Assembly (NCBI RefSeq): GCF_004341165.1
Contig: NZ_SLZR01000007.1
Location: 1 to 64,000 of the forward strand
Direction: 5' to 3'
Source: Reinekea marinisedimentorum
GTDB lineage: Bacteria > Pseudomonadota > Gammaproteobacteria > Pseudomonadales > Natronospirillaceae
DNA length: 64,000 nucleotides
Position numbers and translations under genes: made by a program. How positions within the stretch are numbered: position 1 is the stretch's first letter; every line of letters begins with the position of its first letter. This document shows positions 1-64,000 of the stretch, piece after piece. A model generated the notes under the pieces. That model had not been told where the DNA came from, made no database searches, and saw nothing but the letters and a program-made list of their open reading frames with translations.

Positions 1-288
1 AACGTTCTGGGCTCGCTGACGAACTACCTGCTGGGCTATTGGGCGAGCACCGCCCTGGTAAAGAAGTGGTTGCGAATGTCGGAAGCAGAGTTCATTAAAG
101 CCGAGCAACGCTTTGCTAAGTACGGTATGTTTTCGCTATGCTTTGCCTGGGTGCCGGTTATTGGTGACCCTTTAACGGTCATCGCGGGTGTGCTGCGGCT
201 TCGCCTACACTGGTTTCTGCTGTTGGTTACTGCAGGCAAATTGATGCGCTATGTTGCTGTGAGTTATGTGGTGCTTAACGCTCATTGA
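1..288 (+). CDS. YqaA/DedA-type (VTT domain) inner-membrane protein, 3' end only
   Basis: Frame 1 is open from the first base and ends at the stop at 286-288, so the 5' end lies outside the window. The visible 95 residues include a G-S-L-T-N-Y region near the start, a W-V-P-V-I-G-D-P-L-T segment and a hydrophobic C-terminal helix, all typical of the short YqaA branch of the VTT/DedA family. The role is unknown; the family is thought to act in membrane lipid or transport homeostasis. Its last 18 codons are duplicated at 1679-1735. Confidence is good for the family, low for function. Confidence 0.8.
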   Translation, partial: NVLGSLTNYLLGYWASTALVKKWLRMSEAEFIKAEQRFAKYGMFSLCFAWVPVIGDPLTVIAGVLRLRLHWFLLLVTAGKLMRYVAVSYVVLNAH

Positions 289-292
289 TTGA
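236..292 (+). repeat. 57-bp direct repeat, left copy (3' end of the yqaA-like gene)
   Basis: This stretch matches 1679-1735 at 54 of 57 positions (constant offset 1443). It covers the last codons of the yqaA-like gene and its stop. The three differences are G/T, G/A and C/T substitutions with no indels. The two copies bracket the toxin-antitoxin genes and the 1387 small gene. Confidence 0.9.
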
Positions 293-326
293 ATCAAAGG
301 TTCTGGTTTTTTGATAAACAGGGCGG

Positions 327-821
327 TTAATTGAAACTCAATCTAACATCAGCAATGGTGATAAAAAGTTTATTTTCAGCATTCTGAAACGCCTGAAAGC
401 CATAGCGTTCATAGAAGTGCTTTGCGCCGTCTTTTGCGTCAACAATAATAACGGGAAATGCCACGCTGTTACTGGCTGCTAATAGTCTTTGGAGTGCATC
501 CATGAGTAACCATTCACCAAAGCTGTTCCCTTTGTATCTGCTGTCTACAGCTAAGCGAGCAATGAGGCCACCAGCGGTTGATGATTGATGTTTTTTCTGG
601 AGTTTATCGGGTAGCGCTTTTAGGTCGATGGGTGTCATTGTGAGCGTATAAAAGCCGATAATTTTCGAGCAATCGTTCTCATCCTCCAAAACAAAAGTTC
701 TGGTGTTGTCTTTCTTCGCCTGCTGACTGGCTATCGCTTTAAGGTAATTGTTGAGGGCTTCAACGCCACAGTTAAATTGGCTTCTATCGTGTTTAGTTTT
801 ATCCAGCAGCTCTGTTTTCAT
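327..821 (-). CDS. TacT-like GNAT acetyltransferase toxin
   Basis: A 164-residue Gcn5-related N-acetyltransferase. Characterised family members acetylate the amino group of aminoacyl-tRNA and block translation. The sequence shows the family N-terminus (F-N-C-G-V-E-A-L-N-N-Y-L near residue 16), an acetyl-CoA loop at S94-R-Y-K-G-N-S-F-G102 and a C-terminal F-Y-E-R-Y-G-F with Y140 in the place of the catalytic tyrosine of Salmonella TacT. It overlaps the upstream DUF1778 gene by 4 bp, so translation is probably coupled and expression autoregulated by the pair. Length and motifs are complete, so it looks intact. Confidence 0.9.
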   Translation of the reverse strand: MKTELLDKTKHDRSQFNCGVEALNNYLKAIASQQAKKDNTRTFVLEDENDCSKIIGFYTLTMTPIDLKALPDKLQKKHQSSTAGGLIARLAVDSRYKGNSFGEWLLMDALQRLLAASNSVAFPVIIVDAKDGAKHFYERYGFQAFQNAENKLFITIADVRLSFN

Positions 822-1093
822 TGATGTGCATGGCTCTGGTAGCGTTTAGCCGCTGCTTTGAGTTTTGCATTGGGTGTAGGCGGCTTGTCGAGCGCTTCCA
901 TTAACAGTATGGCGTCGGCTTGACTAAGTTTAAGAGTTTCTTCACGTTCAATCACTTGCTTCGCCTTTTCAATTGCGGCGCTGAGTACAAACGAATTAAT
1001 ACTCGATACTCCGCTAATGGCAGCCGCTTTAGCCAGTAAATCTTGTGTGTCGGCATCTACCCTGGCGGTGATGCGGGGTAAGGTTGTTGCCAT
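818..1093 (-). CDS. DUF1778 ribbon-helix-helix antitoxin (TacA-like)
   Basis: A 91-residue protein with an N-terminal ribbon-helix-helix (P-R-I-T-A-R-V-D, about residues 5-45) for DNA binding and a charged C-terminal tail (about 55-91) that in the family wraps the GNAT toxin and blocks its active site. The gene is first in the pair and starts with ATG at 1093, preceded on its strand by TAGGAGAG. The region at 1110-1126 just upstream (GTGTCAAAATGTCACAC) is an imperfect inverted repeat and a candidate autoregulatory operator. Confidence 0.9.
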   Translation of the reverse strand: MATTLPRITARVDADTQDLLAKAAAISGVSSINSFVLSAAIEKAKQVIEREETLKLSQADAILLMEALDKPPTPNAKLKAAAKRYQSHAHQ

Positions 1094-1351
1094 TATGCGC
1101 TCTCCTAATGTGTCAAAATGTCACACGGGTAGTATGGTCAAAAAATGTGCAGTAAGCAATATTGGTGCTGCTACAGAAAGGGCTTTTACACAGTCCCTAA
1201 TAGAATAGAGGGCGCCAAGTTTGTGAGCCGGGTGAAAAGGGATGGATTGTGAGCGATGCCTAAAAGCGCTATTAATAATTTTTGTACAGTGTTTAATGGG
1301 TTTGCTCAAATGTCTTTTAGACTTTTGGCTGCCTATGTTAAATATTTACTA

Positions 1352-1378
1352 TCGTTTAAGTCGTTTAAGTCGTTTAAG
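1352..1378 (+). repeat. Three tandem copies of a 9-bp unit
   Basis: TCGTTTAAG occurs three times head to tail, 8 bp before the GTG codon of the next small gene. It may change the spacing of promoter or ribosome-site elements by slippage, but no function can be shown. Confidence 0.85.
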
Positions 1379-1386
1379 GATAAACA

Positions 1387-1632
1387 GTGAACATACCAAT
1401 GTGGATATTTTTGTACGCAGCCACAACGCTCTGGTGGAAGTGGATTATTAGCTGGGGCGGTGCCAAGTGGCTAGAGGGTTGGAAATCCTTTTTTCTGGTT
1501 GAATGGTTCGCATGGGGCTGGCGTGCGGAGCAAATTCGTTTTCATGCGGTTGTTATTTGGGTACTTTCTACCCTCTGGTTTCTGGTTGGGCTATTTATTC
1601 CGGATGTTCGGGGCATTGGGTTGCTGCTGTAA
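1387..1632 (+). CDS. Small Trp-rich membrane protein of unknown function
   Basis: An 81-codon open frame starting GTG (1387) or ATG (1399). The product has 10 tryptophans and two likely membrane segments, about residues 4-20 and 57-80. I do not recognise the family. It sits inside the islet bounded by the two yqaA 3'-end repeats, next to the toxin-antitoxin pair but on the other strand. The start region has no clear ribosome site apart from AAGGA at 1376-1380, 6 bases before the GTG. It could be accessory cargo or a chance frame. Confidence 0.45.
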   Translation: MNIPMWIFLYAATTLWWKWIISWGGAKWLEGWKSFFLVEWFAWGWRAEQIRFHAVVIWVLSTLWFLVGLFIPDVRGIGLLL

Positions 1633-1678
1633 TGTCGTTTAATAAACAGCCAGCGTTTAAGGGGCTTAATCACGTTAA

Positions 1679-1735
1679 GCAAATTTATGCGCTATGTTGC
1701 TGTGAGTTATGTGGTACTTAATGCTCATTGATTGA
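1679..1735 (+). repeat. 57-bp direct repeat, right copy
   Basis: A near-copy of 236-292 (54/57). Here it is not attached to an upstream yqaA reading frame, so it is a duplicated 3' end, as left when a mobile islet inserts at the end of a gene and restores the target. Confidence 0.9.
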
Positions 1736-1776
1736 GCAGGCCTGTGCGCCACCTGTAATTGAAAGAGGGAATATCG

Positions 1777-2178
1777 ATGACGGATTACTTTGGTTCCTGT
1801 TTATGCGGTACCGCGAAATTTCAGATAACCGGCGAGTTCGAAAGCTTTTACCTGTGTCATTGCAAACATTGCCAAAAAGATACTGGCTCGGCGCATGCGG
1901 CCAATCTGTTTTCTGTGTCGGCGCAGCTCACCTGGCTTTCCGGTGCCGATGCGGTGACCAGCTTTACGCTGCCCGGTACCCGGCACAGTAAGAGCTTTTG
2001 TCAGTGGTGTGGTTCTGCACTGCCAAATACTCAGGCAAAGGGGCTGCTCGTTGTGCCGGCTGGCTGCCTGGATACGCAAGTTTCGATGGCTCCGGTGGCA
2101 CACCTCTTTACCGCCAGTAAAGCGGACTGGGATGAAGGCTTGCATCAGCTGCCATCCTATAAGTGCTTGCCGGAATAG
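1777..2178 (+). CDS. GFA-family zinc protein (Mss4-like fold)
   Basis: A 133-residue protein of the family named after glutathione-dependent formaldehyde-activating enzyme. Zinc-binding cysteines are visible at C8, C10, C27, C29, C32, C75 and C78, in the order C-L-C-G, C-H-C-K-H-C-Q and C-Q-W-C-G-S. The family fold is Mss4-like; most members have no proven reaction. I chose ATG 1777, preceded by GAAAGAGGGAA, over an upstream TTG. It lies just beyond the duplicated yqaA end and reads with the VOC and HAD genes that follow. Confidence 0.85.
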   Translation: MTDYFGSCLCGTAKFQITGEFESFYLCHCKHCQKDTGSAHAANLFSVSAQLTWLSGADAVTSFTLPGTRHSKSFCQWCGSALPNTQAKGLLVVPAGCLDTQVSMAPVAHLFTASKADWDEGLHQLPSYKCLPE

Positions 2179-2244
2179 AGTTCTTGCCCGAGCACTGCGC
2201 GCAGCGTCATTTGTGTTTCACTCAAGTATTACAAGGGGTATGTT

Positions 2245-2631
2245 TTGTTCCTGACCGGATTCCATCATGTGGCCATTATCTGTTCCGATTACGGCCGCTC
2301 TAAGGCGTTCTATACCGAAATTCTCGGTTTACCGATTGTTGCTGAAACTTATCGGCAGCAGCGGGGCTCTTACAAGCTCGATCTGGCGCTGCCGAATGGC
2401 GGTCAAATAGAGCTGTTTTCGTTCCCCTGCCCGCCACCCAGGGTGAGTAACCCTGAAGCTCAGGGGCTGCGCCATCTGGCTTTTTCAGTGGGTTCGCTCG
2501 ATGAGATGGTGGCCTATTTACAGGCCGCAGGTGTAACGGTAGAAGCCATTCGCACAGACGAATTAACCGGCAAGAGGTTTACCTTTTTTCAAGACCCGGA
2601 TGGCTTGCCGCTGGAGCTTTACGAGTCATAA
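2245..2631 (+). CDS. VOC-family protein (YaeR/GloA2-like glyoxalase fold)
   Basis: A 128-residue vicinal oxygen chelate protein. Putative metal ligands are H8, E56, H77 and E124, each in its usual strand (F-H-H-V-A, Q-I-E-L-F, L-R-H-L-A, P-L-E-L-Y). The R-G-S-Y-K-L-D-L segment is typical of the YaeR/GloA2 group, whose substrate is unknown. The start is TTG at 2245 with AAGGGG at 2233-2238. An ATG at 2240 in another frame opens only a 4-codon peptide that overlaps this start, which is unusual. Confidence 0.85.
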   Translation: MFLTGFHHVAIICSDYGRSKAFYTEILGLPIVAETYRQQRGSYKLDLALPNGGQIELFSFPCPPPRVSNPEAQGLRHLAFSVGSLDEMVAYLQAAGVTVEAIRTDELTGKRFTFFQDPDGLPLELYES

Positions 2632-2724
2632 ACCCGGTGAGTCATGAATCCGGTTAGTAAAGTACCGGTTAAACAATACCGCTCGCGGCGTTGAGTCGTT
2701 TTCAGTTTTTCACAGGAGGTTACT

Positions 2725-3399
2725 TTGAAACATACCGTCATTTTGTTCGATATTAATGAAACGGTTTTAAACCTTTCGGCCTTATGGCCAAAGTTCGAGT
2801 CGGCCTTCGGGAGCCAAAGCTTTACCGATACCTGGTTTGCGATGTTACTTCACAGCTCTACGGTTTCTATGATCACCGGGGTGAAAACCGATTTTGCAAC
2901 GCTTTCCAAAATTGCACTGGAAACATTGGCAGCAAAGCAGGGCGTTCCGTTATCCGCAGAAACCAGCGCCGATATTCTTGGTGGCTTTGCTAACCTCCCT
3001 GCGCACGCAGATATCAAACCGGCGCTGGCAAAGCTACGCTCAGCGGGCTTTCAAACCGTTGCCTTTTCTAATTCATCGCTGGGTTTAGTTTCAAAGCAGA
3101 TCAGCAATGCCGGCCTGAATGATTATTTCGATGAAGTCATTTCTGTGGAAGAGGCCGAAACCTTTAAACCAAACCCGCAAGCCTACAACTATGTCGCTGA
3201 AAAACTCGGCCGAGATGTCACTCAGCTGCGGCTGGTCGCTACCCATGATTGGGATACGCATGGTGCAATGTCTGCCGGGTTGAAAGCGGCTTATATTAAT
3301 CGCGCCGGTGCTCTATATAACCCGCTCTACAAACAAACGGATATCTCGGAGGCAACCATGATGGATGTAGCCGAGCAGATTATTGCCACCGATTTATAG
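2725..3399 (+). CDS. HAD-superfamily hydrolase, type II haloacid dehalogenase-like
   Basis: A 224-residue HAD protein. Nucleophile D9 lies in L-F-D-I-N-E-T; motif II is F-S-N-S-S (114-118), motif III lysine K148 is in F-K-P-N-P, and motif IV is H-D-W-D (174-177). An inserted helical cap fills about residues 15-95. These match type II haloacid dehalogenases, which replace halogen with hydroxyl on 2-haloacids, but many relatives act on other substrates. Translation starts at TTG 2725; a strong AGGAGG at 2714-2719 fixes this start. Confidence 0.85.
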   Translation: MKHTVILFDINETVLNLSALWPKFESAFGSQSFTDTWFAMLLHSSTVSMITGVKTDFATLSKIALETLAAKQGVPLSAETSADILGGFANLPAHADIKPALAKLRSAGFQTVAFSNSSLGLVSKQISNAGLNDYFDEVISVEEAETFKPNPQAYNYVAEKLGRDVTQLRLVATHDWDTHGAMSAGLKAAYINRAGALYNPLYKQTDISEATMMDVAEQIIATDL

Positions 3400-3548
3400 G
3401 TACACTAACCACATTAATCCCCCATGGCGCGACACCTAGGGTCCGTCGTTAGGTGGTATCACAACCCTGTTGAGAATGCAGGCAGCCTAAGCAACGCACC
3501 TGACTTAGCCTTTTTTCTGCTGATTAATAAACCCCGGAGTGAACAGCA

Positions 3549-4439
3549 TTGCACACCACCAAATTACATAAACAAAACCTGATCGGCAGCCTTTGGATGA
3601 TCGCAGCCATGGGTGGCTTCGCCCTCGAAGATTCCTTCGTGAAGGTGACCACTAAAACGCTGCCCATTGGCGAGGTGCTGGTGCTTTTCGGTTTGGGTGG
3701 TGCGCTCATTTATGCGGCGATTCTGCTGCTGCATCGCAGGCCGCTTTATATTCCCGATGTTCTCTCCAGGCCGATGCTGCTGCGCATGGGCTTTGAAGTT
3801 ACCGGCCGCCTGTTTTACGTGCTGGCCATTGCGCTCATCCCGTTATCGGTTACCACGGTCATTTTGCAGGCCACCCCTTTGGTGGTGGTGGCCGGCGCGG
3901 TTGTGGTGTTTGGTGAACGGGTGGGCTGGCGCAGGTGGGTCGCTATTGTGGTCGGGCTGATTGGCGTGATGGTTATCCTGCAGCCGGGCGCTGAAGGCTT
4001 TAGCTGGCTGTCTCTGTTCGCCATTGTGGGCATGCTCGGCTTTGCCGGTCGTGATCTTGCGAGCAGGGTCGCACCAGCAACTGTGGGCACATACCTGTTG
4101 GGGTTTTATGGCTTCCTGTCGATTGTGGTTGCCGGCCTTATCCATTCTGTCTGGGCTGCCACGCCACCTGTTCTACCAAATGCGGAGGCATCGCTGGCGC
4201 TGCTTTGTGGCATCCTGTTCGGTGTGCTGGCGTATTCATGTTTGATGAAGGCGATGAAAACCGGAGAGGTCTCTGCGGTTACTCCGTTCCGCTATGTTCG
4301 CTTGCTGTTTGGCATGGCGCTCGGCGTACTGGTATTTGGCGAGGCTATTAGCCTGAATATGCTAGTTGGCTCGGCACTGATATTAACCTCCGGGCTTTTT
4401 ATTATGTGGCGCAAAGGCAACACTGTTACCGCAAGGTGA
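3549..4439 (+). CDS. EamA/DMT-superfamily transporter
   Basis: A 296-residue integral membrane protein with ten predicted helices arranged as two EamA repeats (about residues 15-145 and 155-290). Family members export metabolites or amino acids, and the substrate cannot be read from sequence. The start is a TTG at 3549 after GGAGTG at 3535-3540. It is followed by about 190 bp without a gene and appears to be expressed alone. Confidence 0.85.
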   Translation: MHTTKLHKQNLIGSLWMIAAMGGFALEDSFVKVTTKTLPIGEVLVLFGLGGALIYAAILLLHRRPLYIPDVLSRPMLLRMGFEVTGRLFYVLAIALIPLSVTTVILQATPLVVVAGAVVVFGERVGWRRWVAIVVGLIGVMVILQPGAEGFSWLSLFAIVGMLGFAGRDLASRVAPATVGTYLLGFYGFLSIVVAGLIHSVWAATPPVLPNAEASLALLCGILFGVLAYSCLMKAMKTGEVSAVTPFRYVRLLFGMALGVLVFGEAISLNMLVGSALILTSGLFIMWRKGNTVTAR

Positions 4440-4632
4440 TTATGGCAAAGCACCTGTGAACAGGCCGCCACAGGCTGTTCTGAGTCGCGTATCCTGAATC
4501 CGGCGACTATGCTTTAGAGGGCTTTGATTAAGCGCCGTAAACGCTTGTTGTGTTCGTTGTTTAAGAACCCCGTGGGCTGTCGCACTTCAATGCGATGAAC
4601 ATCTTTAATGTAACGAGTGAGCTTAATGACTC

Positions 4633-5583
4633 ATGACGATAAAAACAGACCGTCACCGCCCTGAAGACCCCCGTGCCTTTGAAGAAATGCTGCTTCGTTC
4701 TGAAGCGAAATTCTCGACCCTGTTCAACGCGTCTCCGTTGGGTATGACGGTTGTTGATGCTGAAACAGGGCGATTCCTTAACGTGAATAAAGCGGTATTA
4801 AACGCAACGGGTTATACCGAGGATGAATTCCTCAGTTTTAGCTACTGGGATATCACGCCGGAAAAATACAGGGATCAGGAGCTTCAACAACTGATCGACC
4901 TTAAAGAGAAAGGCAGGTTTAGCCCTAACCGGAAAGAATATATCTGTAAGGATGGCTCACTGTTCCCTATCTCTATCAGCGGGGTGGCACTGGTCGATAC
5001 CGACGGAAAAGAGATTGTGTTAGGTCTCATTGAAGATATCAGCGAACGCCTGGCCCACGAAAAAGAATTAGAGCGGCTGGCCCTGTACGACACCCTCACC
5101 AACCTGCCAAACCGCCGGCTAATTACGGAACGTATTGGTCAGGCCATTGCTAAATCTCAGCGAGACAGGAGCATTTTTGCCATTTTCGTTTTGGATCTGG
5201 ATAACTTTAAGCCGGTTAACGATAACCTGGGGCATTATGGTGGTGACGAGCTGTTAAAGGAAACCGCGCTGCGCATTAAAAGCCTGCTTCGTCGCGGTAC
5301 GGATAGTGTCTCCCGGCACGGTGGCGATGAATTTTTACTGTTACTTACCGATATAAAAACGCAGGACGAGGCAAGACGCATTGCAAAAAGTATCTGCAAG
5401 GCACTCGCTAAACCCTTCCAGATAGAAGATGAGGTGGTGACGGTTTCTGCCAGTATCGGCATTGCTGTTTATCCGGATCACGGCACCGACCAAATCACGC
5501 TGTTCAGAAATGCAGATAAAGCTCTGAGTCGGGTAAAAGAAGAACACGGCAATGGTTGCAAAGTTTTTGGCTCTTATTACTGA
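4633..5583 (+). CDS. PAS-GGDEF diguanylate cyclase
   Basis: A 316-residue protein that should make cyclic di-GMP from two GTP. A PAS sensor spans about 25-140, with the PAC end I-E-D-I-S-E-R at 133-139, and a GGDEF domain spans 148-312. The active site G230-G-D-E-F234 is intact. An inhibitory site R221-x-x-D224 lies exactly five residues before it, predicting product inhibition. No membrane segment is present, so the sensor is cytoplasmic. An out-of-frame ATG at 4626 precedes the chosen ATG. No partner gene adjoins it. Confidence 0.92.
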   Translation: MTIKTDRHRPEDPRAFEEMLLRSEAKFSTLFNASPLGMTVVDAETGRFLNVNKAVLNATGYTEDEFLSFSYWDITPEKYRDQELQQLIDLKEKGRFSPNRKEYICKDGSLFPISISGVALVDTDGKEIVLGLIEDISERLAHEKELERLALYDTLTNLPNRRLITERIGQAIAKSQRDRSIFAIFVLDLDNFKPVNDNLGHYGGDELLKETALRIKSLLRRGTDSVSRHGGDEFLLLLTDIKTQDEARRIAKSICKALAKPFQIEDEVVTVSASIGIAVYPDHGTDQITLFRNADKALSRVKEEHGNGCKVFGSYY

Positions 5584-5666
5584 GCGATCTTAACGGCTGA
5601 TGGTCTCCGCGAAGGCCAGGCCGTCAGTCACGTGTGCTTGAAGCTGGCCATCGATTCTTGCTGGCA

Positions 5667-6581
5667 TCAGAGCATCAGTCTTAATACAAAACCATCCGCC
5701 AGCAGCGCCACAAACAAATACAGCAGGTATTTGATCGAAAACTTAAAGGTGCCCCAGGCGGCGGTTTTATCTTCGGTGTACTTCAGCCGGTAGCTCCAAT
5801 GCAAAAACTGCACGCCCAGCACAAAGGCGGCGATGCCATACAGATAGCCGGCTTCACCCAGACATACCGGCAGCAGCGAGACCGGCAACAGCAGCCAGCA
5901 ATACAGCCACACCAGGTGGCGGGTGAGTTCGGTGCCGTGGGTGACCGGCATCATCGGCACCTTGGCGCGGGCGTAATCGTCTTTGCGGTGGATGGCCAGC
6001 GCCCAGAAGTGCGGTGGCGTCCAGGTGTAGATGATCAGCACCAGCAACAGTGGCATACCGCCGATGTAGCCGGTTACGGCTGTCCAGCCGAGCAGCGGCG
6101 GCATCGCCCCGGCCAGGCCACCAATCACGATGTTCTGCGGCGTAGATCGCTTCAGATAGGCGGTATAAACCAGCGCATAACCGACCATCGAGGCCAGCGT
6201 TAGCAGGGCGGTGAGGGTGTTTGTCCACAGCATGAGAATGACGAAGCCAAGCACGGTCAGTGCGCTGGCAAAGCTGAGCCCCAGTTGTGTGCTGACCCGG
6301 CCGGCAGCAACCGGGCGCTGATGGGTGCGCGCCATCTTCTGGTCGATCTGTTCATCCACAACATGATTAAAGGCGGCACCGGCGGCGGCCAGCAGCGCAA
6401 TACCGAGCGTGCCGGCGATGGCTTCTAGCCAGGGAAAATCGCCCAGCGGTGCCAGCGCCATGCCCACCCAGGCGGTGATCAGCATCAGCAGTACCACCTT
6501 GGGCTTGGTCATGTCGTATAAATCGTTGGCAAGTAGCTTCCAGTGGCGTGCTGAGGCTGAAGCACTGATGGAATTATTCAT
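5667..6581 (-). CDS. ctaB: Protoheme IX farnesyltransferase (heme O synthase)
   Basis: A 304-residue UbiA-family membrane enzyme that adds a farnesyl chain to heme B, giving heme O for the aa3 oxidase. The prenyl-diphosphate motif N72-x-x-x-D76-x-x-x-D80 is in place, with Y-T-W-T-P-P-H-F-W in the second half and about nine membrane helices. I start at M-N-N-S-I (6581), not an in-frame upstream ATG at 6668 that would lie deep inside ctaA. It overlaps ctaA by 8 bp, so the two are coupled. It is the last gene of the cox operon visible here; no SCO gene follows. Confidence 0.96.
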   Translation of the reverse strand: MNNSISASASARHWKLLANDLYDMTKPKVVLLMLITAWVGMALAPLGDFPWLEAIAGTLGIALLAAAGAAFNHVVDEQIDQKMARTHQRPVAAGRVSTQLGLSFASALTVLGFVILMLWTNTLTALLTLASMVGYALVYTAYLKRSTPQNIVIGGLAGAMPPLLGWTAVTGYIGGMPLLLVLIIYTWTPPHFWALAIHRKDDYARAKVPMMPVTHGTELTRHLVWLYCWLLLPVSLLPVCLGEAGYLYGIAAFVLGVQFLHWSYRLKYTEDKTAAWGTFKFSIKYLLYLFVALLADGFVLRLML

Positions 6582-7584
6582 AATGAAGCTCCCGTGAATG
6601 CAGCCGCAGGGTGAGTGCGACCAGTGCAAATAGCAGAACCGCACCACCAAGGTTGTGCAGTACGGCAATCAATATGGGAAGGCTGAGCAAAACATTGCTG
6701 ATGCCCAGCGAAACCTGCAGCGCCAGTAGCGCGGCAATTAACAGCGCCCAGTGTCTTAAACCGCTGCGCAGCAACAGCACTGCCAGTGTTAGCACCACAA
6801 CGGTTACCGTGATCGCGCCAATGCGATGTGCCATGTGGATGGCGGTGCGCTCCGGTGCGTTCATCAGCCCGCCGAGGTAGTTCGGCCCAACCGGCTGAGC
6901 CAGGTTAAAGCCCTGTTTAAAGTCGGTTTCCGGCCACCAGGCGGTTTGGCATTTGGGAAAGTCCGGGCAGGCCAGCGCCGCGTAGTTCGCGCTTGTCCAA
7001 CCGCCCAGCAATATCTGAATAACCACACAGGCCACCGCCACCGGTGCCAGCCTTCGACACTGCGTTATGGCTTCGCCCATGTTTGGCCTGCGCAGGCGAA
7101 TGCCGGAAAGCTTCAGGGTGAGCAAACCCAGCAGAATAAAGGTGCTGAAGCCGCCAGCGAGGTGTGCGGTGACCACCTGCGGCAACAGCTTCAGGGTGAC
7201 GGTGAGCGCGCCAAAGATGCCCTGCACAATCACCAGCGCCAATATAAAAACGCTGAGCTTAACCGGCGTGCGCGCATCGCTGCGGTTCTTCAGGGCAATA
7301 ACGGTCAGCGCAATTGCCAGCAGGCCAAGCGTGCTGGCGGCGTAGCGGTGTACCATTTCCGGCCAGGTTTTATCGTGATTGACCGGTATGTGCGGGTAGG
7401 CGGTGTTGGCGGCGTGTATTTCTTCGGCGGTTTGCGGTGCCCACAGGTGACCGTAGCAGGTTGGCCAATCCGGGCAGCCAAGCCCGGCATCCACCAGACG
7501 GGTGTAAGCGCCCAGCGTGACTACGACAACGGCCAGCAGGGTGGCGATAAGCGCGAGTTTAAAACCGGTAAGAGGCTGGTTCAT
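6574..7584 (-). CDS. ctaA: Heme A synthase (COX15/CtaA)
   Basis: A 336-residue membrane protein of the COX15/CtaA family that oxidises the C8 methyl of heme O to a formyl group, giving heme A. Cysteine pairs typical of the family occur in the two pseudo-repeats: C37-P-D-W-P-T-C43 and a second A-C-P-D-F-P-K-C. Conserved histidines are visible in M-V-H-R-Y-A, T-A-H-L-A-G, H-M-A-H-R-I and L-H-N-L-G-G. Eight membrane helices are expected. It lies 6 bp downstream of the thioredoxin-like gene and overlaps ctaB. Confidence 0.95.
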   Translation of the reverse strand: MNQPLTGFKLALIATLLAVVVVTLGAYTRLVDAGLGCPDWPTCYGHLWAPQTAEEIHAANTAYPHIPVNHDKTWPEMVHRYAASTLGLLAIALTVIALKNRSDARTPVKLSVFILALVIVQGIFGALTVTLKLLPQVVTAHLAGGFSTFILLGLLTLKLSGIRLRRPNMGEAITQCRRLAPVAVACVVIQILLGGWTSANYAALACPDFPKCQTAWWPETDFKQGFNLAQPVGPNYLGGLMNAPERTAIHMAHRIGAITVTVVVLTLAVLLLRSGLRHWALLIAALLALQVSLGISNVLLSLPILIAVLHNLGGAVLLFALVALTLRLHSRELHYE

Positions 7585-7590
7585 AGGCGG

Positions 7591-8169
7591 TTACCCAATG
7601 GTTGAAAGCTTGAGCAGTTTTTTAAGGTCGCTCATCTGCGCGCGGTAGTCGTGGTCCGGCAGAAAATACATCACCAGGTTACCGAACGGGTCGATAACAA
7701 AAACCGGGTGACGGTTTAAATCTTCCGCCGGAACCTGGTCTGTCAGCGCGGCAGAAAGTACCGGCTGGTTGCGCTGAATGATGTTTAAGTTCGGCAGTTC
7801 ACCGGTGTCTACTTCTGTTTGGCTGGTCGTTATCAGCACACGGTCAATGCGCGGTGCCAGCTTGCCCATGGCCTTGTGAATTTGCCGTTGCTCAATTAAC
7901 CGGTCGTAGCAGTTCTGTTCACAGCGCGGTGAAAACTGCACCAGCTGCCATTGCCGGTTTTCGGAAATCGTTACTTCGGGCAGGGTCAAATCGGTCGCCG
8001 AAAGCACCGGCTGCAGCAGCGTGCCGTGGTTGCTCTGCTCGTTTGGCCGGTAAGCGCCGGAGGCATACAGCCAGGTTGCCGAGGCCATAACCAACAGTGG
8101 TGTAAACAGCACGACAAACAGCGGCCATTTTCTGAAAAGTGAGTTCGGGGCCTGGTTAGTCTGAATCAT
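7591..8169 (-). CDS. Membrane-anchored thioredoxin-like protein of the cox locus
   Basis: A 192-residue protein with one N-terminal membrane helix (about 14-37) and a periplasmic domain resembling SCO/thioredoxin folds: a strand, then P-R-C-E-Q-N-C-Y-D-R-L, and near the end H-P-V-F-V-I-D-P-F-G-N-L-V-M-Y. The C-x3-C spacing is that of SCO copper chaperones. Uncharacterised proteins occupy this place between surf1 and ctaA in other gammaproteobacterial cox loci. A role in copper or thiol handling during oxidase assembly is an inference. It overlaps surf1 by 14 bp. Confidence 0.75.
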   Translation of the reverse strand: MIQTNQAPNSLFRKWPLFVVLFTPLLVMASATWLYASGAYRPNEQSNHGTLLQPVLSATDLTLPEVTISENRQWQLVQFSPRCEQNCYDRLIEQRQIHKAMGKLAPRIDRVLITTSQTEVDTGELPNLNIIQRNQPVLSAALTDQVPAEDLNRHPVFVIDPFGNLVMYFLPDHDYRAQMSDLKKLLKLSTIG

Positions 8170-8926
8170 GTCCGCTCCTTTTGCTGAACTTCACGCCGGC
8201 AAAAATAAACATGGCGGCGAGCGCAGCGGCCATGGCAAACCATTGAATGGCGTACGCTAAATGTTTTTCCGGGGTGATGGTGCTTGGCTGCCAAATGTTT
8301 ATTGCAGACGGCAGGTTGTTCAGCTGCACGAAGGCCACGACAGGCTCGCCGGTAAATGGCTGCAGCCAATCGCTGGAAAGTGCCTGCACGATCCAGATAT
8401 TGCTTTGGCTGCTGTGCAGGCTGTTGGCCTGTTCACTGAACAACGGGTTTTGCGGCGGCGTGCGCAGGGTGGCCGGTTGATTGTTCAGCGCCAGCTTACA
8501 ATTCACCTGCGGTAACTGGCTTCGGTCGGCAAAGCCCGCCACCCAGCCCAGTGAGCCGGCAACAACACCGCGCCCGGTGTTGAACAGGCACCAGTGTTCG
8601 TAACCAACCTGGCCGTTGTGGGTTTTGTTATCGAGCAAAAAAACGGTTTCTGACATGGGCTGCGCACTCAGCAGCGTATTTTTATAAAGGCTTTGCTCGT
8701 TAAAAATCATTTCGTTGAATGAAACCGGCGCGCGGTTTAACTCTGCAAACCACTGGGCTTTTTGTTCCGCCCTGCTAAGCTGCCAGAAACCCAGCACAAT
8801 AAACAACGGCAGAAAGAAGCCGGTAAAAAGTGATAACCACAGGCCGGGCGCAAAGCGTTTTTGCTCGGGTCTTGAAGGGTGCCTGAAAATGTTAAAACTG
8901 ATACTCGCCATATTGATGTTGCTCAT
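8156..8926 (-). CDS. SURF1-family cytochrome oxidase assembly protein
   Basis: A 256-residue protein with the SURF1 plan: an N-terminal helix ending G-F-W-Q-L-S-R-A-E-Q-K, a periplasmic domain and a C-terminal helix preceded by H-L-A-Y-A-I-Q-W-F. SURF1 proteins help insert heme A into subunit I. The start may be 8926 or the ATG at 8911. Either way the 5' end overlaps the divergent DUF2909 gene by 23-38 bp. It belongs to the ctaCDGE-surf1-ctaAB transcription unit. Confidence 0.92.
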   Translation of the reverse strand: MSNINMASISFNIFRHPSRPEQKRFAPGLWLSLFTGFFLPLFIVLGFWQLSRAEQKAQWFAELNRAPVSFNEMIFNEQSLYKNTLLSAQPMSETVFLLDNKTHNGQVGYEHWCLFNTGRGVVAGSLGWVAGFADRSQLPQVNCKLALNNQPATLRTPPQNPLFSEQANSLHSSQSNIWIVQALSSDWLQPFTGEPVVAFVQLNNLPSAINIWQPSTITPEKHLAYAIQWFAMAAALAAMFIFAGVKFSKRSGHDSD

Positions 8927-9101
8927 GCTTGTTTCGTTAGCCGCGGCGCTGGTGAATCTGTTTCGCCGTGGCGATGAAAAAACGGATCGAACCTTTCACT
9001 GGTTGGTGGTTCGCATTGCATTGGCCATTGCCATCGCGGTTGTTATTGCCATTGGTTTGTATAGCGGGCAGCTGGGTAATTCCGCACCGTGGCGTTACTG
9101 A
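8889..9101 (+). CDS. DUF2909 twin-transmembrane protein
   Basis: A 70-residue protein starting M-L-K-L-I-L-A with two membrane helices (about 4-22 and 36-59), matching the small DUF2909 family. Function is unknown. It is the only gene of the cox block on the plus strand, lying head to head with surf1 (overlap) and tail to tail with ctaE (2 bp gap). From memory the same opposed gene lies between ctaE and surf1 in pseudomonads, so the inversion looks ancestral. Confidence 0.8.
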   Translation: MLKLILAILMLLMLVSLAAALVNLFRRGDEKTDRTFHWLVVRIALAIAIAVVIAIGLYSGQLGNSAPWRY

Positions 9102-9103
9102 TT

Positions 9104-10012
9104 TCAAAGCAGATACACAAACACGAACAGACAAATCCAAACCACATCGACAAAGTGCCAGTACCAGGCCGATGCCTCGAAGCCAAAATGATCGTGCTCG
9201 GTAAAATGCCCCTGCTGACAGCGCAGCAGTTGAACAATCAGCATCAACGTGCCAATGGTGACGTGCGCGCCGTGAAAGCCGGTGAGCATGAAAAAGGTGG
9301 AGCCGTAAATGCCGCTGGCCAGGGTGAGCCCTAAGTGGTTGTAGGCCTCGTAGTATTCGGTGATCTGCAACATTAAAAATACGATGCCCAGTGCAACGGT
9401 GAGCAGCATCCAGCGTACCAGCTGTGGCCGTTCGTTCAGCCGCAGGGAGAAATGCGCCATGGTCAGGGTAAAGCTGGAGGCAATGAGTATCAGCGTGTTT
9501 AATGCCGGCAAGCCCATGCCATGAATGACGCCCTGCGGCGGTGTAAATTGACTGTTATCGGGGTTGGAGAGCATGGGCCAGCTGTACTTAAAACCTTCGT
9601 ACAGCATGTTGGTGGCACCCTTGGCTCCTTCGCCGCCAATCCACGGCCCGGCAAAGGTGCGCACATAAAACAGCGCGCCAAAGAAGGCGGCAAAAAACAT
9701 CACCTCAGAAAAAATAAACCAGCCCATTCCCCAAACGTAAGAGCGGTTCAGTTGCGGCCCGGCAAGCCCGGCCTGATTCTCTTTAATGATGTGGGCAAAC
9801 CAGACGTACAGTACCCAGGCCAGCATTAAAAAACCGGCCAGCAGAATCCATTCGCCAATGGAATTTTTATTCTGGCTCATATCCACAAACAGGCGTGCGC
9901 TGCCAAACACCAGCACAAACATGGCGAAGGCAGTTAGGATGGGCAGGCGGCTTTTCGCCGGCACAAAGTAATGTTCGTGCGGGTGTGTGTGATGCTCTTG
10001 CGTGGCCGACAT
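9104..10012 (-). CDS. ctaE: Cytochrome c oxidase subunit III
   Basis: A 302-residue, seven-helix subunit III of the aa3-type oxidase. Family landmarks include H-P-Y/H-E-H-Y-F-V-P near the N-terminus, F-I-F-S-E-V-M-F-F-A-A-F-F-G (with the conserved Glu), G-F-H-G-A-H-V and the final A-S-A-W-Y-W-H-F-V-D-V-V-W. The subunit stabilises the proton-pumping core. The N-terminus is rich in histidine. It lies 17 bp after ctaG in the same orientation. Confidence 0.96.
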   Translation of the reverse strand: MSATQEHHTHPHEHYFVPAKSRLPILTAFAMFVLVFGSARLFVDMSQNKNSIGEWILLAGFLMLAWVLYVWFAHIIKENQAGLAGPQLNRSYVWGMGWFIFSEVMFFAAFFGALFYVRTFAGPWIGGEGAKGATNMLYEGFKYSWPMLSNPDNSQFTPPQGVIHGMGLPALNTLILIASSFTLTMAHFSLRLNERPQLVRWMLLTVALGIVFLMLQITEYYEAYNHLGLTLASGIYGSTFFMLTGFHGAHVTIGTLMLIVQLLRCQQGHFTEHDHFGFEASAWYWHFVDVVWICLFVFVYLL

Positions 10013-10029
10013 ACCAACCTCCGGGCAAT

Positions 10030-10614
10030 CTATAAGTTGTGAAGTGCAAGCCTGTTGAAGGACGCGGCAGTGGCGCCTGCACTATCAGTAATATCAAACA
10101 GGGTGTAAGTAAGGCTGAGTGTTTTTACCCAGGCGGGTAAGTCCGGGTCGATCTGAAACACCAGCCCCATGCGTACCGATTCGCCCGCCGCCAGCGGCTG
10201 GCTGTTAAAGCAAAAGCACTCGGTTTTTATAAAATAATTGGTCGCTTCAAAGGGCGATAAACTCGGTACCGCCTGCGCCACCATATCGTTGGTGGTATTG
10301 TTTTTGGCGTAGAAATAAACCTGTTTTACCTCGCCGGGTTTTACCGTCAGCTGGCTTTGTTCCGGCTGAAACTGCCACGGCATGGTGGCGTTGTTCATGG
10401 CTAAAAACTGCACCTTCACCGCGCGGTTTTCATCGATGGCCAGGTTTTTGGTTTCGCTGGCTTCAAACTGGCTGCCGGTAATGCCGGTCCATTCGCAGAT
10501 CAGGTAGTACATGGGCCGCAGCACAAAAAATACAAACAGCAGCATAAAAACCACGGTGCCGATGCCATACAGCACCACGTTTCTGTTTTTCTGTCGGGTT
10601 TGTTCTGCGCTCAT
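10030..10614 (-). CDS. ctaG: Cytochrome c oxidase assembly protein CtaG/Cox11
   Basis: A 194-residue copper chaperone that delivers the CuB ion to subunit I. One N-terminal helix (about 12-38) anchors a periplasmic Cox11 domain. The copper ligands are in E-C133-F-C135-F with the following N-S-Q-P-L, as in the family. It lies between ctaD (10 bp) and ctaE, the usual place. Confidence 0.95.
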   Translation of the reverse strand: MSAEQTRQKNRNVVLYGIGTVVFMLLFVFFVLRPMYYLICEWTGITGSQFEASETKNLAIDENRAVKVQFLAMNNATMPWQFQPEQSQLTVKPGEVKQVYFYAKNNTTNDMVAQAVPSLSPFEATNYFIKTECFCFNSQPLAAGESVRMGLVFQIDPDLPAWVKTLSLTYTLFDITDSAGATAASFNRLALHNL

Positions 10615-10624
10615 GCTACGGCAC

Positions 10625-12199
10625 CTATTTCACATCCGGTGGTGTTTCAAAGGTGTGGTGCGGCGCCGGTGATGGCACGGTCCACTCTAAACCTTCGGCA
10701 CCTTCCCACGGTTTGGCTTCGGCTTTTTTGCCGGCCACTATGGTGTGAATAATGATGAACAAAAACAGCAACTGGCTGCTGCCAAAGAAGAACGCACCGA
10801 TGCTGGAGACCATATTGAAATCGGCAAACTGCACGGCGTAATCGGGTATGCGCCTGGGCATACCGGCCAGGCCGATAAAGTGCTGCGGAAAGAAGGTCAC
10901 GTTCACGCCAATAAAGCTGAGCCAGAAGTGCGTTTTGCCGAGCGTTTCGTTGTACATGCGGCCACACCATTTCGGTAGCCAGTAGTAGGTGGCGGCAATA
11001 ATCGAGAACACCGCGCCGGGCACCAGCACATAATGGAAGTGCGCGACCACAAAGTAGGTATCGTGATACTGAAAATCGGCCGGAGCCACCGCCAGCATCA
11101 GGCCGGAAAACCCGCCAATGGTAAACAGCACAACAAAGGCAATGGCGAACAGCATTGGCGTTTCAAAGGTCATAGAGCCATGAAACATCGTTGCCACCCA
11201 GTTAAATACCTTCACACCGGTGGGGACGGCAATGAGCATGGTCGAGGCCATAAAGAACAGCTCACCGGCAAAGGGAATGCCGACGGTAAACATATGGTGC
11301 GCCCAAACAATAAAGCTGAGCACGGCAATGGAGGCGGTGGCCCACACCATAGAGTGGTAGCCGAATAATTTTTTACGCGCAAAGGCGGGGATGATCGCCG
11401 AAACCACACCAAAGGCCGGCAGGATCATGATGTACACCTCGGGGTGGCCGAAGAACCAGAACAGGTGCTGGAACAGCAGTGGCGAGCCGCCGCCGGCGGC
11501 ACTGAAGAACGAGGTGCCGAAGTGAATGTCCATCAGCATCATGGTGACCACACCGGCCAGCACCGGCATGACCGCGATCAGCAGGAAGGCGGTGATCAGC
11601 CAGGTCCAGACAAACAGCGGCATCTTCATCCAGGTCATACCCGGAGCGCGCATGTTCAGAATGGTGGCGATCACGTTGATGGCGCCCATGATCGAACTCG
11701 CCCCCATGATGTGTACGGCGAAGATGAAGAAGGTAACGCTCGGTGGCGCATAAGTGGTGGAAAGCGGGGCGTAGAAGGTCCAGCCGAAGTCGGGCGCGCC
11801 GCCTTCCATAAACAGCGTGCTAACCAGCATGGCGAAGGCAAAGGGCAGAATCCAGAAGCTCAGGTTGTTCATGCGTGGCAGCGCCATATCCGGTGCGCCG
11901 ATCATCAGCGGGATCATCCAGTTGGCCAAACCGACGAACGCCGGCATGACCGCGCCGAAGACCATAATCAGGCCGTGCATGGTGGTCATCTGGTTGAAGA
12001 ATTCCGGCTGTACCAGTTGCAAGCCGGGCTGAAACAGCTCGGCCCGTATCACCATGGCAAACAGCCCGCCCAGGAAGAACATGCTCAGGCTGAACCACAA
12101 ATAGAGTGTGCCGATGTCTTTGTGGTTGGTCGAAAACAGCCAGCGCGATAAACCTTTAGCGGGGCCGTGATCGGAATGATCGTGGTCGAGAGTCGTCAT
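10625..12199 (-). CDS. ctaD: Cytochrome c oxidase subunit I (aa3 type)
   Basis: A 524-residue twelve-helix heme-copper oxidase subunit that reduces oxygen to water and pumps protons. The CuB/tyrosine motif F-G-H-P-E-V-Y is followed by W-A-H-H-M-F; H-F-H-Y-V supplies a CuB-side or heme ligand; the N-terminal S-T-N-H-K-D-I-G is present. I start at M-T-T-L-D-H (12199), with GGAGCG upstream, rather than an extension to 12238 that would overlap ctaC. It lies 10 bp after ctaC. Confidence 0.96.
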   Translation of the reverse strand: MTTLDHDHSDHGPAKGLSRWLFSTNHKDIGTLYLWFSLSMFFLGGLFAMVIRAELFQPGLQLVQPEFFNQMTTMHGLIMVFGAVMPAFVGLANWMIPLMIGAPDMALPRMNNLSFWILPFAFAMLVSTLFMEGGAPDFGWTFYAPLSTTYAPPSVTFFIFAVHIMGASSIMGAINVIATILNMRAPGMTWMKMPLFVWTWLITAFLLIAVMPVLAGVVTMMLMDIHFGTSFFSAAGGGSPLLFQHLFWFFGHPEVYIMILPAFGVVSAIIPAFARKKLFGYHSMVWATASIAVLSFIVWAHHMFTVGIPFAGELFFMASTMLIAVPTGVKVFNWVATMFHGSMTFETPMLFAIAFVVLFTIGGFSGLMLAVAPADFQYHDTYFVVAHFHYVLVPGAVFSIIAATYYWLPKWCGRMYNETLGKTHFWLSFIGVNVTFFPQHFIGLAGMPRRIPDYAVQFADFNMVSSIGAFFFGSSQLLFLFIIIHTIVAGKKAEAKPWEGAEGLEWTVPSPAPHHTFETPPDVK

Positions 12200-12209
12200 G
12201 CATTCGCTC

Positions 12210-13379
12210 CTATTGGCTGCTGCCAAAGTTGCTGACATCCTGCGGGGTTACCATGTCGCCGGTGTTGTTGCCCCAGGCGTTACGTTCGTAAGTGATAATG
12301 GCGGCAATCTCGGCAGCAGAGAGCTGCGCGCCAAAAGCGGCCATGGCCGGGTTAACCCGCGAGCCGTTGATGACGATATCCAGGTGTGCCTCCACCGGGC
12401 CGAGTGCAATGGCGCTGTTCTTCAGCGCCGGGAAGGCCGGTGGCAGGCCCTCGCCGTTGGCCTGGTGGCAGGCCGCGCAATAGGTGTTGTAGGCGCGCTC
12501 GCCGGTTTCCATCAGCTCGCCCATGGTCCAGGTTTTAACGTTCAGCGAGGCCTTCTGGCGGGCTTCGTCCTGCTTGCCCAGCATCCATTGGTCAAATTCG
12601 GTCTGGCTTACCGCCTGCACCACAACCGGCATAAAGCCATGGCCTTTGCCACACAGCTCGGTGCACTGGCCACGGTAGGTGCCGGGCTTTTCGATCAGCG
12701 TCCAGGCTTCGTTGACGATGCCGGGAATGGCATCTTTCTTAACGCTCAGCTGCGGCACCCACCAACTGTGAATGACATCCGCCGAGGTTAAAATGAAGCG
12801 CACCTTACTGCCTACGGGCAGCACCAGCGGCTCGTCCACTTCCAATAAATAGTGTTCGCCCTTGGCTTCGGTATTGTTGATCTGGCTTTCCGGTGTGATC
12901 AAATTAGAAAAGAAACTGACCGGGAACTGAGTGCCTTGCGCTGAGTCTTCTTTGGCGGCGTCGTCCATTAAATAGCTGTAGCGCCACTTCCACTGATAAC
13001 CGACGATCTCTACCGTCAGCGCTGAGTCATCGTAGTCGTACATTTTTTCCAGCGTGAAAAAGGCACGGTAGCCCAGTGCAAAAACAATGAGGGCCGGAAT
13101 CGCCGTCCACAGAATTTCAACCTTTAAACTTTCGTGAAAGTTTTTAGCGACCGCACCTTTCGATTTTCGGTGTTTGATAATGGCGTAAAACATTAAACCG
13201 AAAACAATAATGGCGATGACCACGCAAACCCAGAAGACCAGCATGTGCAACGAGTATACTTCTTCGCTGATGCGGGTAACGCCTTCAGGCATATTGACGC
13301 GGAATTCGGCAAACAGATTGGGTGCACATAAATAAGTTGCGAGCACTGCTAAAGCACTTTTTTGCATCCTGGCTGACAT
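12210..13379 (-). CDS. ctaC: Cytochrome c oxidase subunit II with fused cytochrome c
   Basis: A 389-residue subunit II of the caa3-like type. A signal peptide ends near A24, two membrane helices lie at about 45-68 and 87-108, then a cupredoxin domain carries the CuA ligands H204, C239, C243, H247 and M250. A C-terminal cytochrome c domain has C301-x-x-C304-H305. It accepts electrons and passes them to heme a. As the first gene of the operon it is preceded by a 640-bp AT-rich region holding its promoter. Confidence 0.96.
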   Translation of the reverse strand: MSARMQKSALAVLATYLCAPNLFAEFRVNMPEGVTRISEEVYSLHMLVFWVCVVIAIIVFGLMFYAIIKHRKSKGAVAKNFHESLKVEILWTAIPALIVFALGYRAFFTLEKMYDYDDSALTVEIVGYQWKWRYSYLMDDAAKEDSAQGTQFPVSFFSNLITPESQINNTEAKGEHYLLEVDEPLVLPVGSKVRFILTSADVIHSWWVPQLSVKKDAIPGIVNEAWTLIEKPGTYRGQCTELCGKGHGFMPVVVQAVSQTEFDQWMLGKQDEARQKASLNVKTWTMGELMETGERAYNTYCAACHQANGEGLPPAFPALKNSAIALGPVEAHLDIVINGSRVNPAMAAFGAQLSAAEIAAIITYERNAWGNNTGDMVTPQDVSNFGSSQ

Positions 13380-14017
13380 TAAAGTACCTCTGCCATTTTT
13401 TATTTTTATAGCAGGATCAAAAGACCAAGTGAGCCCTGGCTCGCTTTTGCTCCTGATGCTTGCGATTAATGTTTAGCAGTAAAAAAATGAAACTACAAAC
13501 ACTGTAAAACAGGTAAAATTTATATATACGAAGGTGAAAAAATAAAACCTCATAAAAACAATAAGATGCAGTAAGAAAGGTTTTTCTAACAAAATTTCAA
13601 CGCGCGTTGGAAATCATTAGTCAGCATTTTAAAAATTTATTCAGAATAATTATTTATAAAATTTAATTGATGCTGCGGTGATTAGGGTTTGTTAACTATC
13701 AATGCATATAAAGTTTTTTTTAATAACTGAATGCTATTTTTGCCGAGTTTTGGTTATTTAATTTTTATTTCTTTTCTTCGGTTAACCTGCTGAAAAATAA
13801 ATAAATTGTGCGGTCTTGTTTGTTACTGATTTTATTTTCAACCGCTGCACGAGGTTAAATAAGCATTAAAACTACCCAAAAGCGTTGGCTTGCGGCGTTT
13901 TAAAATACGCGCCTATACTGCTGAAAAATAATTAATGCGGGCAATTTATGCGCGGTAAAAAACAGTTTTCTGGTGCTTCCTGGCCATTAGTGAAAATGGA
14001 AAAACGGAGAGAGCGAA
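13380..14017. other. AT-rich divergent intergenic region between ctaC and the Yip1 gene
   Basis: About 640 bp, clearly lower in GC than its surroundings, especially 13440-13880. No convincing gene is present. It must hold the ctaC promoter on the minus strand, which I could not place, and it holds a plausible promoter for the Yip1 gene at 13890-13919. Confidence 0.7.
13890..13919 (+). promoter_or_regulatory. Putative sigma-70 promoter for the Yip1 gene
   Basis: TTGCGG (13890-13895) and TATACT (13914-13919) are 18 bp apart, about 100 bp before the ATG at 14018. Confidence 0.5.
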
Positions 14018-14626
14018 ATGATACTGAACCATGTAGTTGGCATTTTTACCCACCCGGATGATGAATGGGATTCAATACGAAAAGAACCTAACACACTGGG
14101 TAAGCACTTCCTTCCTCACACCCTGTTGCTGGCGTTAATTCCTGCCGTATGCGGCTTTCTGGGCTCTACTCAGATTGGCTGGAGTATTGGCAGTGGTGAG
14201 GCGGTTTATAAGCTAACCACCGAAAGCGCGCTGTACCTTTGCATCCTGTTTTACGGTGCGATGATTGTCGGCGTTGTGGTGCTGGGAAAGTTTATTGATT
14301 TTCTGAGCATTACCTACCAGGAAGCCGACCACACTCCGCGCGGGATCGCGCTGGCCACCTATACCACAACGCCCTTATTTATTAGCGGCGTGTTTGCGCT
14401 GTACCCGGTGCTTTGGGTGGATATTATCGTTGGCCTGGTCGCGTGCGCCTATGCGGTTTACCTGCTGTATGAAGGTGTGCCTATTCTGATGAGCATCCCC
14501 AAAGAGAAGGGCTTTGTTTTTGCCAGTGCTATCGTCACCGTTGGTTTGGTGATGTTCGTTTCACTGTTGGCGATTACCGTCATTCTGTGGACGATTGGTG
14601 CAGGCCCAGTTTATGTTACTGGCTAG
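14018..14626 (+). CDS. Yip1-family inner-membrane protein
   Basis: A 202-residue protein with about five membrane helices and the Yip1-domain opening H-V-V-G-I-F-T-H-P-D-D-E-W, where a cytoplasmic segment precedes the first helix. Bacterial Yip1 proteins have no settled role. AGAGAG lies just before the ATG. It is monocistronic and divergent from the cox operon. Confidence 0.8.
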   Translation: MILNHVVGIFTHPDDEWDSIRKEPNTLGKHFLPHTLLLALIPAVCGFLGSTQIGWSIGSGEAVYKLTTESALYLCILFYGAMIVGVVVLGKFIDFLSITYQEADHTPRGIALATYTTTPLFISGVFALYPVLWVDIIVGLVACAYAVYLLYEGVPILMSIPKEKGFVFASAIVTVGLVMFVSLLAITVILWTIGAGPVYVTG

Positions 14627-15192
14627 TGATACCAACGCTCCTGTGGGTTAGTCGTGAGCCAATCTGTGTGCTGGGGGCGCGAGCGTCGTCAGCCTTGTTT
14701 CTGTGCTTTCCCGGCTTATTTCTTCTTAATCACCTTGTATGGGCAATTTGCCCGATTTATTAGATGCCGCTTGGGTAGGCCCGCCAGCGGCTTTAGCTCG
14801 TTGGCGTTTAGCTGAGTTTGAAGGCGCCATGAGTCAGTCTAATTTTGCCATGTGCGACATATTCGTCATTAGCGTAATTTCGCAGCATATTTTTAACACT
14901 TTTTTGCTGTTTTTTAGGGTATCGGACGGGGTTTGAAGTCTTTTATTCATATTGCTGTGTTACCATATTTGCCATCCAGTTGATTGATCTGGAGCAGTTT
15001 TGCACGAACTTGGTACATTGCTGATGGCCAATGCGCAAAGCTGAAGCAGTAAGGATTGGCTACTCATAGCAAAGGCATTGAATTTAAATGCTTTTTAAAA
15101 AGTGGATTAATTTTTGCTGAGCAATCTATGCAGTGAATCTGCTTAAAAAAACCAAGATGAAAATTGAGCTCCCACTGAAGAGGTGCAACTTT
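14627..15192. other. Intergenic stretch without a supported gene
   Basis: About 570 bp. A 65-codon open frame at 14739-14936 has no ribosome site and no recognisable features. The sequence becomes AT-rich towards 15100. I see no clear RNA gene or repeat here. Confidence 0.5.
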
Positions 15193-15216
15193 ATGAACTT
15201 TAACTTAAAAGTCTAA
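15193..15216 (+). CDS. Possible 7-residue leader peptide
   Basis: ATG at 15193 opens M-N-F-N-L-K-V and stops at 15216. A good ribosome site (GAAGAGGTG, 15177-15185) precedes it at suitable spacing. It is 58 bp upstream of the 36-codon peptide gene and might be a regulatory upstream frame. It could equally be chance. Confidence 0.3.
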   Translation: MNFNLKV

Positions 15217-15274
15217 AGCACCATTGCCACTTTAGGTATTGGTTCGCTTTAGAAACCAACCTGAGGACTTTGAT

Positions 15275-15385
15275 ATGAAAAATATTAAGAAAATGGCAAA
15301 AAAACAAAAAAACGAAAACAAGCCTGAGAATAAGCCGATCATCATGCAGCCAATCACTTGGTCTGTAATCGGTATTATCAAGTAA
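15275..15385 (+). CDS. 36-residue Lys-rich peptide of unknown function
   Basis: ATG 15275 follows TGAGGA (15262-15267) by 7 bases, and a strong terminator begins 23 bp after the stop, so this looks like a real, separately transcribed small gene. The first 20 residues are very basic and polar (M-K-N-I-K-K-M-A-K-K-Q-K and then N/E/K/P). The last 16 are hydrophobic (P-I-I-M-Q-P-I-T-W-S-V-I-G-I-I-K). No cysteine is present. The split into basic leader and hydrophobic end recalls peptide precursors or small membrane-active peptides, but I recognise no family. Confidence 0.6.
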   Translation: MKNIKKMAKKQKNENKPENKPIIMQPITWSVIGIIK

Positions 15386-15407
15386 TATCTTTTCTAAGAA
15401 TACTTAC

Positions 15408-15447
15408 AGATCGGCTGAGACATCAGCCGATCTATGTCATATTTTTT
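15408..15447 (+). terminator. Rho-independent terminator of the 36-codon gene
   Basis: A perfect 11-bp stem (AGATCGGCTGA / TCAGCCGATCT) with a GACA loop spans 15408-15433. It is followed by TATTTTTT ending at 15447. The T-run is only on the plus-strand side. Confidence 0.85.
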
Positions 15448-15545
15448 AGCATCTAGCATCTAGCATCTAGCATCTCACATCTCACATCTCACATCTCACA
15501 TCTAACATCTCACATCTCACATCTCACATCTCACATCTCACGTCT
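15448..15545. repeat. Heptanucleotide tandem array, 14 units
   Basis: Fourteen 7-bp units lie head to tail: four AGCATCT, four CACATCT, one AACATCT, four CACATCT and one CACGTCT. The array starts directly after the terminator T-run and its last units encode the final codons and stop of the doxX-like gene on the other strand (stop complement at 15531-15533). It is a likely variable-number repeat. Confidence 0.95.
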
Positions 15546-16073
15546 CTCCCCCCAACGCTTCCCCAATCTATCCAGCGATAAACTGCCTGCTCCGCGTGCA
15601 ACGATCATCAGCAGGGTAACTGCCCACCAGGATGCCGGGTTCACCCAGTGATCCCAGCTTGGGAATACGGCAAACTGAATAAAGAGTGTCATGGCCAGCA
15701 GCCCAAGTGCGGCATAACGGCTGAACAGGCCAGCAATGAGCAGGAGTGGCAGAACAACTTCCATGATTCCGGCGGCCAGTGCCATTAACTCGACCAGGCG
15801 GATCATCAGGTCGCTGTCGTAATCCAGTGTTTCCGGGTTACAGAGCAGCAGCGCGCCTTCGCGAACCGGGTCGGGGCAGAAAAATTCGTAGAGGAATAAA
15901 TCGTAGCTGGTGCTATCAAACTTTCCAAAGCTCTGCCATTTTGCTAAGCCGGATGTCAGAAAAACATGAGCAACGGTTAGCCGCATCAGCAGCAGTGCTA
16001 TCGGTTCCAGATAGCGGTTCAGTAAACCGGCAACTGAGTTATGTGCGCGGGTGATTGTTGTTAGCAGCGCCAT
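15531..16073 (-). CDS. DoxX-family membrane protein of the bufferin operon
   Basis: A 180-residue protein with four membrane helices and the DoxX core R-L-T-V-A-H-V-F-L-T-S-G-L-A-K-W. DoxX proteins commonly close DUF692/DUF2063 operons; they may act in redox or export steps, which is unproven. It lies 14 bp after the DUF2063 gene. Its last codons, reading R-E-M-stop, are made from the heptamer array, so the C-terminus has probably been rewritten by repeat expansion. Confidence 0.85.
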   Translation of the reverse strand: MALLTTITRAHNSVAGLLNRYLEPIALLLMRLTVAHVFLTSGLAKWQSFGKFDSTSYDLFLYEFFCPDPVREGALLLCNPETLDYDSDLMIRLVELMALAAGIMEVVLPLLLIAGLFSRYAALGLLAMTLFIQFAVFPSWDHWVNPASWWAVTLLMIVARGAGSLSLDRLGKRWGERREM

Positions 16074-16087
16074 GGTCGGCTCTCCGT

Positions 16088-16855
16088 TCAGTGAGTTTGG
16101 CTGAGTAGGCCGTTCTGCAGGCAGGCCGCAAAGCAGGCTTCAACATCGAAGTCGGGGAAGCGCGTTGTGGTGGTTGCAATCACCTCTCCGAGGGTTTTTT
16201 GTTTCTGTACCTGGCTGAAAAAACAATAGTCCGCCGGGTTGAGTTCCCGTACCTGTACCCGGCCGGCTGCGCGCCAGATTAATAGCTGGGTCTGCTGCGG
16301 CAGGTTCGTTGCTTCATGGTTTTGGCCTGGGTGCTGGCTGCTGTACCAGAAGTTAAAGGCCTGTGGTTCCATGCTGTGCATGAATACATTGGCGGCGAGT
16401 TTAACGCGGATGTTTTCGATATCCTGGCCCTGCGCTGCGTGGTGCTGAATCTGTTCGACACTCAGGCGGTGATCGTCGTCGGCGCCGTTCAGGCAACTCA
16501 GCCAGGTTCGGTCGAGCAGGGCGATATCAACATAGGCCTGTGGCAGGTCTTCATTTTGTTCGGCGAAGAACGCTTTTATGGTTTCAATGAAGCTGTCGCC
16601 GTAGCCGACCAGTGTGCCCTGTTGTGGCGGATGTAAATCAACATGGCGCTGCGCTAAAAAATTAAAGCGTGGCTCACCAAATAAAATTTTTGTGACCGGG
16701 TAATTAGCGGCTAATGCGGCTACGCAGGCTTTATAGAAGCCGTTGCGATAAACGGCGAGAATATTGGCATTGTAATCGCCGTCGATATAATTCTGTAATT
16801 GTTGAGGCTTGCCGGTGCGCAGGTATTCAGCAAAATCGCTTTGAAAACTCATCAC
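16088..16855 (-). CDS. DUF2063 partner protein (BufC/HvfC-like) of the MNIO enzyme
   Basis: A 255-residue protein with the N-terminal DUF2063 domain (about 5-100: F-A-E-Y-L-R-T-G, then A-V-Y-R-N-G-F and A-N-Y-P-V-T-K-I-L-F-G). In characterised systems this partner binds the RiPP precursor and presents it to the DUF692 enzyme. The 5' end overlaps the DUF692 gene by 4 bp, giving coupled translation and probably equal amounts. The older name DNA-binding domain protein is misleading here. Confidence 0.88.
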   Translation of the reverse strand: MMSFQSDFAEYLRTGKPQQLQNYIDGDYNANILAVYRNGFYKACVAALAANYPVTKILFGEPRFNFLAQRHVDLHPPQQGTLVGYGDSFIETIKAFFAEQNEDLPQAYVDIALLDRTWLSCLNGADDDHRLSVEQIQHHAAQGQDIENIRVKLAANVFMHSMEPQAFNFWYSSQHPGQNHEATNLPQQTQLLIWRAAGRVQVRELNPADYCFFSQVQKQKTLGEVIATTTTRFPDFDVEACFAACLQNGLLSQTH

Positions 16856-17745
16856 GCGATCCTTCTATTCAGCTGTTCCGGTTGCGTGGCCTGCAGCAGT
16901 TGGTGCGCCCGGTTTCGTTCCTGAAGCAGTTCAATCAGGGGCGGAATGTTGCCATCGCGCTCGAGTAAAACCGGTGTCTGACCAAAGCGATTGAGGGTGG
17001 CTTCCAGCAGGTTCCAGACATCATTGGAGACTTTTTCATCGTGGCTGTCGATCAGTAATTGTTTACCGAGTGACGGGTCGAGGCTGAAGCCGGCAATGTG
17101 AATTTCACCGATTAAATCTTTTGGAATTCGGTTGATATAATCGATGGCATCAATGCCACAATTCTGGCTGGTTAAATAAAGATTGTTTACATCTAACAAA
17201 ATTTCGGCGCCGGTTTTTAGTGCGGCTTCAACCAAAAATTCCGGCTCATCCATATCGCTTTTAAATTCCAGATAGTTGGTTGGGTTTTCGATTAAAATCG
17301 TTCGGCCAATGCCGCTCTGGTAGGCATCGATGCCGTTAATAAGCTGCGTTAAGTATTGCTGGGTTCTTGGCAGTGGTAACAGATCGGCGAAATAATGATT
17401 ACCTGCCTGCGACCATACTGCATGCTCTGAAACAAGGGTGGGTTCAAATCTTTTTACCAAGTCGCGAACCTGTTTCAGGTGCTCTTTGTTCGGCAATGCT
17501 TCACCACCAAGCGATGCACCGACGCCGTGAAAAGTAATGGGCGCAAGCTCGCGAAATGCTTGTAAATAATCGAGCCGCGGCCCACCGCTGACAAAATAAT
17601 TTTCTGTATGTACTTCAAACCATAAGCCTTCGGGCTGAGTATTTTCAGCATACAGTCGGAGCACATCTTCATAGTGTCCGGATTTCAAGCCAATGCCACC
17701 GGTCATGTCGGCAGCAACAAACTGGGGGTGGGCCGTGCTGTGCAT
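16852..17745 (-). CDS. DUF692 multinuclear non-heme iron oxygenase (MNIO, BufB-like)
   Basis: A 297-residue TIM-barrel enzyme. Metal-ligand segments typical of DUF692 are visible: F-E-V-H-T-E-N, T-F-H-G-V, S-E-H, L-I-E-N-P, L-D-V-N-N, E-I-H-I-A-G, D-S-H-D and L-E-R-D-G-N-I-P. MNIOs use an iron cluster and oxygen to convert cysteine side chains into rings such as thiooxazole or oxazolone plus thioamide. The gene begins 1 bp after the precursor stop, so its substrate is almost certainly the preceding product. Confidence 0.93.
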   Translation of the reverse strand: MHSTAHPQFVAADMTGGIGLKSGHYEDVLRLYAENTQPEGLWFEVHTENYFVSGGPRLDYLQAFRELAPITFHGVGASLGGEALPNKEHLKQVRDLVKRFEPTLVSEHAVWSQAGNHYFADLLPLPRTQQYLTQLINGIDAYQSGIGRTILIENPTNYLEFKSDMDEPEFLVEAALKTGAEILLDVNNLYLTSQNCGIDAIDYINRIPKDLIGEIHIAGFSLDPSLGKQLLIDSHDEKVSNDVWNLLEATLNRFGQTPVLLERDGNIPPLIELLQERNRAHQLLQATQPEQLNRRIA

Positions 17746-17746
17746 A

Positions 17747-18106
17747 TTAGCCTTCCATTGTTGTTAACGAGCCGTTGCCGTGCGGTGTTACGATAAATTC
17801 GCAAGAGCCTTTCGGTGCGTAAGTCCAGGCATTTTTCTGGAAGTCGGATGTTGAGGTGCCCTGACAGCTGGTGCCTGCACCGGCTTTACAATCGTTCTCT
17901 CCGGCCAGTGCGATGCCGTAACATTTATCTTTGCGGCCACGCAAGGTATCGCCGGCAAACCAACTTTCTAACGCTGCTTTTGTTTCGGCCGGTGCCATTT
18001 CAGAAACCGACAACTGACTGTTCGGCTTTGCCACGGAAGTTGTTGCAATGGCTGCCAGTGCGGCACCGGCTAAAAGAGATTTAGTTATTTTTGATTGGGT
18101 AGACAT
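17747..18106 (-). CDS. Bufferin-type RiPP precursor (DUF2282, BufA1-like)
   Basis: A 119-residue precursor with a cleavable signal peptide (about 1-26, ending S-V-A). The mature part carries four cysteines, C62, C73, C81 and C102, in K-C-Y-G-I-A, G-E-N-D-C-K, T-S-C-Q-G and K-G-S-C-E-F. This is the DUF2282 pattern, in which a partner MNIO modifies cysteines to make a copper-binding bufferin. Here the signal peptide stays in place of a classical leader. It heads the operon precursor-MNIO-DUF2063-DoxX. Copper as ligand is taken from the family, not shown here. Confidence 0.9.
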
Positions 18107-18108
18107 AT

Positions 18109-18179
18109 GAACTTTTCCTTCCAGTCTTTAAAGTTATGTTGTGTTGCAAGTTTAAGACTGGAAGGATTTTGAAAAGTTC
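18109..18179 (-). promoter_or_regulatory. Long 5'-UTR hairpin masking the bufferin ribosome site
   Basis: The left arm 18109-18132 pairs with the right arm 18151-18179: 8 bp (GAACTTTT), a 6-nt bulge, 12 bp (CCTTCCAGTCTT with its complement) and 3 bp more, with a loop of about 18 nt. On the transcript the arm next to the start reads GGAAGGA, 9-10 nt before the AUG, so the ribosome site is in the stem. No T-run follows, which argues against a terminator of the upstream gene. Confidence 0.6.
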
Positions 18180-18201
18180 AGCGGGCGTGTTTTTAATTTT
18201 T

Positions 18202-18915
18202 TCAGCGCTGTTCGAAGACTAACTCGGCGAAGGTTGCCAGAACACCCGCGGCCGTGGGTGTCGGTTGAATGTTTTCCAGCAGTTGGTGGGTATTCAAACC
18301 GGATTGCTCCAGAGTTTCTTTCAGGTTCTGAACGTTCATGCGCATAATGTCGTCATTGAACTCCGGGTGAAACTGCACGCCCCAGGCGCAACGGCCAATA
18401 CGAAACGAATGGTTGGCCTCAAAGCTGTTTTCAGCCAGGCGAACAGCATTGGGCGGCAGCCTCTGCACGCTCTGATAATGAATTGCGTGCGCGCTGAATG
18501 TTTGCGGCAGACGGGCGAGCAGTTTGTCACTTTCGGCCAGTTTGGTTTTGTTGATTTGCACAGTGCCAATCTCGACACCGTTGGGGTGAAAGCCCACGTC
18601 ACCACCGGTTGCCTTGGCAATCAGCTGATGGCCGTAGCAAATACCCAGCAGTGGAATTTCCCGGCTAATGGCTTGGCGTACCCAGTCTTCCAGTTGCAGG
18701 CTCCAGTCGAGGTTTTCGGTAACCATATGATACGAACCGCTAATAACTGCGCCGGCGCATTCGCTCAGTTCGGGCAGGGCGTCGCCCATCAGTACATTGC
18801 GGATTTCTACCTGTTCACTGTTCAGACCCTGGTAAATCCACTGGTCCATATCGCCATGCTTTTCAGTGATGTTTGGCCGTGCGGCGCCGGTTTTAAGAAT
18901 AAAGATTTTTGACAT
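18202..18915 (-). CDS. Class I glutamine amidotransferase-like protein
   Basis: A 237-residue stand-alone GATase of the GMP-synthase-like type. The nucleophile elbow is G91-I-C93-Y-G-H, and the His-Glu part of the triad is in Q-F-H-P-E-F-N. The oxyanion segment V-I-S-G-S-Y is also present. Such proteins transfer amide nitrogen to an unknown acceptor or hydrolyse gamma-glutamyl compounds. The gene is followed by the bufferin operon in the same direction, 95 bp apart, but the link looks accidental. Confidence 0.8.
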   Translation of the reverse strand: MSKIFILKTGAARPNITEKHGDMDQWIYQGLNSEQVEIRNVLMGDALPELSECAGAVISGSYHMVTENLDWSLQLEDWVRQAISREIPLLGICYGHQLIAKATGGDVGFHPNGVEIGTVQINKTKLAESDKLLARLPQTFSAHAIHYQSVQRLPPNAVRLAENSFEANHSFRIGRCAWGVQFHPEFNDDIMRMNVQNLKETLEQSGLNTHQLLENIQPTPTAAGVLATFAELVFEQR

Positions 18916-19085
18916 TTCAGGTGCGTCCCCAAAGGTGTTTCACATCATCGGTGTTGGGTATCTGTTATGGCTGCGAGCATAAGCGCTATCCCTGAAGCTG
19001 TCTGCGTTTTCAATGTAAAGGCTCTGCTGTTAAGCACTCAAAACATTGAGTAACATGTCCAGCCAACGAATTACGAGGTGGAAGT

Positions 19086-19565
19086 ATGTCGAAGTTAATA
19101 TTGGTTGCTATAGTAGTTGTTGTTGCCCTGTTTCTGGTGAAGCGGGGTGGCGGCAGTGGCAAGGCAATGCAGGTTAATCTGGAAGAAGGTGCTAAGTATC
19201 TGGAGCAGAACAAGCAGGTGGTCGGGGTCACTACAACGGCGTCCGGCCTGCAGTATGAAGTTCTGAAACAGGGAAACAGCGAGGTTCATCCCAGTGCGGA
19301 TGATACGGTCACCGTTCATTACGAGGGCCAACTGATTGATGGAACTGTGTTTGATTCTTCAGTTGCGCGTGGTGAGCCGATTAGCTTCTCTTTAAAACAG
19401 GTTATTCCAGGCTGGACCGAAGGTTTACAGCTCATGGTTGTCGGTGAAAAGGCTCGCTTTGTGATCCCTAACGAACTGGCTTATGGCCGCCGTTCTGCCG
19501 GGAAAATCCCACCGGGTGCGGTCTTAGTGTTTGAAGTTGAGCTTCTGGGCATAGACAGCCAGTAG
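19086..19565 (+). CDS. FKBP-type peptidyl-prolyl isomerase, membrane-anchored
   Basis: A 159-residue protein: one N-terminal helix (about 3-19), a short linker and an FKBP domain (about 60-157) with V-H-Y-E-G, F-D-S-S, V-I-P-G-W-T-E-G-L-Q and A-Y-G. It should assist folding at the periplasmic face of the inner membrane. GAGGTGG precedes the ATG. It is monocistronic. Confidence 0.92.
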   Translation: MSKLILVAIVVVVALFLVKRGGGSGKAMQVNLEEGAKYLEQNKQVVGVTTTASGLQYEVLKQGNSEVHPSADDTVTVHYEGQLIDGTVFDSSVARGEPISFSLKQVIPGWTEGLQLMVVGEKARFVIPNELAYGRRSAGKIPPGAVLVFEVELLGIDSQ

Positions 19566-19735
19566 TCGGCGGCCTCAGTCTTTAGCAGTAACGCGGCATA
19601 AAACCGCTGTATTGTAATGTCAGTATTTTGTAATATAAGAATGCTTTAAAGGTGAGATCAGTTTTTCTTATACCCAGTCGGGTAAGCATTTAAGTCAAAT
19701 GATCACTGTAAATTCAAAAACGCAAGGAATGAAAA

Positions 19736-20560
19736 ATGGAAGCTGGTTTTTTTGAAGGTTTAGTGGATGTTGCAGTCTCCTGGTTGCAGGCAAACATCGT
19801 TTCTTTTGTGATGGCTATTGTCATATTTATTGTTGGTCGCTGGATCGCCAACGCATTAGCCAAACTTGTTAATAAAATGCTGATTAAAGCCAAGGTTGAT
19901 GAAATTTTGGCGAACTTCCTGACGGGTATCGTGAAGGCAATTCTGATCATCTTCGTGATCATTGCGGCGTTAAGCCAGTTGGGTATCGATACTACCTCGC
20001 TCAGTGTTGTTATTGGTGCTGCCGGTTTAGCCATCGGTATGGCGTTGAAAGACTCGCTGAATAACTTCGCTTCTGGTGTGATGCTGATCTTGTTCCGTCC
20101 GTTCAAGGCTGGCGATTTTGTTGAAGCAGGCGGCGTTGCCGGTATTGTTGAGACCATTACTGTGTTCTCAACCACTATGCGCACCGGTGACAACAAAGAA
20201 GTGATCGTTCCTAACGGCGGCATTTACGGTGGCACCATCACTAACTACTCAGCGCGTGATACCCGCCGCATTGATATGGTGTTCGGTATTGGCTACGACA
20301 GCGACCTGCTGAAAGCGAAATCTATTCTGATGGAAATGGTTGCGGCCGATGAGCGTATTCTGAAAGACCCGGCACCGGTTGTTGCGGTAAGCGAATTGGC
20401 CGACAGCTCGGTGAACTTTGTTGTTCGCCCTTGGGTGAAGTCTGGCGATTACTGGGCAGTGCTGTGGGATATGCAGGAAAAAGTGAAACTGCGCTTCGAC
20501 AAAGAAGGTATTTCTATTCCGTTCCCACAAATGGATGTGCATGTTAATCAGGTTAAATAA
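19736..20560 (+). CDS. Small-conductance mechanosensitive channel (MscS family)
   Basis: A 274-residue MscS-type channel with three membrane helices. The pore-lining third helix is alanine/glycine rich (V-V-I-G-A-A-G-L-A-I-G-M-A-L, about 96-109), followed by the beta domain R-P-F-K-A-G-D-F-V-E and the C-terminal alpha/beta domain. It opens at high membrane tension to release solutes after osmotic downshock. A good ribosome site AAGGAA lies before the ATG, and a clear terminator follows. Confidence 0.95.
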   Translation: MEAGFFEGLVDVAVSWLQANIVSFVMAIVIFIVGRWIANALAKLVNKMLIKAKVDEILANFLTGIVKAILIIFVIIAALSQLGIDTTSLSVVIGAAGLAIGMALKDSLNNFASGVMLILFRPFKAGDFVEAGGVAGIVETITVFSTTMRTGDNKEVIVPNGGIYGGTITNYSARDTRRIDMVFGIGYDSDLLKAKSILMEMVAADERILKDPAPVVAVSELADSSVNFVVRPWVKSGDYWAVLWDMQEKVKLRFDKEGISIPFPQMDVHVNQVK

Positions 20561-20596
20561 CACCTGTAATCAGTGAGCTAACTGAGTGTATTTAAG

Positions 20597-20629
20597 AACG
20601 GCGATGGGGTGACCTTTCGCCGTTTTTTT
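20597..20629 (+). terminator. Rho-independent terminator after the MscS gene
   Basis: The 8-bp stem AACGGCGA / TCGCCGTT (20597-20604 and 20617-20624) has a 12-nt loop and is followed by T-residues to 20629. Confidence 0.85.
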
Positions 20630-20655
20630 GTTCTGGTTTCTTTGGATATACACGT

Positions 20656-20766
20656 AAAGCAGACCAGGGGTTCGCAAAATCCGGGACGCAGTGAACCCAT
20701 CCGTGGGGCTCAATTGAAACATCCATGTTTCAAATGCCCGTATTTTGCGAACCCCTGATCTGCCTT
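20656..20766. repeat. 111-bp inverted-repeat element with nested hairpin
   Basis: Arms of 30 bp (from 20656 and ending 20766) match at 27 of 30 positions, reading inward as AAAGCAGACCAGGGGTTCGC. Inside lies another hairpin, TTGAAACAT-CC-ATGTTTCAA, and a GTGAACCCATCCGTGGGGCTC segment. No coding frame is present. It resembles a dispersed intergenic repeat or MITE; only one copy is in this window. The rest of 20767-21055 shows nothing recognisable. Confidence 0.7.
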
Positions 20767-21055
20767 ACTCCTTCCGAGGGGGGCAAAGTAGCTTGCAAGA
20801 ACCAAAAACATCAACCAAACTGCTCACGTTTCCAGCCGATAACTAAGAGGATCTTTCATGATTGTATTCACTCAACTGGCGCCGGCTGGCCGTGTTTAGC
20901 AATTTTGGTTTTAATGACTAACTCAACGCTTTAATTCCTCAAATTCGCCGCACACGCCGCCCGGCTTACCTGCCATAAGGTAATTTCCGGGTCATGTTAT
21001 TACGTCTGTTAATCACATAACCCTCTGTCATTTTTTGAATGAAGGGTTTCTACCA

Positions 21056-22126
21056 TTGAATAATTTTACTTTTACTCTGGCCGAACTTGGCTGGCGCCCG
21101 GTATGGCTGCAACAACTCAGCTTTGAAGAGCTGGAACAATGCTTTCCGGCTCGCGTAAGCGCGGTTTACCGCGACCGTATCCATGTGCTCAGTGAACAGG
21201 GCGAGCTGGATATACCGGTCACCGGTATTCTGGACGCCGACGAACCGGAACAGCGGGCCACCGTGGGCGATTGGCTGCTGCTGGCGATGGAAACGCACAG
21301 GCCGGTAAAGCTGTTGGCGCGGCAAAACCTGCTGCAGCGCATCGCCGCCGGAACCGAGCCGAAAGCGCAGTTGATTGCGGCCAATATCGATACGCTGTTT
21401 CTGGTGTCGTCCTGCAATCAGGATTTCAACCTGTCCCGGTTGGAGCGCTACCTGAGCCTGGCTATGTCGGCGCATATCCCGGCGGTGATTGTACTGACGA
21501 AGGCAGACCTTGCTGAGGATGCCGAAGGCTATCGCGAGCAGGCACAGTCTATTCATTCCAACGTGCCGGTGGTGGTGCTTAATGCGCTGGATGCAAAGGC
21601 TGCAGATCAGCTCGGCAGCTGGCTTGGTAAGGGCCAAACCATTGCGTTTGTCGGTTCTTCCGGGGTAGGTAAGTCCACACTCACTAACGCGTTGTTGGGT
21701 ACAGCGGCGCAGCACACGCAGGATATTCGTGAAGATGACGCCAAGGGCCGTCACACCACAACCGGGCGGCAGATGTTTGCACTGCCCGGCGGTGGCTGGG
21801 TGCTCGATACCCCCGGCATGCGCGAACTGAGGCTGGGAGAAGACGCCGAAGGCATTGCCGAGCTGTTCGACGATATTGAGCAGCTGATGGGGCAGTGCCG
21901 GTTCAGCAATTGTCATCATCAGGGAGACAAGGGCTGCGCGATTGAGGCCGCCATTGCCAGTGGCGAGCTCGACCTGCGCCGCTGGCAAAACTACAGCAAG
22001 CTTTCGGCTGAGGCCGCACTGGCCAGCAAAAGCCGGGAAGAGCGTAAAAAGGCCAAGCAGCAGTGGGGTAAGGAGGTCAGCAAGTTTGCCCGTCAGCACA
22101 AGAAGATGAAGGACGATTGGCGCTGA
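21056..22126 (+). CDS. rsgA: Small-ribosomal-subunit biogenesis GTPase RsgA
   Basis: A 356-residue circularly permuted GTPase that tests maturation of the 30S subunit. An OB domain comes first, then the permuted G motifs: G4 T-K-A-D, G1 G-S-S-G-V-G-K-S-T, then the switch and G3 D-T-P-G. A C-terminal zinc knuckle has C-R-F-S-N-C-H-H and a later G-C-A-I. The start is a TTG. I prefer 21056, with GAAGGG upstream, to the in-frame TTG at 21035. Confidence 0.95.
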   Translation: MNNFTFTLAELGWRPVWLQQLSFEELEQCFPARVSAVYRDRIHVLSEQGELDIPVTGILDADEPEQRATVGDWLLLAMETHRPVKLLARQNLLQRIAAGTEPKAQLIAANIDTLFLVSSCNQDFNLSRLERYLSLAMSAHIPAVIVLTKADLAEDAEGYREQAQSIHSNVPVVVLNALDAKAADQLGSWLGKGQTIAFVGSSGVGKSTLTNALLGTAAQHTQDIREDDAKGRHTTTGRQMFALPGGGWVLDTPGMRELRLGEDAEGIAELFDDIEQLMGQCRFSNCHHQGDKGCAIEAAIASGELDLRRWQNYSKLSAEAALASKSREERKKAKQQWGKEVSKFARQHKKMKDDWR

Positions 22127-22253
22127 CACAGCCTTTGCCAGCGTAAAACAGCCATGATTCACATGGAAGTGCTATTTGCGGTCTGTTTTAATTTAGGGGT
22201 GCCCTTAAGGCCTAAACAGGCTGTGCCTGATAAAACCAAATGGAGAGTTCAGT

Positions 22254-22859
22254 ATGAATATTAATCTGTCTCAGCTCGATAAAGCCCGAACCTACAAGCT
22301 GTTTACCCACGCCATTGTGCCGCGCCCGATCGCCTGGGTGCTGACTGAAAATGAAAACGGCAGCTATAACGTGGCGCCTTTTTCCTACTTTAATGTAGTG
22401 TGCTCGGAGCCGCCGCTGATGATGTTTTCGGCGGGGAAAAAACGCGATGGCTCGAAGAAGGATACCTGGGCAAATATTGAACGCACCGGTCAGTGCGTGA
22501 TTCATATCGTGGGTGATGTGCTGGCCGGGCCATTGAATGAATCGGCACGCACACTGGCTGCGGGTGAGTCGGAAGTGGAGCACATCGATCAGGATCTGAT
22601 CACCGATGCCGGCTTCGAACTTCCGCGCCTGGATGCCGCCCCGATCGCCTTCGACTGCAAACTCTACGATATCCATGAGTTGGGTGACGGCCCGCAGGCC
22701 ATTATTTATTGTCAGGCGACAGCGGCCTATCTGGACGACGCTATTTTGGATGCGGATACAAAGCTGGTCGACCCATTGAAGCTTCGCCCATTGGCGCGTC
22801 TGGGGGGCGAAAGCTATGCCCGGCAGGGTGAAGTCTTTGATCTGAAAAGGCCTTCCTGA
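22254..22859 (+). CDS. Flavin reductase-like domain protein
   Basis: A 201-residue protein of the flavin reductase-like (DIM6/NtaB) FMN-binding family: P-R-P-I-A-W-V near residue 22, N-V-A-P-F-S-Y-F-N and S-A-G-K-K, then a long C-terminal part. These proteins bind FMN and reduce it or use it as cofactor; the substrate is unknown. GGAGAG precedes the ATG. The stop overlaps the start of the GNAT gene (TGATG). Confidence 0.85.
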   Translation: MNINLSQLDKARTYKLFTHAIVPRPIAWVLTENENGSYNVAPFSYFNVVCSEPPLMMFSAGKKRDGSKKDTWANIERTGQCVIHIVGDVLAGPLNESARTLAAGESEVEHIDQDLITDAGFELPRLDAAPIAFDCKLYDIHELGDGPQAIIYCQATAAYLDDAILDADTKLVDPLKLRPLARLGGESYARQGEVFDLKRPS

Positions 22860-23302
22860 TGGCGGTCGTTATTCGTGAAATGACGATCGAAGACTATGAC
22901 GATGTCATTGCGCTGTGGTCAGAAACCGAAAACATGAGCCTGCGCGATGCCGACTCCAAACAGAGCATCGGCCACTATCTGGAGCGTAATCCGGGCCTGA
23001 GTTTTGTGGTTCAGGACGGTGAAGGCCGCCGTATAGTCGGCGCTGTTCTGGCCGGCACCGACGGCCGCCGGGGTTACCTTCAGCATTTGTCGGTGAGTAC
23101 TGACTATCGCGGTCACGGCCTTGGTAAGCAGTTGGTGAATGCCGCTGTTCAGGCTCTGAACGCCTTGGGCATTGCCAAGACTCATCTGTTTGTCTTGAAC
23201 GAAAACAGCAACGCGCAGCAGTTTTATCAGGCCAACGGCTGGTTTGCGCGCGATGAAGTGCGTATGTTTTCATTCAACTCTTCCACTAACAAAGACGTAT
23301 AA
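22859..23302 (+). CDS. GNAT-family N-acetyltransferase
   Basis: A 147-residue acetyltransferase with the acetyl-CoA motif Y-R-G-H-G-L-G-K-Q-L (about 82-91) and a C-terminal F-Y-Q-A-N-G-W-F. The substrate cannot be predicted. It is translationally coupled to the flavin reductase-like gene (1-bp overlap) and lies 12 bp before the dehydrogenase, so the three form an operon. Confidence 0.85.
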   Translation: MAVVIREMTIEDYDDVIALWSETENMSLRDADSKQSIGHYLERNPGLSFVVQDGEGRRIVGAVLAGTDGRRGYLQHLSVSTDYRGHGLGKQLVNAAVQALNALGIAKTHLFVLNENSNAQQFYQANGWFARDEVRMFSFNSSTNKDV

Positions 23303-23314
23303 GAAAGCCACGAC

Positions 23315-24271
23315 ATGACGAAACAAAAAGCCGTATTTTTTGAAAAGGACAGCCTGCATCCAAGCGATCTCGATTTCTCTTATATTGAGCAGGTGGCGGA
23401 CTGGCAGTTTTACAACTCGGTCAGCGCCGATGACGTGATTGAGTGCATTAAAGATGCGAGCGTTGTCTCTGCCAACAAGCTACAGATGACGCGCGAGGTC
23501 ATTGAAAGCTCGCCCAAGCTGAAGCAGATCGTGGTGGCTGCAACCGGGGTGAACAATGTCGATCTGGACGCCTGCCGCGAACACGGCATCGCCGTATACA
23601 ACTGCCAGAGTTACGGCAACGATTCTGTTGTACAACACGCCTTCGCCATGATGTTTGCGCTGGCGAACAAGCTGGCTGCGAACAACGTTGCTGCCCACGA
23701 AAGCTGGCAAAGCTCGAAACAGTTCTGTGTGCTTTCGCACCTGCCAATGGAGCTGGCCGGCAAGACCTTTGGCATTGTCGGCTACGGCGCCTTGGGGCAA
23801 AAGGCCGAGCAGATCGCTCAGGCTTTGGGTATGAACGTGCTGGTAGCTGCGCGCAAAGGTCAGCCGGCAGCGGGCAACCGGGTCGCGTTTGAGCAGGTAC
23901 TGGAACAGGCCGATGTGATCAGCCTGCATTGCCCGCTGAATGCCGAAACGGAAAACCTCTTCACCCTGAGTGAACTGAGCAGGATGAAGCCGACAGCCTT
24001 GCTGATCAGCACCGCGCGCGGCGGCATTATCAATGAGGCCGATCTGGTCAGCGCGCTGGAACAGGGGCTGATTGCCGGTGCCGGGCTCGATGTGCTGACT
24101 GAAGAACCGCCGAAAAACGGCAATGTGCTGCTCGATTATGCCGGCCATAATCTAATTGTTACGCCACACATTGCCTGGGCCAGTCAGGAAGCGCGGCAAA
24201 CGCTGCTGAATCAGGTGGCCGACAATGTTACTGCGTTTGCCGAAGGCCGTGATTTGCGGCGGATTTGCTGA
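23315..24271 (+). CDS. D-2-hydroxyacid dehydrogenase (glycerate dehydrogenase-like)
   Basis: A 318-residue NAD-dependent dehydrogenase of the D-isomer-specific family, nearest in plan to hydroxypyruvate/glycerate dehydrogenase. The Rossmann motif is G-I-V-G-Y-G-A-L-G (about 153-161). The catalytic triad is visible as S-T-A-R-G-G, then D-V-L-T-E-E-P-P and T-P-H-I-A-W. It reduces 2-oxoacids such as hydroxypyruvate or glyoxylate; the exact substrate is open. It is the third gene of a short operon. Confidence 0.88.
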   Translation: MTKQKAVFFEKDSLHPSDLDFSYIEQVADWQFYNSVSADDVIECIKDASVVSANKLQMTREVIESSPKLKQIVVAATGVNNVDLDACREHGIAVYNCQSYGNDSVVQHAFAMMFALANKLAANNVAAHESWQSSKQFCVLSHLPMELAGKTFGIVGYGALGQKAEQIAQALGMNVLVAARKGQPAAGNRVAFEQVLEQADVISLHCPLNAETENLFTLSELSRMKPTALLISTARGGIINEADLVSALEQGLIAGAGLDVLTEEPPKNGNVLLDYAGHNLIVTPHIAWASQEARQTLLNQVADNVTAFAEGRDLRRIC

Positions 24272-24307
24272 GCCGGATAAGGCTGGGCTGAGCCACTGCC
24301 GATTTTA

Positions 24308-24364
24308 TGCGGGCGAGACGCCCGCGTTCCCAGTGCCACCCGGACCGCGGCCGTCTCGCCCGCA
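24308..24364. repeat. REP-like inverted repeat
   Basis: Perfect 13-bp arms (TGCGGGCGAGACG at 24308-24320 and its complement ending 24364) flank a GC-rich 31-bp core. There is no T-run. It resembles a short repetitive extragenic palindrome and lies between the dehydrogenase and pfk genes. Confidence 0.7.
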
Positions 24365-24498
24365 CTTCAATTCGGTTACTTCAAACGCATGGTTTGCGCG
24401 TTCTACGTAAATGACTATGATGCTTTTAGAACAGGTCCGCATTAAGCGTTATATCTGACGAGTACACATTATTGCCGCAGGTCGAAGAGGGTTTGCTT

Positions 24499-25560
24499 AT
24501 GAGTTCGGTAACGAAAAGAATTGGTGTTCTGACTGCAGGCGGTGATGCGCCGGGGCTTAACGCTGCGTTAAGAGGGCTGGCCAAGGCGGCTCAGGATAAC
24601 TACGGCATCGAAATTGTCGGCTTCTACGATGGCTACAAAGGCCTGGTGGAAAACAACGCCCGGCTGATGGACCGCTCCGATTTTTCCGGCATTCTGCATG
24701 AGGGTGGTTCGTTTCTGCGCAACTCCCGAGAGCGTCCGTTCAAAGACGAAGAGAAAGTCAAAAAGATGGTCGAAAACTACCACGCCTGGAACCTCGATTG
24801 CCTGGTGGTGCTCGGCGGTGGCGGCACCAATAAGCGCGGCTACTGGCTTACCGAATACGGCCTGAACGTGATTGGCCTGCCGAAAACCATCGACAACGAC
24901 ATTTACGGCACCGATATCACCTTTGGTTTCCACTCTGCACTGGAGTTCTGCACCGATGCTGTGGACCGCATTCACACCACGGCCGCCTCGCACCAGCGTG
25001 TGATTCTGGCCGAGATTATGGGTAACTCCGCCGGCTGGCTGGCGCTGTATGCCGGAATTGCCGGCGGTGCCGATGCCATCATCCTGCCGGAAATTCCGTA
25101 CGATATTCACAAGCTGAAAGATCATGTGGATAAACGCATGAAGGGCTCCGATTCCAAATTCTGCGTCATCGTCGTCGCCGAAGGGGCCCGCACCATGGAA
25201 GAAGCCGACCTGACCAAAAAACAATTCAAGAAAAAGCGCGCCAAAGAAGGCATCAGCGCCGCACACCGGGTGTCTGAGCAACTGAATGCCATTTCTGACT
25301 ATGAATCCCGCGTCTCCGTACTCGGTTATTTGCAGCGTGGTGGCAGCCCAACCGGCTACGACCGCGTGCTGGCCACTCAGTTTGGCGTGAAAGCCGCCGA
25401 GTTGCTCTACAAAGGTGAATACAACCAGCTGGTGGCGGCGCATGGCCTGGATGTTATCGCCGTGCCGCTGGCCGATGTTGCCGGTAAGACCAAGTTTGTA
25501 CCGAAGGATCATCTGGCCGTGGTTTCGGCCAAACAGACCGGTATTTGCTTTGCGGACTAA
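24499..25560 (+). CDS. 6-phosphofructokinase, PfkA superfamily with atypical phosphate-donor site
   Basis: A 353-residue phosphofructokinase. G-G-D-A-P-G-L-N opens the fold, P-K-T-I-D-N-D gives the catalytic aspartates and M-G-N-S-A-G-W the later loop. The donor-site motif reads L-G-G-G-G-T-N-K. The aspartate of G-G-D-G-S, which helps bind magnesium in E. coli PfkA, is therefore glycine here, and K replaces G in P-G-T-I-D-N-D as in PPi-dependent enzymes. ATP or pyrophosphate as donor cannot be decided. ATG 24499 was preferred to a TTG at 24472; GAAGAGG precedes it. Confidence 0.9.
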   Translation: MSSVTKRIGVLTAGGDAPGLNAALRGLAKAAQDNYGIEIVGFYDGYKGLVENNARLMDRSDFSGILHEGGSFLRNSRERPFKDEEKVKKMVENYHAWNLDCLVVLGGGGTNKRGYWLTEYGLNVIGLPKTIDNDIYGTDITFGFHSALEFCTDAVDRIHTTAASHQRVILAEIMGNSAGWLALYAGIAGGADAIILPEIPYDIHKLKDHVDKRMKGSDSKFCVIVVAEGARTMEEADLTKKQFKKKRAKEGISAAHRVSEQLNAISDYESRVSVLGYLQRGGSPTGYDRVLATQFGVKAAELLYKGEYNQLVAAHGLDVIAVPLADVAGKTKFVPKDHLAVVSAKQTGICFAD

Positions 25561-25601
25561 CGCAAAATTTGCGCTATTGGAGTGCGCGGCAGGTTGCTTG
25601 C

Positions 25602-25618
25602 TGTGCTTCAATGGTGCT
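25602..25618 (+). promoter_or_regulatory. Candidate NtrC enhancer half-palindrome
   Basis: TGTGCTTCAATGGTGCT keeps the right half of the NtrC consensus (TGGTGC) and part of the left. It lies about 90 bp upstream of the sigma-54 promoter, the usual range. The left half is poor, so this is tentative. Confidence 0.35.
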
Positions 25619-25707
25619 TAAATTTAACCGTCGTTGAATTTTTCTGCTTGGTCAGGTTTTAAAATTGACGGCGTTAAAACAACCGCTTAGCGATTTTTTG
25701 CATTGAC

Positions 25708-25723
25708 TGGCACACTGGTTGCT
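25708..25723 (+). promoter_or_regulatory. Sigma-54 promoter of the guanidine operon
   Basis: TGGCAC, five bases, then TTGCT matches the -24/-12 consensus (TGGCACG-N4-TTGCW) with one change. The predicted start, near 25734, would give a leader of about 225 nt that contains the whole ykkC riboswitch. Confidence 0.75.
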
Positions 25724-25794
25724 AAATGCTGATTGTCGCTCGAGAGTAATCTCCGCAGCCGCTCAGGTTGCGATGACCACAATTTATTAAATAG

Positions 25795-25893
25795 ACATCT
25801 AGGGTTCCGGCTGCAGGTTTGCAGTGACTGGTCCGAGAGTTGTCAACCTCACTTCGAGGTCACACGGAGGGATAAAAGCCCGGGAGACTAGAC
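25795..25893 (+). promoter_or_regulatory. Guanidine-I (ykkC) riboswitch
   Basis: The conserved ykkC segments occur in order: CTAGGGTTCCG (from 25799), ACTGGTCCGAGAG (25827-25839), ACACGG-AGGGATAAAAGCCC and CGGGAGA (25862-25887). This aptamer binds guanidinium and turns genes on. After it, GAGA-CTA-GACC-ATGTT-GGTC-AGA-TCTC (25884-25911) can form a second hairpin, a candidate expression platform; no T-run follows, so control may be at translation or by another route. Confidence 0.93.
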
Positions 25894-25959
25894 CATGTTG
25901 GTCAGATCTCTCGCGCTGAAGACCGAATGTGAACTCAAACCCAAAAGGTGAGGTTAACC

Positions 25960-27036
25960 ATGAAAAAACTGCTACGCCCTCTTAGTAAGAAAATCATCAC
26001 CGGCACACTGGCTGCCGTTACGACCTTCGGCGCATCTTTTCCTGCTGCTGCTCAAGACCACTTTCAACTGGCCTGGACCATCTACGTTGGCTGGATGCCC
26101 TGGGATTACGCAGCCGCTGAAGGCATTGTGGATAAGTGGGCCGATAAATACGACATCAGCATCGATGTGGTGCAGATCAACGATTACGTTGAATCGATTA
26201 ACCAGTACACCGCCGGCCAGTTTGACGCCACCGTGATGACCAATATGGATGCTCTGACCATTCCTGCTGCCAGCGGTGTGGATTCTACTGCGTTGATTGT
26301 CGGTGACTTCTCCAACGGTAACGACGGCATTGTGCTCAAGGGCAATAAAACCCTGAGCGATATTAAAGGCCAGCAGGTCAACCTGGTGGAGCTGAGTGTT
26401 TCTCACTACCTCCTGGCACGCGGGCTGGAATCGGTTGGTATGGCCGAGCGCGATGTCAAAGTCGTGAATACTTCCGATGCCGATCTGGTCGCGGCGTTCA
26501 GCAGTAAAGATGTCACCGCAGTCACCACCTGGAACCCGTTGCTGAGTGAAATTACCGCGATGCCAAATACCAGCAAGGTCTTTGACTCTTCGCAAATCCC
26601 GGGTGAAATCATCGACCTTTTGGTGGTGAATACCGACACGCTGGCTGAAAACCCGGCGCTGGGTAAAGCACTGACCGGCGCCTGGTATGAAATTATGGCC
26701 ATCATGTCTGCCGGTGATGCCGCCGCGGATGCTGCGAAAACCTTTATGGCGGAGGCTTCGGGTACCGACCTGGCCGGTTATAACGCCCAGCTGGCGTCCA
26801 CGAAGATGTTCTTCAGCGCAGCCGATGCCGTTGCCTTCACCAACAGTGACAGCCTGAAAAGCACCATGCAGAAAGTCGCTGAATTCTCTTTCGATCACGG
26901 CATTCTCGGTGACGGTGCACCGGACGCTGGCTTTATCGGCATTGAAACGCCCGCTGGTGTTTATGGTGACAGCGGCAATATTCAGCTGCGATTTAATCCT
27001 GAGTACATGGAAATGGCTGCTAAAGGCGAGCTGTAA
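25960..27036 (+). CDS. ABC transporter substrate-binding protein of the guanidine operon
   Basis: A 358-residue periplasmic binding protein of the nitrate/taurine/urea-carboxylase-associated type. It has a signal peptide (about 1-31, ending A-A-A-Q) and the ligand-domain start A-W-T-I-Y-V-G-W-M-P-W-D-Y. The gene follows the ykkC leader directly, with AAGGTGAGG before ATG 25960 (a GTG at 25948 is less likely). Relatives in such operons are annotated as urea transporters, but the riboswitches argue for guanidine or a guanidine-yielding compound. Confidence 0.9.
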   Translation: MKKLLRPLSKKIITGTLAAVTTFGASFPAAAQDHFQLAWTIYVGWMPWDYAAAEGIVDKWADKYDISIDVVQINDYVESINQYTAGQFDATVMTNMDALTIPAASGVDSTALIVGDFSNGNDGIVLKGNKTLSDIKGQQVNLVELSVSHYLLARGLESVGMAERDVKVVNTSDADLVAAFSSKDVTAVTTWNPLLSEITAMPNTSKVFDSSQIPGEIIDLLVVNTDTLAENPALGKALTGAWYEIMAIMSAGDAAADAAKTFMAEASGTDLAGYNAQLASTKMFFSAADAVAFTNSDSLKSTMQKVAEFSFDHGILGDGAPDAGFIGIETPAGVYGDSGNIQLRFNPEYMEMAAKGEL

Positions 27037-27079
27037 GCCTCAGTCTGACGTATTCAATTAAACTGCATCTGGAGACACT

Positions 27080-27910
27080 ATGACTCGGATTATTAATGCG
27101 CAGCCAAACCGCTACGGAAGGCTGTTACTGGGGCTGCTGCCGTTTATCATCCTGCTGGTAATATACATAGCTGCCTCTGATGCACGCCTGGCAGAAAACC
27201 CGAGTGACAAGCTGTTGCCGTCACTCAGCTCCTTTGCCGATGCCATCACCCGCATGGCGTTTGAGCCAAGCAAGCGCACCGGTGAGTACCTGTTCTGGGC
27301 CGATACGCTGGCAAGTGCGGTGCGCCTGGCGATGGGGGTCGGCATCAGCGCATTGCTGGGGCTGGTCATTGGTATCGCCAATGGCATGGTGCCTTATGTC
27401 CGTTCGCCTTTGTCGCCGCTGGTGACTGCTATTTCACTGATCCCGCCGATGGCGATTCTGCCCATCCTGTTCATTGTGTTTGGTTTGGGCGAGGTCTCCA
27501 AAGTTGTACTGATCGTCATCGGTATTTCTCCGGTGATTATCCGTGACATGCAATTACGCACCGACGCCTTACCCGCCGAGCAGCTGATTAAAGCCCAAAC
27601 ACTGGGGGGAAACAGCTGGCAGATTATTTTGCGGGTTGTGTTACCGCAAATACTGCCGCGGCTGATTGAGGCGGTGCGGCTCACACTGGGCAGTGCCTGG
27701 TTGTTCCTGATCGCTGCCGAGGCCATTGCGGCCACCGAAGGTCTGGGTTACCGGATCTTTCTGGTGCGCCGCTACCTGTCTATGGATGTCATTCTGCCCT
27801 ATGTGGCGTGGATTACGCTGCTGGCGTTCATGATGGATTATGCCTTGAAGCGCCTGTCGCTGTGGGCATTCCCGTGGTACCAGAAAGCCCAGGGAGGCCG
27901 CAATGACTGA
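27080..27910 (+). CDS. ABC transporter permease of the guanidine operon
   Basis: A 276-residue binding-protein-dependent permease with six helices and the EAA loop L-I-K-A-Q-T-L-G-G (about residues 170-178). It resembles the SsuC/TauC/NrtB class. GGAG lies before the ATG. It is 43 bp after the binding-protein gene and overlaps the ATPase gene by 8 bp. Confidence 0.92.
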   Translation: MTRIINAQPNRYGRLLLGLLPFIILLVIYIAASDARLAENPSDKLLPSLSSFADAITRMAFEPSKRTGEYLFWADTLASAVRLAMGVGISALLGLVIGIANGMVPYVRSPLSPLVTAISLIPPMAILPILFIVFGLGEVSKVVLIVIGISPVIIRDMQLRTDALPAEQLIKAQTLGGNSWQIILRVVLPQILPRLIEAVRLTLGSAWLFLIAAEAIAATEGLGYRIFLVRRYLSMDVILPYVAWITLLAFMMDYALKRLSLWAFPWYQKAQGGRND

Positions 27911-28727
27911 GCACCAGCCCATTATCGAAATCAAAAATCTGTGGAAAGAATACGGTGCCAATGTGGTGCTGGAAAAACTAAACCTCAGGGTCATGGCCGG
28001 TGAGTTTGTCAGCATTGTCGGTGCCTCCGGCTGCGGAAAAACCACCTTTCTGAACCTGCTGCTGGGCACCGAACAGGCCAGTCGCGGCGATATTCTGCTG
28101 GACGGTCAGCCGTTCGACCCGGAGCCGAGCGTAGAGCGTGGCATCGTGTTTCAGAAGTATTCGGTGTTTCCGCATCTGACGGCGATACAGAACGTCATGC
28201 TCGGTGAAGAGTTTGGCCACAGTGGCTTGGGCAGTCTGCTGACCGGGCGACTGACCGGTTCAGCAAAGCGGGATGCCCGCGACCGGGCCATGGCCATGCT
28301 GGAAAAGGTCGGCTTGGTTCAGGCCGCGAACCGCTATCCCAGTGAACTCTCCGGCGGTATGCAGCAGCGTTTGGCCATTGCTCAGGCACTGCTGAAACAG
28401 CCGCGTATTCTGTTGCTCGATGAGCCTTTCGGCGCGCTCGACCCGGGCATCCGCAAAGATATGCACAGCCTGATCCGTGAGCTGTGGCAAGAGCAGCAGT
28501 TGACGGTGTTTATGATCACGCACGATCTGAGCGAAGGCTTTGAGCTGGGTTCGCGGTTGTGGGTGTTTGACAAACCGCGCATCGACCCACAAGCCCCTGA
28601 GCGCTTTGGTGCTCAGGTCACTTTTGATATTCCCTTAAACAAGCCGGGAGAAAAACAGCGGCAGTTCGATCTGGTGCGCCAGTCGGCGACGCTGGCTTCC
28701 GGTGCTTCTTCGGAGGTTCAACCATGA
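27903..28727 (+). CDS. ABC transporter ATPase of the guanidine operon
   Basis: A 274-residue ATPase of the nitrate/taurine class. Walker A is G-A-S-G-C-G-K-T-T, the signature is L-S-G-G-M-Q-Q-R, Walker B is I-L-L-L-D-E-P-F-G-A-L-D and the switch histidine is in M-I-T-H-D-L. It overlaps both neighbours (8 bp and 4 bp), pointing to tight coupling with the first DUF1989 gene. Confidence 0.93.
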   Translation: MTEHQPIIEIKNLWKEYGANVVLEKLNLRVMAGEFVSIVGASGCGKTTFLNLLLGTEQASRGDILLDGQPFDPEPSVERGIVFQKYSVFPHLTAIQNVMLGEEFGHSGLGSLLTGRLTGSAKRDARDRAMAMLEKVGLVQAANRYPSELSGGMQQRLAIAQALLKQPRILLLDEPFGALDPGIRKDMHSLIRELWQEQQLTVFMITHDLSEGFELGSRLWVFDKPRIDPQAPERFGAQVTFDIPLNKPGEKQRQFDLVRQSATLASGASSEVQP

Positions 28728-29455
28728 GTTCAGAAATTTATACCGAACAATTCCCCGGGGCCAGTCACTGGTCACTGGTGGTCGGCGCAGGCCAAACGTT
28801 GCGCTTCACCGATGTAGAGGGCGGCGCCAACCTCAGCCTGCTGTTCTACAATCCGCGCAACCTGCTGGAGCGCTATAACGCGCCCGATACTCTGAAGTGT
28901 CAGCACACCTTTAAGCTTTCAACCGGCAACTGCCTGTATTCGGATATGGGCCGCATTTTCTGTTCTATTACCCGTGACGATACCGGCTGGATCGACACCG
29001 TTGGCGGTCTGGCTAATAAGGCGAAGGTCGCCGCCAAATGGGGCGAGCGTGACTACCAGAGCGCGCACAACCAGTGGAAACAAAACGGCCACGACAGCCT
29101 GCTGGTGGAAGTGGCGAAGTATGGTTTAGGTAAGCGTGATCTGGCGGCTAACTTGAATCTGTTCAGCAAGGTTGCGACCGATGACGAGGGCAATCTTGTT
29201 TTCGCCGAAGGGCATTCCAAAGCCGGCGACAGCATCGAATTGCGCTTCGAAATGGAAACGCTGGTAGTGCTGACAACCTGTCCGCACCCGATGAATCCGG
29301 CCACTGAGTATCCGTTCCGGCCGGTGGCTATGGCGTTACTTAATGCCGACCCGGTCAGCGCCGATGATGCCTGCCTGAACCACCGCCCGGAAAACGGCCG
29401 TGGTTTTGAAAATAACCGTCGCTACAACGCGGCCGTTCAGCACAGCCACTGCTAA
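28724..29455 (+). CDS. Carboxyguanidine deiminase subunit (DUF1989, UAAP1 type)
   Basis: A 243-residue DUF1989 protein of the larger, UAAP1-type class, formerly called urea carboxylase-associated protein 1. With its partner it removes ammonia from carboxyguanidine, giving allophanate. The motifs [10 protein letters not shown] and [10 protein letters not shown] carry the probable metal-site residues. Assignment as one half of the CgdAB pair rests on gene order and the known family role. Confidence 0.88.
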
Positions 29456-29465
29456 GGAGCCGAGA

Positions 29466-30104
29466 ATGATTCAGGAAAGTTCACTTAACCCGCAAAATGC
29501 CGTCATGCGTGATGTTGTTCCAGCCGGTGACTACTACATGAAGGTGGTCAAGGCCGGGCAAACGCTGCGCATTCTGGATATGGAAGGCAACCAGGCTGCA
29601 GACACCCTTTTTTACAACGCCAATGACCCGGCCGAAAGCTACAGCGCGATCGATACCATTCGCGAGCAGGGCAACGTGTACCTGACCGCGGGCAGCCAAA
29701 TTTTATCGAATGAAGGCAACCTGATGCTGACCATCGTGGCCGATACCTGTGGCCGTCACGATACGCTCGGCGGCGCCTGCGCAACGGAAAGCAACACTGT
29801 GCGTTATGCCATCGACAAAAAACACATGCACGCCTGCCGTGACAGCTGGCTGCTGGCCATTGCCGAGAACGAGCAGTTTGGTATGACCAAGCGCGACATC
29901 GTGCATAACATCAATTTCTTTATGAATGTACCGATCACCCCCGAAGGCGGATTGACCTTTGAAGACGGCATCAGCGCACCGGGTAAGTATGTTGAGCTGA
30001 AGGCCGAAATGGATGTCATCGTGCTGTTGTCCAACTGTCCGCAGCTGAACAATCCCTGCAATGCTTACAACCCGACACCGGTTGAAATGATCGTCTGGGA
30101 TTAG
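29466..30104 (+). CDS. Carboxyguanidine deiminase subunit (DUF1989, UAAP2 type)
   Basis: A 212-residue DUF1989 protein of the shorter, UAAP2-type class. It parallels its neighbour: [22 protein letters not shown] and [11 protein letters not shown]. It should form the heteromeric deiminase with the preceding product. AAGGAG (29454-29459) overlaps the upstream stop and places the start at ATG 29466. The next gene is separated by 91 bp holding a second guanidine riboswitch. Confidence 0.88.
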
Positions 30105-30129
30105 TTGTTTAACAGATTCTGAGTTGGGT

Positions 30130-30177
30130 AGGGGACGACCCCTTAAACACCCAAACATTCCGCTGGGACGACCCGGC
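30130..30177 (+). promoter_or_regulatory. Guanidine-II (mini-ykkC) riboswitch inside the operon
   Basis: Two hairpins with identical ACGA loops: AGGGG-ACGA-CCCCT (30130-30143) and GCTGGG-ACGA-CCCGGC (30162-30177), 18 nt apart. Paired stem-loops with ACGR loops are the definition of the guanidine-II class. The second hairpin ends 5 nt before the AGGT ribosome site of the carboxylase gene (ATG 30196), so it probably controls translation of that gene. Confidence 0.88.
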
Positions 30178-30195
30178 TATTCAGGTAACCAATTC

Positions 30196-33100
30196 ATGTT
30201 TGCAAAAGTTCTGATTGCCAATCGTGGTGCGATTGCGCGCCGGGTGATCCGCACCCTGCGGCAAATGAATGTCAAAAGTGTCGCTGTTTACAGCGAAGCT
30301 GATGCCGACAGCCTGCATGTCATCGAGGCGGACGAAGCCTATTCGCTGGGCGAAGGTGCGGCCGCACAAACCTATCTTGATCAGCAGAAATTAATCGATA
30401 TTGCCGTACGCTGCGGCGCGCAGGCGATTCACCCGGGTTACGGTTTTCTCAGTGAAAACCCCGGCTTTGTGCAGCTCTGCGAAGAAAACAGCATCTCCTT
30501 TATTGGCCCAACACCGGATCAGATGAATGATTTTGGTCTTAAGCATCGCGCCCGCGAGCTGGCCGAAAAAGCACAGGTCCCGCTGTTGCCGGGCTCCGCA
30601 TTACTGACCGATTTAGCGCAGGCGCAACTCGAGGCGACACGCATTGGCTATCCGGTGATGCTGAAGAGCACCGCCGGTGGTGGCGGTATTGGGATGCAGC
30701 GTTGCAACAGCGAGGCTGAACTGAACGATGCGTTCGATTCCGTCCGTCGGCTGAGTGAAAACAACTTCAGCAATGGCGGCATCTTTCTGGAAAAATTCAT
30801 CGAGCAGGCGCGCCATATTGAGGTGCAGATTTTCGGCGATGGCAACGGCCAGGTCTTAACCCTGGGTGAGCGTGACTGTTCCGCTCAGCGACGCAACCAG
30901 AAGGTGATTGAAGAAACCCCGGCGCCGAACCTGAGCGATGAAACCCGCGCCGCGCTTGCCGATACCGCCCGTCGTCTGGGTGCCAGCGTAGAATACCGAA
31001 ATGCCGGCACCGTTGAGTTTGTGTTAGACCAGCAAACCGAGCAATTTTATTTTCTGGAGGTGAACACCCGCCTGCAGGTAGAGCATGGTGTAACCGAGGA
31101 AATCTTCGGTGTTGATTTGGTTCAGTGGATGCTTGAACTGGCCGCCGGCGACCTGCCGCCACTGGATCAGCTGGCTGCCCGTCTGCAGCCAAAGGGCCAC
31201 GCCATTCAGGTGCGTCTGTACGCCGAAGATGCCAATAAAAACTTCCAGCCCTGTGCTGGTTTGCTCAGTCACGTCAGCTGGCCGCAAATGGCGGGCTTGC
31301 GTATAGAGCACTGGATTGAAGCCGGGGTAGAAGTGTCACCGTTTTTTGACCCGATGCTGGCAAAGGTGATCTTTTATGCCGAATCGCGCGAGGCGGCGCT
31401 GGCCGGGTTATCCGCAGCGCTGACGCAATCGGAGGTCTATGGCATTGAACACAACCTGGGCTACCTGCATCAGCTGCTGAACAGCGAAATTGTGCGCAGC
31501 GGCAAGGTGCTGACCCGCAGTTTGAACGACTTTGTTTATCAGCCCGCTACCTTCGATGTGATTGCCAGTGGCACACAAACCACGCTTCAGGATTACCCCG
31601 GCCGCAGCGGCTACTGGGATATCGGCGTGCCGCCCTCCGGGCCAATGGATTCGCTGAGCTTCCGCCTGCTCAACCAGCTGCTGGGTAACGGCGAGCGTGC
31701 AGCCGGTTTGGAAATGGTGATCAGCGGACCAACACTGAAATTCAACCGCGCTACCGAGATTGCCTTTGGTGGTGCCGCGATAGACGCCACGCTCGACGGC
31801 AACGCCGTCGCCCCGTGGACCGTGCTGACCATTGCGCCCGGCCAGACCTTGAAGCTGGGCCGCATCAGTGGTGCCGGTGCCCGTTGTTATCTGGCCGTTG
31901 CCGGTGGCGTTCAGTGTCCGGATTATCTGGGCAGTAAATCAACCTTCACCCTGGGGCAGTTTGGCGGTCATGCCGGCCGAGCGTTGCGTGCGGGTGATGT
32001 TTTGCATCTGAATGCCAGCGCAGCGCTGTCCGGGCACGGCGGTACGGCTTTGGAAAGCCCGCCGGCGATGCAATCCGACTGGCGTATCCGGGTCATTTAC
32101 GGCCCGCATGGCGCACCGGATTTCTTCACCGACGCCGATATCGAAGCCTTCTTCGATGCCGAATGGCAGGTGCACTTTAATTCCAGTCGTACCGGTGTGC
32201 GGCTGATTGGTCCAAAACCGGAATGGGCCCGCAGCGATGGCGGTGAAGCCGGACTGCACCCGTCGAACATTCACGACAACGCCTACGCCGTGGGGACCAT
32301 CGATTTCACCGGTGACATGCCGGTCATTCTGGGGCCGGACGGCCCAAGCCTGGGAGGCTTTGTTTGCCCGGCGACCATCATCAAGGCCGATCTGTGGAAG
32401 ATGGGCCAGCTCAAGGCCGGCGACAAGGTACGCTTCGTGCCGGTGGCGCTGGCCGATGCTGAACAGGCCGAGCGTGAGCAATTAGCGCAAATCTCTGCAT
32501 TAAACATTTCCGAAATGCCGATTCAGCCGGCGGCGATTACCACACCGGTACTGAAAACCCTGCCAGCCGAGCGTTATGGCGAAGAAGTGGTGTACCGGCC
32601 GAGTGGTGAAGATTTTCTGCTGGTCGAATATGGCCCGCAGCTGCTGGATATTAAGCTGCGCTTCCGCGTACATGCCCTGATGCTGCATCTGCAGGAGCTG
32701 AATTTGGCGGGTGTGCAGGAACTGACGCCGGGCATTCGCTCGCTGCAGATTCACTACAACAACCTGCAGTTACCGCAGGCGAAACTGCTCGACATTCTCG
32801 AACAGGCAGAAGCCGCACTGGGCGATATTGAGCAGCTCAGCGTGCCGGCGCGGGTGGTTCATCTGCCGCTCTCCTGGGATGACGAAGCGACCCGCCTGGC
32901 GATTAAAAAGTACGACGAAGTGGTGCGCAAAGACGCGCCCTGGTGCCCGGACAACATTGAATTTATTCGTCGTATCAATGGCCTGAATTCCGTTGACGAG
33001 GTGAAGCAGATTGTTTTCGACGCCAGCTATCTGGTGATGGGGCTGGGCGATGTTTATTTGGGTGCGCCGGTGGCCACACCGATGAATCCGTGTCATCGAC

Positions 33101-33819
33101 TGGTGACCACCAAATACAACCCGGCACGCACCTGGACACCGGAAAACGCCGTCGGCATCGGCGGGGCTTATCTCTGCGTGTATGGCATGGAAGGGCCGGG
33201 CGGCTATCAGTTTGTCGGTCGTACGCTGCAAATGTGGAACCGCTACCGTCGCACCGAAGCCTTTACCAAACCCTGGTTGCTGCGCTTCTTTGACCAGATT
33301 CGTTTTTATGAAGTGAGTGCCGACGAGCTGCTGGAGATCCGTCAGCAGCATCCGCGTGGTCAGTACCCGGTGCGTGTTGAGCAAACTGAGTTTTCCTTTG
33401 CGGAGTATCAGGCGCAACTGGAAGCACAAAAGGATGCGATCACCACCTTTAAAACCTGCCAGCAGCAGGCCTTTGAACAAGAACGCCAGCGCTGGGCCGA
33501 GAGCGGTCAGGCCAACTTTAAGGCCGACGCCCTGACCATTACCGAAGAAGCCGGCGAGCAACTGGGTGAAAGTGAAGTGGCGGTTGAAAGCCATGTCGCC
33601 GGCAACATCTGGCAGGTGCTGGTGAAACCCGGCCAGCAGGTGAAGGCCGGAGAAGTGGTGATGATTCTGGAAGCCATGAAGATGGAGCTGGAAGTCACCG
33701 CCACCGAGAGCGGTACGATAACCGCCATCAGTCAGCAGGCCGGTGCGCAGGTGCATGCCGGTCAGCGCCTGATGGTCATTAACACGACGATGCAACAAGC
33801 GAAGGAGGTCAGTGCATGA
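30196..33819 (+). CDS. Biotin-dependent guanidine (urea-type) carboxylase
   Basis: A 1207-residue carboxylase. Domains in order: biotin carboxylase (about 1-445, with G-G-G-G-I-G-M and E-V-N-T-R-L-Q-V-E-H), KipA/AHS2-like carboxyltransferase half (455-770, T-L-Q-D-Y-P-G-R-S-G-Y), KipI/AHS1-like half (800-1010) and a C-terminal biotin carrier (about 1135-1205, E-A-M-K-M). It makes carboxyguanidine, or allophanate if urea is used. N964 in P-M-N-P-C-H-R stands where yeast urea carboxylase has D (P-I-D-P-R-H-R), a change linked to guanidine preference. An upstream in-frame extension would run through the riboswitch and is rejected. Confidence 0.93.
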   Translation: MFAKVLIANRGAIARRVIRTLRQMNVKSVAVYSEADADSLHVIEADEAYSLGEGAAAQTYLDQQKLIDIAVRCGAQAIHPGYGFLSENPGFVQLCEENSISFIGPTPDQMNDFGLKHRARELAEKAQVPLLPGSALLTDLAQAQLEATRIGYPVMLKSTAGGGGIGMQRCNSEAELNDAFDSVRRLSENNFSNGGIFLEKFIEQARHIEVQIFGDGNGQVLTLGERDCSAQRRNQKVIEETPAPNLSDETRAALADTARRLGASVEYRNAGTVEFVLDQQTEQFYFLEVNTRLQVEHGVTEEIFGVDLVQWMLELAAGDLPPLDQLAARLQPKGHAIQVRLYAEDANKNFQPCAGLLSHVSWPQMAGLRIEHWIEAGVEVSPFFDPMLAKVIFYAESREAALAGLSAALTQSEVYGIEHNLGYLHQLLNSEIVRSGKVLTRSLNDFVYQPATFDVIASGTQTTLQDYPGRSGYWDIGVPPSGPMDSLSFRLLNQLLGNGERAAGLEMVISGPTLKFNRATEIAFGGAAIDATLDGNAVAPWTVLTIAPGQTLKLGRISGAGARCYLAVAGGVQCPDYLGSKSTFTLGQFGGHAGRALRAGDVLHLNASAALSGHGGTALESPPAMQSDWRIRVIYGPHGAPDFFTDADIEAFFDAEWQVHFNSSRTGVRLIGPKPEWARSDGGEAGLHPSNIHDNAYAVGTIDFTGDMPVILGPDGPSLGGFVCPATIIKADLWKMGQLKAGDKVRFVPVALADAEQAEREQLAQISALNISEMPIQPAAITTPVLKTLPAERYGEEVVYRPSGEDFLLVEYGPQLLDIKLRFRVHALMLHLQELNLAGVQELTPGIRSLQIHYNNLQLPQAKLLDILEQAEAALGDIEQLSVPARVVHLPLSWDDEATRLAIKKYDEVVRKDAPWCPDNIEFIRRINGLNSVDEVKQIVFDASYLVMGLGDVYLGAPVATPMNPCHRLVTTKYNPARTWTPENAVGIGGAYLCVYGMEGPGGYQFVGRTLQMWNRYRRTEAFTKPWLLRFFDQIRFYEVSADELLEIRQQHPRGQYPVRVEQTEFSFAEYQAQLEAQKDAITTFKTCQQQAFEQERQRWAESGQANFKADALTITEEAGEQLGESEVAVESHVAGNIWQVLVKPGQQVKAGEVVMILEAMKMELEVTATESGTITAISQQAGAQVHAGQRLMVINTTMQQAKEVSA

Positions 33820-35603
33820 GCACAGCCGTAACCGTTGCAGCAACGATTGCTGCATACCGAAGTGGGCAACTGACGCCTGCACAACACCTGAAAGCCAAAC
33901 TGGCCGCCGCGCGTGCAGACAGCACCAACAGCTGGATTGCGCTGATCAGCGATAGCCAGCTGGAGAGCTATCTCGCTGCGCTGGCAGATCATTCTGCGGA
34001 ATCCCTGCCGCTTTATGGCGTGCCGTTTGCCATTAAAGATAATGTCGATCTGGCTGGCTTACCGACCACCGCCGGTTGTAAAGACTATGCCTACCAGCCG
34101 GAAAGCACCGCCTTTGCTGTCGAAAAACTGATTCAGGCAGGCGCGGTGCCGCTGGGCAAAACCAACCTCGATCAATTCGCGACCGGTTTGGTGGGTACGC
34201 GCAGCCCATGGGGGGCTACTCACAACAGCTTTAACCCAGAGTACATTTCCGGTGGCTCCAGCGCCGGTAGCGCAGTCACGGTGGCAACCGGGCAGGTGTG
34301 TTTCTCGCTGGGTACCGATACAGCCGGTTCCGGCCGGGTGCCTGCTGCCTTCAATAATATTCTCGGCTTAAAGGCCAGCAAGGGTCGCATCAGCTGCAGT
34401 GGCGTGGTTCCGGCCTGTAAAAGCCTGGATTGCCTGACGTTGTTTGCACACACCGCCGAAGATTTAAGCCTGCTGCTGGCCGTAGCCGGTGAATACGATG
34501 TCAACGACTGTTACGCAAGGCCGGCAATGCCTGCGCCGACAGCGTTGAGCTCGCTTGCCGGTGCCAAAATTGGTGTGCCGCAGGCAAAGCAACTGGCGTT
34601 TTTTGGTAACCACAGCAACGAGCAATTGTTTGGCAAGGCTCTGCAGAGCCTGAAGGTGCTGGGAGCCGAGCTGGTTGAGATCGATTTTCAGCCGTTTTTG
34701 GATGCCGCCAAACTGCTCTATGAAGGCCCCTGGGTTGCCGAGCGTTATGCCGCCATTCAGGAATTTTTTGAGCAAGATGCCAGTCGATGCCTGCCGGTGA
34801 TTCAAACCATTATTGGGGGCGCGCAGGGAAAAACCGCCGTCGATGCCTTTAACGCAGCTTATAAACTGCAGCAATACAAGGTAATTTGTGACCAGCTGTT
34901 AAGCCAGGTGGATGTTATGGTGACCCCAACTGCCGGCTCGATATACACCATCGACGCTGTCAACGCCGACCCGATTACCCTGAACTCGGAAAACGGCTAC
35001 TACACCAACTTTATGAACCTGCTCGATTACGCCGCCGTTGCCGTGCCGGCGGGCTTTAACGACAGTAAATTGCCGTTCGGTATCACCCTGTTTGGCCCGG
35101 CCGGTTGCGATGACGCGCTGTTAAAGCTGGCCGGCCAATGGCAGCAGAGCCAGCAGTTACCGTTGGGTGCGACCGGTGAAGCGTTGCCGGCTGCGGCAGC
35201 GATAGCCGACGGTGCGGCGCTGGTCGAAGTGGCTGTTTGTGGCGCTCATCTGCAGGGCTTACCGCTCAATTCTCAGTTGCTGGAGCGTGGTGCAAAACTG
35301 AAGCAAGCCACCACAACCTCCGCTAATTATCGGCTGTTTGCGCTGGCGGGGGGCCCGCCGTTTCGCCCCGGTTTAATTCGTGATGAAACTGCTGGCCGGG
35401 CGATTGAGGTTGAGGTCTGGCAACTGCCGGTGGCGAGTCTGGGCAGCTTTTTAGCGGGTATTCCGCAGCCGTTAGGGTTGGGCAAGCTTGAGCTTGAGAG
35501 TGGAGCCTGGGTGACCGGTTTTATCTGTGAAGGCTATGCCATTGCGGATGCCCGTGAAATCACTGAATTTGGCGGTTGGCGGGGGTATCTGGCCAGCCAG
35601 TAG
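33816..35603 (+). CDS. atzF: Allophanate hydrolase
   Basis: A 595-residue amidase-signature enzyme that splits allophanate into ammonia and CO2. The Ser-cisSer-Lys triad is visible: K in F-A-I-K-D-N-V-D, then G-G-S-S-A-G-S and D-T-A-G-S-G-R. A C-terminal domain (about 470-595) of the AtzF type follows; its shape and length match the family. It overlaps the carboxylase gene by 4 bp and completes the guanidine-to-ammonium route. Confidence 0.95.
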   Translation: MSTAVTVAATIAAYRSGQLTPAQHLKAKLAAARADSTNSWIALISDSQLESYLAALADHSAESLPLYGVPFAIKDNVDLAGLPTTAGCKDYAYQPESTAFAVEKLIQAGAVPLGKTNLDQFATGLVGTRSPWGATHNSFNPEYISGGSSAGSAVTVATGQVCFSLGTDTAGSGRVPAAFNNILGLKASKGRISCSGVVPACKSLDCLTLFAHTAEDLSLLLAVAGEYDVNDCYARPAMPAPTALSSLAGAKIGVPQAKQLAFFGNHSNEQLFGKALQSLKVLGAELVEIDFQPFLDAAKLLYEGPWVAERYAAIQEFFEQDASRCLPVIQTIIGGAQGKTAVDAFNAAYKLQQYKVICDQLLSQVDVMVTPTAGSIYTIDAVNADPITLNSENGYYTNFMNLLDYAAVAVPAGFNDSKLPFGITLFGPAGCDDALLKLAGQWQQSQQLPLGATGEALPAAAAIADGAALVEVAVCGAHLQGLPLNSQLLERGAKLKQATTTSANYRLFALAGGPPFRPGLIRDETAGRAIEVEVWQLPVASLGSFLAGIPQPLGLGKLELESGAWVTGFICEGYAIADAREITEFGGWRGYLASQ

Positions 35604-35609
35604 CCGCGC

Positions 35610-35634
35610 AAAAAAAAGGCCGCATCAAGCGGCC
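35610..35634 (-). terminator. Terminator between the convergent guanidine and TRAP operons
   Basis: GGCCGC-ATCAA-GCGGCC (35618-35634) lies next to eight A (35610-35617), which is a U-run on the minus strand. It fits best as the terminator of the TRAP operon, about 100 bp past its last stop, and may also stop opposing transcription. Confidence 0.8.
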
Positions 35635-35731
35635 TGTCAAAGTTATCGCACTTCTTTAAATGGCTGCGCGGGCACCCCGAATGCATAGGGTGCTCGTGCG
35701 CAGCGGTTATTTCCCCCCAAGGAAATTCTGT

Positions 35732-36313
35732 TCAGGCGCTGGGTTCAGCCCCCGGTAAACCTAAGATAAATTTTCTGACCTCTACCAACACATCGATGAC
35801 CGAGTAAACCAGCATAATGAATGCGGAAACCGGCATGCAGGAGTAGAGAATCCACTGCTTAATCTGGAACACGGTGGTGACCTGATGCGTTCTCAGGGTC
35901 AGCTTCAGCGCAAACCAGAAGAAGATCGCCATGAAGGTGGCGGAAATCATCAGGATCAAAATGCGGTACAGGTGCTTAAGGCGGTCGTGCTTTAAGCGTG
36001 GGCTGATCCAGTCACCGACAGAAAAATGCAGCTTGGCGCACCACAGGGCCGCTGCGCCGTAGAAAACCAGCGCCGCAAAGGTGAGCTCGACCACTTCGTC
36101 GAACCAGTGAAACGAATTGATGGTCACAAAGCTGTTGATAAAGCCTGCAGCGCCCGCCAGTCCCTTCGCTTCGAGAAAGCTCACCAGATCATTAATCAGC
36201 CGCAGGCTGACATTGGCGACCAGCAACAGCCCTAAAATGCTGAACATGGTCATGGAAATAAAACGCAGAATGCGTTGCACCCAGCCGTCTATTTTTTTCG
36301 CTAAGGCAATCAT
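35732..36313 (-). CDS. TRAP transporter small membrane subunit (DctQ family)
   Basis: A 193-residue four-helix protein of the DctQ family, with F-H-W-F-D-E-V-V-E-L and a later L-W-C-A-K-L-H-F-S-V-G-D-W core. It links to the large permease to form a sodium-driven uptake system. It overlaps the large subunit gene by 1 bp. Confidence 0.9.
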   Translation of the reverse strand: MIALAKKIDGWVQRILRFISMTMFSILGLLLVANVSLRLINDLVSFLEAKGLAGAAGFINSFVTINSFHWFDEVVELTFAALVFYGAAALWCAKLHFSVGDWISPRLKHDRLKHLYRILILMISATFMAIFFWFALKLTLRTHQVTTVFQIKQWILYSCMPVSAFIMLVYSVIDVLVEVRKFILGLPGAEPSA

Positions 36314-37602
36314 TACATCGGTCCCATCAGCAGGTTAGGCAGGAACAGGGCAATGCCCGGTACAAAGGCGATCAGCAGTGTAATCAGGAAGATCATCAGC
36401 AGGTACGGCCACACCCTTCGTGCCAGCGCCGGCATGCCGACCTTGGCGAAGCTGTCCACCGCGAACAGGCACATCCCCACCGGTGGCGTCAGGTTGCCGA
36501 TCATGATCAGCAGCGTCATCACCACGCCGAAGTTAACCAGATCGATCTGGAACATCGTGGCGATCGGCATAAACAGCGGCAGGGTGATCAGGAAGATGGC
36601 GTTGCCCTCCAGAAACAGCCCCATGGTGAGCACGATGCCAATGATGATCCACATGACAATGGATTGCGTTGCGCCAAAGCTGACCAGTGTGGAGATCACC
36701 GCATCGGGAATTTTCTGATGAATGATCAGCCAGCCAAAGAAGTTGGCGGCGGCAATAATGAACAGCAGGCTGACCGATTGGGAAATGGATTTATAAACGA
36801 TATCCGGGATGGCTTTCAGCTTTAAATCTTTGTAATAGAAGCCGAGCAGCGCGGCGTACACACACACCACCACTGAAGCTTCGGTCGGCGTGAAGAAGCC
36901 GGTCATGATGCCGCCGACAATAATCACCGGTGCCATCAGTGGCCAGAACGCGCCGTTGAAGGCCGAAAAGCGTTCACGAATAGTGGCCTTGTGTTCATCA
37001 CGCGGGTAGTTGCGTCGTTTTGCCAGAATGCCGAGCGCCACCATCATGCCGATGCTCATTAAAATGCCGGGAATAAAGCCGGCCAGGAATAATCGCGCGA
37101 CCGAAACGCTGGTGATCGAGCCATACAAAACAAACGGAATGCTCGGCGGAATCACCGGGCCAATCACCGAAGAGGCGGCGACCAGTGTGGCCGAATCGGC
37201 AGGGTCATAACCCTGATCAACCATGGCCTTGTGTTCAATCTGGCCAAGACCGGCAGCATCGGCCACGGCCGAGCCGGACATGCCGGAAAAGATCACACTG
37301 GCAACAATATTCACCTGGCCGATGCCACCGGAAATGTGCCCGACCATGGCGCGGGCAAAGCGGAAGATACGGTCAGTAATACCGCCGGTGTTCATCAGGT
37401 TGCCGGCGAGAATGAAAAACGGGATGGCCAGCAGCGTAAAGCCGGTGGTGCCGTAGTACATGCGGTGCGGCAGCATGGCTAGCAGGCGCGCATCGCCCAA
37501 GCCGATAAAAAAGATGACCGAGGTTAAGCCAATGGCGACCACCACCGGAACGTTAATCAGCAGAAAAAAGATAAGAACGCCGAAAATATAAAGGGTCAAC
37601 AT
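36313..37602 (-). CDS. TRAP transporter large permease (DctM family)
   Basis: A 429-residue transporter with about twelve helices. DctM landmarks: P-F-F-I-L-A-G-N-L-M-N, M-S-G-S-A-V-A-D-A, V-I-P-P-S-I-P and F-F-T-P-T-E-A-S-V. It carries the solute inwards with sodium ions. It is preceded by a 77-bp gap with a stem-loop after the binding-protein gene. Confidence 0.95.
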   Translation of the reverse strand: MLTLYIFGVLIFFLLINVPVVVAIGLTSVIFFIGLGDARLLAMLPHRMYYGTTGFTLLAIPFFILAGNLMNTGGITDRIFRFARAMVGHISGGIGQVNIVASVIFSGMSGSAVADAAGLGQIEHKAMVDQGYDPADSATLVAASSVIGPVIPPSIPFVLYGSITSVSVARLFLAGFIPGILMSIGMMVALGILAKRRNYPRDEHKATIRERFSAFNGAFWPLMAPVIIVGGIMTGFFTPTEASVVVCVYAALLGFYYKDLKLKAIPDIVYKSISQSVSLLFIIAAANFFGWLIIHQKIPDAVISTLVSFGATQSIVMWIIIGIVLTMGLFLEGNAIFLITLPLFMPIATMFQIDLVNFGVVMTLLIMIGNLTPPVGMCLFAVDSFAKVGMPALARRVWPYLLMIFLITLLIAFVPGIALFLPNLLMGPM

Positions 37603-37630
37603 CCTGAACGTACCTTTAAATTTATGAAGC

Positions 37631-37658
37631 GGGTTCCGCCGATACTCGGGCGAAACCC
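37631..37658 (-). other. Intercistronic stem-loop between dctP- and dctM-like genes
   Basis: GGGTTCCGCC pairs with GGGCGAAACCC (9 of 10 pairs, about 7-nt loop). Without a T-run it is unlikely to terminate fully. Such structures often stabilise the binding-protein message so more of it is made than of the permease. Confidence 0.5.
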
Positions 37659-37679
37659 ATGGGCTTTAATTAACCGGTA

Positions 37680-38663
37680 TTACTTCACCGATTGGGTCAT
37701 TTCCATCCACTTATCGAAGTTAGCTGCCCCCACTTTCTTTTTGATCTGATCGTAGGCCGGGCCCATCATGGCCTGGAACGGGGCTAAATCGGGTTCATCT
37801 ATCTGAATGCCGTTGGCGCGCATATCGGCAATCTGCTTCTGCTCTTCGGCGCGCAGTAATTCGCGCATCAGCAGACGTGCGGCATCGGACTCCTCCTGAA
37901 CAATGACCTGTTGAGCCGGCGTCAGGCGGTTCCATGCATCCGCGGAAACCACATGCACCATAGAACTGTACAGGTAGTTGATGATGGAAATGTACTTCTG
38001 GCTTTCATACAGCTTCAGGTTGTAGATCACGCCGATCGGGTTTTCCTGACCGTCGACCACGCCCTGACGCATAGCCATGACCAGTTCGCTGAAGGAGATG
38101 GTTTGCACGTTTGCACCAATCGCCTGCATCGCTGCCTGATAGGTCATCGCTGGCGGCGTGCGGATTTTCAGGCCCTTAACGTCATCCGGCGATAGGATCG
38201 GCTTAACGGAGTTGGTGAGTTGGCGGAAGCCCCAATCCCAGCTGGAAAGGTAAACCAAACCAATCTTTTCCAGCTCGGGTGCGGCCCAGGCTTTAAACGG
38301 GCCATCGAGCACACGGTCGGCGTGTGCGGCGTTTTCCAGTGAGAACGGAATGGAGACGGTATCGAACAACGGCACATGTTTCGCCAGCTGATCCTGACCG
38401 GACAGGCTCATATCAATAACACCAAAGATAACCTGCTCCAGTACTTCTGGCGGGCTGCCCAAGGCGTTGTTCGGGTACAGTTCTACCTTCACATCACCGT
38501 TGGTGCGGGCTTCAACGTTTTTGGCGAACTGCATGGCGGCAATGTGGGAAGGGTGTTCTTCTGACCCGAAGTGACCCAGCTTCAATTCAACAGCCGAGAA
38601 GGCTGAAGATGCCCAGGCAAAACAGAGTGCAGAGACCAGCCCCTTCTTAAGCTTTGCGTGCAT
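37680..38663 (-). CDS. TRAP transporter substrate-binding protein (DctP family)
   Basis: A 327-residue periplasmic receptor. It has a signal peptide (about 1-23), then K-L-G-H-F-G-S-E-E-H-P, and the conserved arginine in G-L-K-I-R-T-P-P that holds a ligand carboxylate. The ligand is an organic or sugar acid. The UxuR/ExuR-like operators upstream suggest a hexuronate or a related alginate or pectin product, which is inference. AAGGAG precedes the ATG. First gene of the operon. Confidence 0.92.
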   Translation of the reverse strand: MHAKLKKGLVSALCFAWASSAFSAVELKLGHFGSEEHPSHIAAMQFAKNVEARTNGDVKVELYPNNALGSPPEVLEQVIFGVIDMSLSGQDQLAKHVPLFDTVSIPFSLENAAHADRVLDGPFKAWAAPELEKIGLVYLSSWDWGFRQLTNSVKPILSPDDVKGLKIRTPPAMTYQAAMQAIGANVQTISFSELVMAMRQGVVDGQENPIGVIYNLKLYESQKYISIINYLYSSMVHVVSADAWNRLTPAQQVIVQEESDAARLLMRELLRAEEQKQIADMRANGIQIDEPDLAPFQAMMGPAYDQIKKKVGAANFDKWMEMTQSVK

Positions 38664-38703
38664 AGTTAACTCCTTAGTGATTGTTTTTGTTGTTGTCTAA
38701 GCT

Positions 38704-38732
38704 GCGGATACCCGGTTGCTGGGGGTATCCGC
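38704..38732 (-). other. 5'-UTR stem-loop of the TRAP operon
   Basis: GCGGATACCC and its exact complement form a 10-bp stem with a 9-nt loop, about 40 nt before the dctP-like start. There is no T-run. It may stabilise the message; it is far enough from the ribosome site not to mask it. Confidence 0.5.
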
Positions 38733-38903
38733 ATCCGCATTTATTAACTCAAGGAAATCAATAAAGGCGTTCTGTGCAGCAGGCCACAGGCGATAGAGCC
38801 GATGTGCCACGGGCTACGCTGCGAATTCAATGTTGTGTTAACTAACAGATAACCTGACCACTTTTTTATTGTTGTTCAGTAGGCCAATGCACCGCGACTG
38901 GCA

Positions 38904-38921
38904 ATATTGGTTGACCAATAT
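38904..38921. promoter_or_regulatory. GntR-family operator 1 (UxuR/ExuR-like)
   Basis: ATATTGGT-TG-ACCAATAT is an 8+2+8 palindrome with perfect arms. Its core TTGGT-N2-ACCAA equals the operator core of the E. coli hexuronate repressors UxuR and ExuR. Confidence 0.7.
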
Positions 38922-38957
38922 GGTGCGTAAATAAGTTTTAGTGACTATATCAGAGTT

Positions 38958-38975
38958 AAATTGGTTGTCCAATAT
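38958..38975. promoter_or_regulatory. GntR-family operator 2
   Basis: AAATTGGTTGTCCAATAT matches operator 1 at 16 of 18 positions and begins 54 bp from it. The spacing of about five helical turns would allow looping or cooperative binding over the TRAP promoter. No GntR gene is in the window. Confidence 0.65.
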
Positions 38976-39131
38976 TAATGTTTGCCGCTATTCAGCGTCC
39001 GTTGATGGCCGGATAGCGCGTTTACCTTTGTTCTAATTACCGGGAAACTGTGCCCTTGTTTGAACCAAATGGCGCTGTTGCTGTCAGTGTTTGATTGGCC
39101 CCCAAATACCTCTGATTAACGAGACCATTCT

Positions 39132-40004
39132 TTGACTAAACATTCTCTTAGTTCTGCGACACTGCTGTTCGCCGCTGTCGCCCTGATTTTCTTTGCCGCC
39201 AACTCGGTGCTGGCCCGTATGGCTCTGATACCGCAGGCTGCGCAGATGGACGCTGGCAGTTTTGTGTTACTGCGCCTGTTCAGTGCCGTGGTTATGCTCT
39301 GGTTGTTGCTGGCACTGAGCCACCGCACCGCGCGCCCGGCATCGGCAAGAGGCAGCTGGCGCTCTGCCGCCTGGCTGTTCCTGTATGCGCTCAGCTTTGC
39401 TTATGCCTACCGCTCTGTGGATGCTGGCTCCGGTGCCTTGGTGCTGTTCGGCAGTGTGCAGCTGGTGATGTTCTTTATCGCCCGGCTCAAAGGTGCTCAT
39501 ACCAGCCTGCTGGCGGTGACTGGCGTGGTTATCGCAATGGCGGGTCTGGGCTATCTGATGTGGCCGTTGATCAGCACTCCGTCGCTGATTGGTGTGCTGT
39601 TGATGGCCGTCAGTGGTGCGGCCTGGGCGTTTTATACGATCGCCGGTCAGGGCTCACAAGACCCGCTGCAGGATACCGCCTACAACTTTTTGCGAACGCT
39701 GCCCTTTTGCCTTGCTCTGTTGCTGGTGTTGCTGGCCTTTGGCGCTGTTTGGAGCAGCTGGCAGGGTGTGCTACTGGCGGTGCTTTCCGGGGCTCTGGCC
39801 TCTGGTATCGGCTATGCCGTTTGGTACAGCGCGCTGCGCGGGCTGAGCGGTATTCAGGCCGGCAGCCTACAGTTGTTGGTGCCGGCCATTGCCTCGGCCG
39901 GTGGTATTCCGTTTGCCGGCGATCTGTTCAGTTGGCGGTTGGTCATCTCCACCCTGATTACGCTGGCCGGCATCTTTCTGGTGATGCGTAATTCACAACG
40001 TTAA
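39132..40004 (+). CDS. EamA/DMT-superfamily transporter
   Basis: A 290-residue protein with ten predicted helices in two EamA repeats. It has features of the class: A-N-S-V-L-A-R early on and A-L-A-S-G-I-G-Y-A-V-W-Y-S-A-L in the second repeat. Substrate unknown. It starts with TTG at 39132, and the ribosome site is weak. It is divergent from the TRAP operon, so the operator region may also affect it. Confidence 0.85.
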   Translation: MTKHSLSSATLLFAAVALIFFAANSVLARMALIPQAAQMDAGSFVLLRLFSAVVMLWLLLALSHRTARPASARGSWRSAAWLFLYALSFAYAYRSVDAGSGALVLFGSVQLVMFFIARLKGAHTSLLAVTGVVIAMAGLGYLMWPLISTPSLIGVLLMAVSGAAWAFYTIAGQGSQDPLQDTAYNFLRTLPFCLALLLVLLAFGAVWSSWQGVLLAVLSGALASGIGYAVWYSALRGLSGIQAGSLQLLVPAIASAGGIPFAGDLFSWRLVISTLITLAGIFLVMRNSQR

Positions 40005-40362
40005 TTTAGCGGATGGCAAATCCTGTTCTCCGTGAAAACGGGCGACGGGGAATAAGAGGCCTACCGCAGGGCGTCGAAGCTGCCTTTGTGGCGAAATCGG
40101 CGCTATTTACAGCGCGGAAGGTTGCCTGCCGCAGAAATACCGTCATTCTTATCGCTGTTGCCGCCGGCGCTAAGCCGTTGATCTGAAAGGCATCTTCTGC
40201 CAGGAAAATTCAGCGCGCCGCTGAACATTGAAATTTGCGATCGGGTAGACCGTAAAAACCGTGATTCACTGGCGTTTCCCGCTATTATTGCTCAGGTATT
40301 AATCAACTCTGCGGGCTGTTATTGCGTAGCGCCGCAGAGCGCTTCACGAAAAAGGATGACAA
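40005..40362. other. Intergenic stretch without a supported gene
   Basis: About 360 bp between the EamA and transcarbamylase genes. I see no reading frame with a ribosome site, no RNA gene and no clear terminator. It should contain the promoter of the transcarbamylase gene. Confidence 0.5.
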
Positions 40363-41205
40363 ATGAATTTTCTGAACCTGAGTGATTTCACAGCCGCGCA
40401 ACTGCAGGAAGTCTTTGCCCTGGCTGAACAGAATGCAGCGAATCCAAAGCCGCTGGCCGGTAAAACCGCCGTTCTGTTCTTTCCTGAATCCAGCATTCGC
40501 ACCCGTATCACCTTTGAGAAGGCGGTGGTTGAGCTGGGCGGCCAGCCGATACTGTTCCCGCCGGAATCACTGGATAAACCGGAAGCCCTGCACGATGTTG
40601 CCGGCTACATACAAAACTGGGCAAGCCTGGTGATCGTTCGTCACAACAGCCATTCGCGCATCAGCCAGCTGGCGGCCCATTCTTCAATTCCGGTCATTAA
40701 TGCGATGAGTTCGCACAACCACCCCTGTGAAATAGTTTCCGACCTGTTCGCGATAAGAAAACTGAACCCGGGTTTCGACAAGCTGCGTTACACCTTTGTG
40801 GGTGCCTGCGGCAACATTCTGCAAAGCTGGCTGAATGCCGCCACGGTGTTTGGTTTCCCGTTGACTCACGTTGCCCCGGCCAGTGAGAAGCTCGACACCG
40901 AAGCGGCCAATTACCACTTTACCGAACAGCTGGAGCCGGCGCTTGCCAATACCGATGTGTTGCTTACCGACCCGCTGCCTGCGCGCCTGAAGGGCGATCT
41001 TTACTACAGTCGCTACCAGATCACCCAGCGGCGTATAGAGATGCTGCCGGCCAATGCACTGTTTAACCCGTGCCCGCCGTTCTACCGTGGTGAAGAGGTA
41101 TCGGAAGAGGCGATTAAATCGCCGGTGTTTGTCGGTTACAACTTCAAAGCCAGCCTGCTGCCGGTGCAAAAAGCCGTTATCCAGTATTGCCTGGAACATT
41201 ACTGA
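40363..41205 (+). CDS. Short transcarbamylase of unknown specificity
   Basis: A 280-residue member of the aspartate/ornithine carbamoyltransferase superfamily, shorter than the usual 305-335. The carbamoyl-phosphate loop reads S-S-I-R-T-R instead of S-T-R-T-R and H-P-C-E replaces H-P-C-Q. The C-terminal H-C-L-P of ornithine enzymes is replaced by N-P-C-P-P-F-Y-R-G-E-E. Similar short proteins are known to me from clostridia, where their substrate is unresolved. AAAGGATG precedes the ATG. It is alone, not in an arginine cluster. Confidence 0.8.
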   Translation: MNFLNLSDFTAAQLQEVFALAEQNAANPKPLAGKTAVLFFPESSIRTRITFEKAVVELGGQPILFPPESLDKPEALHDVAGYIQNWASLVIVRHNSHSRISQLAAHSSIPVINAMSSHNHPCEIVSDLFAIRKLNPGFDKLRYTFVGACGNILQSWLNAATVFGFPLTHVAPASEKLDTEAANYHFTEQLEPALANTDVLLTDPLPARLKGDLYYSRYQITQRRIEMLPANALFNPCPPFYRGEEVSEEAIKSPVFVGYNFKASLLPVQKAVIQYCLEHY

Positions 41206-41313
41206 AAGCTGATCTGGCACTGGAAATTCCAGAAAAATCAGACTTATCTAAATATTACAATAACAATACGGCTTTGAAAGATTAGCCGGTAAGTCGTGAA
41301 ACAGGAGCGTGCG

Positions 41314-42162
41314 ATGTGGCTTGTCGTGGTGGTTATCATCATGTTTGTTGTGCTGGATATCTTCATCATTTTCTACCTCGGCTTACGCCGCTGGCAGAAA
41401 GAAATTTCTGTGCTGACCGGCCAGCTTTACCGGGCCAGAAAAGAATTTAAATCCGGAAAGTATTCACAGGCAGATATCGAAGGCCTGCCAGAACCCGTAC
41501 AGCGTTATTTCAAAGCTGTTCTCAAAGACGGCCAGCCGCTGATCTCCTTTGCTGAAATTGAGCATACCGGCATGTTTAACATGAGCGAGTTTGAAGAAGC
41601 CTGGAAGCCGTTTAAATCGAACCAGAAGGTGACCGTTGATCGGCCCGGTTTTATCTGGAACGCCAGGGTGCAGATGGTGCCGTGGGTGAATGTGCATATC
41701 TACGATGCTTACATCGCCGGTGTTGGCTATCTGACAGCCGAGTTGATTGGCTTGTTTAACATGATGACACAGCCTCATACCGCTCAGCTCGATGAAGGTG
41801 AGCTGGTGCGCTATCTGGCCGAGGCGGTCTGGTACCCGACAGCATTATTGCCCAGTCAGGGCGTCGATTGGCTGCCAGTGGATGAAAACAGCGCTCGCGC
41901 TATGCTCAGCGATGGTGACGTCACCATTAATTTGATTTTTACGTTCGATGAGCATGGGCTGGTCGAAACCGTTTATTCGGACGGCCGCTACAAAGATGTG
42001 ATGGGTAAGATGATACTGACCCCCTGGGAAGCGAAGGTGTGGCAATATGAAGAACTCGATAATATAAAAGTACCGGTTTATGGCGAGGTTGCCTGGGCGA
42101 AACCTCACGGCCGTAAAGAGTATTTTCATGGCCGCCTGAAGCGAATCCGCTATGAATTCTGA
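41314..42162 (+). CDS. DUF6544-like protein with N-terminal membrane helix
   Basis: A 282-residue protein with one N-terminal helix (about 1-24) and a long soluble domain with L-P-E-P-V-Q-R-Y-F, the typical start of the DUF6544 family, followed by F-I-W-N-A-R and Y-L-A-E-A-V-W-Y-P-T-A-L-L. Function unknown. I prefer ATG 41314, which AGGAG precedes, to the GTG at 41296. It lies 15 bp before the GyrI-like gene and probably forms an operon with it. Confidence 0.75.
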   Translation: MWLVVVVIIMFVVLDIFIIFYLGLRRWQKEISVLTGQLYRARKEFKSGKYSQADIEGLPEPVQRYFKAVLKDGQPLISFAEIEHTGMFNMSEFEEAWKPFKSNQKVTVDRPGFIWNARVQMVPWVNVHIYDAYIAGVGYLTAELIGLFNMMTQPHTAQLDEGELVRYLAEAVWYPTALLPSQGVDWLPVDENSARAMLSDGDVTINLIFTFDEHGLVETVYSDGRYKDVMGKMILTPWEAKVWQYEELDNIKVPVYGEVAWAKPHGRKEYFHGRLKRIRYEF

Positions 42163-42177
42163 AGAGGCGTTTTACCC

Positions 42178-42648
42178 ATGGATAGAGTTCAGATCGTAGA
42201 GTTCCCGGAAACCAAAATAGCCGTTATTGAGCATCGTGGCTCACCGGCGCTGGAGCATCAGTCGGTGTTAAAGCTGGTGCAGTGGCGCAAGGCCAACCAG
42301 ATGCCGCCTTCTGCTGTTCACCGCAGCTACGGCATTCACTATAACGACCCCTTCCATGTTGCGCCTCAGGCTTACCGCGTAGACCTCGCGGTTTCGGTGC
42401 AGCAGGATGTGCCGGAAAATGATTTTGGCGTGATCAATAAGGTGATACCGGCGCTGCGCTGTGCCATGGCGCGGCACCTGGGTTCGCGCACCAATGTATC
42501 AACCGCTAAGTTCTTGATGGAAAAATGGTTGCCGCAAAGCGGTGAAACGCTGGCGGATTTCCCGGTGTTTTTTCACTATGTGAATGTCGGCCCCGATATC
42601 AAAGAAGACGACATGATCACCGATGTCTACCTGCCAATTCAGCCTTAG
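42178..42648 (+). CDS. Stand-alone GyrI-like small-molecule-binding protein
   Basis: A 156-residue protein of the GyrI-like/AraC effector-binding fold, without a DNA-binding domain: I-E-H-R-G-S-P near the start and Y-G-I-H-Y-N-D-P, then a C-terminal D-V-Y-L-P-I. Stand-alone GyrI-like proteins bind or hydrolyse small aromatic compounds or inhibit gyrase. The role here is open. A terminator follows. Confidence 0.8.
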   Translation: MDRVQIVEFPETKIAVIEHRGSPALEHQSVLKLVQWRKANQMPPSAVHRSYGIHYNDPFHVAPQAYRVDLAVSVQQDVPENDFGVINKVIPALRCAMARHLGSRTNVSTAKFLMEKWLPQSGETLADFPVFFHYVNVGPDIKEDDMITDVYLPIQP

Positions 42649-42688
42649 TGACCGAATTTTCCGCATGAACCACTCGCTTTGCAAACAC

Positions 42689-42721
42689 ATGCCGGCGGGT
42701 TTGACCCGGCCGGCATTTTTT
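42689..42721 (+). terminator. Rho-independent terminator
   Basis: ATGCCGG-C-GGGT-TTG-ACCC-GG-CCGGCAT forms a bulged GC-rich stem ending in six T (42716-42721). It serves the GyrI-like gene and lies 8 bp before the end of the convergent lyase gene. Confidence 0.8.
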
Positions 42722-42728
42722 GTGGGCG

Positions 42729-44792
42729 CTACTTACGTGCGTAGTGGGTCGATTTAACTCTGTTACCGTTTTTATCCTTCACGATTGAAACCCAGTTGGC
42801 AGCGAAGCTTTCGCCATCAAACTGAATGTTGCCCTCGCGTGAATAAATAAAGGTTTCAGTGAAATCTTTCGAGCAGATTTCGGCGCCAATGCAGCCGTCG
42901 ATATCAATCGCGTTGACGCTGATATCGGCCGTGGCTGTGCTACCGATGGCATCCTTCGGTTGCAACACGTTCAGGAAGCAGATGTTCTGCGCTGGCGTCG
43001 CGTTTTCAACCAACAGGGTTTTCAGGCTGATGCGACGAATATCATCTGGCCGTTGCGGTGTCATGATCTCTTCCACCAGTGTTTCTTCAATCTTCGAGCT
43101 TCGCGCCGCCGGCGATACCGGGAAGATATTCAATGCACCGTTACCGTTGACGATTTCAAACTGGTTCTCACTCACTTCGTTGGCGAATTTTTCTGAATGA
43201 ATGCGCCAGGTGTAGGTGTGCTCCAGCGTACTTTCCAGCTCATCGAGCACGATAAAGTAACCGCATTCGCTGCTGATGATATGACGGGCAGCACGGTTGA
43301 GCTGCATTTCCGGATAGTACATCTTGCTGGCTTCACCCACGGCGTAGGTGTAGCCGCCGTCATTGACGTAGGCTTCAATCTCGGCTGTGGCTTCTTCCGG
43401 CACATCCCGCCAGACATTGAAAATACCCTTGCAGTTCAGGTCGAACAGTTCCGGGTCCGCCAGGCTGTGGGTCTCCCAGATTTTTTCACCGACACAACCG
43501 GTACCGTCGACGGTAACCACGTTGTGAATCTCGGCTTTGGAGGTTCGGTTGTAGCCTTCATCAATGGCCAGATAAGCGCCATTGTGCACCAGGACAAAGC
43601 TGTTGAAGTCGACATGGTAGTGGGTCAGGCTGCGGGTGAACCAGCCGTTCTTTTTATCCAGCGCCCAGCTGTGCTGCCACTGCTTATGGCCGCCCGGCGG
43701 GCTGGTTTTAAACGACAGGTGCGTAGCGCCGGTATCCCAGCCGGAACGCATGACCACCAGGCCTAAGTCTTCAAAGTAGGCGTTGAGTGGCAGAGCTTCC
43801 GGAGATTTCTGTTCAACCGCCGGGTTGTACCAGATCAGCTCCAGGAAGGCCTCGGGCAGAATGCCGGGGAAAATCTTGCTCTGATACTGCTCGCGGAATA
43901 GAAACTCGGTACGTACCTTTTCGGCCAGCCACTGGGCGCAGCCATCGTTGTATTCCGTGGCGATCTTGTAATAGGCGGCAATGGAATGCGAGCTGCGCTT
44001 ATCGTGAGCGTCGGCGAAGTTGATGTTTTCTTCCCAGTTGGGCGCGCACTGGTACAGGCGGTAGGCGAAGGTGTTCTTTAAAAACGGCGATTCAAAGTGA
44101 TTGCTGCCGCCGTCTTTGCGGATTAAATCGGCCGCCGTCAGGAACGAGTTCATGGCGTAGCGCCAGTACACGGTGCCTTCGTAGTTGGAGCCGTCTTCGG
44201 GCATGTAATCAAACACTTTATCGAAGTTGTCTTTGATTTCGGCAATCCAGGTTTCTGCACCCGGGTATTCGCTGCGGATGGCGCAGGCGGTCGTGAGCAG
44301 GCCGGCGTAGTTGATCCAGTTGTGGTTCTGCCAGTAGTTGGTTGACCAGCAGTGGCCCAGGTTTTCCTGGCCGTAGTTGAAAATTTTGTTGCCCTGCAGC
44401 GCCAGTTTATCCAAAAACAGTTTGCGTTCTTCTTCGCTCAGGAAGTCTTTGATCCAGTCGTATGAAAGCCCTAAACCGTACAGTAGCCACGAGGCACTGA
44501 GGTCAACATCGACCAGAAAGCCATAGCCCCAAACGTCGTAACCGACCGCGGTGAAGATCCAGCGTTTGGCTTCTTCCAGGTAGTGCGGTTGCTCGGTGAG
44601 CAGGTAAGCCAGGCTTAAATTGGCCGCCGCCATGCCCATGTAGGTAATGCTGGTAGGCGGGTGCTCTTTGGAAAGTTTTTCGCCTTCGTACAGCCGGCAT
44701 TGTTCAATCAGCCGGATGAAGTGTTCTTTGCGCGTTGTTGTCAGTTCTGCTTTTAATGCTTCGAGTTGATCATCGATAAGCAAGTAATTCAT
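42729..44792 (-). CDS. Heparinase II/III-family polysaccharide lyase-like protein
   Basis: A 687-residue protein with an N-terminal alpha/alpha toroid (about 1-340, N-Y-W-Q-N-H-N-W and S-N-Y-E-G-T-V-Y-W-R) and a C-terminal heparinase II/III beta domain beginning near H-Y-H-V-D-F-N-S-F. Relatives cleave uronic-acid polysaccharides such as alginate, heparin or ulvan by beta-elimination. No signal peptide is visible, so it probably acts on imported oligosaccharides in the cytoplasm. The substrate is not readable. It is separate from the TRAP operon by 4 kb, though a link through uronates is possible. Confidence 0.85.
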   Translation of the reverse strand: MNYLLIDDQLEALKAELTTTRKEHFIRLIEQCRLYEGEKLSKEHPPTSITYMGMAAANLSLAYLLTEQPHYLEEAKRWIFTAVGYDVWGYGFLVDVDLSASWLLYGLGLSYDWIKDFLSEEERKLFLDKLALQGNKIFNYGQENLGHCWSTNYWQNHNWINYAGLLTTACAIRSEYPGAETWIAEIKDNFDKVFDYMPEDGSNYEGTVYWRYAMNSFLTAADLIRKDGGSNHFESPFLKNTFAYRLYQCAPNWEENINFADAHDKRSSHSIAAYYKIATEYNDGCAQWLAEKVRTEFLFREQYQSKIFPGILPEAFLELIWYNPAVEQKSPEALPLNAYFEDLGLVVMRSGWDTGATHLSFKTSPPGGHKQWQHSWALDKKNGWFTRSLTHYHVDFNSFVLVHNGAYLAIDEGYNRTSKAEIHNVVTVDGTGCVGEKIWETHSLADPELFDLNCKGIFNVWRDVPEEATAEIEAYVNDGGYTYAVGEASKMYYPEMQLNRAARHIISSECGYFIVLDELESTLEHTYTWRIHSEKFANEVSENQFEIVNGNGALNIFPVSPAARSSKIEETLVEEIMTPQRPDDIRRISLKTLLVENATPAQNICFLNVLQPKDAIGSTATADISVNAIDIDGCIGAEICSKDFTETFIYSREGNIQFDGESFAANWVSIVKDKNGNRVKSTHYARK

Positions 44793-45053
44793 TGTGAACT
44801 CCCACGAGGAATCGCCTGTAGGACGGAGTCAGGTGATTTCGTTGCTTGAATGTAAACAGGCAAACAATTGCCATCGGTTGAAGCGGGCTGTGCCGGCTTC
44901 TGTCGAGCTGAGAGTAAAGCGAGTTCTGGAATCCATTCCTAAAGCCGGGTGCATTATTTTTAGTTATGTCTGGTGACCGGCTTGGTTTTTATGGCGCCTA
45001 ATTCTGGAGGAATTTGAACGCTTGTCAAATGCCACAGGCCGGCGAAGCTGCTT

Positions 45054-45593
45054 TTAGCGGCCTGCCTGCTGCGGAAACAAAAACTGAATAACCCGTTCGG
45101 CGACTTCACCGGCATCGTTCAGCGGCCATTGTTCGCGCGGGCAGCGTTGCAGCGGTTCATCACAGGCGACGGCGATGATGTTTTCATCCGTTTCACACAA
45201 CAGCGGCTTGCCGGTGGCGGGGCGATGGATTTCCAGTTTAGGTATTGCGCTGTGACGGTAGCCTTCTACCAGAACGCAATCGAGGTTGGCCCAGTCGAGC
45301 AGGCGCAGCTGGGCGCTGAGATTGTCGCTGTCTGGCTGCGGTAAGAACAACGCCACCTGATTGGGCGAGGCCAGCAGCATCTGGCTGGCGCCGCTTTCGC
45401 GCAGGCGATGACTGTCCTTTCCGGGCTTATCGAGTTCCATGGTGTGGTGGCTGTGTTTAACCACGGCGACCCGAATGCCGCGCTCGGTCAACAGCGGTAT
45501 CAGCTTGCACAGCAGGGTGGTTTTGCCGCTGCCGCTAAAGCCGGCCATGCCCAGTATCGGGGCTGGCCAGGGTTGAGGGTTCTGGTCATTCAT
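45054..45593 (-). CDS. mobB: Molybdopterin-guanine dinucleotide biosynthesis protein MobB
   Basis: A 179-residue P-loop GTP-binding protein that assists MobA in making the MGD cofactor. The Walker A is G-F-S-G-S-G-K-T-T, followed by V-A-V-V-K-H-S-H-H and, later, L-V-E-G-Y-R. MobA is not adjacent. The product would serve molybdoenzymes such as a nitrate reductase, in keeping with the nitrite genes nearby. Confidence 0.93.
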   Translation of the reverse strand: MNDQNPQPWPAPILGMAGFSGSGKTTLLCKLIPLLTERGIRVAVVKHSHHTMELDKPGKDSHRLRESGASQMLLASPNQVALFLPQPDSDNLSAQLRLLDWANLDCVLVEGYRHSAIPKLEIHRPATGKPLLCETDENIIAVACDEPLQRCPREQWPLNDAGEVAERVIQFLFPQQAGR

Positions 45594-45640
45594 CGTGTTA
45601 ACAGGCCCTGGGGTGTGCCGCCGGGGGCGTGCGGTTTGTT

Positions 45641-46174
45641 TCAGTGTTCTTTTTTGTCCTGGAGGTTTTTCCGCGCCTGTGCCCAGGGGTCGAAGCTGTC
45701 TTCGCTGCTGCTTGACTCACGCGCGGGCTTGCGTGCCGGGCGCTCTCGGGTATTGGCGGAGTGGCTCGGGCGGTCATTGCCGCGTCGGTGCGCGGGTTTG
45801 TTGTGCGGGCGATCCGCGGCCTGCTTGCGCTTGCGTTCGTTGGCTTCTTTCAGCTCTTCCAGTGTGAAGGTAACCGGTTCACGCGGCTTCTGATGCTCCG
45901 GGATAATTCGGTCACGCGGTGGCAGGGCATATTGGGTGTTATCCGGACGCGGCAGGTTTTTGAACTTGTACAGGTAAAAAGCTTCGATCTTCTCGCGCGC
46001 CCACTCGGTCTTTTTCAGGAACTTCATGCTGCCCTTAATGGAAGGGTTCAGCTGAAAGCATTTGAAGTTCAGTGCTTCGCCCAGAATTTCGTAGCCGTAA
46101 AAGTCGACCAGCTCGGTGATCAGGGTTTCCAGCTTAAGGCCGTGGAGTGGGTTGTTTTCGTACTGTTCTGTCAT
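45641..46174 (-). CDS. VF530-family DNA-binding protein (DUF2132) with basic tail
   Basis: A 177-residue protein. The first 75 residues match VF530: N-P-L-H-G-L-K-L-E-T, then L-N-P-S-I-K-G-S-M-K-F-L-K-K-T-E-W-A-R. The rest, about 100 residues, is a disordered Arg/Lys/Pro/His-rich tail, longer than in VF530 itself. Role unknown. It lies 47 bp before mobB on the same strand. Confidence 0.85.
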   Translation of the reverse strand: MTEQYENNPLHGLKLETLITELVDFYGYEILGEALNFKCFQLNPSIKGSMKFLKKTEWAREKIEAFYLYKFKNLPRPDNTQYALPPRDRIIPEHQKPREPVTFTLEELKEANERKRKQAADRPHNKPAHRRGNDRPSHSANTRERPARKPARESSSSEDSFDPWAQARKNLQDKKEH

Positions 46175-46272
46175 GGGGGGTCACTGGTGGTATTTTGTGG
46201 CAAGCATTCTAGCAGGTTGTTGATAAACTATCTGCGTTATCATAGCGCCATCTAACGCATGAAGGATGAAGT

Positions 46273-47073
46273 ATGAACCCCTATCAACCGATGATGGATC
46301 TGGCGCTGCTGCTTGGCCAGCAGGCCGGGCAGGAGATTTCCGGTTTACGTTCGAAACTGAAGATCGATTTCAAGCATGACGATACCGAGCTGGTCACCCA
46401 GGCGGATGTCGCCGCCGATAAGCTCATCAGCAGCGGTATTCAGAAGGCGTTTCCGCAGCACGATATTCTCTCCGAAGAGCTGGCTCCCGAGGCCAGTACC
46501 GATTGCGAGCACCTGTGGATCATCGATCCGATCGATGGCACGGTCAACTACGCACACGGTCATGCTCAGGTTGCGGTGTCGATTGCCTATTTCTACAAAG
46601 GCGACTGCAAGGTGGCGGTGGTGCATAACCCCTTCGCGCAGGAAACCTTTACCGCCATGGCCGGCCGCGGTGCTTTTCTGAACGGCGACAAGATTGGCGT
46701 TTCCGGTAAGCAGGTGCTGAGACGGGCACTGGTCGCCACCGGTTTTCCGTATCAAAAAGAAACCATTGATCAGCTGATGAAACGCGCCACCGCGGTGCTG
46801 AAGAACTGCGCGGATATCCGCCGCATTGGCTCTGCCGCGCTGGATATCTGCTGGGTGGCCTGTGGCCGGTTGGATGCCTATTACGAAAGCGTACAGCCGT
46901 GGGATGCTGCCGCCGCCAGTTTGATTGCCCGCGAAGCCGGTGCCAGCTTCGGGCATCTTTACCCGGTACCGCCTGCGGAAAACCCGCAGATATACAGTGC
47001 CGATATTGTCGTGGCCACGCCTGCGGTATTCGATGGTTTAAAGGCGCTGCTGCTGGCTGCTGACAATTCCTAA
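46273..47073 (+). CDS. Inositol monophosphatase-family protein
   Basis: A 266-residue Mg-dependent phosphatase of the SuhB/IMPase family. The metal-site motifs are complete: L-S-E-E-L, I-D-P-I-D-G-T-V-N-Y and W-D-A-A-A-A. It may hydrolyse inositol phosphate, another sugar phosphate or 3'-phosphoadenosine compounds. AAGGATG precedes the ATG. It is monocistronic. Confidence 0.92.
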   Translation: MNPYQPMMDLALLLGQQAGQEISGLRSKLKIDFKHDDTELVTQADVAADKLISSGIQKAFPQHDILSEELAPEASTDCEHLWIIDPIDGTVNYAHGHAQVAVSIAYFYKGDCKVAVVHNPFAQETFTAMAGRGAFLNGDKIGVSGKQVLRRALVATGFPYQKETIDQLMKRATAVLKNCADIRRIGSAALDICWVACGRLDAYYESVQPWDAAAASLIAREAGASFGHLYPVPPAENPQIYSADIVVATPAVFDGLKALLLAADNS

Positions 47074-47133
47074 CAGAAGCGAGGCCGGGGCGAACTATAA
47101 TTACTGGTAACCTGTTTGACCGGAGTCCACCCT

Positions 47134-48009
47134 ATGAAAGGCTTTATCGCGACAGCGGCTTGTATCGTCGCCCTGAGCGCCTGTAATACCGATGATTCGT
47201 CACAGACTGAAACCGGCTATCTGTCACTGCAGATGACCGATGGCGCGGTCACCAATGCCGTTGCCGTTTACCTCACGGCCTCGGCCATTACCCTGAAAGG
47301 GCCCGACGGTCAGCTGACCTACACCTTTACCGACGAGTTTGGTGAACCCATGCCAAAGCAGATCGACCTGCTGACGCTGACTGGAGACAGTGCCGAAGCC
47401 TTTATTGAAGACTGGGAGGTGACCGCCGGTGAGTACCAGTGGCTGCGTCTGCATTCGGTGACCGAGGGTACTATGGATACCTATGTTGAACTGGACGATG
47501 GTTCGGTGCATGAGCTGACCATTCCTTCGGGCGATTTAAAGCTGGTCTCCGGCTTTACCGTGCCGGCTAATGGCAGTGCTGACTTCACCGTAGATATCGA
47601 CCTCAACAAGGCGCTGGTGCACAGTGCATCCGGCTATAAGCTGAAGCCTGCCATGCGGCTGGTGGATAACGCGGAAGCAGGTCACATCGCCGGTAGCGTG
47701 GATGGCAACATCTATAGCGCCAATGAATGCACGCAGATTGCGGTCTATGCCTTTGCCGGCAGCGACACCGAAGCGGATGATATCTTTGCTGAAGAAACCG
47801 ACCCGGAACTGATCGCCTGGGCGGTTAATGAAACCGGTGACTACGACTACCAGCTGGGGTTCCTGAGTGCCGGTGCTTACACCCTGCATTTGGCCTGCGA
47901 CCCGGAGGATGACCCGGAAGCCGATGATGAGCTGAACTTTATTGAAGGGCAGTCGGCAAATGTGACGGTGATTAACGGCGAAACGGTGTTGGCCGATTTT
48001 AATCTCTAA
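47134..48009 (+). CDS. DUF4382 lipoprotein
   Basis: A 291-residue predicted lipoprotein: signal peptide with lipobox L-S-A-C at about 16-19, then an acidic domain of the DUF4382 type (S-L-Q-M-T-D-G-A-V, followed by V-A-V-Y-L-T-A and I-D-L-L-T-L). Function unknown, probably at the outer membrane. ATG 47134 (GGAG upstream) is preferred to a TTG at 47116, because it gives a clean signal peptide. Confidence 0.85.
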   Translation: MKGFIATAACIVALSACNTDDSSQTETGYLSLQMTDGAVTNAVAVYLTASAITLKGPDGQLTYTFTDEFGEPMPKQIDLLTLTGDSAEAFIEDWEVTAGEYQWLRLHSVTEGTMDTYVELDDGSVHELTIPSGDLKLVSGFTVPANGSADFTVDIDLNKALVHSASGYKLKPAMRLVDNAEAGHIAGSVDGNIYSANECTQIAVYAFAGSDTEADDIFAEETDPELIAWAVNETGDYDYQLGFLSAGAYTLHLACDPEDDPEADDELNFIEGQSANVTVINGETVLADFNL

Positions 48010-48021
48010 GCCAGTGAAGTG

Positions 48022-48060
48022 AAAAAGGGCGCCTGAGTTCTGCTCAGACGCCCTTTTTTT
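48022..48060. terminator. Bidirectional terminator
   Basis: A-run, GGGCG-C-CTGAG-TTCTG-CTCAG-A-CGCCC and T-run (48022-48060). It can serve both the DUF4382 gene on plus and the FNT channel gene on minus, whose stop is 16 bp away. Confidence 0.9.
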
Positions 48061-48075
48061 GTTGCGCGTAAGCGA

Positions 48076-48930
48076 TCAGGCAGCGCTGACTTCCTGCTGC
48101 GCCGGAGTCGCTTCAGCGTTGCGGGCGCTCAGCGACGGGGCAGTTTTGGCATGCGTCAGGTACAGCGGCAGGGTCGTTAAGAACAGGCCGCCGACGATGT
48201 TGCCAAGAATGGTTGGGATCAGGTTGTAGTTCAGCCAGGTTGCAATACCGAAGTCTGCGCCCAGCATGATGCCCAGCGGGAACAGGAACATGTTGACCAC
48301 GGTGTGCTCAAACACCAGCGCAAAGAAGATAAATATTGGCAGCCACATGGCCAGAATTTTACCGGCGACGGTGCGTGCGGTCATGTTGCCGACTACGCCC
48401 AGGCACACCATCAGGTTACAGAAGACGGCACGCACAAAGCAGGTCATCCAGCCATCAAAGCCCATGGCTTCAAAGCCGGCTGAGCGGCCGGTGGAAACGG
48501 CAATGATTTTTGCTGCCACGGCGTTTGGCTCGATGGTGAAGTTGTTGCTCAGCGATAGTGCCACCAGGAAGGCGACAACCAGTGAGCCGATCAGGTTACC
48601 CAAACCGACCAAGCCCCAGCAGCGCAGAACGCGGCCCCAGGTAACACCCGGACGGTTTTCAAATTTGGCCAGTGGTGCCATGCCAAACACACCGGTCACC
48701 AGGTCGTAGCCCATCAGGCTTAAAATACAAAAGCCCACCGGGAACACCAGCGCGCCGACGACGCCCATGCCGGTTTGCACGATGGTGGTGATGGCAACCA
48801 CCACCGCGAGTGAAAGAATAACGCCCGCCATGGTGCCGCGCAGCAGCAAATCGCGGCTGCTGGTATTCACCTTGGTTTCGCCCACATCAATCATGGTTTG
48901 TACAAACTCAGCTGGTTTTGGATCCGACAT
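48076..48930 (-). CDS. Formate/nitrite transporter (NirC-like), copy 1
   Basis: A 284-residue pentameric channel of the FNT family with six helices. Landmarks are L-F-P-V-G-F-type first helix, W-G-L-V-G-L-G-N-L-I-G and F-E-H-T-V-V-N-M-F (with the central His). Position directly downstream of nirBD suggests nitrite uptake or export. It is 47% or so alike by eye to the copy at 56609, which I could not measure. Confidence 0.9.
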   Translation of the reverse strand: MSDPKPAEFVQTMIDVGETKVNTSSRDLLLRGTMAGVILSLAVVVAITTIVQTGMGVVGALVFPVGFCILSLMGYDLVTGVFGMAPLAKFENRPGVTWGRVLRCWGLVGLGNLIGSLVVAFLVALSLSNNFTIEPNAVAAKIIAVSTGRSAGFEAMGFDGWMTCFVRAVFCNLMVCLGVVGNMTARTVAGKILAMWLPIFIFFALVFEHTVVNMFLFPLGIMLGADFGIATWLNYNLIPTILGNIVGGLFLTTLPLYLTHAKTAPSLSARNAEATPAQQEVSAA

Positions 48931-48984
48931 TGTTATGTCCTCATTTCAAAGTTAAAAAGTTTTTAAGCGTAAAGGGATACTGCA

Positions 48985-49004
48985 GCAGCCCCGTTCAGGG
49001 CTGC
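48985..49004 (-). other. Hairpin between nirD and the FNT gene
   Basis: GCAGCCC and GGGCTGC form a perfect 7-bp stem, with a 6-nt loop. No U-run follows on the minus strand, so it may be a processing or stability element rather than a terminator. Confidence 0.4.
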
Positions 49005-49045
49005 CGAAAATTTTTATAATTAGTTTTGGGATTTGCGTCGTGCTG

Positions 49046-49372
49046 TTAGGCCTGAAGCTCTACCTGTCCATCACTGACGCGCGCTGCATAGGCGCGAACA
49101 GAAAAGGCTTCGTCTTCCATACAGCGACCATCGCGCAGGTTAAAGCGCTGCTTCTTCAGCGGGCTGGCCACCCAAAGTTCATCCTTGTGCTCGGCAATCA
49201 GGCCGCGCGAGAGCACGTTGGATTTGGCAAAAGGGTCGCAGTTGCTGATGGCAAACACTTCAGCGTTGGCACGCGGGCGGAACACCGCCACCTGTTCACC
49301 GTTGAGCAGCGCACAAACGCCGGTACCGGGAACGATGTCTTCCAGGGCACAGATTTTTATCCAGGTGCTCAT
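49046..49372 (-). CDS. nirD: Nitrite reductase (NADH) small subunit
   Basis: A 108-residue Rieske-fold subunit without the histidine/cysteine cluster ligands, as usual for NirD. Family segments: W-I-K-I-C near the start and A-I-S-N-C-D-P-F-A-K-S-N-V-L-S-R-G-L. It partners NirB in cytoplasmic reduction of nitrite to ammonium. It overlaps nirB by 4 bp. Confidence 0.95.
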   Translation of the reverse strand: MSTWIKICALEDIVPGTGVCALLNGEQVAVFRPRANAEVFAISNCDPFAKSNVLSRGLIAEHKDELWVASPLKKQRFNLRDGRCMEDEAFSVRAYAARVSDGQVELQA

Positions 49373-51936
49373 ACGGTTTCCTCCGCGGTGGTACAGATGA
49401 TGTCGCCGGCCAGCTCCGGGTATTTTTCAGAAAACGTTGCCGGGCGAACCTGATCGCGTTCGGTTACGAACACCACATTGCTGTCGCGCTCATCGGAGTT
49501 GATGAAGTGTTTGAAGCGTTTCAGCTGGGCTTCATCGTTGAGGGTTTCCTGCCATTCACAGCGGTAAGCATCGATCAGCTTTTGCACATCGGCTTCCAGT
49601 TGATCGTTGATGCCCAGTTTATCGTTGACCACAACCTCGCGCAGGTAATCGATACCGCCTTCCAGGTTTTCCAGCCACACCGAGGTGCGCTGAAGTTTAT
49701 CGGCGGTACGGATGTAGAACATCATGAACCGGTCGATGTATTTAATCAGAGTGTCGTAATCCAGATCGGATGCCAGCAGATCGGCATGGCGCGGCTTCAT
49801 GCCGCCGTTACCGCAGACATACATGTTCCAGCCGGCGTCGGTGGCGATGATGCCCAGGTCTTTGCCCTGCGCTTCGGCGCATTCACGGGTACAACCGGAA
49901 ACCCCGAACTTCATCTTGTGGGGTGTACGAATGCCTTTGTAGCGGTTTTCAATATCCACGCCCAGGCCGACACTGTCTTGCACGCCATAACGGCACCAGG
50001 TTTTACCGACACAGGTTTTCGCCATGCGCAGCGCTTTGGCATAAGCCTGACCGGTTTCGAAGCCGGCGGAGATCAGCTTGCGCCAGATGTCCGGTAAATC
50101 GTCTTTTTGTGCGCCAAACAGGCCAATGCGCTGTGCGCCGGTGACCTTGGTATAGAGGCCATACTCTTCAGCCACGCCCGCCAATGCGGCCAGTGCCTGA
50201 GGTGTGACTTCACCGCCGGCCATACGCGGAATCACCGAGTAGGTACCGTCCTTCTGCATATTGCCGAGGAAGTTATCGTTGGTGTCGTGCAGGCTGACCA
50301 GTGAAGGTTTCAGAATGTGATCCCCCCAGCACGAAGCCAGAATAGAGCCGACTGCCGGCTTACAGACTTCACAGCCGTAACCCTTGCCGTATTTTTCGAT
50401 CAGCGCGTCAAAACTCTGAATGCCTTCAATGCGGATCAGGTGGAACAGCTCCTGACGCGAATACTCGAAGTGTTCGCACAGGTGGTTGTTCACTTCCACC
50501 CCGGCCTTGGCCAGTTCGGCTTTCAGAACATCGGTCACCAGCGGGATGCAACCACCGCAACCGGTACCGGCGTTGGTCGCTGCTTTGACATCGGCAAGGG
50601 TGTGATTGCCAGCGGCCACGGCCTGAGCAATCTTGCCTTTGGTGACATCGAAGCAGGAACAGATGACGGCACTTTCCGGCAGCGCATCGGCACCGAGCGC
50701 CGGTTTTTCAGCACCGGCATGTGCGGGCAGAATTAGTGTGTCGGGTTTTTCCGGCAGATCGATGTCGTTCAGTTTTAATTGCAGCAGGTTGCCGTAGTCA
50801 GAGGTGTCGCCCACCAGGACCGCGCCCAATAATTTTTTTCCGTCTTTGGAGACGATTAAGCGCTTGTAAACCTCTTCGTCTTCGTTCAGATAAACGTAGC
50901 TCTTACAGTCGGGTGTGCGGCCATTGGCATCGCCGATGCTGCCCACATTAACACCCAGCAGTTTCAGCTTGGCGCTCATGTCTGCGCCTTCAAAGTGTTT
51001 TGTTTCACCCAGTAAATGACCGACGGCGATCTGGGCCATCTTGTAACCCGGTGCGACCAGTCCGAAGAAGCTTTGATTCCACGAAGCACACTCACCAATG
51101 GCGTAAATATTTTCATCGGACGTTTGGCAGTGATCGTTAATGGCAATGCCACCGCGAGGGGCAATGGCAAGCTCTGCCTGTTTCGCCAGTTTGTCCTGAG
51201 GCCGAATGCCGGTGGAGAAAACAATGAAATCAACTTCCAGGTCGGTGTCGTCTGCAAACTTCATGGTGTTACGGGCGTGGGTGCCCTGCGCTAAAATTTC
51301 CAGTGTGTTTTTGCTGGTGTGAACCTGAACACCCATACGCTCAATTTTTTTGCGCAGTTGCTGGCCGCCCTGCTGATCGAGCTGCTCTGCCATCAGTACC
51401 GGTGCAAATTCAACCACATGGGTTTCAACGCCGAGCGCTTTCAGTGCGCCGGCCGCTTCCAGACCCAACAGGCCGCCACCAACCACCGCACCGCGCTGAC
51501 TGTTTTTAGCGGTTGCTTCAATGGCTTTTAAATCTTCGATGGTGCGGTACACGAAGCAATCGGAATTTTCATTGCCTTTAATCGGCGGTACCCACGGGTA
51601 AGAGCCAGTCGCCAAAATCAGCTTATCGTAAGCTACTTCGCGACCACTGCTGGAATAAACAATTTTGTTCTGACGATTGATGTTAATCGCACGCTCACCA
51701 ATCAACACCTTAATGTTGTGCTTCTGATAGAAGCCTTCTTTAACCAGCGATAATTCATCCGCGGTGTGATGCGAAAAGTAAGAGGACAGGTGCACACGGT
51801 CGTACGCAACACGAGGTTCTTCGCAGAAGACAGTGACGTCTGTTTCCTGCGGGTTGGATCGTTCCACCAACTCCTCGATAAAGCGATGCCCGACCATGCC
51901 ATTACCAATAATGACAAGTCTGCTTTTGCGGTTCAT
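49369..51936 (-). CDS. nirB: Nitrite reductase (NADH) large subunit
   Basis: An 855-residue NirB. An FAD/NADH-binding half comes first (G-N-G-M-V-G-H-R), then a BFD-like [2Fe-2S] region with C-S-C-F-D-V-T and G-C-G-G-C, then the ferredoxin/siroheme half. The siroheme-[4Fe-4S] cysteines are in C-V-G-K-T-W-C and G-C-T-R-E-C. It reduces nitrite to ammonium with six electrons. The operon is nirB-nirD-FNT channel; the 340-bp upstream region contains a NarL/NarP-type palindrome. Confidence 0.96.
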   Translation of the reverse strand: MNRKSRLVIIGNGMVGHRFIEELVERSNPQETDVTVFCEEPRVAYDRVHLSSYFSHHTADELSLVKEGFYQKHNIKVLIGERAININRQNKIVYSSSGREVAYDKLILATGSYPWVPPIKGNENSDCFVYRTIEDLKAIEATAKNSQRGAVVGGGLLGLEAAGALKALGVETHVVEFAPVLMAEQLDQQGGQQLRKKIERMGVQVHTSKNTLEILAQGTHARNTMKFADDTDLEVDFIVFSTGIRPQDKLAKQAELAIAPRGGIAINDHCQTSDENIYAIGECASWNQSFFGLVAPGYKMAQIAVGHLLGETKHFEGADMSAKLKLLGVNVGSIGDANGRTPDCKSYVYLNEDEEVYKRLIVSKDGKKLLGAVLVGDTSDYGNLLQLKLNDIDLPEKPDTLILPAHAGAEKPALGADALPESAVICSCFDVTKGKIAQAVAAGNHTLADVKAATNAGTGCGGCIPLVTDVLKAELAKAGVEVNNHLCEHFEYSRQELFHLIRIEGIQSFDALIEKYGKGYGCEVCKPAVGSILASCWGDHILKPSLVSLHDTNDNFLGNMQKDGTYSVIPRMAGGEVTPQALAALAGVAEEYGLYTKVTGAQRIGLFGAQKDDLPDIWRKLISAGFETGQAYAKALRMAKTCVGKTWCRYGVQDSVGLGVDIENRYKGIRTPHKMKFGVSGCTRECAEAQGKDLGIIATDAGWNMYVCGNGGMKPRHADLLASDLDYDTLIKYIDRFMMFYIRTADKLQRTSVWLENLEGGIDYLREVVVNDKLGINDQLEADVQKLIDAYRCEWQETLNDEAQLKRFKHFINSDERDSNVVFVTERDQVRPATFSEKYPELAGDIICTTAEETV

Positions 51937-52042
51937 TCTTTTAATTTTCCGGTAGTTTTAAGTCGAGTTTGAGCGGTATGTTATTTATACAAAGGCAGGT
52001 TTTTCTGATGGAAATCAATTGATTTACAGAGATTTCTGTCAA

Positions 52043-52058
52043 TACCTCTTCAGAGGTA
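52043..52058. promoter_or_regulatory. NarL/NarP-type 7-2-7 site upstream of nirB
   Basis: TACCTCT-TC-AGAGGTA consists of two heptamers that each fit TACYYMT, in inverted orientation with a 2-bp gap, the known preferred arrangement of NarL and NarP. It is about 107 bp before the nirB start. Flanking AAT/ATT extends it to a 9+2+9 palindrome, so an RNA hairpin is an alternative. Confidence 0.6.
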
Positions 52059-52232
52059 TTCTAAGAAATTCTCTGGTTTTTCGATGTGTGAACAGTGAAA
52101 GGTGCGTGCTTTGTGGGCGGCAGAAGAGTTTCAGAAAACCCTTTAAAAGTAGGGGTTATTTTACGGAGTCGTGATTAAAAAAGTAGTATTTATTAGCTTT
52201 GTTTTTTTGCCGAAGAATTTCAGCGGGCCGTG

Positions 52233-52260
52233 CAGGTGCCCGTTTTTTTACCGGCACCTG
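52233..52260 (-). other. Hairpin after the zrg-like operon
   Basis: CAGGTGCC and GGCACCTG form a perfect 8-bp stem with a 12-nt T-rich loop (on plus), 16 bp after the DUF3299 stop. No flanking U-run on minus, so it is only a possible transcript end. Confidence 0.4.
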
Positions 52261-52276
52261 AACGGTTATGGGTTCA

Positions 52277-52822
52277 TCAATCGTAGTAGCTGTCTACCAG
52301 ATTAGTGTACATGGTGTAACCGGCCATACCGACTTCGTTATCAACCGTTTCAACCAGCATGCGTCCACGCACCCAAACCGGTTCGTCGATGCTTTTCAGT
52401 TTTATGCCCTGCGTTTCAACGTACACCATCTGGTTGGGTGACGGCGGCGGTGTATGAATACAGGCACCGAAGTAAGGCACCAGAAAGAAGCTGGTGACCT
52501 TATCGCCATCCATTTCCAGCGGCACGATAAAGCCCGGCAGTTTGGCGTAAACACCTTCCAGAGTATCAACCATGGGCGCGCGACGGTTAATGTCCATCAG
52601 GTCGGCATACAGGCGCTGAGTTTCCGGATCGTCATCGGTCATGTTTTCGATGTTGTAAGACGAAAAGTCGAGCTCGTTGTACATGGTATTGGGGTCGAAA
52701 TCGAGCGGCATCAGGTCATCCCAGGTGAGTTCCTGATAATTGGGTTCTGCCGCGACCACTGTGTTGACCGAGAGGCAGACAAAAGCGGCCAATAAATAAT
52801 TCAGTAAAGCAATTTTTCGCAT
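52277..52822 (-). CDS. DUF3299 periplasmic protein (ZrgD-like)
   Basis: A 181-residue exported protein. The signal peptide covers about 1-24 (ending V-V-A-A). The DUF3299 core is L-P-G-F-I-V-P-L-E, then F-F-L-V-P-Y-F-G-A-C-I-H-T-P-P-P-S-P-N-Q. Function unknown; DUF3299 genes occur with DUF2796 and a MacB/LolD-type ABC system in Zur-controlled operons of vibrios. It is 9 bp after the permease gene. Confidence 0.85.
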   Translation of the reverse strand: MRKIALLNYLLAAFVCLSVNTVVAAEPNYQELTWDDLMPLDFDPNTMYNELDFSSYNIENMTDDDPETQRLYADLMDINRRAPMVDTLEGVYAKLPGFIVPLEMDGDKVTSFFLVPYFGACIHTPPPSPNQMVYVETQGIKLKSIDEPVWVRGRMLVETVDNEVGMAGYTMYTNLVDSYYD

Positions 52823-52831
52823 CGTGGTTCC

Positions 52832-54091
52832 TTATCTGCGGATAATTAAGCCATCCGCCAGAGATCGTTTATAGGCGGCAATACCCGGTATTAAACCTAA
52901 TAAAAAGGTTGCCAGCAAAAAGCCCCCAAGCGTCAGGGATAATGCCAGTGACGGTACGGAAAGGCTCAGGTTAATGCCAAACTGCTCTTGCACGATGGGC
53001 GCCAGCGCCAGTATCGAGAGCGCATGCAGCAGGTAACCGGCAATCACCGATACCACACCATAAAAGCCGGATTCCATCACCAACAGCGCCGCCACCTTGG
53101 AAGAGCTCAGGCCAATGGCCCGTAAGACCGCCATTTCGCGTTGACGTTCATTCAGGCTGGTGAGGATTACGGTGGTCATACCGAGCAGCGCCGTAATGGC
53201 CACAATCACCGAAACTGCGATCAGTGCGTTTTCTGCCAGACCGATCAGCTGCCACAGGCCCGCCAGTGCCGTGCCGGGGATAATAGCAGTGAGCGGCTCG
53301 GCCCGATAATTATTTACCAAGCGCTGGAATGTGAAAATCTGCATGCGTGATTTCAGGCCGATCATCGCGGCGGTGATGCTGTCCGGTTGCAGATCCATGG
53401 TCAGTGCCTGCTCGGCACTGATTTTCACGCCCGGCAGTTTCACACCGTTGATCCAGTCGACATGAATGGCGGTGATGGCTTCCAGTGAGACAAACAGGCT
53501 TTTATCAATTGGGGTGCCGGTGGCTTTTAAGATGCCGGTCACGGTAAAGGGCTTATCGCCGTGTTCGGTAAAGGAGGTTTTACCCACGCCGTGCGCCACC
53601 ACAATTTCATCGCCAACCTTGTAGCCCAGGCTTTTTGCCACCTCGGCACCGAGGACTACATCAAAAACGCCATCGAAGGCTTCGCCATCGGCAAAGGCCA
53701 GGTTCTGTTTTTTGCCGTAACGGTAGTGCGTAAACATCGTGGTATCGGTACCGACCACGCGGTAACCGCGGTGCGAGTCACCGAGCGAAATGGGAATGGC
53801 CCAGTCGATTTCTTTTTGGGCAATCAGTTCCTGATAACTTTGCCAGCTGATGTTGTTGGTGGCGTTACCGAGGTGAAATACAGAATAGAGCAGCAGGTTC
53901 AGGCTGCCGGTGCGCGCGCCGATAATCAGATCGGTACCGGAAACGGTATTGGCAAAGCTGGCGCGGGTATCCAGCCGCAGCCGGTCGACGGTCAGCAGCA
54001 GGACGTTACTCATTACCAGCATGGCGAGCGTCATCAGTACCGTGGCCTTGCGGTTGGCCAGGCTCTTCAGGGTCAGGCGGAATAAAATCAT
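52832..54091 (-). CDS. FtsX/MacB-type ABC permease (ZrgC-like)
   Basis: A 419-residue permease with one N-terminal helix, a large periplasmic domain (about 40-270) and three C-terminal helices, the FtsX/MacB plan. Such systems use mechanical force rather than classical transport. It overlaps its ATPase by 4 bp. Context points to zinc uptake or envelope zinc handling. Confidence 0.88.
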   Translation of the reverse strand: MILFRLTLKSLANRKATVLMTLAMLVMSNVLLLTVDRLRLDTRASFANTVSGTDLIIGARTGSLNLLLYSVFHLGNATNNISWQSYQELIAQKEIDWAIPISLGDSHRGYRVVGTDTTMFTHYRYGKKQNLAFADGEAFDGVFDVVLGAEVAKSLGYKVGDEIVVAHGVGKTSFTEHGDKPFTVTGILKATGTPIDKSLFVSLEAITAIHVDWINGVKLPGVKISAEQALTMDLQPDSITAAMIGLKSRMQIFTFQRLVNNYRAEPLTAIIPGTALAGLWQLIGLAENALIAVSVIVAITALLGMTTVILTSLNERQREMAVLRAIGLSSSKVAALLVMESGFYGVVSVIAGYLLHALSILALAPIVQEQFGINLSLSVPSLALSLTLGGFLLATFLLGLIPGIAAYKRSLADGLIIRR

Positions 54092-54783
54092 TGTTCGGCC
54101 TCCTGTAAACGCGATGGCAGGGTCATGCTTTGCCCGAAGAATTCCGCCAGTGTGCGGTCGTGGCTGACGAAGACCAGCGTGGAATTAATTTCGCTGCACT
54201 TTTGCTTCAGTGTTTCCATGAAGTTTTGAATGTTGTCGTGATCCAGCGCCGAGGTCGGTTCATCGGCGATGATGATAGACGGGTTGCCGATCAGCGCGCG
54301 CGCCGCGGCCACACGTTGTTGCTGACCCACAGAAAGCCGCATGACCGAGGTATGAAACAGCGCTTTGGGGATGTTCAGGCTGGTCAGACCGTAGTGGGCG
54401 GCTTCCTCAACCGAGCCGTACTGCTCAATCGCGTTGCGCTCACGTTGCTTCGAGGCATGGCAGGGCAGGGTGACGTTTTCCATCACCGTCAGGTAGGGCA
54501 GCAGATTAAACTGTTGGAAGATGTAACCGATGTTATCGGCACGGAACTTATCTCGCTGGGCGTGGCTCATGGTGGCGAAGTTCTGGCCCAGCACTTCCAG
54601 CTTACCGCTCTGAATGCTCAGCACGCCGGCCAGAATGTTCAGCAGCGTGCTTTTGCCGCTGCCGCTGGCGCCGTGAATAAAGAAGGTATCGCCTGCGTTA
54701 ATGTTCAGTTCTTTGATATCCAGTGTGGCATGGCTTTGGCCGGGCCAGGTGTGGATCAGAGATTCAATGCTGATTGCTGTCAT
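54088..54783 (-). CDS. LolD/MacB-type ABC ATPase (ZrgB-like)
   Basis: A 231-residue ATPase: Walker A G-A-S-G-S-G-K-S-T, Q-loop F-Q-Q-F-N-L, signature L-S-V-G-Q-Q-Q-R, Walker B I-I-I-A-D-E-P-T-S-A-L-D. The signature has V where LolCDE-type proteins have G. It pairs with the overlapping permease gene and lies 106 bp after the DUF2796 gene. Confidence 0.9.
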   Translation of the reverse strand: MTAISIESLIHTWPGQSHATLDIKELNINAGDTFFIHGASGSGKSTLLNILAGVLSIQSGKLEVLGQNFATMSHAQRDKFRADNIGYIFQQFNLLPYLTVMENVTLPCHASKQRERNAIEQYGSVEEAAHYGLTSLNIPKALFHTSVMRLSVGQQQRVAAARALIGNPSIIIADEPTSALDHDNIQNFMETLKQKCSEINSTLVFVSHDRTLAEFFGQSMTLPSRLQEAEQ

Positions 54784-54889
54784 GAGTTGCCTGATCTTGG
54801 TTTTGCGTTGAGTTCAGTCAGTTAGTCGTAAGGCGCTGCTCTGCCCGGATGAGAAAAGCAGGCCTTTGACGAAGGCGTTGTGCCGACGC

Positions 54890-55516
54890 TTAGAACTTCA
54901 CCTTCGTTTGCTTAGGGTTAGCCTCGGCCATTCCGCTGCTATCGCCGACGAGGTATTCCACATCAATATCGGCAAAGTTAGGGAAGGCTTCAAACAGCTT
55001 TACATCGACATCCTTCAGCTTGGCGACGTTATCACAGTGGAACGCCCAGTGAACATGAATCTCGGAGTGAACAGAGCCCTCGTGATCATGATCATGATCG
55101 TCATGATCCTCGTGGTCTGCATGGGCTTCGTGGTCACCATGTTCTTCGTGCTCATGCCCGTGCTCTTCATCGTGAAAATGCGCGCGCACATAATCCATAA
55201 TTTCAGATTCAATCTCCACCGCTTCAAGTTCGCACTTGGCGCTTTTGCTCAGCTGAACCAGTTTCAGGCCTTCTTCAGAGAGCTCGTGGCGGGCATGGTG
55301 CGCAACTTCGAGCTGCTCATCGGTAGAAGGCATGTGCTCAAAGCCAATGACGTTATAGGCCGGCGTTTCCAGAATTACTTCAACGTGTTCGCCTTCCTGG
55401 GCAATCAATAGCTTGGCAGCGCCGTGCTCGTGTGCGCCGTGCTGGCGTTCGGTTTCTGCCTGTGCTGCGGTGCATAGAGTGAGCGCGATGGCGGCTGTCA
55501 GAGAGAGTTTTTTCAT
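54890..55516 (-). CDS. DUF2796 His-rich periplasmic zinc protein (ZrgA-like)
   Basis: A 208-residue exported protein: signal peptide about 1-20, then the DUF2796 start H-G-A-H-E-H-G-A-A-K-L, a central stretch (about 114-150) almost wholly of His, Asp and Glu, and a C-terminal I-H-V-H-W-A-F-H-C segment. The His/Asp/Glu loop should bind zinc with several sites. ZrgA of Vibrio cholerae is the characterised relative. It is the second gene after the Zur-type promoter. Confidence 0.9.
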   Translation of the reverse strand: MKKLSLTAAIALTLCTAAQAETERQHGAHEHGAAKLLIAQEGEHVEVILETPAYNVIGFEHMPSTDEQLEVAHHARHELSEEGLKLVQLSKSAKCELEAVEIESEIMDYVRAHFHDEEHGHEHEEHGDHEAHADHEDHDDHDHDHEGSVHSEIHVHWAFHCDNVAKLKDVDVKLFEAFPNFADIDVEYLVGDSSGMAEANPKQTKVKF

Positions 55517-55556
55517 TTCTAAATACCTGATTCAAAGTCTAATAATTGGATGTTCG

Positions 55557-55937
55557 TTAGGTTAATAAATGGGTTGTCGACGGAGGTATCAGAATGGCAG
55601 GCGGGGCACGGGCGTAAATCCGCGAGGCATAAACAAAGATAAACTCAGGGTCTGCCAGGCTGTAATTCTCTTCCGCGCGATAGGCCCTGACCGGCAGTGG
55701 ATCGCTGGCCTGAGTCAGTGCGGTAAAAGCCTGTGCCGAGCAAATTGAACAGTACCGGTAGTGTGTATCTTCATCAACGCTCTCCATGTTGAGTTCGCTG
55801 ATGTGAAGGTGTGCGTGATCTTCAAGGCTGTGGGCTTCTGCCTCAGGCAGGTGCTCAAGTTTATGCACCAGCAGAAAGCTGGCGCTGTAAACGAGCAGCG
55901 CGCACAGGGCAGCAATGTAGGAACGGTGAAAGCGCAC
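55557..55937 (-). CDS. Small Cys/His-containing membrane-anchored protein, first gene of the zinc operon
   Basis: About 126 residues from GTG 55937. One N-terminal helix (about 6-24) is followed by a His-rich patch with H-A-H-L-H-I and a Y-C-S-I-C-S-A-Q-A-F pair. It recalls DUF2946-type proteins but I am not sure. A longer frame to ATG 55985 exists, but that codon lies upstream of the predicted transcription start and inside the Zur-type palindrome, so I reject it. No clear ribosome site precedes the GTG. Confidence 0.6.
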   Translation of the reverse strand: MRFHRSYIAALCALLVYSASFLLVHKLEHLPEAEAHSLEDHAHLHISELNMESVDEDTHYRYCSICSAQAFTALTQASDPLPVRAYRAEENYSLADPEFIFVYASRIYARAPPAILIPPSTTHLLT

Positions 55938-55967
55938 AATAAAGGGACCGGGCAGTAAGTCGTACGG

Positions 55968-55986
55968 AATGATACATTGTATCATT
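55968..55986. promoter_or_regulatory. Zur-type operator
   Basis: AATGATACA-T-TGTATCATT is a perfect 9-1-9 palindrome. The Zur consensus of gammaproteobacteria has the same 9-1-9 layout (AATGTTATA-N-TATAACATT) and shares 7 of 9 bases per arm. It covers the -10 and spacer of the promoter below, so zinc-bound Zur would block it. Confidence 0.75.
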
Positions 55987-55996
55987 GGGCGGTCAA
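55969..55996 (-). promoter_or_regulatory. Sigma-70 promoter of the zinc operon
   Basis: On the minus strand TTGACC (plus 55991-55996) and TATCAT (plus 55969-55974) are 16 bp apart. The -10 lies inside the Zur-type palindrome. The predicted start, near 55961, is about 25 nt before the GTG at 55937. Confidence 0.65.
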
Positions 55997-56351
55997 GGCG
56001 CCTTTAGGCCCAGTGCAACGAATTTACAACCTGCCTGCTCGTGGCGTTCCGGGCGGCGAGCCAAGACTGCCCTTATCGGCTGTGACAGCGATCATCGCAG
56101 AGCAAACGCTTCACCGGCACACGGTTCGGGTTTTAACGTAAGCTGTTTGCCATTTAAAGCGCTGCAGGAAATGAATTTTTTTACTCGACTGATTAACAAT
56201 TGATGCATTTAAAAAGACCGATTTAATTGATCAAATATGGCGCGCCGATTTTATTTTTTTGTATTTTTTGGTGCGTTATTTTTCACTAAAGCCGGCGCCT
56301 GAAATTGCTCAGTGACGCTAAAGGCCGGATACAAAAAGGAATTCACTTTTT

Positions 56352-56367
56352 TGGCACTGCCGTTGCT
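56352..56367 (+). promoter_or_regulatory. Sigma-54 promoter of the FNT-kinase operon
   Basis: TGGCAC, five bases and TTGCT fit the -24/-12 consensus, as at 25708. The predicted start, near 56378, gives a 230-nt leader. A GGTGCG half-site near 56268 is a weak candidate for NtrC binding. Confidence 0.75.
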
Positions 56368-56380
56368 ATATTGTTTTCGG

Positions 56381-56429
56381 AACTGCAGCCGGGCAAACGC
56401 AAAAAACGATCTGACCGGCTGCCGCAGTT
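56381..56429 (+). other. 5'-end hairpin of the leader
   Basis: AACTGC-AGCCGG (56381-56392) pairs with CCGGCT-GCC-GCAGTT (56415-56429), 12 pairs with a 3-nt bulge, directly at the predicted 5' end. Five T in a row begin within it, so it might also attenuate. Confidence 0.5.
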
Positions 56430-56439
56430 TTTCAAACCG

Positions 56440-56508
56440 GCCGCTAACGAAGGCGGCAAATAATCTGAATACCCCTCAAAACTAAAGTCTGTTGAACAAC
56501 GCCGTTCA
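56440..56508 (+). promoter_or_regulatory. ANTAR-type (NasT-like) antitermination element
   Basis: Two hairpins with six-base loops having A at position 1 and G at position 4: GCCGCT-AACGAA-GGCGGC (56440-56457) and TGAAC-AACGCC-GTTCA (56493-56508), 35 nt apart. Paired A1/G4 hexaloops are the known target of ANTAR regulators such as NasR/NasT. The second hairpin competes with a 7-bp alternative (TGAACAA / TTGTTCA, 56493-56515). Confidence 0.65.
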
Positions 56509-56553
56509 TTGTTCAGGAGCACCCTAACTTTTTCAAAACCCGAGCTGAGACTG

Positions 56554-56585
56554 CCTACCAATGCCTGATATTGGTGGGTCGTTTT
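56554..56585 (+). terminator. Leader terminator before the FNT gene
   Basis: CCTACCAAT-GCCTGAT-ATTGGTGGG (9 pairs, one U-G) is followed by TCGTTTT. It ends 23 bp before the ATG at 56609, so it can act as the attenuator governed by the ANTAR element. Confidence 0.6.
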
Positions 56586-56608
56586 GTGCTGATTAAAAGG
56601 AAATGAAT

Positions 56609-57451
56609 ATGGCTTATTTAGAACCGAAAGAATTTGTCACCAAGATGGTGGATGCCGGTGAACAGAAAATTTTCATGTCCACCAAAGATACCTTCATTCG
56701 TGCGTTTATGGCCGGTGCCATTCTCGCCCTGGCGGCGTTTTTCGCCATTACCGTGATTACCAATACCGGCAATGCACTGTTGGGTGCGGTGCTGTTCCCG
56801 GTCGGCTTTATTATGCTGTACCTGATGAAGTTTGATCTGCTGACCGGTGTGTTTACGTTGGTGCCACTGGCGGTGATTGATAAGCGACCGGGCTGCGATA
56901 TGAGCTCATTGCTACGCAACTGGGGCCTGGTGTTTTTGGGTAACTTTGCCGGTGCGCTGATGGTAGCGTTTTTTGCTTCGTTTATTCTGACTTACGGCTA
57001 CAACACCGATGGCGGTGCCGTTGCGGCCAAGGTGAGCACCATTGGTGAATCGCGTACGCTGGGTTACAAAGAACACGGCTTAGCCGGTTGGTTCACGATT
57101 TTTATTCGCGGTATGTTGTGTAACTGGATGGTATCGATGGGTGTGGTGGGTGCGATGATTTCAACATCGGCCGGCAGCAAAATGGCGGCGATGTGGATGC
57201 CGATCATGCTGTTCTTCTACATGGCATTTGAGCACTCAATTGTGAACATGTTCCTGTTCCCGTTCTCTATGATTATGGGTGGTGACTTCACCGTTGGCGA
57301 TTACTTCCTGTGGAACGAAATTCCAACGGCGCTGGGTAACCTGTTTGGTGGTTTCCTGTTGGTGGGAATGCCGCTGTACCTGACGCATGTGCGCACCAGT
57401 AAAGCGCGCAAAGCCGGCAAAAAGGCTGCTAAACCCGTAGCCGCGTTGTAA
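56609..57451 (+). CDS. Formate/nitrite transporter (NirC-like), copy 2
   Basis: A 280-residue six-helix FNT channel, with L-F-P-V-G-F-I, W-G-L-V-F-L-G-N-F-A-G and F-E-H-S-I-V-N-M-F carrying the central His. The C-terminus is Lys/Ala rich. I prefer ATG 56609 because AAAGG (56596-56600) is then 8 bases away; ATG 56603 is too close. It is under the sigma-54/ANTAR leader, which points to nitrite uptake for nitrogen assimilation. Confidence 0.92.
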   Translation: MAYLEPKEFVTKMVDAGEQKIFMSTKDTFIRAFMAGAILALAAFFAITVITNTGNALLGAVLFPVGFIMLYLMKFDLLTGVFTLVPLAVIDKRPGCDMSSLLRNWGLVFLGNFAGALMVAFFASFILTYGYNTDGGAVAAKVSTIGESRTLGYKEHGLAGWFTIFIRGMLCNWMVSMGVVGAMISTSAGSKMAAMWMPIMLFFYMAFEHSIVNMFLFPFSMIMGGDFTVGDYFLWNEIPTALGNLFGGFLLVGMPLYLTHVRTSKARKAGKKAAKPVAAL

Positions 57452-57475
57452 TCAACAGCAATCTTCTGGAGTTGG

Positions 57476-57512
57476 GCCGGGCTGTTTCTTGCAAGCAGCC
57501 TGGCTCTTTTTT
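57476..57512 (+). terminator. Terminator or attenuator between FNT and kinase genes
   Basis: GCCGGGCTG and CAGCCTGGC (57476-57484, 57496-57504) pair with one mismatch, followed by TCTTTTTT. It lies only 19 bp before the next ATG, so it may lower rather than stop expression of the kinase gene. Confidence 0.7.
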
Positions 57513-57530
57513 GTTTTGGATGTACAAAAC

Positions 57531-59264
57531 ATGGCGAGAAAACTGAGTATCAGCACGGGCGCTTACAGTGACAAGGGCCGCAAAAAAATCAATCAGGATT
57601 TTAACGCCTTGCGGCAACCGAAAGAGCCACTGCGAACTGAAAAAGGCTTCGCTGTCGCGCTGGCCGATGGCATCAGTACCAGCTCGGTCAGTGATCAGGC
57701 CAGTAAGGCGGCAGTGAATGGTTTTCTGGAAGATTACTTTTCCACACCGGAAACCTGGAGCGTTAAGAAGTCCGCTCAGTGTGTGTTATCCGCCATTAAT
57801 TCCTGGCTGTATTCTCAGAATCAGCGTACGCCGTATCGCTACAATCCGGATACCGGCTATGTCTGTACGTTTTCTGCTTTGGTGGTGAAATCTTCGACCG
57901 CCTATATTTTTCATACCGGCGACAATCGCATCTATCGGCTCAACAATAACCGCCTGGAAGCCTTAACACGCGAACATCGGGTCGCGGCACCGGAAGGCAA
58001 GCACTACCTGAAACATGCACTGGGCATCGACGCGCGGTTGTCGTTCGATTACCAAAGCCTGAAGCTGGAAGCAGGCGACACCTTTTTACTGGTGACCGAC
58101 GGCATCTTTGAATCGGTTACCGATGAGGCCATGGCCGGAATTTGCCGTGAGTACGCCGAAGATCTCAATGTTGCGGCACAACAGATCGCCGAGCAGGCTT
58201 ACCTGAACGGCAGCGAAGATAACCTGACGGTGCAGATTGTCCGTATCGACGATCTGCCACTGAAAAGCGCCGGTGAAACGCTGCAGGCTTATGCCCGTTT
58301 GCCTTTCGTACCGGCACTGCAGCCGGGCAGTTGTGTTGACGGTTTGCGGATGATTCGGCCGTTGCATGTCAGCGGGCGCAGCCATGTGTACCTGGCCAAA
58401 GATGAAGCACGCGATCAGCCATTGGTGTTTAAAATTCCCGCTTCGGAAATCCACGAAAGTGACGCCGCCTTAGAGCGCTTTTTACTGGAAGAGTGGATTG
58501 CCAAGAAGATAAACAACACCCATGTGTTGCGCCCTTACCTGAGCCACCGTAAGCGCCATTACTTTTATTCATTGAGCGAGTATGTTGAAGGGCAAACGCT
58601 GGCCGAGTGGATGCAGGACAATCCGAAACCGAGCCTGGCACAGGTGCGAAATATTATCGAGCAGATTGCCAAAGGCCTGCAGGCGTTTCACCGGCTGGAG
58701 ATGATTCATCAGGATCTGCGCCCGGAAAACATCCTCATCGATAACGAGGGCACCGTTAAGATCATCGACTTCGGCTCAACCTGGGTTGCCGGGCTGGAAG
58801 AGTTGTCTCTGCCGGTCAGTCGCGAAGAGGTTTTGGGCACGGTACAGTACGCGGCACCGGAATACTTTCTTGGCGAGTATGGCACCGCTCAATCGGATAT
58901 GTTTTCGCTGGCGGTGATGACCTATCAGATGCTGGCCGGCCGGCTGCCCTATGGCAATGCCGTGGCTAAATCCAAAACCCGCGCGGCGCAGCGCAAACTG
59001 AAGTACAAAAGCGTTTTGCATGAACACAGCGACATTCCGGTCTGGGTTGATTTGACACTGCGCAAAGCGCTGCAACCCGACCCGTTCAAGCGCTATGATG
59101 AAATCACCGAATTTATCGCTGATCTGCGCAAACCCAATCCGAAATTTATTCATGAAACCCGGCCGCCGTTATTGGAGCGCAACCCGGTGTTGTTCTGGCA
59201 GCTGGTTTCCGGCACCTTGCTGATGGCCGTGGTGTATTTGGCCGGTTTGCAGTTGAGCGCTTAA
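57531..59264 (+). CDS. PP2C phosphatase-Ser/Thr kinase fusion protein
   Basis: A 577-residue protein joining two opposed activities. The PP2C part (about 5-240) has N-Q-D-F, A-D-G-I, T-D-G-I and E-D-N-L metal sites. The kinase part (about 270-530) has V-F-K-I-P, H-Q-D-L-R-P-E-N (D for catalysis) and D-F-G-S. A single helix near the C-terminus (about 556-574) anchors it. From memory, similar fusions accompany nitrate/nitrite assimilation genes in pseudomonads, but their target is unknown. ATG 57531 was chosen over a TTG upstream that precedes the terminator. Confidence 0.9.
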   Translation: MARKLSISTGAYSDKGRKKINQDFNALRQPKEPLRTEKGFAVALADGISTSSVSDQASKAAVNGFLEDYFSTPETWSVKKSAQCVLSAINSWLYSQNQRTPYRYNPDTGYVCTFSALVVKSSTAYIFHTGDNRIYRLNNNRLEALTREHRVAAPEGKHYLKHALGIDARLSFDYQSLKLEAGDTFLLVTDGIFESVTDEAMAGICREYAEDLNVAAQQIAEQAYLNGSEDNLTVQIVRIDDLPLKSAGETLQAYARLPFVPALQPGSCVDGLRMIRPLHVSGRSHVYLAKDEARDQPLVFKIPASEIHESDAALERFLLEEWIAKKINNTHVLRPYLSHRKRHYFYSLSEYVEGQTLAEWMQDNPKPSLAQVRNIIEQIAKGLQAFHRLEMIHQDLRPENILIDNEGTVKIIDFGSTWVAGLEELSLPVSREEVLGTVQYAAPEYFLGEYGTAQSDMFSLAVMTYQMLAGRLPYGNAVAKSKTRAAQRKLKYKSVLHEHSDIPVWVDLTLRKALQPDPFKRYDEITEFIADLRKPNPKFIHETRPPLLERNPVLFWQLVSGTLLMAVVYLAGLQLSA

Positions 59265-59286
59265 CTCAGCAGGTAAATTAAGCGCT
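59256..59286. other. Inverted repeat between convergent genes
   Basis: AGCGCTTAA and TTAAGCGCT form a perfect 9-bp stem with a 13-nt loop. The left arm includes the kinase stop codon. No T-run; probably a bidirectional transcript end. Confidence 0.5.
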
Positions 59287-59304
59287 GCCAAAGCGAGTGG
59301 CGTT

Positions 59305-60081
59305 TTACTTACAAACTTCCAGCCGAACCTCGGATTGATTTAATACTTCCTGAATATCCTGCGGCGGCTTTTCATCGGTAAATAAGGTCGTGGCCTCACT
59401 GATGTGGCAAAGCTCGATGGAGCCCTTGGGTGTGTACTTAGTGGAATCGAGCGCAACAAAAACGTTACGGGCCGATTTCATTGCAGCGCGGGCAATCGCC
59501 GATTCATTTAAATCGTATTCCAGCAACGTGCCATCGGCATCAATCGAGCCGGCGCTGGTAATTAAATAATCGAAGCGGAAGTTATTCACAAAATCGACGG
59601 CATCGGTGCCAATAATGCCGCCATTGTTGGCGCGTATTTTCCCGCTTGGAATGAGCACATCGAACGTCTTATTACCGTGCAGCACATTGGCCACTCTCAG
59701 TGAGTTGGTAATGACCTGCAGGTTGTTGCGCTTGAGCAGGTGAGTGGCAATGATCTCGGTCGTCGTGCCAATGGTCAGAAATACCGTGGAGCTATCGGGT
59801 ATTAAATCGGCAATACGTTCAGCAATGGCGTTCTTCTCATCGGTTTCTGAAACCTTGCGGATTTCATAGTCGAGGTTCACCGTGCTCGACGGTGAGCTGG
59901 CACCGCCGTGGTGGCGAACAATCAAACGTTCATCGCTCAGTTTTTTAATATCCCGGCGGATGGTTTGGGTAGAAACGTCCAGCGACTCAGCAAGGTCTTC
60001 AACAGTGCAGTAACCCTGATCGATGACCTGCTTCAGTAGTTTCTCCTGACGAGGATTTGGCATAACGACTCTTTGGTTCAT
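59305..60081 (-). CDS. DeoR-family regulator, CsqR (YihW)-like
   Basis: A 258-residue repressor. An N-terminal helix-turn-helix (about 8-62) reads V-S-T-Q-T-I-R-R-D-I-K-K-L-S, and a DeoR sensor domain follows with F-L-T-I-G-T-T and N-G-G-I-I-G. By memory it lines up closely with E. coli YihW/CsqR, which senses sulfoquinovose metabolites. It is 3 bp after the kinase gene, divergent from the rest of the cluster. Confidence 0.88.
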   Translation of the reverse strand: MNQRVVMPNPRQEKLLKQVIDQGYCTVEDLAESLDVSTQTIRRDIKKLSDERLIVRHHGGASSPSSTVNLDYEIRKVSETDEKNAIAERIADLIPDSSTVFLTIGTTTEIIATHLLKRNNLQVITNSLRVANVLHGNKTFDVLIPSGKIRANNGGIIGTDAVDFVNNFRFDYLITSAGSIDADGTLLEYDLNESAIARAAMKSARNVFVALDSTKYTPKGSIELCHISEATTLFTDEKPPQDIQEVLNQSEVRLEVCK

Positions 60082-60084
60082 ATG

Positions 60085-60972
60085 TTATTTTGATAACTCG
60101 GCGTTAACGGTTGCTCTAACTGGAATGCCGTCGCGCCCACCCGGTTTGGTGCACTTAATGGCGGCTACGGTATTAGAGAATTGAATGGATTCGCGGGTTT
60201 GCATCTTTTCTGCAATGGCGACGGTCAGTGCTCCGTGAAACACATCGCCTGCGCCGGTGGTGTCGACAACGTCAACCTTCATGCCGGCCTGATGCTGCAG
60301 TTTTTCGCCTTCCAACCAGTAACAGCCTTCGGAGCCAACGGTAACATATACGCGCCCTTCTGTCCTTTGCTGAGCCAGTCGTAAACCCGCTTCAGGGTCG
60401 GTTGTGCCGGTAAATTTAGCAAGCCCCGGTTCTGAAAAAGCGACGTGGTCGGCCAGTGCAACCAGCGATTCAATTGAGTCGGGCGAAAGGTCGGCATCGA
60501 GTACCGAGGGGATGCCCAGTTCTTTGGCTTTTTCCAGCGCGTAGCGGGCGCCTTCCGGCCAGCGAACATCACACAGAATGGCAGCGTAGCCCGAGAAATC
60601 GATGTTGTGCAGCGGCGATGGATCGCGGCTCAGGGATTTGTCCTGGTAGTTGATGATCATACGCTCGCCTTCATCATCCACGATGACGGCAGAAAACGCT
60701 GAGCTCGCTCCGGCAATTTCAATGCATTGATCGACACCGACGCCAAAGCCCGCCAGTTCGGTCAGCAGGCTATCGGCGACCGAGTCGTTACCCACGCGGC
60801 CAATGAAATCGACTGCATGGCCCAATCGGGCAATGGCTGCAGCGGCGGTGGCGGCTGGGCCTCCGCCCACTTCAAAATAATCGGTCGCAACGTATTTGCC
60901 GCCACGGGTGGGCAGGCTGGTAACGCGTTGAATTCTGTCGAGTACGGTGATTCCGAGGCAGGCGATAGTCAT
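60085..60972 (-). CDS. yihV: 6-deoxy-6-sulfofructose kinase (YihV-like, PfkB family)
   Basis: A 295-residue PfkB kinase: V-G-G-G-P-A-A-T-A near residue 37, F-I-G-R-V-G, and V-D-T-T-G-A-G-D-V-F-H-G-A-L with the catalytic aspartate. It closely follows E. coli YihV along its length (G-I-T-V-x-D-R-I, S-G-K-Y-V-A-type start and K-C-T-K-P-G-G-R-D-G-I-P end). It phosphorylates sulfofructose at C1 in sulfoglycolysis. Transcribed with the regulator. Confidence 0.88.
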   Translation of the reverse strand: MTIACLGITVLDRIQRVTSLPTRGGKYVATDYFEVGGGPAATAAAAIARLGHAVDFIGRVGNDSVADSLLTELAGFGVGVDQCIEIAGASSAFSAVIVDDEGERMIINYQDKSLSRDPSPLHNIDFSGYAAILCDVRWPEGARYALEKAKELGIPSVLDADLSPDSIESLVALADHVAFSEPGLAKFTGTTDPEAGLRLAQQRTEGRVYVTVGSEGCYWLEGEKLQHQAGMKVDVVDTTGAGDVFHGALTVAIAEKMQTRESIQFSNTVAAIKCTKPGGRDGIPVRATVNAELSK

Positions 60973-61207
60973 ATTATTGTTCTCATTGGTTTATGCGTGG
61001 TGGTTATGTTCACAAATTTACTGTTCATTTTATAGATCTAACTCAATTTTTTGTATTTTATTGTTCATTATTTGTGTTATAAATACGCAAAACAACATGA
61101 AATGGACAAAAAACAACAAAAAGCACCATTCATTTCATCGTCAACATAAGCTTTAGCGTTAGTGCGCAGCCAGTTTGCGCCCAATTATCAGAGAAAAGGA
61201 AAAGACT
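60973..61207. promoter_or_regulatory. Divergent control region of the sulfoquinovose cluster
   Basis: An AT-rich 235 bp. TGTTCA occurs at 61007-61012, 61022-61027 and 61062-61067, each followed by an A/T run, and a reversed, related motif (GGACAAAAAACAAC) lies at 61105-61118. These are candidate CsqR-like repressor sites. TATAAAT near 61077 could be a -10 for the plus-strand genes. Confidence 0.45.
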
Positions 61208-62101
61208 ATGTCATCTGTCGGTTTTATCGGTTTGGGGCAAATGGGTAGCCCAATGGCGGCCAACCTGATTAAAGGTGGTCACTCCGTTAAGGTATTCGAT
61301 ATCAATAAAGAGGCTGTGCAAGCATTGGTGAGTGCCGGTGCAAGCGCAGCTGCTACACCGGCAGAAGCTGCATCTGACAGCGAGTTCATTGTCACCATGC
61401 TGCCTAACGGCGCACTGGTCCGCAGTGTGATTTTTGGTGATCAGGGTGTTACCTCAAGCATGAGCCCGTCATCGCTGCTGATCGATATGTCGACCATCCA
61501 CCCCTTCGAAACCGATGCACTGGTGAAAGATATGACGGCCGCCGGTTTTGACATGATGGAAGCGCCGGTTGGCCGTACCTCAGTTCATGCCATTAAAGGC
61601 GAGCTGTTGATTCTGGCCGGCGGTACCAAAGAACAGATTGCCCGCGCGCAGCCGCTGTTTGAATGCATGGGTTCAGAAACAGTGGATGCCGGCGGTGCCG
61701 GTATGGGCATCCGCGTGAAGATTATTAACAACTACATGAGCATTGCGCTGAATGCGCTGTCTGCCGAGGCCGCAACGCTTTCTGAAGCCATTGGTCTGGA
61801 TTTCGATACCGCGCTGAAGGTCATGAGCGGCACGCCGGCCGGCAACGGTCATTTCAAAACCACCTGGCCGGGCAAAGTGCTGGCGGGTGATTTGTCACCG
61901 GCGTTCATGCTCGATCTGGCGCACAAAGATTTGGGTATTGCGCTCGACCTGGCCAATCAGGTGAACGTGCCAATGCCTTGTGGTGCTGCATCACGCGAGC
62001 TGTACAGCATTGCCCGCGCAGCCGGCCGAGGCCGTCAGGATTGGACTGCCGTGTTTGAACAGCTGCGGGTCACCTCCGGGCTGGAAGCAAAGATCAAGTA
62101 A
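61208..62101 (+). CDS. yihU: 3-sulfolactaldehyde reductase (YihU-like)
   Basis: A 297-residue beta-hydroxyacid dehydrogenase. NADH fold G-L-G-Q-M-G at 8-13; catalytic K171 in V-K-I-I-N-N-Y-M. The sulfonate-binding G122-R-T-S125 and K171 fall at the same residue numbers as in E. coli YihU, where they hold sulfolactaldehyde, and the flanking sequence agrees throughout by memory. It makes dihydroxypropanesulfonate, the end product of sulfo-EMP glycolysis. AAGGAAAAG precedes ATG 61208; an upstream in-frame extension lacks support. Confidence 0.93.
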
Positions 62102-62134
62102 CGCTATTGGTGCATTAAAACAGGAAGCAGCAAC

Positions 62135-63196
62135 GTGGAAATAACAGTAGAACCCTGGGGTGAAGTGGAAGGGCAGGAAATGCCGGTTCATTTACTGACA
62201 CTGCGTAACCAGAACGGTATGCAGGTGTCGGTCACCAACTATGGCTGCATTGTCGCTTCCCTCTGTACGCCGGATAAACACGGCGAGCTGGCCGATGTGG
62301 TACTGGGCTACGAAAGCCTGGCGCAATACCTGGCCGGCCATCCGTTTTTTGGTGCCATTGCCGGGCGCTACGCCAACCGCATTGCTCAGGGTCAATACCT
62401 GCTGGATGGTGAAAGCTTTCAGCTGGAAACCAACGAACTTCCAACCGGCCAGCACTTACACGGCGGCACCAAGGGCTTCGATAAATACGTTTGGGCGTAC
62501 AGTATTGAACGCAGCAGCGACGCGATTTTTGTGCACTTCAGCCGGGTTTCGCCGGATGGTGAATCGGGCTATGGCGGCACGCTGCAGGTGGTGCATTCAA
62601 TCGGCCTGGATGAGCACAATCAGCTGCATTTCAATTTTAAAGCGACCACCGATAAGCCCACCGTAGTCAACCTGGTGAATCATGGCTACTACAACCTGGC
62701 GGGTCACAACAGCGGTTCAATTGAAGGCCATGAGCTGAAGATTTATGCCGATCTTTATACCCCGGTGGCGGATAACATGATCCCGACCGGTGAGTTGTTG
62801 GCCGTGAAAAACAGTGGTCTCGATTTCACCACCGCTCAGCGGATCGGCGATAACAGAGCCCTGCTTAACGAGGCGGGCTACGACCACAACTACGTGCTGC
62901 ATCAGCGCGATAAAGAGGGTGAGTACGCTCTGGCGGCAGAATTGTACGACCCGGTTTCCGGCCGTGAAATGACCGTGCTGACAACACAACCGGGCGTTCA
63001 GTTTTACAGCGGCTTTAAGCTTTCGAACAAAAACTGGGTCGGCAAGGGCGGCTACAAATACGAGTCCTGCTCTGGGCTGTGCCTGGAAACACAGCACTTT
63101 CCAGACAGCCCAAACAAGGCTCATTTCCCTTCAACCCGGCTGAACCCGGGTGAAGTCTTTGAACAAAAAACCATTCATCGCTTCCGTACCCGATGA
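62135..63196 (+). CDS. Aldose 1-epimerase, probable sulfoquinovose mutarotase
   Basis: A 353-residue GalM-family epimerase: N-Y-G-C-I-V-A-S, G-R-Y-A-N-R-I-A, H-G-G and V-N-L-V-N-H-G-Y-Y-N (with the catalytic His), and later D-H-N-Y-V. It should speed the change between sugar anomers. E. coli has YihR in this role; this one looks closer to ordinary GalM and is longer, so direct orthology is doubtful. It starts with GTG at 62135 after AGGAAG. Confidence 0.88.
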   Translation: MEITVEPWGEVEGQEMPVHLLTLRNQNGMQVSVTNYGCIVASLCTPDKHGELADVVLGYESLAQYLAGHPFFGAIAGRYANRIAQGQYLLDGESFQLETNELPTGQHLHGGTKGFDKYVWAYSIERSSDAIFVHFSRVSPDGESGYGGTLQVVHSIGLDEHNQLHFNFKATTDKPTVVNLVNHGYYNLAGHNSGSIEGHELKIYADLYTPVADNMIPTGELLAVKNSGLDFTTAQRIGDNRALLNEAGYDHNYVLHQRDKEGEYALAAELYDPVSGREMTVLTTQPGVQFYSGFKLSNKNWVGKGGYKYESCSGLCLETQHFPDSPNKAHFPSTRLNPGEVFEQKTIHRFRTR

Positions 63197-63308
63197 ATAA
63201 AGAACCGAGCCGCTGGCCAATCGTCAGCGGCTGTGTACCGATTACCAAGAACGTTCATTTTTAATTTTTATGCAGGCAACGCATACAACAAAAAGAGGAA
63301 GAGCTGGC

Positions 63309-64000
63309 ATGAAGTGGATAAATACCCGGTCGCACACCAATTGGCTGGAAACAGAAACCGATCGCATTTTTGAATTTGGCCGCAATGCGGTTGTGCCGAA
63401 TGGCTTTGGCTGGATTGGCAACAACGGCAAGGTTCGTGAAGAGATGGGCACGCGGCTGTGGATAACCGCACGCATGCTGCATTGCTATGCCCTGGCCTCA
63501 CTGATGGGCCGCCCCGGCGCTTACGATCTTGTCGAGCACGGCATCACCGCACTGGAAGGTCCGTTGAAAGATAAAACCTACGGCGGCTGGTATGCCACGG
63601 TCGATAACGAAGGCGATGGTATTGTTGATGCTTCCAAGCAGGGTTATCAGCACTGCTTCGTATTGCTGGCCGCAGCCAGTGCCGTGACCACCGGTCACCC
63701 GCGTGCACAGGCACTGCTCGATGAGGCCATCAAGGTTTATGAGCAGCACTTCTGGTGTGAAGACACGCAGATGTGTTTTGAATCGTGGGATGAAAAATTC
63801 ACCAAAACCGAAGACTACCGTGGCGGCAACGCGGCGATGCATTCGGTTGAAGCCTTCCTGATTGTTTATGACGTCACCAAAGATAAAAAATGGCTCGACC
63901 GTGCCCTGCACATCACCGAATTCATGATTCATAAAACAGCCAAGGGCCTGAGCTATCGCGTCAACGAGCACTTCGATGCCGACTGGAACCCGCTGCCGGA
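63309..64000 (+). CDS. yihS: Sulfoquinovose isomerase (YihS-like), 5' part
   Basis: The frame is open from ATG 63309 to the window end (230 codons); the C-terminus is outside. The sequence follows E. coli YihS closely by memory: [24 protein letters not shown] and [10 protein letters not shown] with a catalytic-site His. The (alpha/alpha)6 barrel enzyme turns sulfoquinovose into sulfofructose. AGAGGAAGAG precedes the ATG. Confidence 0.93.

Follow-up and report, generated by a model that had tools for sequence, protein, structure and literature searches.

Two-switch operons for guanidine assimilation have been described from several bacteria. In Raoultella terrigena, Erwinia rhapontici and Klebsiella michiganensis the importer and deiminase genes stand under a guanidine-I riboswitch, and the carboxylase and hydrolase genes directly downstream stand under a guanidine-II riboswitch (PMC12186494, excerpt, which cites Sinn et al. 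2021). The same layout, "like in several other bacteria", is reported for Vreelandella boliviensis; its two RNAs were studied by in-line probing and bind guanidine, and the operon proteins were strongly raised on guanidine (PMC12508155, excerpt). The KDs of its two switches, 44 and 93 μM, are about twofold apart; what separates the switches more is that class II binds methylguanidine too. Guanidine-I is presumed by the authors to act on an intrinsic terminator (PMC12508155, excerpt). The sequence-only reading of the 64,000-nucleotide stretch of Reinekea marinisedimentorum DNA analysed here (the window) knew of no description of this exact arrangement; the two excerpted accounts show that it had been published.

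Organization of the guanidine operon

The features of the locus are collected in Table 1. As judged from profile matches, the gene set is that of the guanidine carboxylase pathway together with an ABC importer. The carboxylase, both deiminase subunits, the allophanate hydrolase and the binding protein exceed their NCBIfam cut-offs and lie on one strand with short gaps, which bears out the earlier identification of a guanidine operon. The TIGR02712 model carries the name urea carboxylase, and the deiminase genes and the switches suggest that the enzyme would prefer guanidine over urea. The carboxylase begins at ATG 30196, and CgdA probably at ATG 29466. A simple consensus scan of positions 25300–36400 found no sigma-70-like site, against 5.3 expected, so that no internal promoter is predicted. 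A single transcript carrying both riboswitch classes, as previously supposed, is likely.

Table 1 Predicted features of the guanidine operon and its regulatory regions
Feature	Position	Strand	Basis
NtrC-like enhancer site TGCGCTATTGGAGTGCG	25570..25586	+	2 mismatches to TGCACYNNNNNRGTGCA; 138 nt upstream of -24 element
Sigma-54 -24/-12 promoter TGGCAC-N5-TTGCT (TGGCACACTGGTTGCT)	25708..25723	+	no mismatch
Guanidine-I (ykkC) riboswitch aptamer	25788..25888	+	RF00442, 93.1 bits (cut-off 63)
Aptamer P3 5′ strand AACCUCACUU, proposed anti-Shine-Dalgarno strand	25845..25854	+	pairs 25946-25955 in minimum-energy fold; swap test
Shine-Dalgarno region AGGUGAGGUU of binding-protein gene	25946..25955	+	sequence and minimum-energy fold
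ABC binding-protein gene	25960..27036	+	TIGR03427, 561 bits (cut-off 334), NCBIfam
ABC permease	27080..27910	+	TauC-like, under equivalog cut-offs (NCBIfam)
ABC ATPase	27903..28727	+	under equivalog cut-offs (NCBIfam)
CgdB (UAAP1), carboxyguanidine deiminase subunit	28724..29455	+	TIGR03425, 323 bits (cut-off 206)
CgdA (UAAP2), carboxyguanidine deiminase subunit	29466..30104	+	TIGR03424, 345 bits (cut-off 285)
Possible anti-Shine-Dalgarno UCUGAGU for carboxylase	30118..30124	+	pairs 30179-30185 in minimum-energy fold; weak
Guanidine-II (mini-ykkC)	30127..30176	+	RF01068, 28.7 bits (cut-off 32); strict two-hairpin motif
Guanidine (urea-type) carboxylase	30196..33819	+	TIGR02712, 1841 bits (cut-off 1304)
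Allophanate hydrolase	33816..35603	+	TIGR02713, 780 bits (cut-off 511)

Predicted sigma-54 promoter

The -24/-12 promoter noted before at 25708 proved to be an exact sigma-54 consensus with the correct spacing, and we regard it as a predicted promoter. The genome encodes both rpoN and ntrC (517.7 and 762.6 bits, each above its cut-off). One further exact match to TGGCACACTGGTTGCT occurs in the 64 kb, and chance alone yields a mean of 4.65 sites when up to one mismatch is tolerated. What speaks for the promoter is therefore where it lies and that relatives conserve it. A sigma-54 match with at most one mismatch lies within 400 nt upstream of 42 of the 73 guanidine-I matches compared, against 1.2% of 1460 background stretches; with up to two mismatches the figures are 54 of 73 and 5.3%, leaving 19 of 73 with no match at that stringency. 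In 44 of the 73, the window included, a site with no more than two mismatches stands 64–111 nt before the aptamer. The upstream element TGCGCTATTGGAGTGCG was scored against TGCACYNNNNNRGTGCA, which we take to be the NtrC-site consensus, and NtrC-like sites with up to three mismatches accompany 38 of the 54 sigma-54-matched loci, compared with 18.7% of background stretches. The conserved site would tie guanidine use to general nitrogen control, a statement that a shallow literature search did not find in print for such operons.

Guanidine-I leader

The guanidine-I match covers the full model (positions 1–107 of 107) with an E-value of 1.5e-15 in 64 kb and clears the Rfam gathering cut-off; the earlier call of a ykkC aptamer in the leader was right, with its ends (25795–25893) off by 5–7 bases. 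In the minimum-energy fold the P3 strand AACCUCACUU pairs with the Shine-Dalgarno (SD) region AGGUGAGGUU. The segment 25840–25975 folds to −44.8 kcal/mol, against −30.6 for shuffles (z −4.28), and 0 of 200 shuffles were as good. For 25788–25975 the value is −61.4 with the SD-hiding hairpin and −36.7 with the aptamer pairs enforced. The hairpin is thus far more stable, and guanidine would scarcely open it after it has folded; this counts against switching by the ligand unless the choice is made during transcription or the enforced-pair constraint is too crude.

To compare this complementarity across relatives we took 57 leaders from the 73 guanidine-I matches; the 16 left out comprised 4 in which no start was found, two near-duplicates (L075 and L128) and 10 with tandem, second-copy or uncertain leaders. 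After exclusion of 7 of the 57 that could not be parsed, the swap test covered 50 leaders, which we sorted into 34 groups with genus or isolate names. When foreign leaders were swapped in, the native P3:SD pairing outscored half of them in 26 of 34 groups (p 0.0007); when foreign P3 strands were swapped in, it outscored half in 25 of 34 (p 0.0016). The groups are related by descent, and in 8 of 34 the native pairing did not beat half the foreign leaders. Among gammaproteobacterial groups the corresponding counts were 22 and 21 of 28. No foreign leader pairs better with the window's P3; the window's leader is matched better by 11% of foreign P3 strands than by its own. An earlier form of the comparison placed 42 of 57 leaders above the median swap (4 of the 57 rows being unparsed), and at least four expected P3:SD pairs were counted, without shuffle control, in 42 of 69 leaders.

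These data bear on whether guanidine-I acts on transcription, by intrinsic or Rho-dependent termination within the leader, with guanidine-II adding translational control of the carboxylase. This is the presumption made for V. boliviensis (PMC12508155, excerpt), and the window has a hairpin after the aptamer, with arms GGGAGA and UCUCUC, that in several relatives precedes a T-run; runs of at least four T occur in 16 of the 57 leaders. In the window, however, the hairpin is followed by GCGCTGAAG instead of T, its leader holds no run of at least four T, and P3 finds its best SD complement in its own leader. Termination appears rather unlikely, with the Rho-dependent form as a possibility. The missing T-run and the P3:SD complementarity that covaries in relatives indicate that the window's guanidine-I probably works on translation.

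Two other ideas about the leaders were set aside. Capture of the P3 3′ strand GGUUACAC by the downstream leader GUGUAACC is not significant in the window (p 0.225); it reached p ≤0.05 against shuffles in 15 of 61 parsed leaders (12 of 73 being unparsed). A link between T-run-type guanidine-I and absence of guanidine-II is confounded by Marinobacter: loose counts with and without a tract were 24 and 22 among guanidine-I matches with guanidine-II and 21 and 6 among those lacking it, the guanidine-II label here being by motif only and missing four loci found by the covariance model.

Guanidine-II element and gene spacing

The second element consists of two hairpins with ACGA loops (P1 30135–30138, P2 30168–30171), 33 nt apart, on stems of 5 and 6 pairs, with 18 nt from the P2 stem to the carboxylase ATG. 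It thus has the two GG/CC-closed ACGR-loop hairpins and the short linker of a guanidine-II element placed before a guanidine gene, and by this anatomy would work like one. The RF01068 match is full length (E 0.014 in 10.5 kb, 2.7e-4 in 201 bases) and stays under the Rfam cut-off, so the mini-ykkC pair proposed before the carboxylase stands by anatomy and by E-value, and falls short of formal family membership; both elements do give significant matches to their covariance models, this one sub-threshold. Scores of the window with the guanidine-I and guanidine-II models that we built from alignments are not independent, since each alignment includes the window's element as a row. The motif GGGACGACCC occurs twice in the 64 kb, both times here, and a tolerance of one mismatch brings no more; shuffled sequence gives a mean of 2.8, so that two matches alone are nothing unusual, and the specific feature is the pair 33 nt apart preceding the carboxylase gene. 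The candidate anti-SD strand for the carboxylase is weak, with a z of −1.65 and 11 of 200 shuffles doing equally well, and no anti-SD helix shared among the relatives' guanidine-II elements was seen by eye, the folds being varied.

The element sits in the operon's widest untranslated gap, the 91 nt in front of the carboxylase; the binding-protein gene is followed by 43 nt, CgdB and CgdA are 10 nt apart, and the three remaining junctions overlap (−8, −4 and −4). Across loci in which guanidine-II follows CgdA, the carboxylase has a median gap of 93 nt in front of it (n = 45) and CgdB one of 9 (n = 34); the values are 16 (n = 13) and 112 (n = 7) where guanidine-II lies further up, and the carboxylase gap is 8 (n = 11) where there is none, a pattern that is partly built in because a riboswitch takes up room. 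Two loci (L103 and L124) carry a second guanidine-I before CgdB instead of guanidine-II, so that the class looks exchangeable. The moving gap and these two loci suggest that a translational switch is placed where coupling is lost, which may explain why operons carry two switches.

The sequence-only reading had proposed separate set points. The importer and deiminase would then answer guanidine alone and the carboxylase also methylated guanidine or a higher level, which could hold whichever way the first switch acts. We consider this unlikely: the V. boliviensis KDs and methylguanidine specificity favour it, but a twofold difference is small, the carboxylase/hydrolase overlap leaves no room for the mgdH and mgdL genes found there (PMC12508155, excerpt), and the apparent exchangeability of class argues against it. 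An explanation that dispenses with set points fits the anatomy, with the second switch at the widest untranslated gap.

Both classes recur in other genomes: of 244 genomes of the window's order, 70 have guanidine-I, and 53 of these carry the pair. That the hairpins are non-functional and the operon has one switch is very improbable, for despite the sub-threshold score and the 17 of 67 guanidine-I operons in which guanidine-II was not seen, a same-kind element occupies the same position in 35 other guanidine-I loci, and the strict two-hairpin finder gave 59 matches on the plus strand and 0 on the minus strand (2.79 Mb over both strands, for the window plus 80 related loci).

Proposed mechanism

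We consider it fairly probable that this operon for guanidine assimilation has two gates, nitrogen shortage and guanidine itself, with translational switches and coupling. Under nitrogen shortage, NtrC and sigma-54 polymerase would start transcription at about 25735. The aptamer of guanidine-I and the SD-hiding hairpin, both in the leader, would be mutually exclusive: without guanidine, AACCUCACUU would pair with AGGUGAGGUU and keep the binding-protein gene shut, and with guanidine, P3 would be held inside the aptamer and the SD region freed. The importer and deiminase genes would be translated next through close spacing and overlaps. Coupling would be broken by the gap before the carboxylase, where guanidine-II would open translation, and the hydrolase would be coupled to the carboxylase through their 4-nt overlap.

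More tentatively, as a proposal that is plausible without being quite probable, both switches would be translational, each heading one coupled gene block, and transcription would be left to NtrC/sigma-54, giving a nitrogen-AND-guanidine gate with as many switches as the breaks in coupling call for. P3 would serve as both aptamer helix and anti-SD strand, so that a class for which transcriptional control is the usual description would here have a translational form. Sigma-54 together with guanidine-I would be general in gammaproteobacterial guanidine operons.

Comparison with known systems

Like the SAM-II/SAM-V tandem, in which one ligand acts through two mechanisms, the window presumably carries on a single transcript two classes of aptamer that share a ligand (PMC9481103, excerpt). 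Unlike in that tandem, its aptamers are 4.2 kb apart (4239 nt and five genes between them) and precede different genes, and it is therefore not a tandem leader. In four Azospirillum loci and one Psychromonas locus, guanidine-I does stand with a guanidine-II-like element in a single leader, a kind of tandem reported as not seen in the 2022 survey (PMC9481103, excerpt).

With V. boliviensis the window shares a leading class I switch, a class II switch placed after the deiminase genes and ahead of gca, and the set of ABC importer, cgdA/B, gca and hydrolase (PMC12508155, excerpt). It differs in that gca and the hydrolase gene overlap, whereas mgdH and mgdL lie between them in V. boliviensis, and in that a translational platform is the better-supported reading of its class I switch, presumed transcriptional there. 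The three enterobacteria have the same layout; the window's organism is not an enterobacterium, and the words sigma, RpoN and NtrC are absent from the text of PMC12186494. The dual-switch layout is thus already published and widespread, and the window is one more example of a known common design, to which it adds a conserved predicted sigma-54 promoter and a likely translation-blocking mode of the first switch.

Organisation of the guanidine operon

The sequence-only reading had proposed a guanidine operon with both riboswitch classes, which was correctly recognised; the observation is real and well explained. The seven genes encode a binding protein, a permease, an ATPase, the carboxyguanidine deiminase subunits CgdB and CgdA, a urea/guanidine-type carboxylase and an allophanate hydrolase. 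The guanidine-II element consists of the hairpins GGGGACGACCCC and CUGGGACGACCCGG, the second ending 19 nt before the carboxylase ATG (30196), and its Rfam score alone is not decisive. Because this score is indecisive and the sigma-54 consensus is not rare, we used related loci to judge both. A terminator-like hairpin followed by T7 lies behind a TRAP-type transporter gene set convergent with the operon.

Coordinates of features in the window and in related loci (L handles) encoding a CgdA relative
Feature	Source	Position	Strand	Remark
Guanidine operon, seven genes	window	25960-35603	all same
NtrC-like site	window	138 nt upstream of promoter-like element
Sigma-54-like promoter	window	25708-25723		TGGCAC-N5-TTGCT, exact consensus match
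Guanidine-I aptamer	window	25788-25888		Rfam, 93.1 bits
P3 strand AACCUCACUU	window	25845-25854
SD region AGGUGAGGUU	window	25946-25955		binding-protein gene
Guanidine-II element	window	30127-30176		Rfam model, 28.7 bits, 3.3 below cut-off
Terminator-like hairpin, T7	window	35617-35635	-
TRAP-type transporter gene set	window	35732-38663	-
Second exact sigma-54 consensus	window	56352-56367
Formate/nitrite-family transporter gene	window	56603-57451		family match below its cut-off
Two guanidine-I aptamers, one guanidine operon	L103	2819 and 8065
Two guanidine-I aptamers, one guanidine operon	L124	2772 and 8017
Tandem leader, Azospirillum	L107	7975-8231		5' of cgdB
Tandem leader, Azospirillum	L120	8055-8316		5' of cgdB
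Tandem leader, Azospirillum	L130	2368-2626		5' of cgdB
Tandem leader, Azospirillum	L133	8002-8263		5' of cgdB
Tandem leader, Psychromonas sp. B3M02	L073	2025-2316		5' of distant importer binding-protein gene

Both classes in related loci and genomes

The best 80 of 583 loci with a CgdA relative gave, with the window, 81 sources, some of which stop too early to reveal the operon head; covariance models were built on oriented relatives from the window's order and the window itself. Guanidine-I was found in 67 of the 81, guanidine-II (by covariance model or strict motif) in 62, and both in 50, where guanidine-II lies after CgdA (36), shortly 5' of CgdB (12) or further upstream (L085 and L106). 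The strict guanidine-II motif has 59 matches on the + strand and 0 on the - strand of the window and 80 loci. Other genomes were searched for both classes, as suggested with the sequence-only reading: in a sample of 244 genomes of the window's order, with guanidine-II counted at E ≤0.02 and hence partly below cut-off, guanidine-I occurs in 70, guanidine-II in 76 and both in 55, and in 53 guanidine-I precedes guanidine-II on one strand within 10 kb.

In a Vibrio/Photobacterium group (L066, L067, L071, L075, L078, L080), the SD just 5' of the carboxylase ATG is AGGGACGA (AGGGACAA in L070), which resembles the 5' half of a guanidine-II hairpin and could pair with the CCC strands of these hairpins.

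A conserved sigma-54 site

The claimed sigma-54 promoter is an exact match, and the site is conserved upstream of guanidine-I in relatives. The consensus alone is not rare in 64 kb, and the background was taken from 1460 random stretches of the same loci. Within 400 nt upstream of guanidine-I, 42 of 73 hits have a match with at most one mismatch (background, 1.2%) and 54 with at most two (background, 5.3%), 44 of these 54 lying 64-111 nt 5' of the aptamer. The genome has both rpoN and ntrC, and the NtrC-like site was called by comparison with the NtrC consensus. As to an internal promoter separating the two switches, a simple scan of 25300-36400 predicted no sigma-70-like site. A shallow literature search, weak as evidence of absence, found among the papers listed none that links guanidine to sigma-54, RpoN or NtrC.

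The only other exact sigma-54 consensus in the window, ~235 nt 5' of a formate/nitrite-family transporter gene that is followed by a PP2C phosphatase/Ser-Thr kinase fusion, may mark another nitrogen-controlled unit.

Mode of action of guanidine-I

A hairpin 3' of the aptamer (GGGAGA...UCUCUC) resembles one that precedes a T-run in relatives, and the T-run is absent from the window leader. In the computed fold a P3 strand pairs with the SD region of the binding-protein gene, so that the aptamer P3 is excluded; the stretch with this pairing folds 4.3 standard deviations below shuffles. Both sides covary, as CUCCUCCA with UGGAGGAG in Mangrovitalea and CCUUUUCC with GGAAAAGG in Marinobacter. When own pairings were compared with swapped ones (50 leaders in 34 groups), the own pairing was favoured in 26/34 groups with leaders swapped (p 0.0007) and in 25/34 with P3 strands swapped (p 0.0016), values only indicative since groups share descent. 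No foreign leader beat the window's own for its P3, and 11% of foreign P3 strands fitted the window leader better than its own. The computed energies (-61.4 for the SD-hiding fold, -36.7 with the aptamer enforced) lie so far apart that, unless the constraint imposed on the aptamer fold is too crude, the RNA would need to commit to one fold while it is still being transcribed. With moderate confidence, we consider guanidine-I in the window a translational switch, and rank this above the terminator presumption in the available text of PMC12508155.

About 30-60 nt 3' of guanidine-I, L089, L094, L097, L099, L102, L108 and L135 carry GUGUAACC, complementary to GGUUACAC of the aptamer; pairing of this kind beats shuffles in 15 of 61 leaders and is possibly a second arm of the OFF fold.

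Two switches in one operon

A translational switch would govern just its coupled gene block, which would call for one switch per block. Of the gene junctions in the window, three are overlaps of 4 to 8 nt, two are spacers of 10 and 43 nt, and the gap 5' of the carboxylase is 91 nt. Where guanidine-II follows CgdA, the median gap 5' of the carboxylase is 93 nt (n=45); in loci lacking guanidine-II it is 8 nt (n=11, with a single gap of 140 nt). Where guanidine-II is placed further upstream, the median gap 5' of CgdB is 112 nt (n=7). The wide gap thus travels with guanidine-II across loci, although the riboswitch itself takes up room and the pattern cannot prove direction. L103 and L124 carry a second guanidine-I 5' of cgdB, where other loci carry guanidine-II. 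Both observations fit one switch per coupled block; against this rule, 17 of the 67 guanidine-I sources have no detected guanidine-II.

Tandem leaders

Five loci combine guanidine-I and a guanidine-II-like hairpin pair, ≤150 nt 3' of it, in one leader; L116, a fifth Azospirillum locus, shows no tandem by the same tests. The second elements fall below the Rfam cut-off (L107, 23.1 bits); that of L073 had no match at E 1 in one search and 19.1 bits (E 0.27) in another, positioned via contig arithmetic. The available part of a 2022 survey reports a tandem arrangement as not seen for any guanidine class (PMC9481103). These leaders lie outside the operon finding and are perhaps the greatest novelty of the analysis.

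Comparison with described systems

The two-switch arrangement, which the sequence-only reading thought undescribed, is not new: the accessible portions of two papers describe it for three enterobacteria (PMC12186494) and describe and probe it in V. boliviensis (PMC12508155). The latter text gives affinities of 44 uM for class I and 93 uM for class II, which also binds methylguanidine, and strong induction of the operon proteins. For guanidine-I of V. boliviensis, a terminator is presumed in that text, whereas the translational mode is favoured in the window. To these descriptions our analysis adds the conserved sigma-54 site and a probable translational platform.
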